DNA of 51,828 nt from Acidimicrobiales bacterium (lineage in GTDB: Bacteria; Actinomycetota; Acidimicrobiia; Acidimicrobiales; RAAP-2). Made by a program: the position numbers and the translations under genes. Under the pieces are notes generated by a model. It made no database searches. It was given only the letters and a program-made list of their open reading frames with translations, and was not told the origin of the DNA. The stretch spans positions 1 to 51,828 of the forward strand of contig JADGOH010000013.1 of NCBI GenBank assembly GCA_017883025.1. Reading direction: 5' to 3'. This document shows positions 1 through 51,828 of this stretch, one piece after another; the first letter of the stretch is position 1, and the number at the start of each line of letters is the position of its first letter.

Positions 1-192
1 CGTCGGTAGAGGGACTGGTAGGGGACTTCCTCGGTCGTGTCGGCCACGGTCGGGAGCCTACCGGTCGGCTCGGGAACCTTCCGAGGGCCCGACGGTGGTC
101 CGGTCGGTTCGGGCGGCCTCCCCGGCGGACCGGGTGCCGAGGTGGGCCGGACATCCGAGGATCAGGACGGACCGGATACTGATCACTCTCGA

Positions 193-240
193 GACCACCG
201 AGAAGGGAATCTGCTCCCGGAACGACGGTCCCCGGTGGTC
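193..240 (-). terminator. Possible hairpin terminator of the SRP RNA
   Basis: Immediately after the mature 3' end of the SRP RNA (minus strand) an inverted repeat with 8-bp arms GACCACCG and CGGTGGTC encloses about 32 nt. There is no U-run, which is common for terminators in high-GC actinobacteria. It could also be a processing hairpin. The only evidence is symmetry and position. Confidence 0.35.
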
Positions 241-352
241 GGTGCGACGGCCAGGTTGGCTGCGGCACACTGCCTTGCCTGCTGAGAGCTGCTGCCTTCC
301 GACCCTGACTCGATTCACAGGAGGACGTTGCGCAGGACCCAGCCGTCGCACC
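241..352 (-). ncRNA. ffs: Signal recognition particle RNA, small bacterial (4.5S) type
   Basis: On the minus strand the ends pair over 10 bp (GGTGCGACGG with CCGTCGCACC). The middle holds the diagnostic helix 8 signature: GAG-UCAGG-GUC-GGAA-GGC-AGCAG-CUC, that is the GGAA tetraloop flanked by the symmetric UCAGG/AGCAG internal loop that binds the Ffh M domain. The 3' arm GTGTGCCGCAGCCAACCTGG resembles the same arm of Bacillus and E. coli SRP RNA. The length of about 112 nt suits the small form without an Alu domain. This RNA scaffolds Ffh for co-translational membrane targeting. It is divergent from tRNA-Ser(GGA); linkage of ffs to tRNA-Ser is known in other bacteria. The exact ends are inferred from pairing. 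Confidence 0.88.
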
Positions 353-371
353 CACCACCGGGGCGACCCCG

Positions 372-377
372 ATGCTA
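372..377 (-). promoter_or_regulatory. Candidate -10 element for the SRP RNA
   Basis: TAGCAT on the minus strand lies 19 nt before the inferred mature 5' end, leaving room for a short processed leader. No convincing -35 hexamer is visible. A second candidate, TAGCCT at 434-439 on the plus strand, could serve the divergent tRNA-Ser. Both are weak calls from sequence alone. Confidence 0.25.
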
Positions 378-482
378 CCGCTCCCGGGGGGCGCCGCCGG
401 CTGCGCCGGTCCGGACCCGCCGGGCGGTCGGAGTAGCCTGTCGTGGCCGTGGACGGCCCGGGACCGGGACCGTGCACGACAC

Positions 483-570
483 GGAGGCGTGCGAGAGCGG
501 CCGAATCGGCACGATTGGAAATCGTGTGTGGGGAAACTCACCGTGGGTTCAAATCCCACCGCCTCCGCCA
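483..570 (+). tRNA. tRNA-Ser (anticodon GGA)
   Basis: An 88-nt class II tRNA. The acceptor stem GGAGGCG/CGCCTCC is perfect, with discriminator G and an encoded CCA. The anticodon stem CACGA/TCGTG encloses loop TTGGAAA, giving anticodon GGA (reads UCC and UCU). The long variable arm typical of tRNA-Ser is present (GTGTGGGGAAACTCAC), and the T arm is GTGGG-TTCAAAT-CCCAC. It is divergent from the SRP RNA. Confidence 0.97.
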
Positions 571-599
571 GGGGATCCTGACGAAACTCACCCCTCGGG

Positions 600-616
600 G
601 CGACGCGGAGCGTCGC
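600..616 (+). terminator. Hairpin downstream of tRNA-Ser(GGA)
   Basis: A perfect 7-bp stem GCGACGC-gga-GCGTCGC lies 30 nt after the tRNA. It lacks a T-run. It is a reasonable intrinsic terminator or processing stop for the tRNA transcript. Nothing else was recognised between 571 and 847. Confidence 0.4.
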
Positions 617-847
617 GGCCGTCACCGCGGGCGTCGACGCGGCTGCCGGAATCGTCGCCCACCGGGAGGGACGGCCTCCCGATGTTCGACGACCATCATC
701 ACGGCTGGCTCACGCGGATCGGGCGAGTACCTCGTGCCTCCCGCCATGACTTCATCCCCTCACGGGGGACTCCGGGCAACCCGCGGTGATGCACCTGCAG
801 CTGACTACCTGCCGCCACCTGGCACGGCCGGGGGAGCCGGCTGCCGA

Positions 848-2980
848 CTAGGTGCTGGTGATGCCGACCACGGTCCCGCTACCGAGCTCGCCCACGGCTG
901 ATCCGGCGAACTCGGCATCGCCGAACGTGAAGACGCCACCGTCGGAAGAAGCCAGTCGATAGCCGTGCCCGCTCGCTGTCGCCGCCATGCCGACCATGGA
1001 TCCAGGCATCGGCGTGCCACCCATCGATCCGAGGAAGGGAGCATCGCCCTCAGCGAAGACACCCCCGTCGCCGGCGACTTCCCAATACCCGCCCCCGTCA
1101 GGCGTTGCCGCGATGCCTGCGACCGGTGCGCTGAGCGGCAGGTTCCCCACGGACCCCCTGAAGGGAGCATGGAACGAGAAGACACCGCCGTCTCGTGCGA
1201 CCTCCCAGTAGCCACCGGTCACGCGGTCCCGGGCAATTCCCACCACCGGTTGGTTGAGTGGGTGCCCTCCCATCGACCCGAAGAACTGGGCGTCGCCGAA
1301 GGCGAAGATCCCGCCATCGGAGGCGACCTCCCAGTACCCACCGCCGTCGGGGGTGGCGGCGATCCCGACGATCGGTCGGTTGAGGGACTGACCCCCCATC
1401 GACCCGAAGAAGTGGGCGTCGCCGAAGGCGAAGATCCCGCCATCGGAGGCGACCTCCCAGTACCCACCGCCGTCGGGGGTGCCGGTGACTCCGACGATCG
1501 GTCGATTGAGCGGGAAGCCTGACGGAGGTCCAAGGATCGGTGACGCCCCGTACGCAATGACACCGCCGGTATCCGTTGCAATCCAGTAGCCCTGCGAGGA
1601 AACCGTCAGCGCCTGTGCCGCAGAAATCGAACTCTGGTAGTTGCCGTCGCCGGGATAGCTTGCCGTCAAGGCGTGGCCGCCGGGTGCCAGCAGCGTGTCA
1701 CCGAGTGCCGGGCAGCTACCGGTCGCTGCATCGGTTCCCACGGGCTCCAGCGATGCCACGGTGCAGACGACGACACCGGCATCTTGGATGACCACCGGAC
1801 CCGTTGGCGCACCCGTCGTGCCGGAAGTGACTGTGGCCGCAATCTCGATTGCCCCTTCTTGTCCGTACTTCGTCCAGGGCGTGGAGATGCTGAGGCGCGT
1901 CGTTGTCGTGGCCGGGAAGATCATGAGCGGAACCGTGGTGGAGGCCGGAGCGAAGTTCGTGTCGCCCGGATACGAGACGGTCACGGAGTACGGAACCGCT
2001 GAGGCGCTCAGAGCCGTTGCTGAGTCGATGAAGCAGGGATTCCCCCCTCCATTCGATGCCGAGCAGGAGTCGGGTGCGATCAGGCTCTCCCCGGCTGCTG
2101 TGATCGCGTAGAAGCCGGTTGGGCTTCCCCCTCCGCTCCCACCAGCACCGACGATGAAGAAGTTCCCGCTCTCTGCGCCGTAGAACGCATACCCGGGTAC
2201 AGGGAAGACCCCGAGTTGCGTCTGGACCTGTGTGATCGTGATGTCCACGGCAGTGGAGGTCGATCCGGCGAAGTTCCCGTCTCCGCTGTAGGCAGCGACG
2301 AGCGCGACGGGACCGGCATCCAGCTGGCTGTAGTTCAGGTTGCAGTTGCCCGTTGCCTGGCCGGCGATCGATCCTCCGAGAAAGGCCGTGCACAGGTAGG
2401 TCCCGGAGCCCGGGGTGCCCGCGTAGAAGTTGACGTTGCCAGAGGGACGCTGATCGACCCCGGGGGCGGCGGTCACCGTGACATCGAGCGAGTTCTGGCC
2501 TTCATTGCCGTAAGGGAGACCTGCGCCCGATGCCGGTGCGGTGATGACGGTGGTCGTCGGACCGGAATCGACCATCTGGGTCAGGTCCCCGGTGCCCGGC
2601 CCGTAGGTCGAATCGCCGAAGAACTGAGCCTTGACCTGGTGGGTGCCCACGGTCATCTGGGAAGCTTGGGCGACACAGCTCGCCGAGTAGCTGCCGGGGG
2701 TTCCCGTTGGCAGGAGGGGTTGACTCGTGCAACCGTTGAGCGTGGATCCACCGTCTTGGAACTCGACCGTGTCGAGACCGTCGACACTCCCCGAGTCTGA
2801 AGTTGTGAGCGTGGCGGAGTAGACCACGCCTGCGTCGAACGTCGACGGATTGTCCGACGAACTCAGAGTGACGGACACCGGCAGGCCACCGGGAAACGCA
2901 CTTGCCGTTGAGCTCCAGGTCACGGTTGCCGCGAGGATGCATGCGACGAGGACCGTTCCCACCGCCAGGCGCGACTTCAT
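848..2980 (-). CDS. Secreted Ig-like repeat protein with C-terminal GYW repeats
   Basis: A 710-residue exported protein. The start at 2980 gives MKSRLAVG plus a hydrophobic stretch and an ASA-FP cleavage site, a clear Sec signal peptide; the frame upstream of this ATG is open but not protein-like. Residues about 30-470 form at least four bacterial Ig-like modules with repeated G-x-VxF-x-DG and Y-x-GDxNF/Y motifs (Big_3/Big_5 type). Residues about 478-710 form six or more tandem units of the type GYWEVASDGG-IFAFGDA, a repeat frequent in Acidimicrobiia surface proteins and likely to form a beta-propeller or solenoid. The role is probably cell-surface adhesion or matrix, by inference; there is no catalytic motif. 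It is monocistronic, with a long upstream region of more than 500 nt. Confidence 0.82.
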   Translation of the reverse strand: MKSRLAVGTVLVACILAATVTWSSTASAFPGGLPVSVTLSSSDNPSTFDAGVVYSATLTTSDSGSVDGLDTVEFQDGGSTLNGCTSQPLLPTGTPGSYSASCVAQASQMTVGTHQVKAQFFGDSTYGPGTGDLTQMVDSGPTTTVITAPASGAGLPYGNEGQNSLDVTVTAAPGVDQRPSGNVNFYAGTPGSGTYLCTAFLGGSIAGQATGNCNLNYSQLDAGPVALVAAYSGDGNFAGSTSTAVDITITQVQTQLGVFPVPGYAFYGAESGNFFIVGAGGSGGGSPTGFYAITAAGESLIAPDSCSASNGGGNPCFIDSATALSASAVPYSVTVSYPGDTNFAPASTTVPLMIFPATTTTRLSISTPWTKYGQEGAIEIAATVTSGTTGAPTGPVVIQDAGVVVCTVASLEPVGTDAATGSCPALGDTLLAPGGHALTASYPGDGNYQSSISAAQALTVSSQGYWIATDTGGVIAYGASPILGPPSGFPLNRPIVGVTGTPDGGGYWEVASDGGIFAFGDAHFFGSMGGQSLNRPIVGIAATPDGGGYWEVASDGGIFAFGDAQFFGSMGGHPLNQPVVGIARDRVTGGYWEVARDGGVFSFHAPFRGSVGNLPLSAPVAGIAATPDGGGYWEVAGDGGVFAEGDAPFLGSMGGTPMPGSMVGMAATASGHGYRLASSDGGVFTFGDAEFAGSAVGELGSGTVVGITST
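1274..1525 (-). repeat. Tandem 126-bp intragenic repeats (42-residue units)
   Basis: Two consecutive 126-bp units (about 1274-1399 and 1400-1525) inside the secreted repeat protein are nearly identical at DNA level, including third codon positions, whereas neighbouring units are diverged. The phase of exactly 42 codons keeps the GYWEVASDGGIFAFGDA motif in frame. This indicates a recent unit duplication or gene conversion. Confidence 0.85.
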
Positions 2981-3547
2981 GCAGTACGACCTGCCTTCAC
3001 TTCTCCCTCCCCGAAGCCAGTGGACCTGCCTGGAGGAGATTTGGAGTGAGCGTAACGGCTCGAGCTCGGAAGTTGCGGGATCGTCACCCGTACTCGACTG
3101 GCATCCGAGAACCTGGGGCCCGCGGTGGCGACGGCCCGTCACGGGAGTCGGAATGCGGCCAACGCGCCGACTCCTGGCTTCAGCACGGTGACCGTTGGGT
3201 CGTGCAAGCGGACGGCCTCATTGGCGAGCAGGGCTCCGCCGGTGGCGATGGCACGCCCGGAACCTGCCCCGGGACGATGGGTGAGTGGCCGGGGGCAACG
3301 GGTGGAAGCCCGCAGCGCGGCCGGAGACGCCTGGACGATGCACCTGCTGCGTCCACGGCCCGGTCCGACGTGCGTGCAGCTCAGATTCTCGGTTCGCCAG
3401 TCCGCCCCCCGGACTGGGCCTTCAGGGCTTCGCCTCCCGGCCCGATGCCGGCGCCCGGACGGGACGGACCGCCCCGGACCGATGGGGACGACGTCCCGGC
3501 CGCTCCATGGGGCCGGAGGTCCGGCACCTGGATCGGCGCTGCGGTCG
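2981..3547. other. 567-nt intergenic region with a possible gene remnant
   Basis: It lies upstream of the secreted repeat protein and downstream of the arginine deiminase operon. The part next to 2980 should hold the promoter of the secreted protein; no clear -10 was found. On the minus strand, 3139-3264 reads as 41 codons plus a TGA stop with G/C at most third positions and protein-like composition (ending GVGALAAFRLP), but with no start or recognisable upstream part. It could be the decayed 3' end of an older gene, or chance. A strong hairpin sits at 3397-3417. No riboswitch consensus was recognised. Confidence 0.4.
3397..3417 (-). terminator. Candidate terminator of the arginine deiminase operon
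   Basis: A perfect 8-bp inverted repeat CCAGTCCG/CGGACTGG encloses a 5-nt loop of C (plus) or G (minus). It lies about 130 nt after the ATPase stop codon on the minus strand and is the strongest hairpin in this gap. A T-run is lacking. Confidence 0.45.
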
Positions 3548-6310
3548 TCACGCGTCCCGCGGGGTCCGGGTCGGGGTCGTCGTGGCCCGGCGCACCCTTG
3601 CCGCCGTCGGCCCAGCGGGCGCCGGGGCGACGTGGACGAACCGGGACGCCCGCCGGCGCAGGTGCCGCTCCCTGCGGAGGTCGGGAGTGAGCGTGGGGCC
3701 GGTCGTGCGGACCCGAGGGGCGCGGTAGAAGCGGGACTTGGCCAGCTCCACCAGCAGCAGGTAGGCGGCGACCATGACGAACAGGAGCAGGAAGAACGTC
3801 GTCGGAAGCGGCGTGAAGCCCAGCAGTGGGGCCAGGCCCGTGTAGGGCAGCACGGCGCCCACCACGGCGGCCCCGGTGGGCACCAGCAGCATCGGCAGGC
3901 TCGGACGACTGGTGAAGAACGGGACCCGACGGGTCCTGATGAGGTAGATCACCAGTGTCTGGGTGGCGATCGACTCGACGAACCAGCCGGTCCGGAACTC
4001 GGCATGCCCGGCGTGCAGGAGCGACAGCATCACCCAGAAGGTGATGAAGTCGAAGATCGAGCTGATCGGCCCGAACACGGACATGAAGCGGCGGATGAAC
4101 CGCATGTCCCACGCGGCCGGCCGGGCCAGCGCCTCGGGGTCGACGCGGTCGGTCGGGATCGCCAGCTGCCCCGAGTTGTAGAGCAGGTTGTTCAGGAGGA
4201 TCTGCGACGGGAGCATCGGGAGGAAGGTCAGGAACACCGAGGCGCCCGCTGCGCTGAACATGTTCCCGAAATTCGAGGAGGTCGCCATCAGCACGTACTT
4301 CATCGTGTTGGCGAAGATGCGGCGGCCCTCCATCACCCCCTCGGCCAGCACCCCCAGGTCCTTGTCGAGGAGCACCACGTCGGCGGCGTCCTTGGCCACA
4401 TCGGTACCGGAGTCCACCGAGATCCCGACATCGGCGTGGTGGAGGGCGACGGCATCGTTCACGCCGTCGCCGAGGAACGCCACATCCCGACCTGTGCGAC
4501 GTGCGACCTTGATGATGCGCGACTTCTGACCGGGCCCGATCCTGGCGAAGATCGTCGTCGTGGCGATCGCCGCTTCGAGCTGGTCGTCGTCGAGGTCCTC
4601 GAGGTCGGGGCCGCTGAGCACGCCCGTCGACTCGACCCCGATGTCCGCGCAGAGCTTGGACGCCACCAGGCCGTTGTCCCCGGTGATGATCTTCACCTCG
4701 ATGCCGAGCCGCTGGAGTTTGGCGATCGACGAGCCCGCGTCATCCTTCGGGCGGTCGGCGAACGTGAGGAATCCCACGAGCGTCAGTCCCTGCTCGTCCG
4801 CTGCCACCGGCATTGCGGCCCCGGAGGCGTCGCGGACGGCCACGGCGACGACCCGGGACCCTTCGGCGAACAGTGCCTCCATCACGGAGTGCGCCTCCGC
4901 GGGGACATCGACACACCGGGCGAGTACGGCTTCCGGCGCGCCCTTCACGACCAACAGCAGTCCGCCCTCGGGTGTGTCGACGAGGACCGAGCCCATCTGG
5001 CGTTCGTGGTCGAAGGGGAGGATCCCCCGCCTCGGGTACCCCGCGGCAGTCGATGCGAGCTCCCCGCCCGGTGCGGCCGCGGGTGCCGCCCACAGGGCCT
5101 GGTCCAGTGCGTTGCCCCCGACCGGGCCCTCGGCGGTCACCGTGGCCTCGTTGCAGACCAGGCCCAGCACCAGTGGACGGTCACCGTCCGTTCCCGATGC
5201 GTCGAGCGCCCGGGCGAACGCGATCTTCCCGTCGGTCAAGGTGCCCGTCTTGTCGGTGAAGAGGATCTCGATGTTCCCGAGGTCCTCGATGGCGACGAGC
5301 CGCTTCACGAGCACCCTCTTGGCGACGAGTGCACGTGACCCGGCGGAGAGGCTGACGGTCACGATGGCCGGCATCATCTCGGGGGCGATGCCCACGGCGA
5401 TGGCCAGCGAGAAGAGCAGTGCCTCGATGAGGGGCCTGGACAGCGCCACGTTGACGACGAAGATGAACACGGTGAGGGCGGCGGCGACACCGAACAGGAA
5501 CCGCGAGAACCGGGACAGCCCGACCTCGAAGGCGGTCTGCGACTGCTGCTCTGCGAGCCCGGCGGCGATCCGGCCGAACGCCGTGCGGGTCCCACTGCTG
5601 ACCACGATGCCGCGGCCCGAGCCCTGGTGGACCACGGTTCCCATGAACGCGCAGCCGGGCTGGTCGAGCAGCGACCCGGTGTCGACCGGGGCCACCTCCT
5701 TCGTCACCGGCAGTGACTCGCCGGTGAGGACGCCCTCGTCGCACTCGAGCTCCTCCACGTCGAGCAGGCGCAGGTCAGCGGGGACGATCACGCCGATCCG
5801 GAGCACGACGACGTCGCCGGGGACCAGGTCCCCCACCGGGACGTGCGCAGTCGCCCCGTCGCGCACGACCTCGGCTTCGTGGTGGATCTTGCCTCGGAGC
5901 GAGGCCATCGCCATCGCGGCCCGGTACTCGTTGAAGAATCCGAGTCCGACGCTGAGGGCGACGATGACGGCGATGATCGCGGCGTTGGTGCCGCCTCCGG
6001 TCAGCCCGGACACGAGTGCAGCACCCAGTAGGAGGATCAGGATCGGGTTGCGGACCTGGCGGAACAGCACGGAGCCGGCGCTCACCCGCCGGGTGCCGAG
6101 GACGTTCGGTCCGAACCTGGCGAGCCGGTCGGCGGCGTCGACGGACGTGAGGCCCTGGGTGCTGCTCGCCAGCCGCGCCACGACGTCGTCGGCCGTCAGG
6201 CGGCAGGCCGTCGCCAGGTCGAGCTCGACAGCCGGCCGATCCCCTCGTAGCGGCGAGCCGTCGCCCGCCGGGCCCGATGCCCCGCCGATGACTGGGGTAG
6301 CCCCGCTCAT
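3548..6310 (-). CDS. MgtA-type P-type cation ATPase at the end of the ADI operon
   Basis: A 920-residue P-type ATPase. Visible motifs: an N-terminal cation ATPase domain (LASSTQGLTSVDAADRL), the actuator loop LTGESLPVTKE, TM4 APEMMPAIV, phosphorylation site DKTGTLT with Asp353, and hinge GDGVNDAVALHHADVGISVD followed by D-x-AKDAADVVLL. The APEMMP and GISVDSGTDVAKDAAD patterns match the MgtA/MgtB (P3B) branch, so Mg2+ import is the likely role; other divalent cations cannot be excluded. The start at 6310 is chosen because ATG overlaps the carbamate kinase stop (ATGA), which implies translational coupling. It is the last gene of the arginine deiminase operon. An MgtA-like pump in that position is unusual: it would use the ATP that carbamate kinase makes, and carbamate kinase itself needs Mg2+ (inference). 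Confidence 0.88.
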   Translation of the reverse strand: MSGATPVIGGASGPAGDGSPLRGDRPAVELDLATACRLTADDVVARLASSTQGLTSVDAADRLARFGPNVLGTRRVSAGSVLFRQVRNPILILLLGAALVSGLTGGGTNAAIIAVIVALSVGLGFFNEYRAAMAMASLRGKIHHEAEVVRDGATAHVPVGDLVPGDVVVLRIGVIVPADLRLLDVEELECDEGVLTGESLPVTKEVAPVDTGSLLDQPGCAFMGTVVHQGSGRGIVVSSGTRTAFGRIAAGLAEQQSQTAFEVGLSRFSRFLFGVAAALTVFIFVVNVALSRPLIEALLFSLAIAVGIAPEMMPAIVTVSLSAGSRALVAKRVLVKRLVAIEDLGNIEILFTDKTGTLTDGKIAFARALDASGTDGDRPLVLGLVCNEATVTAEGPVGGNALDQALWAAPAAAPGGELASTAAGYPRRGILPFDHERQMGSVLVDTPEGGLLLVVKGAPEAVLARCVDVPAEAHSVMEALFAEGSRVVAVAVRDASGAAMPVAADEQGLTLVGFLTFADRPKDDAGSSIAKLQRLGIEVKIITGDNGLVASKLCADIGVESTGVLSGPDLEDLDDDQLEAAIATTTIFARIGPGQKSRIIKVARRTGRDVAFLGDGVNDAVALHHADVGISVDSGTDVAKDAADVVLLDKDLGVLAEGVMEGRRIFANTMKYVLMATSSNFGNMFSAAGASVFLTFLPMLPSQILLNNLLYNSGQLAIPTDRVDPEALARPAAWDMRFIRRFMSVFGPISSIFDFITFWVMLSLLHAGHAEFRTGWFVESIATQTLVIYLIRTRRVPFFTSRPSLPMLLVPTGAAVVGAVLPYTGLAPLLGFTPLPTTFFLLLFVMVAAYLLLVELAKSRFYRAPRVRTTGPTLTPDLRRERHLRRRASRFVHVAPAPAGPTAARVRRATTTPTRTPRDA

Positions 6311-7212
6311 GACTCGACGATGGTCCCCCGGGTCCCCTGGAGCAACTCGACCGCGTCCCCCAGGCTCCCGATCATGGCCGGTCTCCCCGTGGCCTCCACG
6401 AACCGGCAGGCGGCGTCGACCTTCGGACCCATGGAACCGCGGGGAAGGTGGCGGGCACGCAGCGCTGCGGCGGTGGTGCGGCGGATCAGCGTCGCATCGG
6501 ACGTGCCGAATCCGTCCTCGACACCGGCAACGTCGGTCAGCAGCAACAGGGCGTCGGCGTCGAGCTCCCGTGCCAGGAGCGCAGCGCCGAGGTCCTTGTC
6601 GATGACCGCCTCGACCCCGCGGAGCTGACCGTCGTGCCCACGGACCACCGGGATGCCGCCACCGCCTGCGCAGATCACGATGGCGCCGTCGCCCACCAGT
6701 CGCCGGATCGTCCCGAGTTCGACCATCGCCAGGGGCTCGGGGGAGGCCACCACACGCCGCCACCCGGTCCCATCCTGCCGGATCTCCCATCCGCGCCGGG
6801 CCGCCAGGTCGTCGGCCCCGTCCCGTGGATAGACGGGCCCCACGAACTTGGTCGGGTCGAGGAACGCGGGGTCGTCATCGGCCACCTCGGTCTGGCAGAC
6901 CAGGCTGACCACGCTCCTGCCAGGGAGGGCGTTCTCCAGCGCCTGCAGGAAGAAGTAGCCGATCATGCCCTGGGACTCGGCCCCCAGGACATCCAGCGGA
7001 TAGGGGCCCGGCAGGTCGGGATCGAGGGCGCTCTCGTTGGCCAGGAGTCCCACCTGGGGTCCGTTCCCATGGGTGATCACCAGCTCGTTGGCGGTCGCCA
7101 GTCGGGCGAGCGCGGCCACGGCCACGGCGACATGGCCTTCCTGGATCCGGGCGAGCGGGACCTCGCCCCGCTCCAGGAGCGCATTGCCACCGACCGCCAC
7201 GACCAGGCGCAC
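6307..7212 (-). CDS. arcC: Carbamate kinase
   Basis: A 301-residue amino-acid-kinase-family protein that converts carbamoyl phosphate and ADP to ATP, CO2 and ammonia, the energy-yielding last step of the arginine deiminase pathway. Motifs: VVAVGGNALLERGE at the N terminus (phosphate-binding glycine loop), VITHGNGPQVGLL, VICAGGGGIPV and VIDKDLGAALLA. The length fits the family (about 310). GTG at 7212 is chosen because the family motif begins four codons later and the codon lies one base after the upstream stop; longer in-frame starts would run into the ornithine carbamoyltransferase gene. Its TGA overlaps the ATPase start by 4 nt. Confidence 0.94.
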   Translation of the reverse strand: MRLVVAVGGNALLERGEVPLARIQEGHVAVAVAALARLATANELVITHGNGPQVGLLANESALDPDLPGPYPLDVLGAESQGMIGYFFLQALENALPGRSVVSLVCQTEVADDDPAFLDPTKFVGPVYPRDGADDLAARRGWEIRQDGTGWRRVVASPEPLAMVELGTIRRLVGDGAIVICAGGGGIPVVRGHDGQLRGVEAVIDKDLGAALLARELDADALLLLTDVAGVEDGFGTSDATLIRRTTAAALRARHLPRGSMGPKVDAACRFVEATGRPAMIGSLGDAVELLQGTRGTIVES

Positions 7213-7213
7213 G

Positions 7214-8242
7214 TCAGTCCCCGAGGCTGGCGACCATCGCCGCCTTGATGGTGTGGAGACGGTTCTCCGCCTGATCGAACACGATCGACGCCGGCGACTC
7301 GAAGACCTCGTCGGTGACCTCGAGCGCGTCCAGGTGCCAGGCATCGGCGAGCCTCCGCCCGAGGACCGTGTCGGTGTCGTGGAGTGCGGGGAGGCAGTGC
7401 ATGAACTTGGCGTCGGGGTTCCCCGTCATCGCCATGGTGGCCGCGCTGACCTGGTACGGGAGCAACTTCGCGATCCTCGGCTCCCAGTCCGCGGCCGGCT
7501 CGCCCATCGAGACCCAGATGTCCGTGTAGAGGAAGTCGGCGCCCTCCACCCCGCCGAGCACGTCGGTCCCGATGTGGATCCGTGCACCCGAGGCGCTGGC
7601 GAGCCCCTGGGCGATGGTCTGGACGTCGGCGGACGGCCACAGGTCCTCGGGGGCGGCGATGCGCACGTCCATGCCGAGCAGCGCGCCCGTGACCAGCAAC
7701 GAGTTGGCCGTGTTGTTCCGGGCGTCCCCCAGGTAGCAGTAGCCCACCCGGTCCAACGCCTTGTCCGAGTGGTCCCGCATGGTCAAGATGTCGGCCAGCA
7801 TCTGCGTGGGGTGCCACTCGTCGGTGAGGCCGTTCCACACGGGCACGCCGGCGAACCGCGCCAGGATCTCGACGGCATCCTGGGCGAACCCCCGGTACTC
7901 GATGCCGTCGTACATCCGCCCGAGCACCCGTGCGGTGTCCTTGATCGACTCGCCCTCACCGATGTGGGTCCCCTCTGGGCCCAGATAGGTGACGTGGGCC
8001 CCCTGGTCGTGGGCACCCACCTCGAACGCGGCCCGCGTGCGGGTCGAGGCTTTCTCGAAGATGAGGGCGATGTTGCGGCCGATCATCCGCTGGCGCTCGC
8101 TACCCGACCGCTTCTCGGCGCGCAACACGTCGGCGAGGTCGACGATGGACAGGAACTCGGCGGCGGTGAGGTCGGTCTCCTTGCACAGGCTCCGGCCCCG
8201 GAAGTGGCCGGCACGGAAGCCGTCGGCGACGGGCGTCGTCAC
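7214..8242 (-). CDS. arcB: Ornithine carbamoyltransferase, probably catabolic
   Basis: A 342-residue carbamoyltransferase. It has the carbamoyl-phosphate motif STRTR (residues 66-70, in [16 protein letters not shown]), HPTQ (in [12 protein letters not shown]) and the ornithine/carbamoyl-phosphate motif HCLPA near the C terminus. Its place between arginine deiminase and carbamate kinase indicates the catabolic direction: citrulline plus phosphate to ornithine plus carbamoyl phosphate. Start GTG 8242 lies 2 nt after the arginine deiminase stop; the open frame upstream overlaps that gene and is not homologous. Anabolic ArgF cannot be excluded from sequence alone, but no other arginine biosynthesis gene is present. 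Confidence 0.94.
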
Positions 8243-8244
8243 CG

Positions 8245-9465
8245 TCAGGCCGCGTCGCGCTCGATCGGGCAGGTCATGCACCGGGGCCCGCCCCGACCCC
8301 GGCCGAGCTCGTTGCCGCCGATGTCGACGACCTCGATCCCGTGCTTGCGGAGCATCGTGTTGGTGGCGACGTTGCGCTCGTAGCCCATGACCACACCCGG
8401 GGCCACGGCCAGGTAGTTGGTGCCGTCGTCCCACTGCTCGCGCTCTGCGGCACGGATGTCCTCGTCGGTGGTGAGGACGGAGACCTCGGGCACCTCGAGG
8501 ATCTCGGCGAGGGTCTCCCACAGGCTGTGGTTTCGGGCGATCGCGAACCCGCCCGGTTCGTCGGTATGGGTGAAGGTCCAGCTCCTCAGGTGCCGGTCGA
8601 AGTAGGGATAGAGCACGAACGTGCCGGTGTCCACCATGGACATGACGGTGTCGAGGTGCATGAACGCATGGCTGTGGGGCAGCTCGATGGCGACCACCGT
8701 CGTGGCCTGCCCGGCGGCGAAGAGCGCCTCGGTCACCGACTCGACGGCCATGGGCGTCGTCCGCTCGCCCATCCCGATCAGGACCGCACCGTGGCCGATG
8801 ACGTGGACGTCGCCGCCCTCGATGGTGGCCGGCTGGTAGTCGTGGTCGTCACCGCCGTAGTAGGTCTCGAACTCGGCGCCGGCGAAGAGTGGGTGGAAGC
8901 CGTAGACGGCCCGGGTGTGCAGCGACTCGCGTCGACGGGCCGGCATGGCCATCGGGTTGACGGTCACCCCGCCGTAGATCCAGCAGGAGTTGTCGCGTTG
9001 GAACAGGTGGTTGGGCAGCGGTGGCAGCACGAAGTCGTCGGCCTGGAGCATGTTCCACTTGAGGCTGTGGGCCCGCATGGGGTGGAGGTCGGCCTTCAAC
9101 ACACCGCCGACCAGGAACTGCGCCAACTCGTCCCCGGCCAAGTCCTCCAGCAGGTGCCGCACCGGGGCGACCAACGACGGCCCGAGGATCTCGGGCGTGC
9201 AGACACGGTCGAGGACGAAGGCGCGCCCCTCGGTCAGGTCCAGCGTCTCAGCCAGGAGCCTGCCGTAGTAGTGGACGAGGACCCCCTTGTCGCGCAGGGC
9301 CTCGGTGAAGGCGTCGTGCTCCTCCTTGGCCTTGGCGGCCCACATCACGTCGTCGAAGAGGAGTTCCCCGATGTTGTCCGGGGTGAGCCGGGACAACTCG
9401 AGACCCGGACGGTGGACGATGGCCTGCCGGAGCCGGCCGACCTCGGAACCTACGTGGAAGGGCAT
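8245..9465 (-). CDS. arcA: Arginine deiminase
   Basis: 406 residues, matching the family (about 405-420). It hydrolyses L-arginine to citrulline and ammonia. Visible guanidine-modifying-enzyme motifs: N-terminal [17 protein letters not shown], central His-x-Asp in [12 protein letters not shown], and the C-terminal nucleophile in [17 protein letters not shown], where Cys396 corresponds to the catalytic cysteine. The ATG at 9465 has a GGAG 11 nt upstream. It is the second gene of the operon, 43 nt after the antiporter. In acid or anaerobic conditions the pathway yields ATP and neutralising ammonia (known for the pathway). Confidence 0.95.
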
Positions 9466-9508
9466 GAGACGTGCTCCAGTCGATGGATGGGTGTCACCGG
9501 ATTCCCGG

Positions 9509-10975
9509 TCAGGCGGGCGTAGCTGCGTCGGCCACTGGCACGGCGCTCGGCTCGTCCGGCAGGTCGACCGGCTCGGAGGCCTCGCCGAGCCGCTGCCGGC
9601 GGGCGTTCAGGAAGGCGTAGAGGACGAGCCCGGCCAGGATCACCACGAGGGCCTGGTAGACGACCTGATAGCCCGAGGCGAAGGTGACCCACATGGAGAA
9701 CAGGACGCTCGCCCCGGCGACGGACAGGTCACGGGCGAGCTGCCAGCCCTGCACCCTGCGGCGCCGGGACACCAGGTACGTGAGTTGGGCGATGGCCGAC
9801 ATGAAGTACGGGATCGCCACCGTCACGACCGTCAGGTCGACGAGGTAGGTGAAGACGGTCAGTCCCGCACTGGTGTTGTATCGCCAGAGCATGAGCAGCG
9901 ACGGCAACGCCGTGCCGACGAGGATGCCGAACCAGGCCGTCCCCTTGCGGTCTGTCCAGGCGAACGGCCGGGGGAACAGGTCGTCCTGGGCGATGGCCCG
10001 TGACGTCTCGGTGACGATGAGCGTCCACCCGTTGAGCGCGCCGATGCCGGACACGACGGCGACGGCGGCGATGAACTTCCCGGCCCAGGCGCTGTGGGGG
10101 AACATCGAGTCGAAGGCGTTGACGAACGGGGAACCGGTGTTGACCAGCGTGTGGTGCGCCACCAGTCCCATCACCACGGCGGTCACCAGCACATAGAGGC
10201 CGGCGCTCAGCGCCGTCCCGAGGACCGAGGCCCGCTCGACGTTGACCCGGGGGTTGCGCACCCGCTTGGCCGTCACCGCTGCGGCCTCGACCCCGATGAA
10301 GGAGAAAAGGGCCACGCCGGCGGCGATCCCGATCCCGCTGTAGAGGCTGCCACCCGAGGCGTTGAACGGGCCGAAGTGCGCCGACTCCACGAAGAACCAG
10401 CCGACGATGCCGACGAAGAGCAGTGGCAGGAACTTCAGCACGACCGACACGTTCTCGAACCACGCCATCTGGCGGATGCCGGCGAGGTTCACCAGGGCGG
10501 GCACCCACAGGCCCACCATGGCGATCGCCCAGTTCTCCATGCCGGACGGATGGGCCCACCCGAAGAGCGCGTCGACGTAGAAGACCCAGGACGACACGAT
10601 GGCGGCATTGCCGGCCCAGGACTGGATCCAGTAGCACCAGCCGACCAGGTAGCCGGCGAAGTCGCCGAACTCGTGGCGGCTGTAGGCGTAGAGCCCCCCG
10701 TCGCTGTTGGGGATCCGGCGGGTGAGCTGGCCGAACAGGACAGCCAGGAGCATGGCGCCGACGGCGATGACGCCGAGGACGACGATCCCCATCGTGCCCG
10801 CACCGGCGATCACCGCGGGCATGGTGAACACGCCGGTGCCGACGATGCTGCCGATCACCAGCCCGGTTGCCGAGGTGAGACCCAGCGTGCGGGCCTTCTG
10901 CTCGTTGCGGGGGGACAGTGGCGGCCCGGGTGGCGTCGGGGACTCCGATCGGGGTGGCTCGGTCACTAGTGCCAT
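9509..10975 (-). CDS. arcD: APC-family arginine/ornithine antiporter
   Basis: A 488-residue membrane protein with about 12 hydrophobic segments, beginning after a Pro-rich cytoplasmic tail with [20 protein letters not shown], the glycine-rich TM1 signature (GSIVGTGVF) of basic amino-acid/polyamine antiporters. TM6 carries [17 protein letters not shown], a typical APC substrate-site segment. As the first gene of the arginine deiminase operon it most likely exchanges arginine for ornithine. The ATG at 10975 has GGAG six bases upstream. Arginine/agmatine or other cationic exchange is possible; the substrate comes from context. Confidence 0.88.
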
Positions 10976-11462
10976 GGGAACTCCGTTCCGGTCGCCGGCA
11001 TGTACAAGGGAGGCCTGTCGAATTCAGTGTGCGCCGCCGAGGTCGGGCGCGGCAGAGTCGAATTACCCACGCGGGTGAACAGCGCGTGACGCCCTCGCTC
11101 TGCGACCGGCCGGGTGCGACCGCCGATCGGCGTCGGACATTGGTTCGTGCCGCTGGTGGCTGACGAGGCTGCGCGCGCCGGACCGGGACCGACAGGGAAG
11201 TTGGCACGGCGACAGGGAACATCATCACGCGGTGCGGTCACTACAGGCTCCCGGAGGTGCGATGACGTCACCAGGGGTCCGGAGCGACGGACGACGGGTT
11301 GTCGACGTCGACGGACCCGCGCGTGGAAGTTACCTGGTGACCGTACACCCGCTCAGGACGGCACAGCTCGTCCGGCCCCCGATGGAAGTCGGGCCGAGCA
11401 CGGACAGGCGGGGCCCGTTTCGGCACCGACGTCCTGGGCGCGGACCGCCCGACAGGGGTCCC
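10976..11462. promoter_or_regulatory. 487-nt region with the putative ADI operon promoter
   Basis: No convincing gene was found here. The part next to 10975 should contain the operon promoter. TGAATTCG and TAATTCG at about 11015-11070 (minus strand) are the only AT-richer islands and resemble ArgR half-sites only weakly. A 10-bp direct repeat CGACAGGGAA occurs twice around 11190-11220. No clear -35/-10 pair was identified. Confidence 0.3.
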
Positions 11463-12122
11463 TCAGGCGACCCAGTCGGGTCCCCGCCCGGGCGCGGTCT
11501 CGGCCAATGCCCGCCGGACTCCCTCGGCGTCGAAGTCGGTCCCATAGACGGGCGTACCGGGCTGCTGGCGCCAGGAGTCGTCGAGCCCGCCGCCGTCGAC
11601 CGGGTCGAAGCCGAGGGAGTCCACGAGCGCCATGACCACGGCCTTGGCCGCGGCGTCGTCACCGGCCACAGGGAGCGCGATCCTTCCCTCGGTGCCGACG
11701 GGGAGTCCTCGGGCGAGCAGGCGGTCGGCGTAGATCCCGTTGAACGCCTTCACCACCGACACGCCCAACTGCTCCTCGACCCACCGGCTCTCGGTCATCC
11801 CGTCCTCGATCTCCGCGATGCGCCCGTCGCGCTGCTGCGGGTAGTAGTTGCAGGTGTCGATCACGACCACGTCGTCGGCAGCCCCGTCCAGGAGGCCGTC
11901 CGGGAGGTCGGGCACCGCCTTGAGGGGAATCGTCACCACCACGACGTCGGCCCCGGCAGCTGCGTGCGCAGCCGGCACGGCCACCGCCCCCGTCTCGGCG
12001 GCCAGGTCGCCGAGCGTGTCGGGATTCCGTGAGTTGGCCACCGACACCTGGTGGCCGAGCGCAGTCAGCCTCCGGGTGAGGTTGCCGCCGATGTTCCCTG
12101 CACCGATGATGCCGATCCTCAT
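11463..12122 (-). CDS. NADPH-dependent F420 reductase-like (Rossmann) protein
   Basis: 219 residues. The N-terminal Rossmann motif MRIGIIGAGNIGGNLTRRL is followed by VSVANSRNP, where the basic residue after the second strand suits NADP(H) 2'-phosphate binding as in F420H2:NADP oxidoreductases (PF03807). Later motifs DVVVVTIPLKAV, DVVVIDTCNYYPQQRDG and VVKAFNGIYA match the same family. It likely transfers hydride between NADPH and a deazaflavin or related acceptor; some family members are non-F420 oxidoreductases. GGAGGAG lies 6 nt upstream of the ATG. Monocistronic. Confidence 0.78.
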   Translation of the reverse strand: MRIGIIGAGNIGGNLTRRLTALGHQVSVANSRNPDTLGDLAAETGAVAVPAAHAAAGADVVVVTIPLKAVPDLPDGLLDGAADDVVVIDTCNYYPQQRDGRIAEIEDGMTESRWVEEQLGVSVVKAFNGIYADRLLARGLPVGTEGRIALPVAGDDAAAKAVVMALVDSLGFDPVDGGGLDDSWRQQPGTPVYGTDFDAEGVRRALAETAPGRGPDWVA

Positions 12123-12278
12123 GTCTGCTCCTCCGAGTCGTGTCGACCTGTTGGCGCCGCATCGTGCGGCTCGTGCGTCCGGCCGTCGCGGTCGACGATC
12201 GCGATCACCCTTCGGACAACCACCGACTCGCCCGACGGATTCCCACGTGCTGGCCGGCCAGGCGGGCCGGTTGCGGCC

Positions 12279-12530
12279 CTAGGCGATCCGGCCGCCGGTC
12301 GTGTCGTCGGCGACGTAGCCCCGTCGGCGCGGTGGGCGCCGGAACGGCCTGCGGAACGGACCCCGTCGATCGCTCGCGGGCGCAACTCGGGCAAGCGTCA
12401 GCGGAGCCTCGACGGGACCACCCATGGCCGGCGACGACGGATGCATCTGCGCGCAGACCGGACCGGGCTCATCGGACCAGGGCGCGGGAACGAGTGCCAA
12501 CTCGATCCTCTTCTCCAGATCGCTCGACAT
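12279..12530 (-). CDS. Small hypothetical protein, 83 aa
   Basis: Begins MSSDLEKRIELALVPAPW with a GAGGTGG ribosome-binding site three bases before the ATG. The N-terminal third looks like an amphipathic helix; the C terminus is rich in Pro and Arg (RRPFRRPPRRRGY), suggesting a basic, possibly nucleic-acid- or protein-binding tail. There is no family recognised. It is divergent from the GAF-ANTAR gene across about 250 nt. It is supported mainly by the ribosome-binding site and composition. Confidence 0.5.
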   Translation of the reverse strand: MSSDLEKRIELALVPAPWSDEPGPVCAQMHPSSPAMGGPVEAPLTLARVAPASDRRGPFRRPFRRPPRRRGYVADDTTGGRIA

Positions 12531-12696
12531 GACCACCTCGGAAGTGTCCTGCGTCACCGGGAGTCTGGAGCAACGTGCCGCGATCTCCGATCTCCGCAAT
12601 CGAAGGTGGACCGGGCGTTGTCCCGACCCTACACCGCTTCGGATCGTGCCGCCCGGGGTGGGCGACCCCGCCCCGGGACGGGCCGGGCGGGGTGTG

Positions 12697-12702
12697 TAGG
12701 GT
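12697..12702 (+). promoter_or_regulatory. Candidate -10 (TAGGGT) before the leader ORF/GAF-ANTAR unit
   Basis: TAGGGT within GTGTAGGGTGAAGG lies about 90 nt upstream of the leader ORF. Similar hexamers occur before other plus-strand genes here (TAGGGT at 17787, TAGGAT at 13618). No -35 is obvious. Confidence 0.3.
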
Positions 12703-12787
12703 GAAGGGAGAGCCGGTCGCGCCAGCGGCCGGGTGCGCTGAATCCGGATCCCGTTGAGCGTCCCACCCTGTACCCAGGAGGCGATCG

Positions 12788-12850
12788 ATGACGCGACGAG
12801 GATCCACCTCACTGCTCGTCGCCCGCTCCCGGTCGTGGTGGGGGCGGTGA
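12788..12850 (+). CDS. 20-residue leader ORF coupled to the GAF-ANTAR gene
   Basis: An ATG preceded by an excellent ribosome-binding site (AGGAGG, 6 nt spacing) opens a frame of 20 codons beginning MTRRGSTSLLVARSRSWW and ending in TGA at 12848-12850. That TGA overlaps the GTG at 12847 that starts the GAF-ANTAR frame (GTGA). The next gene has only a weaker G-rich site of its own, so ribosomes would reach it by coupling. The peptide is basic and Trp/Arg/Ser-rich. It could be a regulatory leader peptide or a small protein, or the two frames could be one gene broken by a sequence error. Confidence 0.5.
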   Translation: MTRRGSTSLLVARSRSWWGR

Positions 12851-13563
12851 CGGTGCACGACGACCGGATGGCGCTGATCCTGAGCCGGCTCGCCCCGCAC
12901 GATGCCGACGGCACGGGGACGCTCCGCCTCTGCGAGCTCGCAGCCGAGACCACCGGAGTCAGCGGCGCCAGCATCATCCTCCTGTCCGACGAGCTCGCCC
13001 ACGGTTCGCTGTGCACCACCGACGGCGTGGCCGCATACCTGGACGACCTGCAATTCACCCTGGGACAAGGACCGGCGATCGACGCGCATGCGGGCGGGCG
13101 GCCCGTCCTCGAGCCGGAACTCGCCGCTCCGGCCGTGGCCCGTTGGCCGGCGCTGGCAACGTCGGCCCTGCGAGCCGGCGTCCGAGCCCTGTTCGCCTTC
13201 CCGGTCAGGATCGGTGCCGTCAAGCTCGGTGCACTGACCCTGCACCGGGACTCGCCGGGGGCACTCAACGACCTCCAGCACGCCGACGCCCTGGCGATTG
13301 CGGTCGTGGCGACCCGGGCCATCCTGGCCATGCAGGCCGATGCGCCGCCGGGCTCGGTGTCCGTCGAGCTGGAGGAGGGGGCAAACTTCCACTTCGTCGT
13401 CCACCAGGCCGCCGGGATGGTCTCGATCCAGCTCGGCATCGGCGTGACCGAGGCACTGGTGCGGCTCCGTGGTCACGCCTTCCTCCTCGATCGCACCATC
13501 GACGACGTGTCGCGTGACGTGGTCGACCGACGCATCCGCCTGGAAGGTCCGGAACCTGCCTGA
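12847..13563 (+). CDS. GAF-ANTAR antiterminator-type regulator (first of two)
   Basis: 238 residues from the GTG at 12847 (an alternative ATG lies seven codons in). A GAF sensor domain (residues about 10-160, with GVAAYLDDLQFTLGQGPAID and FAFPVRIGAVKLGALTLHR) is followed by an ANTAR RNA-binding domain (HQAAGMVSIQLGIGVTEALV onward). ANTAR proteins bind paired hexaloop hairpins in nascent mRNA and prevent termination (known for the family). The ligand of the GAF domain is unknown. It reads from a short coupled ORF and is followed 122 nt later by a second GAF-ANTAR gene. Confidence 0.85.
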   Translation: MTVHDDRMALILSRLAPHDADGTGTLRLCELAAETTGVSGASIILLSDELAHGSLCTTDGVAAYLDDLQFTLGQGPAIDAHAGGRPVLEPELAAPAVARWPALATSALRAGVRALFAFPVRIGAVKLGALTLHRDSPGALNDLQHADALAIAVVATRAILAMQADAPPGSVSVELEEGANFHFVVHQAAGMVSIQLGIGVTEALVRLRGHAFLLDRTIDDVSRDVVDRRIRLEGPEPA

Positions 13564-13580
13564 CCCGAAGCTCCGAGCGC

Positions 13581-13617
13581 CCAGGGGAGATCCACGGGCC
13601 CAGGTGAGGTCCACGGG
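13581..13617 (+). repeat. Tandem 18-bp direct repeats before the second GAF-ANTAR gene
   Basis: CCAGGGGAGATCCACGGG (13581-13598) and CCAGGTGAGGTCCACGGG (13600-13617) match at 16 of 18 positions and are one base apart. The second copy abuts TAGGAT (13618-13623), a candidate -10. The placement suggests an activator site or duplicated promoter element; this is inference. Confidence 0.6.
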
Positions 13618-13623
13618 TAGGAT
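13618..13623 (+). promoter_or_regulatory. Candidate -10 TAGGAT for the second GAF-ANTAR gene
   Basis: TAGGAT lies 62 nt before the ATG at 13686 and directly follows the 18-bp direct repeats. Resemblance to the TAnGnT hexamers before neighbouring genes is the main support. Confidence 0.35.
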
Positions 13624-13685
13624 GTGAACGGCCTCCATCCACTCTCGTGTCGCCGCCGAGTGCACCTCGATCGATTGGCGCAGTG

Positions 13686-14474
13686 ATGTCCCGAGAAGCA
13701 CTCCTGATCCGGACACTCGTCGAGCTGGCGGACAACCTGGTCGACGATTTCGACGTGATCGACGTCCTGACCGTCCTGAGCGACCGGTGCGTCGAGGTCC
13801 TCGACGTCGACTCGGCCGGCGTGATGCTCGCCGCCCCCGGCGGCGAACTCCAGGTCGTCGCATCGTCGAGCGACGCCATGCGGGGACTCGAGCTGTTCGA
13901 GCTCCAGGCGAACGAGGGTCCGTGCGTCGACTGCTTCGTCAGTGGTGAGCCCATCGTCAACCTCGAGCTGACTGCGGTCGACGAACGCTGGCCCCGCTTC
14001 GCCCGACGGGCCGTGGCCGACGGGTTCCGCTCCGTGCATGCACTGCCCATGCGTCTGCGCGGTACGACGGTGGGGGCGCTCAACATGTTCCGGACGTCAC
14101 TCGGATCATTGCGCGAGGACGACGTCATCGTCGCCCAGGCGCTGGCCGACGTGGCGACGATCGCCATCATCCAGCACCAGTCGGCGGTGGGCGCCGCGGT
14201 GCTCAACGCCCAGCTGAGCGAGGCGCTGAACAGCCGCATCATCATCGAACAGGCGAAGGGCATGGTCAGCGAGGCGTCCGGGCTGGACATGGACCGCTCC
14301 TTCCAGCGCATCCGTTCCCACGCGCGGAACCACAATCTCCGCCTGACCGAGTTGGCCAGGGGGATCGCCGAGGGGTCGACCTCGATCGTCGGCCTGGACC
14401 CGTTGCCCCGATCGCACCCGGTGCGGTCGACCTCGCCGCATCTGCGGCCGGGCGACGGGTCGACGCCCGCCTGA
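13686..14474 (+). CDS. GAF-ANTAR antiterminator-type regulator (second of two)
   Basis: 262 residues. The GAF domain covers about 10-165 (LDVDSAGVMLAAPGGELQVV, FELQANEGPCVDCF, MRLRGTTVGALNMFR); ANTAR follows with LNSRIIIEQAKGMVSEASGL and RIRSHARNHNLRLTELAR, the standard three-helix RNA-binding fold. The C-terminal 30 residues are disordered and Pro/Ser-rich. The start MSREALLIRTLVELADNLVDDFDV agrees with relatives; the upstream frame is not homologous and the ribosome-binding site is weak. It sits downstream of a paralogue, so the two may sense related signals. The target terminators are not evident nearby. Confidence 0.87.
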   Translation: MSREALLIRTLVELADNLVDDFDVIDVLTVLSDRCVEVLDVDSAGVMLAAPGGELQVVASSSDAMRGLELFELQANEGPCVDCFVSGEPIVNLELTAVDERWPRFARRAVADGFRSVHALPMRLRGTTVGALNMFRTSLGSLREDDVIVAQALADVATIAIIQHQSAVGAAVLNAQLSEALNSRIIIEQAKGMVSEASGLDMDRSFQRIRSHARNHNLRLTELARGIAEGSTSIVGLDPLPRSHPVRSTSPHLRPGDGSTPA

Positions 14475-14586
14475 CAAGGGACGGGATCACCGCCGAGCAG
14501 TCGGTCGGCGCCACCGGCAGGGGGATCCGCCGAGCACCCTGTGCCGTCGATGCCGCCCGAGCCAGCCGAAGGGTAGGGGGGCCGCG

Positions 14587-15294
14587 TCAGTCGGGTGCGG
14601 CCCCGAGCGCCAGCGGGTTCGCCGTCGGCGGAGCGACCCGGGTCAGGGTGTTGGCATCGTGGTGGTTGACGAGCCCGTCCCGTCCCGGTACGGCCAGCAT
14701 CGAGTCCTCCTCATAGGACCAGGTTCCGTCGTCGCCGATCGTCACGCGCATCCGGAAGCTGACGGTCCGGAAGTTGGCGTCCAGGAACGGGTTGGACAGG
14801 ATGCCGTAGACCTCGGACCCGAGCGCGGCCGTCAACTCGTAGTCGGTGGCGTCGGGCGCCGCCGGCCCGCTGGCCAGGAGCACCTGGCCTCGGGGGATGG
14901 CGAGCGTGAAGGTGACGGTCTCGGCGGCCGGCTCCCACAGCCAGTACCCGACCTGGTCGTGGAAGGTCTCGACCTCCCCGGGCTTGACGATGTGGGTGTG
15001 GTACCGGAGTCCGTAGAAGATCTGCGGGCCGTTGGTCTGGCGGTCGATGGGCTGGAGCTCGTACCGCTCGTGGAAGGCGTCCGGCTCGTCGATCCCCCCG
15101 ACCGCCGGGTGCCGGTCGGACCCGCCGGTGCCCTCGAAGATGCCTGCCATCGGCCCGAGCGGGCCGAGGTTCGCCAGTGTGTCGGGGTCCCCGTCGGGCT
15201 CGGTGTAGATGTCGACCCCCGGGGGGTCGGTCGGCCCTCGGTCCGACTGGCGGCCGGCATGCGCGCTCACGTGGAGGACTGTACCGGCACACAT
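14587..15294 (-). CDS. Nitrobindin-like heme-binding beta-barrel protein
   Basis: 235 residues from ATG 15294, which has GGAGGGGG upstream; a GTG at 15270 is a possible shorter start. The conserved core from LGPLGPMAGIFEGTGG through YHTHIVKPGEVETFHDQVGY, WLWEP and IPRGQVLLASG resembles the THAP4/nitrobindin-like heme-binding barrel family (PF08768), in which heme is held by a His late in the barrel. Candidate ligands are in LVNHHDANTLTRV near the C terminus. The likely role is nitric-oxide or peroxynitrite chemistry by family analogy; substrate unknown. The N-terminal 40 residues are polar and unlike the family core. Confidence 0.6.
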   Translation of the reverse strand: MCAGTVLHVSAHAGRQSDRGPTDPPGVDIYTEPDGDPDTLANLGPLGPMAGIFEGTGGSDRHPAVGGIDEPDAFHERYELQPIDRQTNGPQIFYGLRYHTHIVKPGEVETFHDQVGYWLWEPAAETVTFTLAIPRGQVLLASGPAAPDATDYELTAALGSEVYGILSNPFLDANFRTVSFRMRVTIGDDGTWSYEEDSMLAVPGRDGLVNHHDANTLTRVAPPTANPLALGAAPD

Positions 15295-15334
15295 CGGAGA
15301 CCCACCCCCTCCGTCGGCCCGCGGCGCTGATCGC

Positions 15335-16228
15335 TCAGGTGTTGGCCAGCGCGTGGAACGCGATGGCCGCCGCCGTCGCCACATTGAGCGAGTCGACCCC
15401 GTCGGCCATCGGGATCGGGACCGCCACGTCGGCGGCCGCCAGCGCGGCGTCCGACAATCCCGGGCCCTCCGCTCCGAGCAGCACGGCCACGCCCGCCCCG
15501 TCCGAGGTCCGCCGGTCGCACAGCCCGGCCAGGGTCACCGCCGGGACGTCACCGCCGACCGGCGGATGCGGCGCCAGGGCGGCGACCACGAACCCGGCGG
15601 CCCGCACCCGTTCGAGCCCGGACGGCCACGGAGCCAGGCGGGCGAAGGGCACCTGCAGCACGTGTCCCATCGACACCCGGACCGAGCGGCGGTAGAGCGG
15701 GTCGGCGCAGGTCGGATCGAGCAGGACACCCGAGACCCCGAAGGCGGCGGCGTTGCGGAAGAGGGCCCCGAGGTTCTCGTGGTCGTTGAGCCCCTCGAGC
15801 ACCGCCACCACCGGTGCGCCCCCACCGCCACGGGCCACACGGGCACCCGTCAGCACTGCGTCGGCGTCCACCGGCTCCGGGCGGTCCGCCACGGCCACGA
15901 CGCCCCGGTGGAGCGCGAACCCGACCGTGGCCTCCACCACGGGACGGGCGCCGACGAACACCGGCGCGCCCCGGGACCGGACCGCAGCCACCAGGCCGGC
16001 GCCCGCCGACACCTGGTGGTCGTCGACCAGCAGCGAACGGACGACGTAGGTCGACTGCAGCAGCCGTTCGACGGCGAGCTTCCCCTCGACCACGAAGATC
16101 GAGGAGGCGGCCTCCACCGTGCGCCGGCGCGCCGGGTCGTTCAGGTCCCGGTAGTCGGCCAGGCGCGGATCGGAGGGGTCACCCACCTCGACGAGGGGCC
16201 CGGGCCCGCTGACGGACGGCGGCGGCAT
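15335..16228 (-). CDS. SpoU/TrmH-family RNA 2'-O-methyltransferase
   Basis: 297 residues. An N-terminal RNA-substrate-binding domain (DPARRRTVEAASSIFVVEGKLAVERLL) precedes the SPOUT knot with the three family motifs: NLGALFRNAAAFGV (motif 1 Asn and Arg), VLLGAEGPGLS (motif 2) and IPMADGVDSLNVATAAAIAF (motif 3, SLNVA). It methylates ribose in rRNA or tRNA using SAM; the exact target is not predictable. The start at 16228 (MPPPSVSGPG) avoids a longer uncharacteristic extension. Confidence 0.88.
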   Translation of the reverse strand: MPPPSVSGPGPLVEVGDPSDPRLADYRDLNDPARRRTVEAASSIFVVEGKLAVERLLQSTYVVRSLLVDDHQVSAGAGLVAAVRSRGAPVFVGARPVVEATVGFALHRGVVAVADRPEPVDADAVLTGARVARGGGGAPVVAVLEGLNDHENLGALFRNAAAFGVSGVLLDPTCADPLYRRSVRVSMGHVLQVPFARLAPWPSGLERVRAAGFVVAALAPHPPVGGDVPAVTLAGLCDRRTSDGAGVAVLLGAEGPGLSDAALAAADVAVPIPMADGVDSLNVATAAAIAFHALANT

Positions 16229-16294
16229 GGCATCCTGCACCCGGTCAGCCTCGCGTACCGGCCCGAGCTCGCGCACGAGGCCGACGGGGTCGGC

Positions 16295-16567
16295 TCAGTG
16301 CCAGAAGGCCCAGGCCACGGCGAAAGTCACCGAATTGGTGGCGACGTGGGCCAGGACCGGCGCCAACTGGCTGTCGGACCGCACCCGAAGCCAGCCGAAG
16401 CCGACACCGGCCACCGTGGTGGCGAGCACGGTCCCGATGACCGCGCCGACGGCGATCCCACCGGACCCGTTGTGGAGCACGCCGTTGACGTGCCACAGCC
16501 CGAACAGCACGGACATCACGCCGATCGCCCACGGGACGGGGAGCCGGCGGTGCGGTGGACGGGTCGA
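16295..16567 (-). pseudogene. Truncated CPBP intramembrane metalloprotease remnant
   Basis: The minus strand is open for 90 codons between an in-frame TGA (16568-16570) and its own stop. It encodes MSVLFGLWHVNGVLHNG, hydrophobic segments and APVLAHVATNSVTFAVAWAF, matching the last two conserved motifs of CPBP/CAAX-processing proteases (F-x-x-x-H and H-x-x-x-N). The N-terminal transmembrane part with the catalytic EExxxR motif is absent; upstream is tadA on the other strand. Without those glutamates it cannot be an active protease, so this is most likely a 5'-deleted relic. A GTG at 16519 could still start a 74-residue peptide. Confidence 0.6.
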
Positions 16568-16632
16568 TCATGGAGGACTCAGTGCAGGCAGGAGGGGTAG
16601 GGCTCCCGCCCAGGGTTCGTTAGCATCCGGCC

Positions 16633-17136
16633 ATGGGCACCACCGGCGGATCGCCGCACGACGGGTCGGCCCCCGCTCCCCTGTCCGACGACGGGGCCAT
16701 GGCACTGGCGTTGGCCGAGGCAGCGGCGGCGGTCGAGCACGGTGACGTCCCGGTGGGGGCGGTGGCACTGGTCGACGGGCGGGTGGTGGCCTCGCGCCAC
16801 AACGAACGGGAACGGGCCGGTGACCCGACGGCCCACGCCGAGATCCTGGCCCTGGCCGACGCTGCCGCCGCGCTCGGCACCTGGCGCCTGGAGAACGTGA
16901 CGCTCGTCGTCACCCTCGAGCCGTGCCCCATGTGCGCCGGCGCACTGGTTGCATCGCGGCTCGGTCGGCTGGTGTTCGGCGCCGCGGACCCGAAGGCCGG
17001 TGCCTGCGGCTCGCTCTACAACTTGTGCGCCGACCCCCGGCTCAACCACGAGGTGGCGGTCACGGCCGGCGTGCGGGCCCACGAGGGCGCCGCCCTGCTG
17101 ACCGGGTTCTTCGGCGATCGGCGCACGAAGTCATGA
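16633..17136 (+). CDS. tadA: tRNA-specific adenosine deaminase
   Basis: 167 residues. It deaminates A34 to inosine in tRNA-Arg(ACG). The zinc site is complete: HAE (His68, Glu70 proton shuttle) and PCPMC (Cys98, Cys101) in VTLEPCPMCAGALVASRLGRLVFG. The C terminus with DPKAGACGSLYNLCADPRLNHEV is typical of TadA and distinguishes it from other cytidine-deaminase-fold enzymes. The N-terminal 20 residues form a small polar extension. Its TGA overlaps the TetR start by 4 nt (ATGA). Confidence 0.94.
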   Translation: MGTTGGSPHDGSAPAPLSDDGAMALALAEAAAAVEHGDVPVGAVALVDGRVVASRHNERERAGDPTAHAEILALADAAAALGTWRLENVTLVVTLEPCPMCAGALVASRLGRLVFGAADPKAGACGSLYNLCADPRLNHEVAVTAGVRAHEGAALLTGFFGDRRTKS

Positions 17137-17765
17137 CGGGCACCGACGCGGACGGGCAGTCAGCCGCCGACGTCGAGCGCGAGGCCACGCTCGACGCCGC
17201 CGCCGCGTGCTACCTGCGACTCGGCGTTGCCAAGACCACCGCCGCCGACATCGCCCGCGAGGTCGGCTTCTCCCGGGCCACGCTCTACCGGCGCTTCGGC
17301 AGCCACGAGGCCGTCTTCCTGGCCGTCCTCACCCGAGAATCCGAAGCCATGGCAACCGAGGCACACGCCCATCTGGCCGGGTTCGACGACCCGGCCGAGC
17401 AGGTCATCGAGGGGATGCTGTTCAGCATCAGCCAGATCCGCAGCCGGCCGGTCCACGCCGCCGTGTTCGGGAGCGACTCGGCCGCCTGGGCGGCGGGGCA
17501 GGCGTTCCAGGAGGAGGCGCTGCGGCTGATCGGCGACGCCGGCGTCCGGCCACTGCTCGCACCGGCGCTGGCCGACGGCACCCTGTCCGAGGACGACGTG
17601 GCCGACCTGGTCGACTGGATCCTGCGCATCCTCCTGTCGTTCGCGGCCGTGCCCGGCGACGGCGGGCGCACGTCCGACGAGATCCGCCGCCAGCTGACAC
17701 GGTGGTTCCTCCCCGCATTCACGGGACTGGTGGACAGCGGGCCCGCACACCCGTCGCCAGGCTGA
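17133..17765 (+). CDS. TetR-family transcriptional regulator
   Basis: 210 residues. The N-terminal HTH with TTAADIAREVGFSRATLYRR (about residues 31-50) is the TetR DNA-binding signature; the C-terminal ligand domain is unassigned. It is coupled to tadA through ATGA and followed within 12 nt by the GTGAGAC-N14-GTCTCAC palindrome in front of the oxidoreductase gene, making it the prime candidate to bind that site (inference). Confidence 0.88.
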   Translation: MTGTDADGQSAADVEREATLDAAAACYLRLGVAKTTAADIAREVGFSRATLYRRFGSHEAVFLAVLTRESEAMATEAHAHLAGFDDPAEQVIEGMLFSISQIRSRPVHAAVFGSDSAAWAAGQAFQEEALRLIGDAGVRPLLAPALADGTLSEDDVADLVDWILRILLSFAAVPGDGGRTSDEIRRQLTRWFLPAFTGLVDSGPAHPSPG

Positions 17766-17776
17766 CCGACCGACCG

Positions 17777-17804
17777 GTGAGACACTAGGGTCGGACTGTC
17801 TCAC
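17777..17804 (+). promoter_or_regulatory. Operator-like inverted repeat GTGAGAC-N14-GTCTCAC, copy 1
   Basis: Perfect 7-bp arms are separated by 14 bp (an eighth base pair A/T continues inward). The spacer contains CACTAGGGT, whose TAGGGT (17787-17792) resembles the -10 of other genes here, so a bound repressor would cover the promoter of the MDR-sulfotransferase pair 68 nt downstream. An identical arm sequence with the same spacing occurs at 21820-21847. It could also act as a terminator for tadA-tetR, but identical spacing in a second, unrelated position favours protein binding. Confidence 0.7.
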
Positions 17805-17871
17805 GCACCGGCTCCGGGGGAGCCGGACGGCCTGATGTGCTGCGACGTGGGCGACGAGCGAAGGGGGACCG

Positions 17872-18930
17872 ATGGCCGAGATGCAGGCAGTCCAGGTGAC
17901 GAGGAACGGGCCGCCGGCCGAAGTGCTGGCGGTCCGGACGGTCGAGCGGCCGGTGCCGGGCCCCGGACAGGTACTCGTCGAGGTGGGTGCGGCCTCCCTC
18001 AACTTCAACGACATCGACCGCTGCCTCGGCAAGCTGGTGTCGGTCCCCACGCCACCGCCATACACGCTCGGGATGGACGTCTGCGGCGTCGTGGTCGAGG
18101 CCGGGGCCGGGGCCGGGCCGTGGGTGGGACGGCGGGTCGTGGCCATCACCACCACGGCCCTCGGAGGGATCGCCGAGTACGCCCTGGCCGACGCCGTAGC
18201 CGTGTTCGACGCGCCGGAGGGGCTCGACGACGCCGAAGCGGCCGCCTTCATCATGACGTTCCAGGCCTCGCACCTGGCACTGTTCCGTCGGGGCCGCCTG
18301 ACGGCCGGCGAGACCCTGGTGATCCACTCGGCGGCCAGCGGGCTCGGCTCGGCCGGGATCCAGCTGGGCAAGGCGGCCGGGGCCCGAGTCATCGCCGTGG
18401 CCGGAGGGCCCGACAAGGGTGCATTCTGCACCGCCCAGGGGGCCGACCTCGTGATCGACCACACCGCCGAGGACTTCGTCGAGGCCGTCCTGACTGCCAC
18501 CGGCGACGAGGGGGCCGACGTCGTCTACGACCTGACCGGCGGCGACTTCGTCGAGCGGTCGTGGCGGTGCACGGCCCGGGGCGGCCGGTACCTTGCCGTG
18601 GGGTTTGCCGACGACGACGAGAACGGCATGACCGGACGACCGCTCCGCATGGCGTGCATCGGCAACATCGACCTCGTCGGGGTCATGATCGCCTGGGCCG
18701 ACCACGTCGACCCCGGCATGCGTCGGTTCGGCTTCAACCCCTACGGGCGCGACGTGGCCGAGGAGATCCATGCCGACCTGCTGCGGTTGGTGGCCGAAGG
18801 GGCGATCCGGCCCGCCGTCGGCCGCCGGGTCACCATGGCCGGGGCCGGCGAAGCGCTGGAGGCCCACCGGGACCGGCGCTCCATCGGACGCACGGTGGTC
18901 GAGGTGGCCCCATTCGGATCCGGCACATGA
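17872..18930 (+). CDS. Zinc-independent MDR oxidoreductase (quinone oxidoreductase-like)
   Basis: 352 residues. N-terminal GroES-like fold (PGPGQVLVEVGAASLNFNDID, LGMDVCGVVVEAG) and NADP-binding Rossmann domain with VIHSAASGLGSAGIQLGKAAGARVIA. The cysteines and His of zinc alcohol dehydrogenases are missing, placing it with NADPH:quinone oxidoreductase/enoyl reductase-like MDR proteins. The substrate is unknown. The start has AGGGGG upstream. Its TGA overlaps the sulfotransferase ATG (ATGA), so the two are translationally coupled. Confidence 0.85.
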   Translation: MAEMQAVQVTRNGPPAEVLAVRTVERPVPGPGQVLVEVGAASLNFNDIDRCLGKLVSVPTPPPYTLGMDVCGVVVEAGAGAGPWVGRRVVAITTTALGGIAEYALADAVAVFDAPEGLDDAEAAAFIMTFQASHLALFRRGRLTAGETLVIHSAASGLGSAGIQLGKAAGARVIAVAGGPDKGAFCTAQGADLVIDHTAEDFVEAVLTATGDEGADVVYDLTGGDFVERSWRCTARGGRYLAVGFADDDENGMTGRPLRMACIGNIDLVGVMIAWADHVDPGMRRFGFNPYGRDVAEEIHADLLRLVAEGAIRPAVGRRVTMAGAGEALEAHRDRRSIGRTVVEVAPFGSGT

Positions 18931-20201
18931 GCCGCACCGATGCCGGGGCCGTCGACTACACGTGGCGCGATTCGGTGCTCACGGCGACCCCGCTACGTGC
19001 GCTCAACGCCGTCGGCGCCCGGCTGGCCCGCCACGGCTGGGATCGCCCGCCGCTCACGGTCGATGCCGTGGTGGCCGGTGCGGTCAAGTCGGCCGGGTCA
19101 GACGACCTGGGCAGCACCAGCTACCGCGAGCCGCTCGAGCTCTTCCTGGCGTCGTGCCGGGACGAGGCCGAGCTCACCACCTTCGGTCGCATCCTCATCA
19201 CCAAGATGCTCAGCTCGGCGCTGGCCAACCGTATCGAACTGCACCGGTGGTCGACCGACCACCCTGGAGCCGCCGCCGAGCGCATCACGAGCCCGTGGGT
19301 CATCGTCGGCCTGCCCCGCACCGGCACCAGCCTGCTGAGCAACCTGCTCGGGCTGGACCCCGAGAACCGGAACCTCCTGCAGTGGGAGGCCGCCCACCTG
19401 ATCCCGCCGGCCAGCCTCGAACAGGCCACGTCCGACCCCCGGATCGCCGCCACGGCCAAGGAGCTCGACGGCCTGTTCAAGCTCAACCCGCCGCTGCGCG
19501 TGATGCACCCGTTCGGCGCCACCCTCGCCCAGGAGTGCGTGAGCCTCTTCATGTACGACGTGCGCACACTGGCCCTCGAGACCCAGGCCCACGTGCCGGC
19601 CTACGCCAGATGGCTGGAGCAGGCCGACATGGCCCCCGCCTACGCACAGCACACCTCAGCCCTCCAGGCGCTGCAATCGGCCCAGCCGACCGGACGCTGG
19701 GTGCTCAAGACTCCCAATCACCTGTGGGACCTCGACGCGCTGCTGGCCGCCTACCCGGACGCACGGATCGTGTGGACCCACCGGGATCCGGGCCCGGTCG
19801 TCACCTCGCTGGCCAGCCTGGCCAACGCGGGTCAGCGGCCGCTGACCTCACGGACCGACCCCCGCCCGGCAGCCGAGGAGTGGAAGCGCAAGTGCGGGTT
19901 CGCCATCGGGTCGGCCACCGCGTTCGACGAGCGTTCGGGCCCGGGCTGGTGCCGGCACCTCCACTACGAGGATCTACTGGCCGACCCGGTCGGCGCCGTG
20001 CGCGGCCTGTACGCGGCATTCGACGAAGAGGTGGGTGATCTGCACGCACGCCGCATGCGGGCGTTCCTGGAGCAGCGGCCCCAGAACGCCTTCGGCCGCC
20101 ACGTGTACGACCCGGCCGACTTCGGCTGGACCTACGCCGGCCTGGCCGAGGAGTTCGCCGCATACACCGAGCGCTACGGCATCGCCACCGCCGCCCGGTA
20201 G
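18927..20201 (+). CDS. Sulfotransferase family protein
   Basis: 424 residues. The PAPS 5'-phosphosulfate loop is VGLPRTGTSLLSNLL (PRTGTS at 130-135), and the 3'-phosphate region is RIVWTHRDPGPVVTSLASL, with VLKTPNHLWDLDALL between them as in Sulfotransfer_3 proteins. It would transfer sulfate from PAPS to a lipid, carbohydrate or small-molecule hydroxyl; the acceptor is not predictable. Such long single-domain sulfotransferases are abundant in mycobacteria and Acidimicrobiia. Coupled to the MDR gene. Confidence 0.85.
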   Translation: MSRTDAGAVDYTWRDSVLTATPLRALNAVGARLARHGWDRPPLTVDAVVAGAVKSAGSDDLGSTSYREPLELFLASCRDEAELTTFGRILITKMLSSALANRIELHRWSTDHPGAAAERITSPWVIVGLPRTGTSLLSNLLGLDPENRNLLQWEAAHLIPPASLEQATSDPRIAATAKELDGLFKLNPPLRVMHPFGATLAQECVSLFMYDVRTLALETQAHVPAYARWLEQADMAPAYAQHTSALQALQSAQPTGRWVLKTPNHLWDLDALLAAYPDARIVWTHRDPGPVVTSLASLANAGQRPLTSRTDPRPAAEEWKRKCGFAIGSATAFDERSGPGWCRHLHYEDLLADPVGAVRGLYAAFDEEVGDLHARRMRAFLEQRPQNAFGRHVYDPADFGWTYAGLAEEFAAYTERYGIATAAR

Positions 20202-20203
20202 GG

Positions 20204-20233
20204 GGTGGGCCCGGGACGGGCCGGCCTCCCACC
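20204..20233. terminator. Bidirectional terminator between convergent genes
   Basis: Arms GGTGGG and CCCACC enclose a second complementary pair CCGG/CCGG, forming a long GC hairpin exactly between the convergent sulfotransferase and substrate-binding protein genes. No T-run. Confidence 0.5.
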
Positions 20234-20252
20234 GGTCACGGCGGCGTGCGGG

Positions 20253-21575
20253 TCAGTTCTTGGGCGGCGTCACGTACGAGTAGTCGCAGCGGAAGCCGTG
20301 GGTACTGCCGCTCACCGGCGGGTCGTCCAGGCGCTGGAAGTCCCCGCTGACCACCTTGCCGATGATGTAGCAGTTGCCCACCGACTTGGCCGCCGGGTTG
20401 TTCGGCCCGATCAGGTGGTTGCCGTCGAACGTCGTGATCTTGCCGAGCTGGGCGAGCAGCGACCCGCGGCTCGGGTTGGTGCCGGCGTTCTGGAGCGCCT
20501 GGGCGAACAGCTGGGCGGACAGCCAGCCGTAGAGGGTGAAGAGGTCGGGCGTGAACCCGGGCGAGGCCACGTTCACCCAGTGCAGGAACGTCGCCACGGC
20601 GGGGACCTGCGAGGCGTCCTGACCGAGGTAGAGCGTCGTGCTCTGATCGAGGAAGGAGCCGTTGACGGCGGCCGGGCCGCCCGAGTCCTGGATCAGCTTC
20701 GCCGTGTAGGTGGCGGCACCCAGGACGACCACCGGATGGAAGTTCTGCTGGGTGAGGTTCTTGAGGAGGGCCGAGGCGTACGACTCCGCCATGGAGTCGA
20801 CGAAGAGGATCTTGACGCCGGCGTTCTTCATCGCGATGACGTTGGAGGTGAAGTCGGTCTGGGCCACGCCGTAGTTCGCCGTATAGGTGATGTGATAGCC
20901 GACCTTCTCCATGACGTACTTCTCGCCGGCCCAGTCGGTCTGCGCCGACGGGAGCGAGGCGATCATTGCGCCCACGGCGGTCACGTCGGAGGGGAACTTC
21001 TTCTTGAAGTACTGGAGCCCGCCCTCCTGCCAGCCGCCGTTGAGCGGCACCGGGCTGTACACGTTGGGCAACGAGCCCGTCGTGGTGTCGAGCACGTTGG
21101 AGACGTCGGGCATCCCCGGGTTGGCCGCCAGGACGGCACCCCCGTAGCTGTCCTCGAGGGAGAAGTTCCCGACGAGGGCGAAGTCGTTGGTGAGCGCGGC
21201 TTGTGTGGCCTGCTTGTTGGTGGCGCCGGTGAACCCGTCGTCCGCTCCGTCGACCTTGAGCTTGCGGCCGTTCACACCACCGGTCGAGTTGACGTAGTCG
21301 GCGTAGGCCTGGGTCCCGACCTGGGCCCCCTTGAACAGACCGCCGAGCGCCAGCGTCGACACGTTACCGACGGTGACCGAGTTCGACGTGATCCCGGTGT
21401 GGTCGCCGTAGGCGCTGGCCGGGATCTTGGACGAACCCGACGTGGTGTTGCTGCCCCCCGCCGCGGTCGTCGTGGTCGACGCGGAGTTGGTCGAGCTGCA
21501 GGCGGCGGCCGTCGTGGCCAGCAGGAGTACCGCGCCCAGCGCTGCCAGACGGGTCTTCCGGGACGTTCTAGTCAT
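20253..21575 (-). CDS. ABC transporter substrate-binding lipoprotein (branched-chain amino acid type)
   Basis: 440 residues. The N terminus MTRTSRKTRLAALGAVLLLATTAAACSS is a lipoprotein signal with lipobox AAAC, then a Ser/Thr/Gly linker. The mature part has the two-lobed type I periplasmic fold (Peripla_BP_6): ITSNSVTVGNVSTLALGGLF, GVNGRKLKV, FALVGNFSLEDSYGG and VTAVGAMIASLPSAQ. Relatives bind branched-chain or aromatic amino acids and aromatic acids; the ligand is unknown. GGGGGAAGA directly precedes the ATG. No permease or ATPase genes adjoin, so it is an orphan component. A shared palindrome lies 245 nt upstream. Confidence 0.85.
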   Translation of the reverse strand: MTRTSRKTRLAALGAVLLLATTAAACSSTNSASTTTTAAGGSNTTSGSSKIPASAYGDHTGITSNSVTVGNVSTLALGGLFKGAQVGTQAYADYVNSTGGVNGRKLKVDGADDGFTGATNKQATQAALTNDFALVGNFSLEDSYGGAVLAANPGMPDVSNVLDTTTGSLPNVYSPVPLNGGWQEGGLQYFKKKFPSDVTAVGAMIASLPSAQTDWAGEKYVMEKVGYHITYTANYGVAQTDFTSNVIAMKNAGVKILFVDSMAESYASALLKNLTQQNFHPVVVLGAATYTAKLIQDSGGPAAVNGSFLDQSTTLYLGQDASQVPAVATFLHWVNVASPGFTPDLFTLYGWLSAQLFAQALQNAGTNPSRGSLLAQLGKITTFDGNHLIGPNNPAAKSVGNCYIIGKVVSGDFQRLDDPPVSGSTHGFRCDYSYVTPPKN

Positions 21576-21955
21576 TCTTCCCCCAAGCTGTCGCGCCCTC
21601 GGCTGGTGTATCAATCCCCCATCAGTCCGGGCGTTCTTTCCGAATGCAGCACCATACTGCGCGGAGGCGACCGGGTGTGGAGCATCCTCCGACCCCCATC
21701 CGCGCCAGTGGCTGTGGGCTGTCTGTACTGGGAGATCACGACCCGTTACCGGGCGCACGGCGTCCATCGGCCCCGACGACGTCCGACTTCCGACGACACG
21801 TCCCTGCCCTCTTCGACCGGTGAGACTTACCGATTTCGGTGTCTCACGGCGCCGGTGCACGGCCATGCCGGACGGGCGGCGTGGAGCGTGGACCCGAGCG
21901 GGGCCGCCGGCGACCCCGTCCAGGACCCTCGTCCGCCTCCGTTACACTCGCCGGC
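21576..21955. other. 380-nt intergenic region upstream of the substrate-binding protein and tRNA-Ser(CGA)
   Basis: No gene was recognised. It contains the GTGAGAC-N14-GTCTCAC palindrome at 21820-21847, a candidate -10 TGATAC (minus strand, about 21615) for the lipoprotein, and TACACT at 21943-21948 (plus), a good -10 eight bases before the tRNA. Confidence 0.4.
21820..21847 (-). promoter_or_regulatory. Operator-like inverted repeat GTGAGAC-N14-GTCTCAC, copy 2
   Basis: The arms and the 14-bp spacing are identical to the site at 17777-17804; the spacer here is itself symmetric (ACCGA-tt-TCGGT), so the whole element could fold into a 12-bp hairpin with a 2-nt bulge. It lies between the divergent lipoprotein gene (245 nt away) and tRNA-Ser (108 nt away). 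A regulator shared with the MDR-sulfotransferase unit is the simplest reading. Confidence 0.65.
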
Positions 21956-22043
21956 GGAAGGGTGGCAGAGCGGACTAATGCGCACGCCTCGAAAGCGTGT
22001 GAGGTGAAAGCCTCCGGGGGTTCGAATCCCCCCCCTTCCGCCA
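21956..22043 (+). tRNA. tRNA-Ser (anticodon CGA)
   Basis: 88 nt, class II. Acceptor GGAAGGG/CCCTTCC with discriminator G and encoded CCA. The anticodon stem CACGC/GCGTG encloses CTCGAAA, giving CGA (reads UCG). The extended variable arm and TTCGAAT T-loop are present. TACACT eight bases upstream is a good -10. Confidence 0.97.
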
Positions 22044-22127
22044 CTCGGCCAACCGGTGCGGCCGCTCGACGTCAACCCCCGGGTTCGACCGGCCCGTGCC
22101 CGTCCGGTACGCCCCAGACGGACCCGG

Positions 22128-24374
22128 TCAGCGCACCGGCTCCGCCACCGGTGCGGCCATTGCGGACGGCGGCTCGACGTCCACCTCGACGCCGAGTTCG
22201 GGGACGATGCGGTCGAGCCACGCCGGCAGCCACCAGTTGGCGGGGCCGAGCAACTCCATGACCGACGGCACGAGCACCATCCGGACCAGGGTGGCGTCGA
22301 TGAGGATGGCCGATGCGAGCCCGAGCCCGAAGACCTTGAGCACGTGCAGCGGGTCACCGAAGACGAACGACCCGAACACGAAGATCATGATGGCGGCTGC
22401 TGCGGTGATCACCCGGGCCGTCTTCGCCAGTCCGTCGGCCACGGCACTGGAGTTGTCGCCGGTGAGGCGCCACTCCTCGCGGATCCGCGACAGCAGGAAG
22501 ACCTCGTAGTCCATCGACAGGCCGAAGAGGATGGTGAACATCATCAGGGGGATCCACGGGTCGATCGGCCCCGTGGCGCCGATGCCGAAGAATCCACCCA
22601 GCCAGCCCCACTGGAACACGGCAACGATCACGCCGTAGGACGCCGCCACCGACAGCAGGTTGACGATTACCGCCTTGAGCGGGATGACCAGCGACCGGAA
22701 GACGGCCATGAGCAGCAGGAACGACAGCAGGAGGACGGCGCCGATCACCCAGGGGAGCCGGGCCGACAGGTAGGTGGCGGCGTCGACGGAGCCGGCCGTC
22801 TCACCACCGACGTAGGCCTGCACGCCCGTCCCGCCGGTGGCGGACGGGAGCACCTCGTCGCGGAGGTGGTGGACGAGCGCCTCGGTCTCGGCGGCCTGCG
22901 GATCGGTCGTCGGGTAGGCCACGATCAGGGCCGCCGATCCGGTGGCGTTGAACGTGGCAGGCGTGACGAAGGCGACGCCCGGTGTGGCCCGGACCGAGGC
23001 CTCGAGCTGCCGGACCGCTCCCTCCTGCCCCCCGGGCACGTGGGCGGCGATGACCAGCGGGCCGTTGAACCCTGGGCCGAACCCGGTGGCCAGCGCGTCG
23101 AACGCCTGACGGGTGGTCGTGGTGGCCGGGTCGTTGCCTGCGTCGGTGAAGGCCTGGCGCATCTGGAACATCGGCAGGGCCAGACAGAGGAGCACCAGGA
23201 CTGCGACCAGGCCGGACACGGCGGGGTGGCACTGGACGGTGCGGCTCCACCGGTACCAGAACCCCCGCTCGGACGGCTCGGCGCCACTCTGGAGGAGTCC
23301 GGGGATGGCCAACTTGTCGATGGCCCGGCCCGCAAACCCGAGCATTGCGGGCAGCAGCGTCAGCGCCGCCAGCATCACGAGCACGACGGCGGAGATGGCG
23401 CCGATGGCCAGCCCGCGCATGAAGGGCAGCTGGAGCAGGAACAGCCCGAGCAGCGACAGGATCACCGTCGTCCCGGCGAACACGACGGCCCGACCCGAGG
23501 TGGCCAGGGAGACGGCGACCGCGTCGCGCGGCTGGCGTCCCTCCGCCAGCCCCTGCCGGTACCGGGTCACCACGAACAGTGCGTAGTCGATGCCGACACC
23601 GAGGCCGATCATGGCCATGATCTCGGGGGCGAACACCGGCGTGGTCACCACGTGGGACAACAGGTCCAGCACGGCGAAGGCGACGGCGATGCCGAACAGG
23701 GCCGTGATGATGGGCAGCCCCATGGCCACGACCGAGCCGAACGCCAGGAGCATGATGATGATCGCGGCGAGGATCCCGATGCCCTCGGCCGGGCCGGGCT
23801 TCGCCCCGGCGACCAGGCCGATGGCCTGTCCGCCGAGGGCCACGTGGTAGCCGGGGGCCGCGAACGACTGGGCGGTGTCGATCACCTTCTGGATCGACTC
23901 GGTGGGCAGGTCGCCCGCAGCCTGGTCGAAGTTCACCCGGACGTAGCCGATATGGCCGTCACGCGAGACCTGGGACGCCCCCGGCGGCGCGAAGGGACTC
24001 GTCACCGACGACACATGGGCGAGCGGTGCAAGGGCGCCGGCCAGGCGCTCGGTCCGGGCCTGGTTTGCCGGGTCCGTCAAGGGTGCCGTGGTGGTGATGA
24101 CCACCTGGGCGGGGCTTCCGGACAACCCCGGGAACTGCGTGTCGAGGATCTGCTGCGCCGACTGCGTCCCGCCCGACAGATTGTTGGAGAAGTTGCTCCC
24201 GAGCGCCTGGGCACCGACGTTGACGCCGATCAGTCCCACGATCCAGATCACGAGAACCCACCACCGGTGGTCGTGGCACCAGCCGGCCAGTCGGGCCAGC
24301 GCGCTGCGCTGGGCGGGCTGTCCCGGCCCGGCGGGTCGTGTGGACGTGTCCGGGGTCTGCTCGATGGTGGTCAT
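22128..24374 (-). CDS. MMPL/RND-family transporter
   Basis: 748 residues with about 12 membrane segments arranged as two repeats: TM1 (WWVLVIWIVGLIGVNVG), an extracellular loop, then five helices including APEIMAMIGLGVGIDYALFV, with the same layout in the second half ending MMFTILFGLSMDYEVFLLSR. The GxDY and MDYE segments are the proton-relay region of MMPL proteins. These use the proton gradient to export lipids or drugs in actinobacteria. The ATG has GGAGG six bases upstream. Substrate unknown; no lipid synthase gene adjoins. Confidence 0.9.
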   Translation of the reverse strand: MTTIEQTPDTSTRPAGPGQPAQRSALARLAGWCHDHRWWVLVIWIVGLIGVNVGAQALGSNFSNNLSGGTQSAQQILDTQFPGLSGSPAQVVITTTAPLTDPANQARTERLAGALAPLAHVSSVTSPFAPPGASQVSRDGHIGYVRVNFDQAAGDLPTESIQKVIDTAQSFAAPGYHVALGGQAIGLVAGAKPGPAEGIGILAAIIIMLLAFGSVVAMGLPIITALFGIAVAFAVLDLLSHVVTTPVFAPEIMAMIGLGVGIDYALFVVTRYRQGLAEGRQPRDAVAVSLATSGRAVVFAGTTVILSLLGLFLLQLPFMRGLAIGAISAVVLVMLAALTLLPAMLGFAGRAIDKLAIPGLLQSGAEPSERGFWYRWSRTVQCHPAVSGLVAVLVLLCLALPMFQMRQAFTDAGNDPATTTTRQAFDALATGFGPGFNGPLVIAAHVPGGQEGAVRQLEASVRATPGVAFVTPATFNATGSAALIVAYPTTDPQAAETEALVHHLRDEVLPSATGGTGVQAYVGGETAGSVDAATYLSARLPWVIGAVLLLSFLLLMAVFRSLVIPLKAVIVNLLSVAASYGVIVAVFQWGWLGGFFGIGATGPIDPWIPLMMFTILFGLSMDYEVFLLSRIREEWRLTGDNSSAVADGLAKTARVITAAAAIMIFVFGSFVFGDPLHVLKVFGLGLASAILIDATLVRMVLVPSVMELLGPANWWLPAWLDRIVPELGVEVDVEPPSAMAAPVAEPVR

Positions 24375-24520
24375 GCGAAGCCTCCGCTGGGGGTCTGCGC
24401 CGGCCGGCGCCGTCGGGCGTACGACCTCGTTCTACCGGGATCGCGTGCCGGGTCGGTCGAGCGGCCGCTGCCGGGCGACGGTGTCCGCCAGGTACTCACC
24501 AGCCTTGGTCGGCGATACTG

Positions 24521-24550
24521 CTCGTTCCCGAATCCCACGTCCCGAACGAG
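24521..24550 (-). promoter_or_regulatory. Inverted repeat CTCGTTC-N16-GAACGAG upstream of the MMPL gene
   Basis: Perfect 7-bp arms, 147 nt before the MMPL start and 78 nt after the lysS stop. A second inverted repeat GTTGCT/AGCAAC (24550-24574) adjoins. Either the operator of the transporter or the terminator of lysS; sequence alone does not decide. Confidence 0.35.
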
Positions 24551-24627
24551 TTGCTAGTCATCCTCTCCAGCAACTCCCGGTTCCACACGCTGCATCGAAG
24601 GACAGGGGGCTTCCGCCGCCTGGCGGA

Positions 24628-26148
24628 TCAGTTCGTGGCCTCGGGCCGGAGCATGGGGAAGAGGATGACGTCACGGATCGCGTCCACCTCGGCCAGCAGC
24701 ATGATCAGCCGGTCGATCCCGATGCCGATCCCGGCTGTGGGCGGCAGGCCGTATTCGAGTGCCCGCACGAAGGCCTGGTCGGCAGGATGTGCCTCGGCGT
24801 CGCCGCCCGCCTTGGCCGCCGCGCTGAATTCGAATCGCTCGGCCTGCTCCTCGGGCACGTTGAGCTCGCTGTACCCGTTGGCGAACTCCTTGGCGACGAT
24901 GCACAGCTCGAACCGGTCGGCCATCGTCGGGTCGCCAGCCGTGTGACGGGCGAGCGGGGACACCTCGACCGGGAACCCGACCACGAAGAGCGGGTCGACG
25001 ATGCCCGGCAGCAGGACCTGGTCGTAGAGCTCGAAGACCAGCTTGCCCGGTCCCCACCCCGGGAGCGGCGTGACCCCGTGCTCCTCGCACACGGCCCGCA
25101 GATCCTCGAGGGGGTCGGTCGGGTGGACGCGGCGGCCCAGCCGCTCCTCGAGGAGGTCGAGTAGCTGGCGGCGCGGCCACGGCCCGGCCAGGTCGATCTC
25201 GACGTCACCGGCAGCGAAGACCGTGCGGCCGGTGGCCGCCTCGGCCGCCGCCAGCACCAGCGCCTCGGTCAGTTCCATCCCGTCGGTGACGTCGCCGAGG
25301 GCCCGATAGGCCTCGAGCGCGGTGAACTCCGGGCTGTGGCGGGTCGAGACCCCTTCGTTGCGGAAGTTGCGGGCGATCTCGAAGACACGCTCGAATCCGC
25401 CGACCACCAGGCGCTTCAGGTAGAGCTCCGGGGCGATGCGGAGGCTCAGGTCGATGTCGAGCGCGTTGGCATGGGTGAAGAAGGGGCGGGCGATGGCCCC
25501 GCCCGCCTGGGGCTGCAGGATGGGCGTCTCGACCTCGACGTAGTGCTCGGACTCCATGAGGCGGCGCATGGCGGCAATGGCCGCGAATCGGATCTCGAAC
25601 ACCCGTCGGCTGTCGGGGTTGGCCAGCAGGTCGACCTCGCGCTGGCGGTAGCGGGTGTCCGTCTCGGTCAGGCCGTGCCACTTGTCGGGGAGCGGCCGGA
25701 GCGCCTTGGACAAGAGCCACAGCTCCGTGGTGTCGACCGACAATTCGCCGCGGCGGCTGGTGATGACCTCGCCCTCGGCACCGATCCAGTCGCCCAGGTC
25801 GACCGATTCGAGGACCACTGCGGCCTGGCCCGACAGCGACGTCGCCTGGAGGAGCAGCTGGATCGAGCCCGACGTGTCGGCGACCGTGGCGAAGGAGAGC
25901 TTGCCGTGGCGGCGCACCGCCGTGACCCGCCCGGCCAGCCGTACGCGCTCACCGGTGCGGGCGTCGGGCTCGAGGTCGGCGTGGCGGTCGTGGAGCTCGG
26001 CGGCCAGCGCCGTCCGGTCGAACCGTGCCGGATACGGGTCGATCCCCTGGTCGGCGAGCGTCTCGCGCTTCCTGCGTCGTTCGGCGATGAGGGCGTCGAG
26101 CGTCGGCGCGGCAGCGTCCTCGGACGGCGGGTCGGTCTCGTTGGTCAC
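24628..26148 (-). CDS. lysS: Lysyl-tRNA synthetase, class II
   Basis: 506 residues. An N-terminal OB-fold anticodon-binding domain (VRLAGRVTAVRRHGKLSFATVAD) precedes the catalytic core with class II motif 2 (IARNFRNEGVSTRHSPEFT) and motif 3 (GIGIGIDRLIMLL). LysRS-specific segments include RYRQREVDLLAN and VVGGFERVFEIARNFRN. GTG at 26148 has GAGGA eight bases upstream. A tRNA-Lys gene is divergent 154 nt away. Confidence 0.96.
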   Translation of the reverse strand: MTNETDPPSEDAAAPTLDALIAERRRKRETLADQGIDPYPARFDRTALAAELHDRHADLEPDARTGERVRLAGRVTAVRRHGKLSFATVADTSGSIQLLLQATSLSGQAAVVLESVDLGDWIGAEGEVITSRRGELSVDTTELWLLSKALRPLPDKWHGLTETDTRYRQREVDLLANPDSRRVFEIRFAAIAAMRRLMESEHYVEVETPILQPQAGGAIARPFFTHANALDIDLSLRIAPELYLKRLVVGGFERVFEIARNFRNEGVSTRHSPEFTALEAYRALGDVTDGMELTEALVLAAAEAATGRTVFAAGDVEIDLAGPWPRRQLLDLLEERLGRRVHPTDPLEDLRAVCEEHGVTPLPGWGPGKLVFELYDQVLLPGIVDPLFVVGFPVEVSPLARHTAGDPTMADRFELCIVAKEFANGYSELNVPEEQAERFEFSAAAKAGGDAEAHPADQAFVRALEYGLPPTAGIGIGIDRLIMLLAEVDAIRDVILFPMLRPEATN

Positions 26149-26302
26149 GGCTGGTTCCTCGTTCGAAGGGGATCCGCCGGCGGTGACGGAACCCGCCGCG
26201 GCGGCGCCATCTTAGGAGAGGCGCCTGGTCCGACCCGGCCCGGTCCGCCATCGACGGTGCCTGCGGCCCACACCGACCGTGGCCGGGTCGTATGCTGCCC
26301 TC

Positions 26303-26378
26303 GCGCCCCTAGCTCAACGGTGGAGCACCGGATTCTTAATCCGGAGGTTGGGTGGTTCGAGTCCCCCGGGGCGCACCA
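26303..26378 (+). tRNA. tRNA-Lys (anticodon CTT)
   Basis: 76 nt. Acceptor GCGCCCC/GGGGCGC, discriminator A, encoded CCA. Anticodon arm CCGGA-TTCTTAA-TCCGG gives CTT (reads AAG). The D arm GCTC/GAGC has a short 7-nt loop. The T stem GGTGG/CCCCC contains one T-C mismatch, slightly unusual. TATGCT at 26291-26296 is a suitable -10. Confidence 0.93.
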
Positions 26379-26425
26379 GTAGAAGCGGGACCGACACGAC
26401 CAGCGGCACGACCCGGCAGGGAGCG

Positions 26426-27283
26426 TCAGCCGACCCGGATCACGGACAGGTCCCGTCCGACGGTGACCCGCCCGGTGAAGCCGCCCTGGCGCACGTCGGC
26501 CACGAAGCCGGCGACCTCGTCGGGGGTGTCCGGCGCCGGAATGAGGTGGGTCAGCACCAGGTGCGGCACGCCGGCCCGCTCGGCCATGGCGCCCAAGGGG
26601 ACCGTGTCGGCGTGGTAGCTGAAGATGGTCTCGATCGTGGTGCCCGCTACGGCTCCGGCCAGTGCGGTCGCCCGGCACGCCTCGTGCACGACGACGTCGG
26701 CCCCGGCGCACAACGCCTCGACCTCGGCGCAGACCCGGGTGTCGCCCGACACGACGACAGCCCCGTCGGGGGTGTCCACCCGGTAGGCGACGGCCTCCAC
26801 CGGCTCGTGGTGCACGGCGACAGCCGACACCCGGACGGATCCGTCGTCGCTCACCCATACGACCTCCGGTGTCGCCCGGACGGCGAAGGTGGTGAGCGCC
26901 ACCTCGGGTGCAGGGGCGTCGACATGGGCCATGCGCAGGGCGATGTCGTCGTCGTACGGCTCGAGCATCCGTCGGGCGAACCGCGCCGCCGCGCCTTCGG
27001 GGGCGACGATAGGGAGCGGACCGGCATCCTTCACCGGCCGGAGGATCCAGCGGGTCATGGCCACGTCGGCAAGGTCGACGAGATGGTCGCTGTGCACATG
27101 GGTGAGGAAGAGCGCGGCCAGCCGGGTGGTCGGCGTGCCTGCCTCGGACAGCCGCAGCACCGTCCCGCGGCCCGCGTCGAACTGCAGCGCCACCCGTCCG
27201 CACCGGACCAGGGTGCCCGGACCGGCCCGTCCGGGCGACGGGTGCGGCACCCCGGTCCCCGTCAGCACGACCTCGGTGGTCAT
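26426..27283 (-). CDS. Metallo-beta-lactamase-fold hydrolase, RNase Z-like
   Basis: 285 residues. Begins MTTEVVLTGTGVPHPSPGRAG, as in arylsulfatase/tRNase Z-like members; metal motif LTHVHSDHLVDL (His62, His64, Asp66, His67), then VVVSGDTRVCAE and LVLTHLIPAPDT. It likely binds two zinc ions and hydrolyses a phosphodiester, sulfate or lactone-type bond; the flexible-arm sequence of genuine tRNase Z is not evident. Its ATG overlaps the TetR stop (ATGA), so it is coupled to that regulator. Much longer upstream open frame is antisense to the monooxygenase and is rejected. Confidence 0.82.
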   Translation of the reverse strand: MTTEVVLTGTGVPHPSPGRAGPGTLVRCGRVALQFDAGRGTVLRLSEAGTPTTRLAALFLTHVHSDHLVDLADVAMTRWILRPVKDAGPLPIVAPEGAAARFARRMLEPYDDDIALRMAHVDAPAPEVALTTFAVRATPEVVWVSDDGSVRVSAVAVHHEPVEAVAYRVDTPDGAVVVSGDTRVCAEVEALCAGADVVVHEACRATALAGAVAGTTIETIFSYHADTVPLGAMAERAGVPHLVLTHLIPAPDTPDEVAGFVADVRQGGFTGRVTVGRDLSVIRVG

Positions 27284-27933
27284 TGGTGGCTCGGCGACCC
27301 GTGGCCGCCGGGGAGGAGGATCGACAGCACACTCGCCACGTGGGCGGCGGTGCCGGTGGGCCCCCGGTCGCCCCCCAACAGGTGCAGCATCGGCTCGTTC
27401 GCGAAGTGCAGGGCCCCGTAGCTCGTGATGACCTCCCAGACCTCGTCGGCCGTCAGCACGGCTCCGGCACCGGACGCCCGGACCGCCGCCCACTGCGCGC
27501 CGACCGCACCGCGCCGAGGAGCCAGGTGGGCGGCAACGAGCCACTCCAGGCGAGGCGACGACGCCGTCGCCTCGAGGTTGATGATCCGGTTGAGCTCGGG
27601 ATGGTCGGCCGAGAACCGGAGGAACCCCCGGACCATCCGGGCGAACAACTCCACCTGGTCGCCCGCGCCCGGCGTCGGGGTGGGCACCGGGCCGAGCAAC
27701 GCGAACAGCTGGTCGACGGTGGCCCGCCAGAGGTGCTCCTTGGAGGTGAAGTGGTAGTTGATCTGGGGTTGGTGCGCTCCGGCCCGGGCGGCGATCCGAC
27801 GGGTGGACGCGCCGTCGTACCCGTGGGACCCGAACTCGACGGCGGCGGCCGCCAACAAGTCGGCGCTGACGTCCGCTGGGCGTCGGCGGGTCCGCCGCAG
27901 CGGCGGGGCGGCGATCGTCGTGGCGCGGACCAT
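27280..27933 (-). CDS. TetR-family transcriptional regulator
   Basis: 217 residues. HTH with GASTRRIAARAGAHQPQINY and HFTSKEHLW (about residues 41-69). The C-terminal domain resembles TetR_C families that repress aromatic or xenobiotic catabolism. It is divergent from an FAD monooxygenase, with a perfect palindrome in the shared promoter region starting 14 nt before its own start codon: likely an autoregulated repressor of both units (inference). Confidence 0.88.
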   Translation of the reverse strand: MVRATTIAAPPLRRTRRRPADVSADLLAAAAVEFGSHGYDGASTRRIAARAGAHQPQINYHFTSKEHLWRATVDQLFALLGPVPTPTPGAGDQVELFARMVRGFLRFSADHPELNRIINLEATASSPRLEWLVAAHLAPRRGAVGAQWAAVRASGAGAVLTADEVWEVITSYGALHFANEPMLHLLGGDRGPTGTAAHVASVLSILLPGGHGSPSHQ

Positions 27934-27946
27934 CGCCGGACAGTAC

Positions 27947-27970
27947 TCTTGTTATCGGTCGATAACAAGA
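27947..27970. promoter_or_regulatory. Perfect 24-bp palindromic operator in a divergent promoter
   Basis: TCTTGTTATCG-gt-CGATAACAAGA: 11-bp perfect arms around a 2-nt centre, in the 64-nt gap between the TetR gene and the FAD monooxygenase. Size, symmetry and AT-rich arms in a GC-rich genome are characteristic of TetR operators. Confidence 0.82.
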
Positions 27971-27997
27971 AGCCGGCCCCCAACCGCGGAGTTCCCC

Positions 27998-29470
27998 ATG
28001 ACACCAGCCACCGGCACCTCGTCCGGCGGGCCACCCGAGTTCGACCTGCTGGTCGTCGGCATGGGGCCGACGGGGGCGACCCTGGCCGGCCTGGCCGCGA
28101 GGCGGGGCCTGCGGGTCGTGGCCGTGGAGCGGGACGCCGCGTTGTTCCCCCTCCCCCGGGCGGTCCAGTGCGACCACGAGGTCCTGCGCATCCTGCAGGA
28201 GCTGGGCTGTGCCGACGAGGTCCTGGACGACTGCATCATCAACGCCGGCATGGACTTCCTGGCCGCCGACCGGCAGGTGCTGCTCTCCTTCAGCGTCCCC
28301 GGAGAGGCGCCCACCGGATGGCCGACGTCGGTCTTCTTCCACCAGCCCACATTCGAGGCCGTCCTGCGACGCACCGTGGCGGCACTCGGCGTCGACGTCC
28401 GACTGGGGTGTGGCGTGGCGACCCTCGACCAGGACGACGGCGGCGTCCATGCCGTCCTCGAGGACGGCCGTACCGTCCGGGCCCGCTGGGCCGTGGGCTG
28501 TGACGGTGCCCGGTCCGCCACACGCCGGACGATCGGAACGGGCCTGCGTGACACCGGGTTCGAGGAGTCCTGGCTCGTGGTGGACCTGATCCTGCCGGAC
28601 GGAGCGCCCGACCTGGCCGACCGGTGTCTGCAGGTGTGCGACCCGGCGCGGCCCCACACGCTCGTGCCGATGCCGGGCCGACGGTTCCGGTTCGAGTTCA
28701 TGCTCCTGCCCGGCGAGGACCCGGTGGCCATCCAGGCGCCGGGCGTCATCACCGGCCTCGTCAGCGGTTGGGTCGACCCGGTGCTGGTCGAGGTCGAACG
28801 AGCCGCGGTCTACACGTTCCACGGTCTGGTAGCCGCCACCTGGCGGGACCGACGGGTGTTCGTGGCCGGGGACGCCGCCCACCAGACGCCACCCTTCCTC
28901 GGCCAGGGCATGTGCGCCGGGTTGCGGGACGCCGCCAATCTGGCCTGGAAGCTGGCCGCGGTCGCGTCGGGTGCGCCGGACTGGCTGCTCGACACCTACC
29001 AGGTCGAGCGTGAGCCGCACGCCCGGACGGTGATCGACCTGGCCGTCGAGTTCGGCAGGCTCATCTGCACGACCGACCCGGTGGTGGCGGCCGAGCGTGA
29101 CGCAGCGATGTCCGCCGAGCGCTCCGAGCCCACCGAGGTACCGACGCTGCTGCCGCCGCTGGCGGCCGGAGTGGCAGTGGGTGCGGGCGGCGGCGACCTC
29201 AGCTCCCAGCCCCGGATCGACGGCCGGCGGATGGACGACCTGACGGGCACGGGGTTCGTCCTGGTCGCTGCCCGCCCGCCCGCCATCGGGTCGCCGGCGT
29301 CCGACTGGTGGGCGCGCCACGGCACCGTGCTCGACGCCACGGTGCACCCGGAGCTGACCGGGTTGCTCGACGGCGAGCCGGCGTGCGTCCTGCGCCCCGA
29401 CCGCTACGTGCTCGGTCGGGGCTCGGTCGACGAGCTCACGTCGCTCGCCGGGCGGCTGCTCGGGTCATGA
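27998..29470 (+). CDS. FAD-dependent aromatic monooxygenase (PheA/MhpA-like)
   Basis: 490 residues. FAD ADP-binding motif LLVVGMGPTGATLAGLAARR (about 18-37), the DG motif VGCDGARSATRR and the second FAD motif VFVAGDAAHQTPPFLGQGM, in the order of class A flavoprotein hydroxylases such as 3-(3-hydroxyphenyl)propionate hydroxylase. It would use NAD(P)H and O2 to hydroxylate a phenolic or polyketide-like substrate. ATG 27998 follows GGAG and lies 27 nt after the operator. It is controlled by the divergent TetR (inference); substrate unknown. Confidence 0.88.
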   Translation: MTPATGTSSGGPPEFDLLVVGMGPTGATLAGLAARRGLRVVAVERDAALFPLPRAVQCDHEVLRILQELGCADEVLDDCIINAGMDFLAADRQVLLSFSVPGEAPTGWPTSVFFHQPTFEAVLRRTVAALGVDVRLGCGVATLDQDDGGVHAVLEDGRTVRARWAVGCDGARSATRRTIGTGLRDTGFEESWLVVDLILPDGAPDLADRCLQVCDPARPHTLVPMPGRRFRFEFMLLPGEDPVAIQAPGVITGLVSGWVDPVLVEVERAAVYTFHGLVAATWRDRRVFVAGDAAHQTPPFLGQGMCAGLRDAANLAWKLAAVASGAPDWLLDTYQVEREPHARTVIDLAVEFGRLICTTDPVVAAERDAAMSAERSEPTEVPTLLPPLAAGVAVGAGGGDLSSQPRIDGRRMDDLTGTGFVLVAARPPAIGSPASDWWARHGTVLDATVHPELTGLLDGEPACVLRPDRYVLGRGSVDELTSLAGRLLGS

Positions 29471-29478
29471 GTCGGCCG

Positions 29479-29504
29479 GCCGGCCCCCTGATGGGGTCCC
29501 CGGC
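29479..29504. terminator. Hairpin between convergent monooxygenase and metallo-hydrolase genes
   Basis: GCCGG-CCCC and GGGG-tc-CCCGGC can pair across a tetranucleotide loop in the 36-nt gap between convergent stops. Confidence 0.45.
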
Positions 29505-29506
29505 GT

Positions 29507-30508
29507 TCAGGAGTCTGGCGTGACCGCCCCGCCGGCCGGAGGCCGCCCCACCAGCCAGCGCCGGAGGCCGGCGGCGTTGGAGTGGACCCCGTTCATCACC
29601 TCGAGCTTCTCGCGGTGCTCCTCGGGCACGCCGTCCAGGTCCGACTCGAAGGTCGCCGACAGCGCCGCGGCGATGTCCGCGCCGTCGCGGAACGCGCCCT
29701 CGGCCACCGACGCCCACCGCCGCAGCGTGCCGTCGGCCTCGTCCAGGACGTCGAGCGGGTCGGCCAGGAGCCCGTAGTGGGCGAGGGCGAGCCCGGTCGG
29801 CCGCCGGGCGGCGAACTTTCCCAGCGACTGCAGGGCGAGGTCGAGGTCGAAGTCGGGCGGCGGCGTCGACGGCCGTAGCACGCCGCCATCGGGCAGCTTC
29901 ACCCCGACGGCGTCACCGACGAACATGGTGCCGCTCCAGTTGTCGTGCAGTCCGAGATGGTGCTTGGCGTGGCCGGGCGAGTCGACCGCCGTCAGGAAGC
30001 GGTTGGCGCTGACTCGGATCTCCTCCCCGTCCTCCAGGACGTGGATGCGCTCGGACGGCGTGGGGTCGAGCCGTCCGTAGAGGGAGTCGAGCAGCGGGCC
30101 ATAGACACGGGCCGCCGAGTCGACCAGCCGTGTGGGGTCGACCAGGTGCCGGGCGCCCTTGGGGTGGACGTAGACGGTTGCCCCGGGGAACGCCCGGGCC
30201 ACGTCGCCCACGCCACCGGCGTGGTCCAGGTGGATGTGGGTCACCACCACCCCGGCCAGGTCGTCGGGACCGAGGCCGAGGCGGTCGAGGTGGGCGAGGA
30301 GCGAGGGAACCGAGCTCTGGCTGCCCGTCTCGACGAGTACCGGCGCATCGCCTTCGATCAGGTAGCCAGCGGTGACCCGCTCCCACCCGCCGAGGAGGGT
30401 GTCGAGCTCGAGCACGCCCTCGGCGATCCTGGCGCCCGTCGGCGGGGGGGGCGCGTCGTCGGCGCCCTGCCGGTGTCCGCCGGGACCATGGTGGTGCTTG
30501 CCGCTCAT
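29507..30508 (-). CDS. Metallo-beta-lactamase-fold hydrolase
   Basis: 333 residues. Zinc motif VVTHIHLDHAGGVGDVARAF (His-x-His-x-Asp-His), then FLTAVDSPGHAKHHLGL (third metal His) and GTMFVGDAVGVKLPDG. The N-terminal 25 residues are a His/Gly/Pro-rich tail. The general fold is a glyoxalase II-like hydrolase; substrate unknown. Its start lies 7 nt after the stop of the GH15 gene upstream, so the two are probably co-transcribed. Confidence 0.83.
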   Translation of the reverse strand: MSGKHHHGPGGHRQGADDAPPPPTGARIAEGVLELDTLLGGWERVTAGYLIEGDAPVLVETGSQSSVPSLLAHLDRLGLGPDDLAGVVVTHIHLDHAGGVGDVARAFPGATVYVHPKGARHLVDPTRLVDSAARVYGPLLDSLYGRLDPTPSERIHVLEDGEEIRVSANRFLTAVDSPGHAKHHLGLHDNWSGTMFVGDAVGVKLPDGGVLRPSTPPPDFDLDLALQSLGKFAARRPTGLALAHYGLLADPLDVLDEADGTLRRWASVAEGAFRDGADIAAALSATFESDLDGVPEEHREKLEVMNGVHSNAAGLRRWLVGRPPAGGAVTPDS

Positions 30509-30515
30509 CGGCCAC

Positions 30516-32816
30516 TCACCGGCGCTTCGACGCGGCCTTGGCAGCGGTGGGCGCCGCCGAGGCCGCCTTCGACGTGGTCTTCCTCGCGGTGGCCTTCGTT
30601 GCGGTGGCCTTCTTCGTCGTCGTGGCCTTCGTTGCGTTGGCCTTCGTTGCGTTGGCCTTCGTCGACGTGGCCTTCGTTGCGGTGGCCTTCTTCGTCGTCG
30701 TGGCCTTCGTTGCGGTGGCCTTCGTTGCGGTGGCCTTCGTTGCGGTGGCCTTCTTCGTCGTCGTGGCCTTCGCGGTAGCGGCCTTCGTCGACGCAGCCGC
30801 CTTCGAGGCGGTGGCCTTCGCCGTCGGCCTCTTCGGCACCTCGCGCTGGACCGACCGCTTCCTGGTCGGCCGCGACAGATTGGGGAGTCCGGGCCGCGGC
30901 GGCGGGCGGACCCCGGTCCGTCCGACGAGGTCCCGCAGAACCGGACCGGCCATGGACGTACTCATGTGGCGTACGGCCAGTCCGGTCGGCCGGCCGCCGG
31001 TCAGGGCCTGGCGGGCGAGGCCGCGGAATACATGGTCCGCGCTCGGCTTGCGGTGGCCGGTGATCTTGGCCGCCGAGTTGACCAGCGACACGTGCGAGAA
31101 CGCCTGGGGGAAGTTGCCCACCAGTCGGCCGGCGATCGGGTCGTACTCCTCGGACAGGAGGCCCAGGTCGTTGCGGAGATCGAGAAGGCGCTCGAGGAGC
31201 TGTCTGGCCTCGTGCTCGCGCCCGAGCAACGACAGGCAGTCGGCCAGCCAGAAGGAGCACGCGAGGAACGCCCCCTCACGACCGGTGAGCCCGTCGACAT
31301 CGCCCGTGTCGGCGGTGCGGTAGCGGAGGACGAAGTCCCCCTCCATCAGCTCGCGCTCGATCGCCTCGATCGTCCCCCGCACCCGCGGGTCGGTGGCCGG
31401 CAGGAACCCGACCATCGGGATCATGAGCAGGCTGGCATCGAGCTGGTCCGATCCGTAGTACTGGGTGAACGACCCCGAGGAAGCGTTGAAACCCAGCTCG
31501 CAGACCTGGTCGTGGATCTCCTTGCGGATAGCCCGCCACCGGTCGACCGGCCCCTCCATGTGGAAGCCCTCGACCGTCTTGATGGCGCTGTCGAAGGCCA
31601 CCCAGGCCATCACCTTGGAGTGGGTGAAGTGGCGGCGCGGGCCGCGCACCTCCCAGATGCCGTCGTCCGGCTCCCGCCACCCTTCCTCCAGGAACGCCAG
31701 CAGCGTCAACTGCAGCTCCCATGCGGCGTCGGCGTCGGGGTCGTCGGGCTGGACCGACTCGTAGAGCGCGGACAGGACCTCGCCGTAGACGTCCAGTTGG
31801 TACTGGCCGGCGGCCGCGTTGCCGATCCGGACCGGCCGGGATCCCTCGTAGCCCGGGAGCCAGTCGACCTCCCACTCGTCGAGGCGACGCTCGCCGGCCG
31901 CTCCGTACATGATCTGCAGCTGTGACGGGTCGCCGGCTGTCGCCCGCAGCAGCCAGCTCCGCCAGGCCATCGCTTCCTGGTAGTAGCCGCCCCGCATCAG
32001 CGACTCGAGGGTGAGGGTGGCATCCCGCAGCCAGCAGAACCGGTAGTCCCAGTTCCGCTCGCCGCCGAGCGTCTCGGGCAGCGACGTCGTCGGGGCGGCC
32101 ACGATCCCCCCGGTCGGCTCGTAGGTGAGGGCCTTCAGGGTGATGAGCGACCGGACCACCGCGTCGCGGTACTCGCCCCCGTAGGTGCACTGGGCCGCCC
32201 ACTCCTCCCACCACTGCTGGGTGTCCTCGATGGCGTAGTTGGCGTCCACCGGCCGGGGCGGGGACTCGTTGGCCGGGAACCACGAGAGGGAGAACGGGAC
32301 GGACTGGCCCTCGGACACCGTGAACTCGGCCACCGTCGACAGCTCATTGCCCTCCGTGGCCACCGTGGTCCACAGCGACAGCGCGTCGGGTCCGGCCACG
32401 GCGGTGAGTGTGCCGTCCGTCCGGCGCACCCACGGGACCACCTGCCCGTAGCCGAAGCGGATGGTCAGCTGCATCTCCATCGTGACCTTGCCCATGACCC
32501 CCTCGACCAGGCGGACGACCTCGGGATGCCGCTGGCGGATGGGCATACAGTCGACGATGCGCACGGTCCCCTCTTCGGTCACGAACTCCGACTCGAGCAC
32601 CAGGGTGTCGCCGCGGTAGTGCCGGTGGGTGGCCCGTTCCACCCCTTTCGGCGCCAGCTTCCACGAGCCGTGGTCCTCGGTGCCCAGCAGTTTGGCGAAG
32701 CAGGCGCCCGAGTCGAACCGCGGGAGGCACAGCCAGTCGATCGAGCCGTTGCGGCCGACCAGGGCGACGGTGTGCAGGTCGCCGATGATCCCGTAGTCCT
32801 CGATGGGGAGCGCCAT
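30516..32816 (-). CDS. GH15 glycoside hydrolase with histone-H1-like C-terminal tail
   Basis: 766 residues. Residues 1-about 610 are a GH15 glucoamylase/trehalase-like enzyme: IEDYGIIGDLHTVALVGRNG and SIDWLCLPRFDSGACFA (N-terminal domain), ERNWDYRFCWLRDATLTL, DDGIWEVRGPRRHFTHSKVM (first catalytic Glu region) and LLSEEYDP with GNFPQAFSHVSLVN (second). Actinobacterial relatives act on trehalose or short alpha-glucans. The last about 105 residues are low-complexity Lys/Ala/Thr repeats (KATATKATTTKK units) like histone H1 or mycobacterial HupB tails, with a strongly positive charge. No signal peptide. The tail could bind DNA, RNA or acidic polymers; such a fusion is odd. The DNA of the tail is repetitive. 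Confidence 0.88.
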   Translation of the reverse strand: MALPIEDYGIIGDLHTVALVGRNGSIDWLCLPRFDSGACFAKLLGTEDHGSWKLAPKGVERATHRHYRGDTLVLESEFVTEEGTVRIVDCMPIRQRHPEVVRLVEGVMGKVTMEMQLTIRFGYGQVVPWVRRTDGTLTAVAGPDALSLWTTVATEGNELSTVAEFTVSEGQSVPFSLSWFPANESPPRPVDANYAIEDTQQWWEEWAAQCTYGGEYRDAVVRSLITLKALTYEPTGGIVAAPTTSLPETLGGERNWDYRFCWLRDATLTLESLMRGGYYQEAMAWRSWLLRATAGDPSQLQIMYGAAGERRLDEWEVDWLPGYEGSRPVRIGNAAAGQYQLDVYGEVLSALYESVQPDDPDADAAWELQLTLLAFLEEGWREPDDGIWEVRGPRRHFTHSKVMAWVAFDSAIKTVEGFHMEGPVDRWRAIRKEIHDQVCELGFNASSGSFTQYYGSDQLDASLLMIPMVGFLPATDPRVRGTIEAIERELMEGDFVLRYRTADTGDVDGLTGREGAFLACSFWLADCLSLLGREHEARQLLERLLDLRNDLGLLSEEYDPIAGRLVGNFPQAFSHVSLVNSAAKITGHRKPSADHVFRGLARQALTGGRPTGLAVRHMSTSMAGPVLRDLVGRTGVRPPPRPGLPNLSRPTRKRSVQREVPKRPTAKATASKAAASTKAATAKATTTKKATATKATATKATATKATTTKKATATKATSTKANATKANATKATTTKKATATKATARKTTSKAASAAPTAAKAASKRR
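30585..30800 (-). repeat. Short tandem repeats encoding the Lys/Ala/Thr tail
   Basis: 15-bp units (ttcgttgcggtggcc on the plus strand) and a longer unit containing ttcttcgtcgtcgtggcc recur about a dozen times, encoding KATAT and KATTTKK. Repeat-copy change by slippage would lengthen or shorten the tail in frame. It is not a CRISPR array: there are no spacers of constant length. Confidence 0.85.
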
Positions 32817-32877
32817 TGCTCTGTTCTACTCCCCCGCACCCCTCATCAGCCGCTTCGCCGCGCCCGGCCGGCCAGGC

Positions 32878-34050
32878 TCACGACGGAGTGCACGGACCGG
32901 TGCCGACCGCCGTCGTCACCGGCACGGCCTGGGCCAGCCGGCTCAGCACGTCGGGCGAGGTCAGCGCATAGCCGACATTGGCGTCGACGGTGGACCGGGA
33001 GAAGACGACGCCCACCACGCGGCCGTCGGGCAGCACCAGTGGACCGCCGGAGTTACCCGGTCGGACGAGCGCGTTGAGTTCGTAGACGTTTCGGACGGTG
33101 AGCGCGTGCCCGTAGATGTCTCGCCCCTGGGCTTCGAAGAGCGCCATGACACCGGCTCCGTCGACCGTGAACGGGCCTCCGTCCGGGTAGCCGAGGACGG
33201 CGGCCTGGACGCCGCGGTCGACCGTCCCCGGGTCGAGGCGGAGGACCGGTGCCGTCAGTCCGGACACCCGCAGGACGGCGAGGTCGAAGGCCGGGTCGAA
33301 GTAGACGACCCTCGTCGTCTTGACACTGGTCCCGACCTGCACGAGCGGCGAGGGGATCCCGGCCACGACGTGGGCGTTGGTCACCACCAGCCCGGGCGCG
33401 GCGACGAAGCCGGAGCCCTCCTGCAGCACGCCGCACCCGTAGCCTTCGACCTTCACCGTCGACGCCTGCGCGGCCTGCACGGCGCGCCGCAACTGGCTGT
33501 CCGACGGCAGCGCCACCGGCCGGGCCGATGCCGGGGCCAGCGCGGCGAACACCGGCGGGAAGCCCTCGGCCGTCAGGAACCCCTGCGCCTGGGAGAACAC
33601 CGACGGTGGCGCCGGCAGCACGTTGTCGAGCCCGCTGATGACCCGCGACTGGAGGATGGCCGAGTCGAGCGCCACCGACGAACTGTTCACCAGGGTGCTG
33701 GCCAGCAGCCAGAAGGTCACCAGGGCGGCGATCACGGCGACCACCGTGCCCAATCCGGCGTCGAGGGTCCGACCGAACCCGGGGTGGACCCGCACGACGA
33801 GCATCCCGCCGAGGACCCGGCCAGCCATGCCGAGTGCGAAGGCCACGCCGACCATGGTGCTGAGCGCGACCGCCGTCCGGGCGGTCGGCGATCGGGCCCA
33901 GTGCACGGTCACCGATGCCAGCAGCGCTCCCAGGTAGAGGCCGCCGAAGAAGCCGAGGATGGCGCACACCTGGACGACGGCGCCCACCCGGGCGCCCTGG
34001 TAGGCGGCGAGCAGCGCGACCACGACGAGGACGACGTCGACGACGTTCAC
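32878..34050 (-). CDS. marP: MarP-like membrane serine protease (CvpA plus trypsin domain)
   Basis: 390 residues. Four hydrophobic segments in residues 1-125 form a CvpA/colicin-V-production domain; then a periplasmic chymotrypsin-fold protease with His227 (TNAHVVA), Asp256 (FDLAVLRV) and Ser334 (PGNSGGP). Cys206 and Cys387 sit where the regulatory disulfide of Mycobacterium tuberculosis MarP (Rv3671c) lies, suggesting redox control. MarP supports acid and oxidative resistance by cleaving cell-wall hydrolases in mycobacteria (known). Start GTG 34050 gives a good TM1; the ribosome-binding site is weak. Confidence 0.9.
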   Translation of the reverse strand: MNVVDVVLVVVALLAAYQGARVGAVVQVCAILGFFGGLYLGALLASVTVHWARSPTARTAVALSTMVGVAFALGMAGRVLGGMLVVRVHPGFGRTLDAGLGTVVAVIAALVTFWLLASTLVNSSSVALDSAILQSRVISGLDNVLPAPPSVFSQAQGFLTAEGFPPVFAALAPASARPVALPSDSQLRRAVQAAQASTVKVEGYGCGVLQEGSGFVAAPGLVVTNAHVVAGIPSPLVQVGTSVKTTRVVYFDPAFDLAVLRVSGLTAPVLRLDPGTVDRGVQAAVLGYPDGGPFTVDGAGVMALFEAQGRDIYGHALTVRNVYELNALVRPGNSGGPLVLPDGRVVGVVFSRSTVDANVGYALTSPDVLSRLAQAVPVTTAVGTGPCTPS

Positions 34051-34256
34051 GTGCTGGTCCGGGCGGCCGGCGGGGGTCGGTTGGAGCTGCGCTCGGCCAC
34101 GGACTCACGGTAACCGGGTCCGAAGGGGAGGAGCCGTCACCGCCGATGCCCCCGTCATCACCGGGGAGCCGGGCCGGTCGTGGCAAGATCTGCGCGGCCC
34201 GGACCGCGCCCCCGGCGGCGCACGTGACCTCACGACCGGCCGGAGAGGGAAGCGCA

Positions 34257-35510
34257 GTGCGAGTCGTTCGAGCCCAGGGCAGACCCGTGGTGTCCCGGCG
34301 TCGGCTCGCCCCTGTCGCCGCCCTCCTCGCCCTCGTCTCCACGGCCGCCTGCGGATCGGGCACCACCTCGACGTCCGGCAGCCCATCGGGAGGAGGAGCG
34401 CCCACGGCGTCGCAGCCGCTCGCCCCGTTCGTGGGCGCGTTCGCCGGCGTGGCACTGCCGGCCGGGATCCAGTCACTCCAGGACGTGGACTGCCCGTCGG
34501 CCATCCGGTGCTGGGCCGTGGGCTCCACCCTCGGCACCGGCAAGGCCCCGTCGGCCGCAGCCGTCGTCACCACCACCACCGGCGGGGCCACCTGGACGGT
34601 CCAACCTGTCCCCCCGACGGTCGGCTACCTGACCGGCATCGCCTGCCCGACGACCCGGTCCTGCACCGCCGTCGGCCAGATGGGCACCGACGGCGCCGGG
34701 CCCGGTGCCGTCCTCACCACGGTGAACGCCGGTGCCACCTGGACGTTGCAGGTGGTGCCCGCCGGCACCTCCGATGTGACCGCGGTGGCCTGTCCCTCAG
34801 CCGGCCGGTGCACGGCACTGGGCAATGTCGCCGGTCGCGTGACGACGCTGGCCCCCGGCGCACCGGGGACACCCTGGGTGGTCGGCGGGGCCCTGCCGGC
34901 CACGGTGGCCTCGGCCACCGGGCTGTCGTGCCTCACCGTCCGCCGCTGCTGGGCCACGGTGATCAGCCCGGTCGACGTGGGCCACGCCACCGGCGCGGTC
35001 GCCACCACCACCGACGGAGGGGCGACCTGGACCACGCAGTCCGTGCCACCCGGGACCGGCGCGCTCCAGGGGATCGACTGCACGGCGACCGATGTGTCGG
35101 ACCCGACGGGGTCGACGTCGGCATCGTCGGCGGGGACCGCCCGGGTCGCCTGTGCCGCCGTGGGGACCACGGCGACCGCCACGGGCGCCACCCGCACCGG
35201 GCAGGGGCTCGTCCTGACGACCACGACGGGCGGGGTGATCTGGACCCAGGCGTCCGTGACCGCCGCCAGCGCCGCCCTGTTGGCCGTGTCCTGTGGTGCC
35301 GGGCCGTGCGTGGCGGTCGGGTCGACCGTGCCGACCGCCCCCCAAGCGGGCCTGGTGCTGCTGACCGGATCGCCCGGCGCCGGCTCGTCGGGCTGGCGGA
35401 AGGCCGCCGTCGCCGCCGTGCCCCTGCCGCTCACCGGCGTGTCGTGCCGGTCCCTGTCGTCCTGTGTCGTGGTGGGCGAGTCGGTGTCCGCCCACCTGAC
35501 CGCCGGCTGA
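34257..35510 (+). CDS. Secreted lipoprotein with Cys-paired beta-propeller repeats
   Basis: 417 residues from GTG 34257 (GGAGAGGGA upstream). The N terminus has Arg residues, a hydrophobic run and lipobox STAAC. The rest consists of about seven repeats of the form CPSAIRCWAVG and TTTTGGATWTVQPVP, resembling BNR/sialidase-like or YCF48-like propeller blades in which each blade carries a vicinal Cys pair, probably disulfide bonded. There is no catalytic motif; it may bind ligands or assemble complexes at the cell surface. CAAGAT at 34184-34189 is a possible -10. Divergent from marP. Confidence 0.72.
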   Translation: MRVVRAQGRPVVSRRRLAPVAALLALVSTAACGSGTTSTSGSPSGGGAPTASQPLAPFVGAFAGVALPAGIQSLQDVDCPSAIRCWAVGSTLGTGKAPSAAAVVTTTTGGATWTVQPVPPTVGYLTGIACPTTRSCTAVGQMGTDGAGPGAVLTTVNAGATWTLQVVPAGTSDVTAVACPSAGRCTALGNVAGRVTTLAPGAPGTPWVVGGALPATVASATGLSCLTVRRCWATVISPVDVGHATGAVATTTDGGATWTTQSVPPGTGALQGIDCTATDVSDPTGSTSASSAGTARVACAAVGTTATATGATRTGQGLVLTTTTGGVIWTQASVTAASAALLAVSCGAGPCVAVGSTVPTAPQAGLVLLTGSPGAGSSGWRKAAVAAVPLPLTGVSCRSLSSCVVVGESVSAHLTAG

Positions 35511-35525
35511 CGGGGCGGGTCCCCG

Positions 35526-35563
35526 CGGTCGGCGTCGGCGTCGGCCGCGGCCGACGCCGACCG
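35526..35563 (+). terminator. Strong intrinsic-type hairpin after the lipoprotein gene
   Basis: 13-bp perfect arms CGGTCGGCGTCGG/CCGACGCCGACCG with a 12-nt loop begin 16 nt after the stop codon. This is the strongest simple hairpin in the window; no T-run follows. Confidence 0.7.
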
Positions 35564-35608
35564 GGCCCATCCCCGAGCGAAGTAGGGCGCGCCGATAGCG
35601 TCCCGGCG

Positions 35609-36049
35609 ATGGGAGCACGCCCTGCCGCCGTACCACTGACGGTCCCCCCGATCGACGCCGCACCCGGGCCGACGGTCCGCCGGCGGGTCACGACGACATC
35701 AGCGTTCGGGGTCGACCGACGCGAGGGCCACGACGCGTCGGACTCCAATGCATGCTTCACCCCGCCCCGGCCGTCCGACCACGACACCGTCACCGTCACC
35801 GTCACCCCGCCCATGGTCCTCGACGCCCTGTGGGCAGGGGACGCCCGGGACATGGACGAATTCGTCGACGCCACCACCGACGTCTGGGACCTGTTGTCGG
35901 AGTCGGCCACCCGGGTGGGCCACCCGGCCCAGTTGCGGGTGGAGCCGCCACGGCGGCTCATATGGCGCTACACCTACCGGGGCGACCTGGTGCTCGACCC
36001 GGCGACCGCCGACGGACCGGCTGCGCTCGCCGAAGGGGAGGACCGCTGA
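35609..36049 (+). pseudogene. Internally deleted DNA methyltransferase remnant
   Basis: A 146-codon open frame. The first about 75 residues (VRRRVTTTSAFGVDRREGHD, then VLDALWAGDARDM) match the N terminus of actinobacterial site-specific DNA methyltransferases. The frame then jumps directly to their C-terminal part (DVWDLLSESATRVGHPAQ, RRLIWRYTYRGDLVLDP). The roughly 200 residues between, including the catalytic TSPPY motif, are missing, and the SAM motif after LVLDP reads ATADG rather than FMGSG. The deletion is in frame and no stop intervenes, so a short product may still be made, but it cannot methylate. It ends in the methyltransferase gene below with a 4-nt overlap. The identification rests on recalled family sequence. 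Confidence 0.62.
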
Positions 36050-36639
36050 CCTCCGACGGACCGCAGCCGGGCGACAGCCCGCCCGGCGCCACCGAATGGC
36101 ACGGCGGGGACTACCAGCGGCGCTTCGACGAGCTTGCGGCATCCGGGGTCCATGTCCACGGCGAGGCCGAGTGCGTGTGCCGGCTCGGGCCGCGGACGGT
36201 GCTCGACGCCGGGTGCGGCACCGGGCGTGTGGCCGCCGAGCTCGCCCGCCGGGGGCTCGAAGTGATCGGCATCGACCGGGACCCCTCGATGATCGCCACG
36301 GCCCAGGAGGTGGCACCGGACGTCGAGTTCCACGTGGCCGACGTGGCAACCGCCTCCCTGGGCCGGACCGTCGACCTCGTGGTCATGGCCGGGAACGTGC
36401 CGCTCTTCACCCCTGAGGGGACCCAGGCGGCGCTGGTGGCCGGGTGCGCCCGGCACCTGGCGCCGGGCGGCCGTCTGGTGGCCGGCTTCCAACTGGGACG
36501 GGGCTACACCGTGGCGCAGTACGACGAGGACTGCCGTGCCGCCGGTCTGGAACCGGAGGCGCGCTGGTCGACCTGGGACGGCGACGCGTTCGATCCGGCC
36601 GGCGAGTACGCCGTGTCGGTCCACCACCTGGCGGGATGA
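36046..36639 (+). CDS. Class I SAM-dependent methyltransferase, apparent CTG start
   Basis: 197 residues. Motif I VLDAGCGTGRVAAELARRG, then VIGIDRDPSMIATAQEVAP, DLVVMAGNVPLF and LAPGGRLVAGF. Family members begin with EWHGGDYQRRFDELAASG-like sequence, so the start must lie before about 36096; between the stop at 36049 and that point no ATG, GTG or TTG is in frame. CTG at 36046 is preceded by GGGGAGG with 4-nt spacing and overlaps the upstream TGA (CTGA), so it is the best start. Substrate unknown; this family is distinct from the DNA methyltransferase remnant. Confidence 0.78.
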   Translation: MTSDGPQPGDSPPGATEWHGGDYQRRFDELAASGVHVHGEAECVCRLGPRTVLDAGCGTGRVAAELARRGLEVIGIDRDPSMIATAQEVAPDVEFHVADVATASLGRTVDLVVMAGNVPLFTPEGTQAALVAGCARHLAPGGRLVAGFQLGRGYTVAQYDEDCRAAGLEPEARWSTWDGDAFDPAGEYAVSVHHLAG

Positions 36640-36758
36640 CCAGGCGCGCCCAGCGGGCTGACCCGGCACGTCAGGCGGCTCGACGCCAGGGGTTGCTGCC
36701 GGGATCGCCGACGGCCGTCTGCGATCATTGAGGGCGGACGCCACCAGAACGGATCCCC

Positions 36759-38123
36759 ATGCGCAACCCGATGTTCGTCTATGACGAGAAGCTGACCGAC
36801 CTCATCTTCGACTACTGCAGGTGGCGCCTCTCCCTCGACCCTGTCCCGCTGGACTACGGGGGCGCCGTCAACGAGTCGCTGGTCGCCAGCCTGGAAGGGC
36901 TCATGACCGAGGGCGGGGTCGACCCGGCCGTGGTCATGGAGCTCTTCGACAAGACCCTGGCCACCGCGGTGGTGTCATGCGACAGCCCGAAGTTCCTGGC
37001 GTTCATTCCAGCCGCGCCCACCAAGGCCTCCCTCCTGTTCGACATGGTGGTCGCGTGCTCGTCGCTCCACGGGACCTCGTGGATCGAGGCGGCAGGGCCC
37101 GTCGCCGCCGAGAACCAGGCGCTCCGGGTGCTGGCCGACATGGCGGGCCTGCCGGAGGGGGCGGGGGGTTGCTTCGTGGCCGGCGGCTCGGCCGGCAACC
37201 TGTCCGGCCTGATGGTCGGTCGGGACACCGCCGCCTATCGCATGGGCGACCTCCTGCCCGAGCATCCGGTGGTGGCCATCAGCGAGGAGGCCCACTCCTC
37301 GGTGGGCAAGGCCCTCCACGTGCTCGGCGTCGAGGCGCTCCTGGTCCCGGTCGAGGACCACCGCCTGACCGGCCACGCGCTGCGGGTCGCGCTGGCCACG
37401 CACTCCCGCGGCGACGATGTCATCGCCGTGGTGGCGACGGGCGGGACCACCAACGCCGGGATCATCGACGACCTCGAGGGTGTGGCCGACGTGGCCGAGG
37501 AACGCAAGCTCTGGTTCCACGTCGACGGCGCCTACGGAGCGGCCGCGCTGTTCGCCCCGTCGGTGCGCGAGCGGTTCCGCGGGATCGAGCGGGTCGACTC
37601 GTTCGTGGTCGACCCCCACAAGTGGCTCTTCGCCCCGTTCGACTGCGCCGCACTGCTGTACCGGGAGCCGCGGCTGGCCAAGGCCGTGCACTCCCAGGAC
37701 GCCTCCTATCTCGAGGTCCTCCACACTGACGCCCCCGAGGAGTGGAACCCGAGCGACTACGCCTACCACCTCACCCGCCGGGCCCGGGGCATGCCCCTGT
37801 GGTTCTCGCTCGCCGTCAACGGGACCGACGCCTACCGCGACGCGGTCGAGACGGTGCTCGAGGTCACCCAGGAGGTGGCCGACCTCATCGAGGCCACGCC
37901 GCACCTCGAGCTCATCCGGCGGCCCGAGCTGTCCGTGGTGCTGTTCACGCGCACCGGATGGGACAAGGCGGACTACGAGGCGTGGTCCGACCGGCTCCTG
38001 GCCGAGCAGATGGGCTTCGTGATGCACACCACATGGGAGGGCGAGCCGGTGGGCCGCCTGGCGCTCCTGCACCCGGACACCACCCTCGAGCTCATCGCCG
38101 ACATCCTGGCCACCACCGCCTGA
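36759..38123 (+). CDS. PLP-dependent amino acid decarboxylase, group II
   Basis: 454 residues, fold type I. Motifs: VAGGSAGNLSGLMVGRD (cofactor phosphate region), AISEEAHSSVGKALHVLG, VVATGGTTNAGIIDD, LWFHVDGAYGAAALF and VDPHKWLFAPFDCAAL, where Lys forms the Schiff base. It resembles aromatic-L-amino-acid and glutamate/tyrosine-type decarboxylases; the substrate amine is not predictable. Monocistronic, start MRNPMFVYDEKLTDL. Confidence 0.88.
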   Translation: MRNPMFVYDEKLTDLIFDYCRWRLSLDPVPLDYGGAVNESLVASLEGLMTEGGVDPAVVMELFDKTLATAVVSCDSPKFLAFIPAAPTKASLLFDMVVACSSLHGTSWIEAAGPVAAENQALRVLADMAGLPEGAGGCFVAGGSAGNLSGLMVGRDTAAYRMGDLLPEHPVVAISEEAHSSVGKALHVLGVEALLVPVEDHRLTGHALRVALATHSRGDDVIAVVATGGTTNAGIIDDLEGVADVAEERKLWFHVDGAYGAAALFAPSVRERFRGIERVDSFVVDPHKWLFAPFDCAALLYREPRLAKAVHSQDASYLEVLHTDAPEEWNPSDYAYHLTRRARGMPLWFSLAVNGTDAYRDAVETVLEVTQEVADLIEATPHLELIRRPELSVVLFTRTGWDKADYEAWSDRLLAEQMGFVMHTTWEGEPVGRLALLHPDTTLELIADILATTA

Positions 38124-38139
38124 CCGGTCCCCACCCGGG

Positions 38140-38154
38140 ACGGCCCTGCGCCGT
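38140..38154. terminator. Small hairpin between convergent genes
   Basis: ACGGC-cctgc-GCCGT, 5-bp stem, in the 38-nt gap between the convergent decarboxylase and TetR genes. A weak but well placed candidate. Confidence 0.35.
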
Positions 38155-38161
38155 GAGCCGG

Positions 38162-38815
38162 TCAGGCCTCCACGGGCTGGGCAGGTGCCCAGCTGAAGCC
38201 GAGTCGGCCTGCGGCGAAGCCCATGGTGATGCGGACGGCGGACGAGGGGTCGAGCGCCGGGTCGCCCAGCGCCAGCTGTACGGCGAGCCCGTCGAGCAGG
38301 GCCGACAGCGCCGTGGCGAACTCGCCCGGGTCGACAGGGGCGAACTCGCCCGCGGCCTGACCCTCGACCACGGCGTCGGCGATGATCCGGCGCCATCGGG
38401 AGTCGAACTCCTCGCGCACCCGCGCCACCTCGGCGTGGCGGAGGGAGCGGGCCCACAGGTCGACCCACAGCGCTCCCAGGTCGGGGAAGCCCACCTCGGA
38501 CGGAGGGGTGAAGGTGGTTGTGATCAGCTCCTGGAGGCGGGCCGCCGCCCCGGTGACGGCACTCATGCGCCGGTAGCCGTAGTCGTACCAGAGGTCCTCG
38601 GCGAGGCGGACGGCCTCGGTCAGCAGGTTGTCCTTGGTCTGGAAGTAGTAGATGACCAGGGCCGGGCTGGTGCCGGCCCGTTCGGCCACGTCGGCGATCC
38701 GGGTGTCGGCGAATCCACGCTCGGCGATCACCTCGAGGGCGGAGCGGAGCATCTCGTCGCGCCGGTTGTCGCTCTGGCCGTCGGTCACCTCGGCACCACT
38801 GCCGTCCTCAGCCAC
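38162..38815 (-). CDS. TetR-family regulator
   Basis: 217 residues from GTG 38815, which has GGGAG eight bases upstream; GTG 38788 is an alternative. [23 protein letters not shown] and YFQTKDNLL. The C-terminal domain resembles TetR_C_6-type ligand domains (BetI-like). Divergent from the mycothiol formaldehyde dehydrogenase gene, 227 nt apart, so it may control it. Confidence 0.87.
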
Positions 38816-38997
38816 GAAGTTCGCTCCCTGTCCGACCGGCGCGGGACCGGGGTTCCGGCCCGCCAGTGGGCGTCCCGCCCGCATCCCGTTGCGTCACGGT
38901 ACCAGCAGGGTGTGCGACCGTCCCAGGGGGACGCCGTGGGGCCACGTCCGCCGGCGCACGGATGCTGGGGCGATCGGCAGTCCCGCCGGTCCGGCGT

Positions 38998-39010
38998 GCC
39001 ACACTGTGGC
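38998..39010 (+). promoter_or_regulatory. Palindrome GCCACA-C-TGTGGC over a possible -10
   Basis: A 13-bp perfect inverted repeat, 32 nt before the dehydrogenase start, contains CACACT, a plausible -10 hexamer similar to TACACT at the tRNA-Ser. It lies in the divergent gap with the TetR gene, hence a candidate operator. Confidence 0.4.
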
Positions 39011-39042
39011 CGGTCCGACCGGGCAACAGACAGGAGCGGCTC

Positions 39043-40128
39043 ATGGCATCGGAGGTCCGAGGTGTGGTGGCGACGGCCGTGGGCGAGCCCGTCCGCGTGG
39101 TGACCATCGTGGTCCCCGACCCGGGCCCGGGTGAGGCCGTCGTGCAGGTCCAGGCGTGCGGGGTGTGCCACACCGACCTCCACTACCGGGAGGGCGGCAT
39201 CAATGACGAGTTCCCGTTCCTGCTCGGCCACGAGGCCGCCGGCGTGGTGGAGGCCGTCGGGCCCGACGTCACCGTGGTCGGCCCCGGCGACTTCGTCGTC
39301 CTCAACTGGCGGGCCGTCTGCGGCAATTGCCGCTCGTGCCGACGGGGCCGCCCGCAGTACTGCTTCGCCACCCACAACGCGACCCAGCGGATGACGTTGC
39401 TCGACGGGACGCCACTCTCCCCCGCGCTCGGGATCGGCGCCTTCGCCGACAAGACCCTCGTCGCCGCCGGACAGTGCACCAAGGTGGATCCCGCGGCCCG
39501 TCCGGAGGCCGTGGGCCTGCTCGGCTGCGGGGTGATGGCAGGGCTCGGTTCGGCGATGCTGACCGGCGAGGTCGGCCCCGGCGACTCCGTCGCCGTGTTC
39601 GGGTGCGGCGGCGTGGGCTGCGCGGCGGTGGCCGGCGCCGTGCTGGCCGGGGCGTCCACGGTGATCGCCGTGGACCTCGACCCCCGCAAGCTCGAGCTCG
39701 CCCGGCAGTTCGGGGCCACCGACGTGGTGGACGCCTCCTCGGGGGACGTGGTGGCGGCCGTGCAGGCGCTCACAGGCGGGAACGGCGCCGACGTCTGCAT
39801 CGAGGCAGTCGGCAAGCCGACGGTCCTGGAGCAGGCGTTCTACGCACGGGACCTGGCCGGCACCGTGGTGCAGGTCGGGGTGCCGACGCCGGACATGCGC
39901 ATCGACCTCCCGATGATCGACTTCTTCGGCCGGGGGGGTCGGCTGCAGCCGTCCTGGTACGGGGACTGCCTGCCGAGCCGGGACTTCCCGATGCTGGTCG
40001 ACCTCTACCTGCAGGGACGGCTCGACCTCGACCGTTTCGTCAGCGAGACCATCGGGCTCGAGGACGTCGAGGAGGCGTTCCACCGAATGGAGCGGGGCGA
40101 GGTGCTGCGTTCCGTCGTCGTCCTCTGA
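39043..40128 (+). CDS. S-(hydroxymethyl)mycothiol dehydrogenase (formaldehyde detoxification)
   Basis: 361 residues, zinc-dependent MDR fold. Catalytic zinc residues are in [14 protein letters not shown] and [13 protein letters not shown]; the structural zinc loop is [16 protein letters not shown]. The Rossmann motif is [21 protein letters not shown]. The sequences [30 protein letters not shown] and [15 protein letters not shown]-like [14 protein letters not shown] are characteristic of actinobacterial mycothiol-dependent formaldehyde dehydrogenase (MscR/AdhE2). It oxidises the hydroxymethyl adduct of mycothiol with NAD+, also S-nitrosomycothiol. CAGGAG precedes the ATG by 6 nt. Confidence 0.88.
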
Positions 40129-40158
40129 CGCCGACGACCCCGGCCCGGGATGCTCCGC

Positions 40159-40602
40159 TCAGACGTAGCCCTGGGCGATGTACTCGATCCACCATGCCGG
40201 CGCCGAGTTCATGAGCGTCGACAGGTCCCAGTAGTCCCACCACCGGACGATGGTGCCTCCGCTCAGCTCTTGGACGGACACGAAGGGCAGGGTGACCTCC
40301 TCGCCGGTGTGCCAACGCCAGGTCTCGGCGTGCTCGGTGACCACGGTGTCACCCTCGGCGACCATCAGGCGCAGTTGGTGCTCGTAGCCGGAGATCTTCT
40401 CGAGGCCGAGCTTGAGCCGGGCCACCACCTGGTCGGGACCCCGGGCCACGTCGTCGGCCGGGGAGGGCACGTCGGTGTACTCACAGTCGGGGCCGAAGAA
40501 CGAGGCGATGCCGTCCCAGTCCCGGGCGTACAGCGTGGCCCAGAACTCCTGGACGCGGGCCTTGTTGGTCGCGGCGGTGTCGGAGGCGGAGGAGTCGGTC
40601 AT
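40159..40602 (-). CDS. NTF2/SnoaL-like small polyketide cyclase-fold protein
   Basis: 147 residues from ATG 40602; an upstream ATG at 40611 gives MAPMTDSS and is equally possible. The body (NKARVQEFWATLYARDWDGI, ADDVARGPDQVVARLKLGL, VTEHAETWRWHTGE, IVRWWDYWDLSTLMN) fits the SnoaL/limonene-1,2-epoxide hydrolase group of the NTF2-like superfamily, as isomerase, hydrolase or small-molecule binder. No specific substrate assigned. Converges on the dehydrogenase gene with 30 nt between. Confidence 0.75.
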   Translation of the reverse strand: MTDSSASDTAATNKARVQEFWATLYARDWDGIASFFGPDCEYTDVPSPADDVARGPDQVVARLKLGLEKISGYEHQLRLMVAEGDTVVTEHAETWRWHTGEEVTLPFVSVQELSGGTIVRWWDYWDLSTLMNSAPAWWIEYIAQGYV

Positions 40603-40725
40603 GGGCGCCATGTTCGCACGACGGACCCGCCGGCGCCCGGGGTGGTCGGGGCGGTCGATCGAGCGGCCCTCACCCGCTCCCCTACGATGGGGCTCCGGCA
40701 CACAGCCGACACGATGGAGGCAGCA

Positions 40726-40995
40726 ATGACCGACGGGATCAAGCTCGACGCCCACCACCGCAAGACGGTGGACAAGCTCTTCACCCACCCCACCAGCCAC
40801 AACATCCAGTGGCACGACGTCCTGTCGCTGCTCCAGGCCGTGGCCGAGGTCGACGAGGCCAAGGAGGGCCGGTACAAGATCACCCTCGGCCCCGAGACCC
40901 AGACGTTCGACACCCCACGGGGCCCGGACATCGACACCCAGATGGTCGTGGACCTGCGCCGGATGCTGAAGGGTGCCGGCATCGAGCCCGACTGA
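40726..40995 (+). CDS. Small conserved actinobacterial protein, 89 aa
   Basis: MTDGIKLDAHHRKTVDKLFT, then HNIQWHDVLSLLQAVAEVDEA, FDTPRGPDIDTQMVVDLRRM. Similar short proteins are known in mycobacteria and relatives without assigned function; the layout loosely recalls HicA-type dsRNA-binding folds (His-containing first helix, W-x-D-V). GGAGG six nt before the ATG; an in-frame ATG 12 nt upstream is possible. CTACGAT about 45 nt upstream resembles a -10. No antitoxin gene adjoins. Confidence 0.75.
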   Translation: MTDGIKLDAHHRKTVDKLFTHPTSHNIQWHDVLSLLQAVAEVDEAKEGRYKITLGPETQTFDTPRGPDIDTQMVVDLRRMLKGAGIEPD

Positions 40996-41008
40996 ACCGC
41001 GTCCCCGG

Positions 41009-41797
41009 TCATCCCTGCTGGGTCGACCCCCGCTCGATGATCCCGTCACGGCGGGTCTCGAACGCCGCAGCGTCGAACCGCTCCGTCATCCAACGGCGCG
41101 ACCACCGGGCCTCGTCGCGGTAGGACTCCTCGTCCCCCCGGTGGGCGAGCGCCTCGTACATGGCCCGCAGCTCGGCGACGGCAGCCGGGTCGGACTCGGC
41201 GATGGCGCCGGCCAGCTCCAGCGAGCGGGGCAGGAGCTCGCCGTGCGGGACGACCTCGTTCACCAGGCCCCAGGCGCATGCGGTCGCCGCGTCGACGAAG
41301 TTCCCGGTCAGCGACATCTGGCGGGCACGGTTGACGCCGATGAGCTGCGGGAGGCGGATCGTCATGCCCCCGGCCGGCATGACCCCGACCCGGGCATGGG
41401 TGTCGGCGAAGGTCGCCCGTTCCGAGGCGATGAGGAAGTCGCAGCCGAGGGCGAGCTCGAGCCCGCCGGTGACCGCCGGCCCGTTGACGGCGCCGATGCG
41501 CGGCTTCGTGGTGTCCGGTGTCAGACCGCGACGGATCCGGGGACCCTCGGCGCCCCTGTCGCCGCCCGGGGACCCGGCCACGTCCTGGTACGTGCGGGCG
41601 AGGTCCTTCAAGTCGAGCCCGGCGCAGAAGGCCGGGTCCCGGCCGGTCAGCACGACAGCGGCCACGTCCGGGTCGGCGTCGGCGTCGGCCAGGGCGGTCG
41701 CCAGCGACCCGATCATGGCCGCCGTCAGGGCGTTGCGGGCCTCGGGGCGGTCGAGGACGACGAGGGCGACGGGGCCGTGGCGTTCGGTTGCGATCAC
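41009..41797 (-). CDS. Enoyl-CoA hydratase/isomerase family protein
   Basis: 262 residues, crotonase fold. VLDRPEARNALTAAMI and VVLTGRDPAFCAGLDLKDL form the first oxyanion-hole region; GAVNGPAVTGGLELALGCDF forms the second. FADTHARVGVMPAGGMTIRL corresponds to the catalytic helix; Glu at the usual positions is not obvious, so it may not be a classic hydratase. Probable role in fatty acid or aromatic CoA metabolism. Confidence 0.87.
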   Translation of the reverse strand: MIATERHGPVALVVLDRPEARNALTAAMIGSLATALADADADPDVAAVVLTGRDPAFCAGLDLKDLARTYQDVAGSPGGDRGAEGPRIRRGLTPDTTKPRIGAVNGPAVTGGLELALGCDFLIASERATFADTHARVGVMPAGGMTIRLPQLIGVNRARQMSLTGNFVDAATACAWGLVNEVVPHGELLPRSLELAGAIAESDPAAVAELRAMYEALAHRGDEESYRDEARWSRRWMTERFDAAAFETRRDGIIERGSTQQG

Positions 41798-41888
41798 GGC
41801 TCCTTGCTACCACCACCGGTCGGTGCCCGTCCCGCACACCGGAACGCCCCCCGACCCGGTGCCAGGTCCCTGGCAAGATGAGCAGGCC

Positions 41889-42881
41889 ATGCTCATCCTC
41901 TGCACCTCGGTCGCCCACGGCACGTTCGGCGAGCGGCTGGCCCGTCCCTGCCTCGAGTGGCTGACCATGGAGGCCGACGGCACCCTGCTCGACGGGTCCG
42001 GCGCAGTGGTGCCGTGGCCCGAGGCCCGGCCCGAAGTCGCCTGGGGCACGTCCGACCTGTTCCGCCAGGGCGCGCCGGTCGCCGCCTACTTCCGGTTCCT
42101 GGTCGAGTGCCCTTCGCTGCGATGGTTCCAGTCTCCGGCCGCCGGCTACGACAGTGAGCCCTTTCGACTGATGGCCCACCACGGTGTCCGGGTGTGCAAC
42201 GCCCACGTGAACAGCCTCCCCATCGCCGAGTTCGTGCTGCGCTCCGTGCTCGACGAGTTCCAGGGTGCGGAGGTCTGGCGACGCCAGCAGGACGAGTTCA
42301 CGTGGCGCATCCACGACTGGCGTGAGGTGTCGGGCACCACCTGGCTGGTGGTCGGCCTCGGCCACATCGGGAGCGCGGTCGCCGTCCGGGCCCGGGCACT
42401 CGGCGCCCACGTGATCGGCTGTCGGCGCACGCCGTCGCCCGACGACCCGGCCGACCGCACCGTGACCCCGGACCAGCTGTACGACGTCGTCGGCGAGGCC
42501 GACGTGGTCGTCCTGTCGGCACCGGCCAGCCCGTCCACCCACAGCCTCGTCGACGCCGGGTTCCTCGCCGCGATGAAGCCGCACAGCATGTTGGTCAACG
42601 TGGGCCGCGGGTCGCTCATCGACGAGCAGGCGCTGCTGGAGGCCCTCGACACGGGGACCCCGGTAGCGGCCGCCCTCGACGTCTTCACCACCGAACCCCT
42701 GCCTCCCGACCACCCGTTCTGGACCCATCCGAAGGTCCGGGTGACCCCGCACAACGCGGCGGGCGGCTTCGGCCGGTTCGGGCGCCAGGCCGACCTGTTC
42801 GACGCCAACCTCGACCGCTACCTGGCGGGCGAACCCCTCGAGCATGACGTGACCGAGGCCATCAGGGAGCACCACCCGTGA
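41889..42881 (+). CDS. D-2-hydroxyacid dehydrogenase family protein
   Basis: 330 residues. NAD-binding motif VVGLGHIGSAVAVRARALG; catalytic region NVGRGSLIDEQALLEAL and VTPHNAAGGFGRFG, with His of PHN as the acid. The N-terminal 100 residues are the substrate domain. Predicted reduction of a 2-keto acid. CAAGAT at 41874-41879 may be its -10. Its stop TGA overlaps the alpha/beta hydrolase GTG (GTGA), coupling the two. Confidence 0.87.
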   Translation: MLILCTSVAHGTFGERLARPCLEWLTMEADGTLLDGSGAVVPWPEARPEVAWGTSDLFRQGAPVAAYFRFLVECPSLRWFQSPAAGYDSEPFRLMAHHGVRVCNAHVNSLPIAEFVLRSVLDEFQGAEVWRRQQDEFTWRIHDWREVSGTTWLVVGLGHIGSAVAVRARALGAHVIGCRRTPSPDDPADRTVTPDQLYDVVGEADVVVLSAPASPSTHSLVDAGFLAAMKPHSMLVNVGRGSLIDEQALLEALDTGTPVAAALDVFTTEPLPPDHPFWTHPKVRVTPHNAAGGFGRFGRQADLFDANLDRYLAGEPLEHDVTEAIREHHP

Positions 42882-43816
42882 CCGACGCACCCCCGGACTA
42901 CGCACCCCCGGACTACGTCCCGCTCGCCGATGCCCCGTCATGGTTCGTCCGCGCACTGGCCGTCCCCCGCGGCGACCTCGTGGTCGACGTCGACGGCTGT
43001 CCGATCCACGCCCTGACGTTCGGACGACCTGGCACCCGCGGCCTGGTGTTCGTCCACGGTGGCGGGGCGCACGCCCACTGGTGGACCCACGTGGCCGCCA
43101 CGTTCAGCGACGAGTTCCGGGTCGTGTGCGTCGACCTGTCCGGGCACGGGGACAGCGGCCACCGGACGTCGTACTCGCTGGAGCGGTGGACCGACGAGGT
43201 GATGGCCGTGGCCGGGGCCGGCGACATCGCCGGGCCGCCGGTGGTCGTCGGCCACTCGATGGGCGGCTTCGTGACCATCGGAACCGCCGCCCGCCACGGC
43301 GACCGGGTCAGCGGCGCCATCGTCTGCGACTCGCCGGTCACCGAGCCCGACCCCGAGATCGCCTCGTACCGGCTGAAGGAGGCGTTCGGGCGCCCCCGGG
43401 TCTACCCGACCCTCGAGGACGCGTTCGCCCACTTCCGCACGGTTCCCGCCCAGGACCACTACCTCGACTACGTGATGGACCACGTCGCCCACCGGTCGAT
43501 GCGGCCGACCGAGGGCGGCTACCAGTGGAAGTTCGACCGGGACGTCTTCGCCCAGTTCGGCGGGGGGATGCGGAGCGTCGCTCTCCCCTACCTGTCGCGG
43601 GTGCAGTGCCGGTTTGCGTTGTTGCGGTCCGAGCACGGGCTGGTGACGCGGGACATCGGCCGGTTCATGTACGACGAACTCGGCCGGGTGACACCCGTGC
43701 TCGAGCTGCCCGAGGCCGGTCACCACGCCATGCTCGACCAGCCGCTCATCCTCCTGACCGCGCTGCGGACCCTGCTGGCCGACTGGGACCACTCGGAGCC
43801 CCGGCGGCGCGACTGA
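42878..43816 (+). CDS. Alpha/beta-hydrolase fold protein
   Basis: 312 residues from GTG 42878. Oxyanion region GLVFVHGGGAHAHWWTH; nucleophile elbow VVGHSMGGFVTIG (Ser); His in PEAGHHAMLDQPL; the acid is likely in the LRSEHGLVT region. The N terminus repeats PPDYAPPDY. Esterase, epoxide hydrolase or C-C hydrolase are all possible. Coupled to the dehydrogenase. Confidence 0.85.
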   Translation: MTDAPPDYAPPDYVPLADAPSWFVRALAVPRGDLVVDVDGCPIHALTFGRPGTRGLVFVHGGGAHAHWWTHVAATFSDEFRVVCVDLSGHGDSGHRTSYSLERWTDEVMAVAGAGDIAGPPVVVGHSMGGFVTIGTAARHGDRVSGAIVCDSPVTEPDPEIASYRLKEAFGRPRVYPTLEDAFAHFRTVPAQDHYLDYVMDHVAHRSMRPTEGGYQWKFDRDVFAQFGGGMRSVALPYLSRVQCRFALLRSEHGLVTRDIGRFMYDELGRVTPVLELPEAGHHAMLDQPLILLTALRTLLADWDHSEPRRRD

Positions 43817-43843
43817 CGCCCGGCGTCACCGGAGGGCCCGGGG

Positions 43844-46057
43844 CTACCAGCCCGACGCGGCGACGATGGGGGCGTTGAGGCGGGCCCCGGCCATGCTGCC
43901 GTCGGCCGTGGCGTCGCCGTAGGGGTAGACGCCGCCCGCCGCCGAGGCGACCCAGTAGCCGGCGCCGTCCGCCGTGGTGAAGACGGCGGTGGCGGTGCCG
44001 GTGCCGAGGGCGCCCGTCGGGTCGCCGTAGCGACCGGCGTCACCGGAGGCGGCGAGCGTCCCGTCGGCGAACAACACCCAGTAGCCGCCGCCGTCGGGCG
44101 TCCGGACCGCCGAGGTGACGGGCGCGGTGCGCCGCGGCGGCGACCCCAGCGCCTGGGCGTCGCCGAAGGTGTAGACGTTGCCGGTGGCCGTGACCAACCA
44201 GTAGCCGTTCCCGGTGGCATCGGGCATGACCGCCACCGCTGTGCCGCTGCAGCCGCCGATCCCCGGGCACGAGCCGGCGTAGCGGGCGTCGCCGAAGGCG
44301 AAGACGCCGCCGTCGGCGGCCACCATGAAGTAGCCGGCGTCGTTGACGGAGGGCACCATGGCGACGATCGGCGCCGCCAGGCGGACGGTTCCGTCGGAAC
44401 CCGCCGGCGAGAAGCCCATGCCGGGGAGCGAGCCGTAGTACCCGGAGTCACCGAAGGCGAACACGCCGCCGTCCGAGCCGACCAGCCAGTAACCCAGACG
44501 GTCCGCGGTCGGCGAGATGCCCACCACCGGCCGCTGCAGCCGGAGCTTGCCGGTCGAGCCGTAGAACCCGGCCGACCCGAAGGAGAAGATCCCGCCGTCC
44601 GCCCCGACCAGCCAGTAGCCGCTGGCGGTCGACTGCGGGCCCGGTGTGGTTCCCACCGCCACCAGCCGGGTGGTCGTGGCCGTGAACCCGTCGGTGTCGG
44701 TCACCGTCAGCGACACCGCGTAGGTGCCGCTGACCGGGTAGGCGTGGGTGGGTGTGGCGCCGTGCACGACGGGTCCCGCGTCCCCGAACGCCCATGCCCA
44801 GTCGGTGATCCCGTGGGGGACATTGGCCACGGACGACGCCCGGCCGTCGAAGCCCACCGGTGCCCCGGTCGTCGGGTGGGTGGTGGTGACGACGAGGGAC
44901 GCCGTCGGCACGGACTGGGTCAGCGCGCATCCGGCGGCCGCGTCCAGCGCATAGTCCTCGTTGGAGAACTCCTGCTGGAGCTCGTAGTGGTGGTTGTTGA
45001 TGACCTGGTTCCACCGGGCGCCCGGCCCGCCGCCCAGGGCGGTCCCGAAGTTCCAGGCGCACTCGTCGCCGTTCTCGTTGCCGAGGCTGTCGATCCAGCC
45101 GCCACCGTACGGGTCGGTGATCGTTTCGTTGTGCTCGTGGCTGATCGTGGTGAGCGTCGAGTCGAGCGCCAGCGAACCGCTGGGGGCGTCGCTGCCGAGG
45201 CAGGTGGCCCCGAAAGCCGTCGGGTACGGGATGTCGGCGTAGAGCGCGTAGGCGGAGTGCGTCCAGTACGCGCTGTGGTACCCGCAGAACCCGGGGTAGG
45301 CGGTGTCCGAGCACGCACCGCCGGCCCGCCCGTTCCCGGTGCCGGTGCAGGTCTCGACGTTCGGGGGGAAGATCAGCAGGAAGACGGTACCGAGGCCGCT
45401 GGGGAGACCGTGCGCGGTCAGCACGTGGTCCAGCTCGGTGTGCATCTGGGCGTCGGTGAGGCACCGCGCGTAGCCCTCGCCGTGTCCGGTGTCCGGACTG
45501 CAGCCGCCACTCGTCGGATACGGGTCGGCGGCGTCGACCGCCGTGCCCACGTGGACGGCATAGCGGACGTGGGGCGAGCCGGCCACGTGACCGTCGGTGT
45601 ACTGGGTGCCGACGGCGTAGACGTTGGAGGCCGAGCCGCTGGCGGCGGCCACGTCGGCCAGGTACCTGTCGATTCCCGCCTCGTAGGTGCCCGGGAAGCT
45701 GTAGCCGGGCGGAGCCCAGAACACGGCGTGGACGGTGTTCTCCCCGGTGGTCGCGGGGGTGCCCACGACCGCGCCGCCGTGGTACACGAGCGGCGGGTTG
45801 CCGCCGCCGTAGACGGGTTGGAGCACACGGGTAGCGGCGGCGTGGCCGACGGCGCATCCGGACGGTGCCCGCGCCGGCACCACACCGAGGATCCCGGGCG
45901 GCACGGTCCGGTGGGCGCAGGCGGCGGTCAACGTGGCGGGGGCCGCGGAGGCGGTGGAGGCGGTGACCCCGACGACGGGGGGCAGGGACAGCAGGAGGAC
46001 CAGCACGCCCGGGCCGCCCGGGCCGCGCCAGGACCGGGCCCTCGGGGGGTTCGTCAT
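43844..46057 (-). CDS. Secreted zincin-like, PKD and GYW-repeat protein
   Basis: 737 residues. Start MTNPPRARSW with GGAGG upstream; signal peptide (hydrophobic to ASA). Residues about 75-400 resemble EXORDIUM/phosphate-induced proteins and contain ISHEHNETITDPYGGGWID; the HEHNE (His307-Glu311) followed by D resembles a zincin metalloprotease-type site, and several Cys pairs suggest disulfides. Residues about 410-490 are a PKD domain (WAFGDAGPVV, HAYPVSGTYAVSLTVTDTDG). From about 500 to the C terminus are seven tandem GYWLVGADGGIFSFG-like units similar to those of the protein at 848-2980. Likely a surface or matrix protein; peptidase activity is not certain. Confidence 0.8.
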   Translation of the reverse strand: MTNPPRARSWRGPGGPGVLVLLLSLPPVVGVTASTASAAPATLTAACAHRTVPPGILGVVPARAPSGCAVGHAAATRVLQPVYGGGNPPLVYHGGAVVGTPATTGENTVHAVFWAPPGYSFPGTYEAGIDRYLADVAAASGSASNVYAVGTQYTDGHVAGSPHVRYAVHVGTAVDAADPYPTSGGCSPDTGHGEGYARCLTDAQMHTELDHVLTAHGLPSGLGTVFLLIFPPNVETCTGTGNGRAGGACSDTAYPGFCGYHSAYWTHSAYALYADIPYPTAFGATCLGSDAPSGSLALDSTLTTISHEHNETITDPYGGGWIDSLGNENGDECAWNFGTALGGGPGARWNQVINNHHYELQQEFSNEDYALDAAAGCALTQSVPTASLVVTTTHPTTGAPVGFDGRASSVANVPHGITDWAWAFGDAGPVVHGATPTHAYPVSGTYAVSLTVTDTDGFTATTTRLVAVGTTPGPQSTASGYWLVGADGGIFSFGSAGFYGSTGKLRLQRPVVGISPTADRLGYWLVGSDGGVFAFGDSGYYGSLPGMGFSPAGSDGTVRLAAPIVAMVPSVNDAGYFMVAADGGVFAFGDARYAGSCPGIGGCSGTAVAVMPDATGNGYWLVTATGNVYTFGDAQALGSPPRRTAPVTSAVRTPDGGGYWVLFADGTLAASGDAGRYGDPTGALGTGTATAVFTTADGAGYWVASAAGGVYPYGDATADGSMAGARLNAPIVAASGW

Positions 46058-46202
46058 CGGGCCTCCACGGCGCGGTTCGGCATTGCTCCTCAGGCGGTCC
46101 ATCGGCCTGACGGTCACCGGACTGAAGCCGGGGAGGCGCCCGGGGCGTGGCCCGTTTCACGCGAGCGTCCCCTCTTGGGGATCCGTGCAACACTGCTGAC
46201 CG

Positions 46203-47711
46203 ATGGGGGACGGAGCACGGATCAGCAGGCGTGACCTGCTGCGTCAGGGGGCACTGGGAGGCCTCGCGCTCGGTGCGCTGAGCGCCACCGGTGGCGCCGT
46301 GCTGGCCGCATGCGGCTCGTCGTCGGCGACCTCGACGACTGGGCCGGCGTCGCCACCGACTACCGCACCCCCCGACACGGGATCGTCCCGGTGGTGGCTC
46401 GAGGGCAACTTCGGCCCCGTCCGCACCGAGACGACGGCCACGAGCCTGTCCGTGACGGGAGCGTTGCCGACCGAGCTCACCGGCCTCTACGTCCGTAACG
46501 GGTCGAACCCGCTCCAGGGGGCATCGCCCCACTGGTTCCTCGGCGACGGCATGGTCCACGGGGTGCGCCTCGAGGCTGGTGGTGCCACGTGGTACCGCAA
46601 CCGGTGGGTTCGCACCGGCCTCTACGACCACGGCGGCGGGCTGGGGGCGTCCGGGGCGCCGGGCGGGACCGCCACCCTGGCCAACGTGTCAGTGGTGTCC
46701 TTCGGCGGGAGGATGCTCGCCCTCGGCGAGGTCGGCGTCCCCTACGCGCTGGACCCGGCCGACCTGTCCACCGTCGGGCCCTCCCTGGCCGACGGCGGTG
46801 GCAACGGCAACATGACAGCCCACCCGAAGATCGACCCGGCCACCGGCCGTATGCATTCGTTCGGCTACGGCTTCACCGAGCCATTCCTCGAGTACCGGGT
46901 GCATGCCCCCGACGGCACCCTGCTGAGCAACCAGCCCGTCGCCCTGCCCCGTTCGGTGATGATGCACGACTTCGCCATCACCGGGTCGGACGTGGTCTTC
47001 ATGGACCTGCCGGTGCTGTTCGACATGCAGGGCGCGGTGCGCATGGTGTCGGACCCGGCGTCGGGCGCCGTACCCTACCGCTGGACCCCGGCGGCTGGGG
47101 CCCGGATCGGGGTCATGCCGCTCGGCGGCCCGACCAGCGCGATCCGGTGGGTCGACATCGAGCCGTGTTACGTGTACCACACGATCAACGCCGTCCGACG
47201 GGGTGGCCACGTGGTGCTCGACGTGTGCCGGCTCGACTCGACGTTCGGACCGGCCACCCTGGCCAGCGCCTCCACCCGGCACCGGTGGACGATCGGAACC
47301 TCGGGGTCGCGCCTCACCTTCGCCGACGAGATCGTCGACGTGCCGCCCGCCGACCTGCCCACCATCGACGCCCGCCACCGGGGCGGCGCATGGCGGCACG
47401 CCTGGCTGTCGGAGATCACGTCCAGGCCCGGCGAGGTGGCGTTCTCGGGGTGCCAGCACATCGACATGGTCACCGGGAGGCTGGACCGGTGGGTCCCTGG
47501 TCCGACCCGCACCAGCGGCGAGTGGCTGTTCGTCCCGGGCGGCCCGGGCGAGGGCGAGGGCTGGGTGCTGGCCTTCGTGTACGACGCCGTCACCGACCGC
47601 TCGGACCTGGTGGTGCTCGACGCCCAGCACGTCGCCCGTGGGCCGGTGGCCGAGGTGCACCTGCCGGTCCGGGTGCCCTACGGGTTCCACGCCGCCTTCG
47701 TCACGGTCTGA
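46203..47711 (+). CDS. Exported carotenoid oxygenase family protein
   Basis: 502 residues. Twin-arginine signal ISRRDLLRQGALGG followed by a hydrophobic run and lipobox LAAC (Cys37), so the product may be a Tat-exported lipoprotein. The mature part is a seven-blade RPE65/CCD fold with four iron ligands His207 (TAHPKID), His255 (MMHDFAI), His326 (YHTIN) and His496 (GFHAAF), and GNGNMTAHPK. It cleaves or isomerises apocarotenoid, stilbene or related bonds; export is uncommon for this family. The ATG lacks a Shine-Dalgarno; AACACT at 46189-46194 places transcription start at or next to ATG, suggesting a leaderless mRNA. Confidence 0.85.
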   Translation: MGDGARISRRDLLRQGALGGLALGALSATGGAVLAACGSSSATSTTGPASPPTTAPPDTGSSRWWLEGNFGPVRTETTATSLSVTGALPTELTGLYVRNGSNPLQGASPHWFLGDGMVHGVRLEAGGATWYRNRWVRTGLYDHGGGLGASGAPGGTATLANVSVVSFGGRMLALGEVGVPYALDPADLSTVGPSLADGGGNGNMTAHPKIDPATGRMHSFGYGFTEPFLEYRVHAPDGTLLSNQPVALPRSVMMHDFAITGSDVVFMDLPVLFDMQGAVRMVSDPASGAVPYRWTPAAGARIGVMPLGGPTSAIRWVDIEPCYVYHTINAVRRGGHVVLDVCRLDSTFGPATLASASTRHRWTIGTSGSRLTFADEIVDVPPADLPTIDARHRGGAWRHAWLSEITSRPGEVAFSGCQHIDMVTGRLDRWVPGPTRTSGEWLFVPGGPGEGEGWVLAFVYDAVTDRSDLVVLDAQHVARGPVAEVHLPVRVPYGFHAAFVTV

Positions 47712-47838
47712 GGCCCGCTCCGCCCGGGACGCACGGCTTCGCCGGGGACGGCAGTCGGTCGTTCCGGGGGCACGGGCGGTGATGCCGGTACCATGCGTCG
47801 CGGCGCTCGGCACCGGCCAGAGCTGCGAGGATGCGAAC

Positions 47839-48852
47839 GTGCTGGTCAACAACGCCGTCTACGTCGATGGGCTCCGGGGCCCGGATCCCGACAGCCTCGA
47901 TGCGACCTACGAGCTGCTGCGCGAGACCGGGGGCATGGCCTGGATCGGCCTCTACCGGCCCGACCCCGAGGAGATCCGGTCGGTCGCCAGGGAGTTCGGC
48001 CTCCACGAGCTCGCCGTCGAGGACGCGATCGCCGCCCACCAGCGACCGAAGCTCGAGCGCTACGGCACGACCCTCTTCACGGTCCTGCGGCCGGCGCGCT
48101 ACATCGACAGCACCGAACAGGTGGAGTTCGGGGAGCTCCACGTGTTCACGGGCGCCGACTTCGTGGTCACGATCCGTCAGGCGGAGACGCCCGACCTCGG
48201 CCAGGTCCGGGCGCGACTCGAGCATGCACCCGAGCTGCTGCGCCTCGGGCCCGAGGCGGTGCTCTATGCAATCGTCGATCAGGTGGTCGACGAGTACGCG
48301 CCCGTCGTCGCCGGCCTGGAGAACGACATCGACGAGATCGAGGACCAGCTCTTCAAGGGAGACCCGCAGGTGTCCCGGCGCATCTACGAGTTGTCCCGGG
48401 AAGTGATCGGCTTCCAGCGGGCGACCCATCCGCTGCTCGAGGTGCTCTCGTCCCTCGAGGACGGGTTCGACAAGTACGACGTCGAGCTCGAACTGCGACG
48501 GCGCCTGCGTGACGTGAACGACCACGCGATCCGGATCGTGGACCGGGCCGATGCCTTCCGATCCCTCCTGCAGAACGCACTGACGGTCCAGACCACGCTC
48601 ATCGGTCAGCAGCAGAACGAAGAGATGCGCACGCTGACCGAGGCGAGCCTGGCCCAGAACGAGGAAGTCAAGAAGATCTCCGCCTGGGCCGCCATCCTGT
48701 TCGCCCCGACACTCGTCGGGACCGTCTACGGAATGAACTTCGACCGGATGCCCGAACTCCACTGGTACTACGGCTACCCGGCCGCGCTCACGCTCATGTT
48801 GGCGACGTCGACCATGCTCTACGGCATCTTCAAACGGCGCCGCTGGCTCTGA
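47839..48852 (+). CDS. corA: CorA-type magnesium/cobalt transporter
   Basis: 337 residues from GTG 47839 (GAGG nine bases upstream). The large N-terminal cytoplasmic domain ends in a long helix with IDEIEDQLFKG and ISRR-like VSRRIYELSREVI; two C-terminal TM segments flank the selectivity-filter signature YGMNF, ending FKRRRWL. It is a pentameric divalent-cation channel, mainly Mg2+. The frame upstream of the chosen start is open but contains no homologous sequence. Confidence 0.93.
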   Translation: MLVNNAVYVDGLRGPDPDSLDATYELLRETGGMAWIGLYRPDPEEIRSVAREFGLHELAVEDAIAAHQRPKLERYGTTLFTVLRPARYIDSTEQVEFGELHVFTGADFVVTIRQAETPDLGQVRARLEHAPELLRLGPEAVLYAIVDQVVDEYAPVVAGLENDIDEIEDQLFKGDPQVSRRIYELSREVIGFQRATHPLLEVLSSLEDGFDKYDVELELRRRLRDVNDHAIRIVDRADAFRSLLQNALTVQTTLIGQQQNEEMRTLTEASLAQNEEVKKISAWAAILFAPTLVGTVYGMNFDRMPELHWYYGYPAALTLMLATSTMLYGIFKRRRWL

Positions 48853-48861
48853 GGGGCGGGA

Positions 48862-50157
48862 TCACGGGCCCCGGCCGGAAGGCGGCGCGCCACCGGTCGG
48901 GCCGGGGCGCCTCCACAAGACCCTCCGGTGAGGCAGGTCCATCGCCCCGGTGCACGCGACGCCCGGGACCGTCCTGTCTGGCGCGGGGTCGTACAGCGTC
49001 GTGATCCGGAGGGGCTCCCGATTGAACGTCGGGAACTTCGGCTTGGCCTGGGACCGGTAGTGGTCGGTCGAGACCACCGGGTCCTTGTCGAACTCGGGGA
49101 TCACGTACTTCCCGAAGGTCTCGACGGTCTCGATGGCCTCCTCGTAGGAGGTGGCATCACCCGGGAGGCCGAAGGCGACCTGGCTGGCCCCGTAGTCGAC
49201 GAACGGCTGCAGCTGCTCGCACACCTCCTCGGGGGAGCCGCACAGCAGGTAGCCGCCGTCGATCAGACCGTCGAGCTGGTCCTCTCGGGGCGCCCGCGGC
49301 GCCTTCGGCCACCGCGACCCGCCGGGCCCGGGCATGGTGTCGTGGTAGAGCGACACCATCGACGGCAGGTAGCCGTTGCCCTCGCGGCACGCCTGGAACC
49401 GGGCGAGCGTGCGGTCCGTGGAGCAGCGGACTGCGGTGGTGATCATGACGTTGTCGTTCACGAATTCGCCCACCGGGTCGGTGCACTCGCCGATGCCCTT
49501 CTTGTAGGCCTCGATCCATGGCGCCACGTCGTGCACCGAGGCGAAGGTGAAGCCCAGCGCACCCTGGCCGAGCCGGCCCGCCTTCTCCCACGTGGCCGGC
49601 GAGCCGACGGCCAACCAGAACGGCGGGTGGCCGGGCGCCCACGGCTTGGGCAGCACGTTGTGCGGGATGTCCATGTCCCAGTGGGTGCCGTGGTACGTGT
49701 AGTCCTTCTGCTCCCAGATGCGGACGATCTCGCGGATGACGTCGTCGTAGTCGTCCCGGGTCGATTCCTTGTCGTGGATGTTGAGGGTGGCGATCTCGTG
49801 GCTGCCTGCGCCCCGCCCGGTACCGAACTCGAACCGGCGGTTGGTCAGGTGGTCGAGGGTGGCGACCTTCTCGGCCGTGCGCACCGGGTGATTCACCCTC
49901 GGGGAGATGTTGAAGATCCCGGCCCCGATGTGGATCCGCTCCGTGGAGGCCGCCAGGTACCCGGCGTGGACGTCGTTGGCGGCCATGTGGGAGTACTCGG
50001 TCAGGCCGTGGTGCTCGGTGAGCCACACGAACTTGAAGCCGTTGCGGTCGGCGGCCTGGGCGAGCTCCATCTCCTTCGTGAGTGCCGCGTGCTCGGCATC
50101 GCTGTCGTGCGCCTTCTGCCCGGGGAGGTAGCCCTGGAGGAAGATCCCGAATTCCAT
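48862..50157 (-). CDS. LLM-class flavin-dependent oxidoreductase
   Basis: 431 residues. Start MEFGIFLQGYLPGQ is typical; AAGGAG lies six bases before it. The bacterial luciferase-like TIM barrel has FVWLTEHHGLTEYSHM, IHIGAGIFNISPRVNHPVRT, FGTGRGAGSHEI and the segment FVDYGASQVAFGLPG. It may use FMN or F420 for monooxygenation or dehydrogenation; an F420/NADP-reductase-like protein is also in this window. The C-terminal 45 residues are an Arg/Pro/Gly-rich extension. Probably co-transcribed with the upstream amidohydrolase. Confidence 0.88.
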   Translation of the reverse strand: MEFGIFLQGYLPGQKAHDSDAEHAALTKEMELAQAADRNGFKFVWLTEHHGLTEYSHMAANDVHAGYLAASTERIHIGAGIFNISPRVNHPVRTAEKVATLDHLTNRRFEFGTGRGAGSHEIATLNIHDKESTRDDYDDVIREIVRIWEQKDYTYHGTHWDMDIPHNVLPKPWAPGHPPFWLAVGSPATWEKAGRLGQGALGFTFASVHDVAPWIEAYKKGIGECTDPVGEFVNDNVMITTAVRCSTDRTLARFQACREGNGYLPSMVSLYHDTMPGPGGSRWPKAPRAPREDQLDGLIDGGYLLCGSPEEVCEQLQPFVDYGASQVAFGLPGDATSYEEAIETVETFGKYVIPEFDKDPVVSTDHYRSQAKPKFPTFNREPLRITTLYDPAPDRTVPGVACTGAMDLPHRRVLWRRPGPTGGAPPSGRGP

Positions 50158-50250
50158 GCTGTGCTCCTTCATGTGCTCGTTGGGTCGGTGTCGGTACTTG
50201 TGTCGGTGTCGGTCGGATGCGGGCGGGAGTCGCTGGTCACGGCGGTGGGA

Positions 50251-51828
50251 TCACGCCGGCGACACCACCTGGCCGGGTAGGCGGCCGGTGAGCTTGCCGT
50301 CGAGGACGATGGGGACCCCGTTGACGATGGTGGCGTGGATGCCGTTCGGGTAGGCCTGGAACCGGGCCGAGTCACCCGGCAGGTCGTGCACCCGCTCCTT
50401 GCGGCCGGGGCGCCGGATCTCCTCGGGGTCGAAGATCATGAGGTCGGCGAAGTTACCGGGCTGGACGAGTCCCCGGTCGCGGAACCCGAGGAGGTTGGCC
50501 GGCACCGAGGTCAGCTGGCGGACGCCCTGCTCGAGCGTCCACTCGCCGAGGTCGAGCACCCACCGGCGCAGGAAGTAGGTGCTGTAGTCGGAGCCGTCGT
50601 CCCGGGACAGGTGGGCGCCGCCGTCGGAGGTGCCGGTGATCATGTTGGGGCAGTGCTGGGCTTGGCGGACGGCGTCCATCCACTCCCCGGTCTCGGTGAC
50701 CCAGCGGAACTGGGTTGCGAGGCCGTCGGCCAGGGCGAGGTCGAGCATGGCATCGGCCGGCGCCTTGCCCTCCCCGGCGGCGATGTCGGCGATCGACCGT
50801 CCCACGTAGCGGTCGAGGGCGGGGTCGCCCACCGAGCCCACGAACAGGACGTCCCAGTGGGGCGGGGGCAGGGTCGACCCGCGGTCGGGGTCACGGTTCG
50901 GCTCCTCCACCGCACCACGCATGGCGTCGCGCACCGCTGGGTCCTCGAGCTTGGCCCGTCGGTCGTCGACGAACGGCGCCACCACCTTGTCCCAGGCGGG
51001 CACGCCTTCGTACAGCGTGGTCCCGTCGGCGAGGGTGAAGGGGCGGTCGAACGGCCGGGCCAGCAGGAGTGAGTAGACGGCCGAGCCGGCCGCCTCGGCC
51101 CTGGCCAGGAACTCGAGGGCCACGTCCCACCCGGCGCCGGGGGCGTCGACCTTGTTTCGGCCGCCGAGGCCCTGGATGATCACCGGCAGGCGACTCACCC
51201 GTCCCAACTCGATCAGCAGGTCCATGTCCTCGGCGTCGAGCCCTCCCACCGCGCTGCGCGGGAGGTAGGTGATGGTGCCCCTGTCGGTCCGACCGAGTTC
51301 GTCGGCCAGGGCCAGGAGCTCGTCGGGCTCGGCGAACCGGCTCGGCACCGGGTGGTTGTCACCGTCGTTGTGGGTGGACGCATGGGTCGACGAGAACCCC
51401 GCCGCTCCGGCATCCATCGCCGAACGGAGCAGCTCGCCCATCTCGAGCACCTCGGACGGCGTGGCGGCGCGGGCGGAGCCCTCCGGCCCCATCACCCAGC
51501 GCCGGAGGTTGCAGTGGCCCACGTAGCAGGCCATGTTCACCCCGAGCTTCCCGGCCCGGTCGGCCAGGAATTCGGGGAAGGACTCGAATCCCCAGTTGAT
51601 GCCGTCGAGGGCGGCCGGGGCCATGCCCTCGACCTTGGCGAACAGCCCGGCGAAGAACCGGCGGTCGGCCGGCCTCGTCGGCGCCACCGAGAACCCGCAG
51701 TTGCCCGCGAGCACGGTCGTGACCCCGTGGAAGCACGACGCCGTGGCGTAGGGGTCCCAGGTGATCTGGGGGTCGTAGTGGGTGTGCGGGTCGATGATGC
51801 CCGGGGCCACGATGCGGCCCGTGGCGTC
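50251..51828 (-). CDS. N-acyl-D-amino-acid deacylase-type amidohydrolase (5' end outside window)
   Basis: 525 residues are visible; the frame runs through the window edge, so the N terminus is missing. Metal motif IDPHTHYDPQ begins at the edge-proximal end; TTVLAGNCGFSVAPTRP, YVGHCNLRRWVMG, TGTSDGGAHLSRD and FRDRGLVQPGNFADLMIFDP follow, as in D-aminoacylases and dihydroorotase-like enzymes (Amidohydro_3). It hydrolyses N-acyl or cyclic amide bonds, substrate unknown. The LLM oxidoreductase follows after 93 nt that contain GTGTCGGT repeats. Confidence 0.87.
   Translation of the reverse strand, partial: DATGRIVAPGIIDPHTHYDPQITWDPYATASCFHGVTTVLAGNCGFSVAPTRPADRRFFAGLFAKVEGMAPAALDGINWGFESFPEFLADRAGKLGVNMACYVGHCNLRRWVMGPEGSARAATPSEVLEMGELLRSAMDAGAAGFSSTHASTHNDGDNHPVPSRFAEPDELLALADELGRTDRGTITYLPRSAVGGLDAEDMDLLIELGRVSRLPVIIQGLGGRNKVDAPGAGWDVALEFLARAEAAGSAVYSLLLARPFDRPFTLADGTTLYEGVPAWDKVVAPFVDDRRAKLEDPAVRDAMRGAVEEPNRDPDRGSTLPPPHWDVLFVGSVGDPALDRYVGRSIADIAAGEGKAPADAMLDLALADGLATQFRWVTETGEWMDAVRQAQHCPNMITGTSDGGAHLSRDDGSDYSTYFLRRWVLDLGEWTLEQGVRQLTSVPANLLGFRDRGLVQPGNFADLMIFDPEEIRRPGRKERVHDLPGDSARFQAYPNGIHATIVNGVPIVLDGKLTGRLPGQVVSPA

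Follow-up and report, generated by a model that had tools for sequence, protein, structure and literature searches.

Two matching palindromes as probable operators of a small TetR-family regulon in an Acidimicrobiales bacterium

Introduction

An operator upstream of a TetR-family regulator's own gene, which provides for autoregulation, is common but not required. Operator length also differs within the family, tetO being 15 bp and thus shorter than the two-dimer operators of the QacR and EthR2 type. Among described systems, CasR (Rv1776c) of Mycobacterium tuberculosis is a TetR-family autorepressor whose DNase I footprint contains GTGTCTCAC, and in the accessible part of its description the operator is an imperfect 20-bp palindrome whose halves stand 4 bp apart, located at its own promoter and at that of csm6 (PMC9953421). 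In the same organism, EthR2/Rv0078 places two dimers, staggered by 7 bp, on one long operator that overlaps start sites, and its Arg48 reads a guanine, according to the available portion of the report (PMC6016246). QacR of Staphylococcus aureus binds a 28-bp palindrome as a tetramer, as stated in the available portion of a survey of mycobacterial TetR regulators; the survey also lists a predicted Rv1776c motif, shown as a logo, and the half-site described below may already be in print there (PMC4482099).

In a literature search, GTCTCAC within a TetR-family inverted repeat was found only for CasR, and by title and the start of the abstract CasR was also the only such regulator with TGTCTCAC palindromes. 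TGAGACA was not found in TetR-family operators, and a search for Acidimicrobi together with TetR-family operators led, in the parts of records available, to a rubber-degradation review alone. No published description of the present regulon was found, with most subscription journals outside the coverage. Here we analyze a stretch of 51,828 nucleotides, hereafter the window, in which an earlier note had pointed out two palindromes of the form GTGAGAC-N14-GTCTCAC and suggested that they mark a small regulon, possibly controlled by a TetR-family protein encoded at position 17133.

Results

Both palindromes were recovered by direct reading and by a pattern scan (Table 1); their arms are perfect, their spacers are 14 bp long and the two spacers differ. 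A profile search returned the gene context that had been read from the letters alone, with matches to TetR_N, zinc-type dehydrogenase, Sulfotransfer_3 and Peripla_BP_6. Against NCBIfam, no model exceeded its cut-off for the TetR or for the oxidoreductase, whose best model was TIGR02824, and there was no match for the sulfotransferase or for the substrate-binding lipoprotein (SBP), whose lipoprotein signal was read by eye from the sequence.

Table 1. Positions of the palindromes, promoter elements and neighboring genes in the window.
Feature	Position	Strand	Remarks
Deaminase gene	16633-17136		Stop overlaps TetR start codon (ATGA)
TetR-family regulator, 210 aa	17133..17765	+	TetR_N 2.7e-11; proposed binder of both sites
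Site 1, putative operator	17777..17804	.	GTGAGAC-N14-GTCTCAC; starts 12 bp past last base of TetR stop codon
-10-like hexamer TAGGGT inside site 1	17786..17791	+	Proposed promoter of oxidoreductase-sulfotransferase genes
Zinc-type medium-chain dehydrogenase/reductase (PIG3-like quinone oxidoreductase)	17872..18930	+	ADH_zinc_N 1.6e-22; proposed target
Sulfotransferase	18927..20201	+	Sulfotransfer_3 1.4e-37; start overlaps oxidoreductase stop; proposed target
Substrate-binding lipoprotein (SBP, Peripla_BP_6)	20253..21575	-	PF13458 1.1e-31; proposed target
Conserved -10-like hexamer TATGGT of lipoprotein gene	21651..21656	-	Alignment of 7 SBP upstream regions
Site 2, putative operator	21820..21847	.	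GTGAGAC-N14-GTCTCAC; ~245 bp upstream of lipoprotein start codon
tRNA-Ser(CGA)	21956-22043		Beyond site 2

The genome-wide search that the earlier note had proposed was run on the assembly of the genome itself (G000; 2,503,401 bases, 71.65% complete). Perfect copies of GTGAGAC-N14-GTCTCAC occurred twice, both in the window, and the reversed control pattern did not occur. A larger regulon was sought in the same genome by allowing up to 2 mismatches, which gave 5 matches versus 4 for the control pattern; the 3 extra matches therefore look like noise, and we claim no further member.

The protein encoded at 17133 carries a TetR_N helix-turn-helix over residues 20-65 (PF00440, 43.5 bits against a cut-off of 24) with SRATLYR as its recognition helix. 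Its AlphaFold model, with ten helices and a mean pLDDT of 82.3, has an all-alpha fold that matches solved TetR regulators, FadR, EthR2, AlkX, DarR and QacR being among the best 50. These matches are moderate, with TM values of about 0.4-0.67 across the best 50 and about 0.6-0.67 for QacR, EthR2, FadR and AlkX. QacR (3br0_A) gave the highest value among the best 50, a TMq of 0.67, while EthR2 appeared as 5icj_B (TMq 0.65) and as the DNA complex 6c31 (TMq 0.64 and 0.60).

Orthologs of this TetR (E≤1e-25) were present in 3 of the 172 family genomes, the window's own included; all three (G000, G001 and G013) belong to the window's genus, and the orthologs share 71-72% identity. In the 397 genomes of the order, searched at E≤1e-28 for orthologs outside the genus, only the window's own protein was found. 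Absence here refers to the candidates scored, up to 18 per genome in the family and up to 7 in the order, except at loci whose synteny was read. In each of the three TetR-bearing genomes, the trimmed pattern TGAGAC-N14-GTCTCA had exactly two perfect sites genome-wide, and these lie at orthologous places, one covering a TAnnnT hexamer immediately behind the TetR gene, the other upstream of SBP. Site 1 reads GTGAGACACTAGGGT, CTGAGACACTATGGT and GTGAGACACTAAGCT in the three genomes; at site 2, TGAGACTT and GTCTCA are kept and the spacers differ. One-mismatch matches numbered 3 in G001, 2 in G013 and 0 in G000, against one per genome for the control, and four of those in G001 and G013 have no link to the TetR locus. 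G013 has no oxidoreductase at this locus, and a sulfotransferase ortholog directly follows its site 1.

Three further relatives (G006, G011 and G012) serve as a natural control: the deaminase, oxidoreductase and SBP genes are found in the same neighborhood, which yielded neither a TetR nor a sulfotransferase match. At their oxidoreductase genes, site 1 was absent when up to 3 mismatches and spacers of 12-17 were allowed, and site 2 was absent in the two of them whose SBP upstream region is fully readable. We then compared SBP upstream regions across the genus, fetching 30 loci of 47 matches in 14 genomes and scanning spacers 14 and 15. The N14 site (up to 2 mismatches) was present in 3 of 3 regions on TetR-bearing contigs versus none of the 25 other regions that were complete over 700 bp, two shorter regions of 90 bp (G006) and 5 bp having been left out of the 25; one of the 25 (L056) had a 3-mismatch N15 match. 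Thus the proposal of a small regulon under the 17133 protein gained support on two counts, the TetR and both sites occurring together at orthologous places in all three TetR-bearing genomes and site 1 missing from the three syntenic loci without a TetR. In the genes that they share, G000 is closer to G011, G012 and G006 than it is to G001, so that loss of the regulator together with its sites in those three relatives appears to be the simpler history.

The earlier note had also placed a -10-like TAGGGT within site 1, and a TAnnnT hexamer is indeed found at the corresponding place in five genomes (TAGGGT in G000, TATGGT in G001, TAAGCT in G013, TAGGCT in G011 and G012). G011 and G012 keep theirs upstream of the oxidoreductase without the operator arms. 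TAGGGT looks like a conserved -10 element. The location given for site 2, in the intergenic region of the lipoprotein gene, held up and could be refined: the conserved SBP -10 is approximately 160-180 bp downstream of the site rather than within it. Upstream of the TetR gene itself, in the window and at L195 and L196, the site was not found with up to 3 mismatches. The TetR is therefore expected from an upstream transcript, and autorepression of the TetR gene is not supported here, site 1 not preceding that gene.

The contrast between the two positions bears on what site 2 does. Site 1 holds the TAnnnT hexamer, whereas in the three TetR-bearing genomes the distance from the center of site 2 down to the SBP -10 is 177, 178 and 158 bp, and site 2 overlaps no conserved core promoter. 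The same protein may therefore bind both sites in different roles, with site 1 a repressor operator and site 2 an activator site, the operator of a so far undetected short transcript, or a roadblock that stops read-through from entering SBP. We regard such a division of roles as a genuine possibility, though not the favored one. A codirectional methyltransferase gene ends just upstream in G001 and G013, and related genera likewise place the operator 213-229 bp upstream of P450 matches, both in keeping with different roles; however, an extra imperfect site in G001, 75 bp nearer the SBP gene, would suit looping or spreading repression as well.

We also determined how widely the half-site is used. 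With any spacing from 4 to 24, 41 relatives yielded 8 sites in 7 genomes versus 4 control matches; the sites at L003 and L008 (spacers 18 and 11) were at unrelated genes and were dropped, and later tallies used spacers 13-16. Across the family, 13 sites were found in 12 of 172 genomes versus 3 control matches, and 9 of the 10 sites outside the genus lie 213-229 bp upstream of a P450 match. Across the order (397 genomes), GTGAGAC-N13..16-GTCTCAC gave 32 sites in 30 genomes versus 6 control matches. A locus was available for 29 of the order sites outside G000, one further site having none. Twelve of the 29 are at the start of a TetR gene beside a ferritin-like gene with a weak, below cut-off match to AurF, some of these loci being close relatives of each other. 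One more is at another ferritin-like gene, three are upstream of P450 genes, and 13 have none of the tested marker genes nearby. Six aligned site-adjacent TetRs of the order are 23-29% identical to the window TetR. Since the arm sequence is common to other TetR systems, the motif alone does not name its regulator.

A contig scan for GTGAGACA-N12/13-TGTCTCAC gave at least 117 stretches. The matches listed hold 122 sites, with a TetR match within 400 bp in 32 and none in 90. Acidimicrobi-, Ilumatobacteraceae, Microthrix or other actinobacteria account for 19 of the 32, Lentzea for 5, Mycobacterium for 2 and other bacteria for 6. Helix-turn-helix rows within 700 bp of a site read [SGA]RA[TS]xYR in 54 of 59 cases, compared with 5 of 30 TetR rows in G000 (3 distinct proteins, the window TetR included); the HMM was built from site-adjacent TetRs and duplicate genomes were included, so the rows are not independent and the counts lean towards an association of helix and half-site. 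A tandem TetR pair on contig 133 of G000, with SRATVYR helices and beside a ferritin-like gene, has no GTGAGAC site, which counts against a strict helix-half-site code. At the matching place this pair has a TTGACG-flanked CTGAAACA-N13-TGTTCCAG, a looser relative picked by eye. We suggest, tentatively and at a little under even odds, that GTGAGACA-N12/13-TGTCTCAC is a shared operator of a broad set of TetRs with an [S/G]RATxYR helix, order-wide and sporadic elsewhere. It would be used in two modes, embedded in the promoter (the TetR-ferritin-like loci and site 1) or distal, roughly 160-230 bp away from a redox or uptake gene downstream (P450 and site 2).

A half-site common to many different TetRs of the order raises the prospect that another TetR-family protein, encoded elsewhere in the genome, binds both sites and that the neighboring TetR is incidental. 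G000 has 30 TetR_N matches, 29 of them over the cut-off, and the contig-133 pair shares the SRATVYR type of helix. That pair, however, adjoins its own ferritin-like gene and a diverged palindrome of the same spacing, the window's own copy of the 17133 protein was the sole one recovered in the order search (at most 7 candidates scored per genome), and the sites and the 17133 ortholog occur together. We consider a different binder improbable.

Hairpins of mobile elements or terminators are a far weaker candidate. In other phyla, flanks read by eye show the pattern as part of hairpins with a T run behind them, as intergenic copies that recur, and close to the ends of contigs. Neither site 1 nor site 2 is followed by a T run, the two spacers differ, site 1 contains the -10-like hexamer, and both positions are conserved and linked to the TetR.

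Lastly, we asked what chance would produce. Within the window, sites 1 and 2 are the sole matches to GTGAGAC-N14-GTCTCAC with up to 3 mismatches; the shuffled window averaged 4.87 such loose matches, and the weight therefore falls on the perfect ones. By the base composition of the window, a genome should hold 0.0057 perfect sites, and at least two would fall in the window with a probability of about 7e-9. Using 100 dinucleotide shuffles and any inverted repeat with 7-bp arms and a spacer of 0-30, we found 3 groups recurring with the same arms and spacing in the window, against a shuffle mean of 0.84 and a maximum of 4; recurrence alone is thus nothing unusual. Among the recurring groups, only that of GTGAGAC had 3 or more A/T per arm, a cut chosen after the data had been seen, and none of the 100 shuffles gave such a group. 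The arms are short and G/C-rich recurring repeats do arise in shuffles (mean 0.84 groups), but given the expected count, the shuffles and the conservation of the sites in two more species (G001 and G013), chance repetition, which the earlier note had called very unlikely, can be set aside as next to impossible. Site conservation in the TetR-bearing genomes, the shuffles and the expected count led us to reject both the chance and the hairpin or terminator readings.

Discussion

Together these data suggest, with a probability that we put at roughly 85%, that the two palindromes are operators of the 17133 TetR, which would repress the oxidoreductase-sulfotransferase operon and co-regulate SBP from site 2. 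The sequence, its conservation, the genome-wide site count and the lack of site 1 at loci without the regulator are observed, and from them we infer binding, repression, ligand release and the mode of site 2. The circuit is newly seen but of an ordinary kind.

In the model that we propose, the TetR gene is probably co-expressed with its upstream neighbor, and its product would bind site 1 as one dimer or, with greater likelihood, as a pair of dimers. Each operator is 28 bp long with arms 21 bp apart from center to center, within the 21-28 bp range of two-dimer operators; a distance of 21 bp corresponds to two turns of the helix, in keeping with the paired dimers published for QacR and EthR2/Rv0078. 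Since site 1 spans the -10-like hexamer and the expected start site, bound TetR should cover TAGGGT and block initiation by RNA polymerase at the oxidoreductase-sulfotransferase promoter until a ligand releases it. Site 2, about 160-180 bp ahead of the SBP -10, would let the TetR co-regulate that gene as well, whether through looping or as a distal operator. The near two-turn difference among the distances from site 2 to the SBP -10 could reflect helical phasing, though three genomes prove nothing.

A two-copy palindrome thereby becomes a concrete assignment of regulator, operators and targets, with a natural control. If the shared-operator proposal is true, the targets of many uncharacterized TetRs would be readable directly from sequence, and the half-site family could let those of many unstudied actinobacterial TetRs be predicted.

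The nearest systems within the order, the operators at TetR starts (12 loci) and upstream of P450 genes (9 loci), have GTGAGAC/GTCTCAC arms identical to those of the window; they differ in their targets and in a 15-bp spacing in all but L024, versus 14 bp here. In the TetR-ferritin-like systems the site is at the start of the TetR gene, unlike in the window. The half-site and the target of QacR differ from those of the window. Its operator has the same 28-bp length (PMC4482099); in the structure comparison the two proteins are 15% identical. EthR2 has a 21-bp operator of other sequence (PMC6016246) and is about 20% identical to the window TetR, which also has an Arg at position 48, within SRATLYR, the equivalence to Arg48 of EthR2 being by number alone. 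A 23-base piece of the CasR footprint had no match with up to 2 mismatches in 297 Mycobacterium genomes, among which no M. tuberculosis locus was reached, and CasR DNA had none with up to 3 mismatches in 3 Mycobacterium genomes. As far as the available part of the CasR paper goes, its footprint shares the half-site of the window, but its palindrome is 20 bp with a 4-bp interval, compared with 28 bp and N14 here (PMC9953421).

The site 2 region and the G013 locus

The interval between the promoter of the substrate-binding lipoprotein (SBP) gene and tRNA-Ser(CGA) is longer in our genome than in G011 and G012, two of the congeners without TetR at this locus, and the additional block contains site 2. 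The lipoprotein frame is open upstream as far as an ATG at 21866 and so spans the site, but this extension looks fortuitous because the open frame of G001, a congener with both sites, is shorter (458 aa). In G013, the other such congener (L196), the TetR reading frame ends within site 1, and the sulfotransferase and SBP matches are each divided over two reading frames, which is a frameshift or assembly error.

The palindrome at other loci

Operons of the form TetR-(TetR)-ferritin-like recurred at L005, L006, L020, L024 and eight more order-level loci, with the operator at the TetR start and, in some, a TTGAC -35-like hexamer abutting its left arm. Our own genome carries a copy of this operon on contig 133 (L224, L225) in which the palindrome has diverged while the spacing is equal. 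In Arthrobacter and Microbacterium the pattern was also embedded in longer palindromes, some close to contig ends, and turned up in repeated copies; these occurrences are probably mobile-element or hairpin features with no relation to TetR.

Coordinates and loci of the features
Feature	Coordinates	Loci
SBP promoter to tRNA-Ser(CGA)	window 21660-21955	compared with L198, L199
Extended lipoprotein frame	window 20253-21866, minus strand	
Split sulfotransferase and SBP matches, G013	4222-6271, 9938-11228	L196
Pattern, Arthrobacter		L103, L114, L145, L092, L110, L175
Pattern, Microbacterium		L082, L106, L150
Palindrome upstream of P450 matches	locus 1501-1529	L025-L027, L038, L039, L041-L044

At 9 of the 10 family sites outside the genus, a 15-bp-spaced version of the palindrome lay 213-229 bp upstream of P450 matches, a distal placement resembling that of site 2 in the window.
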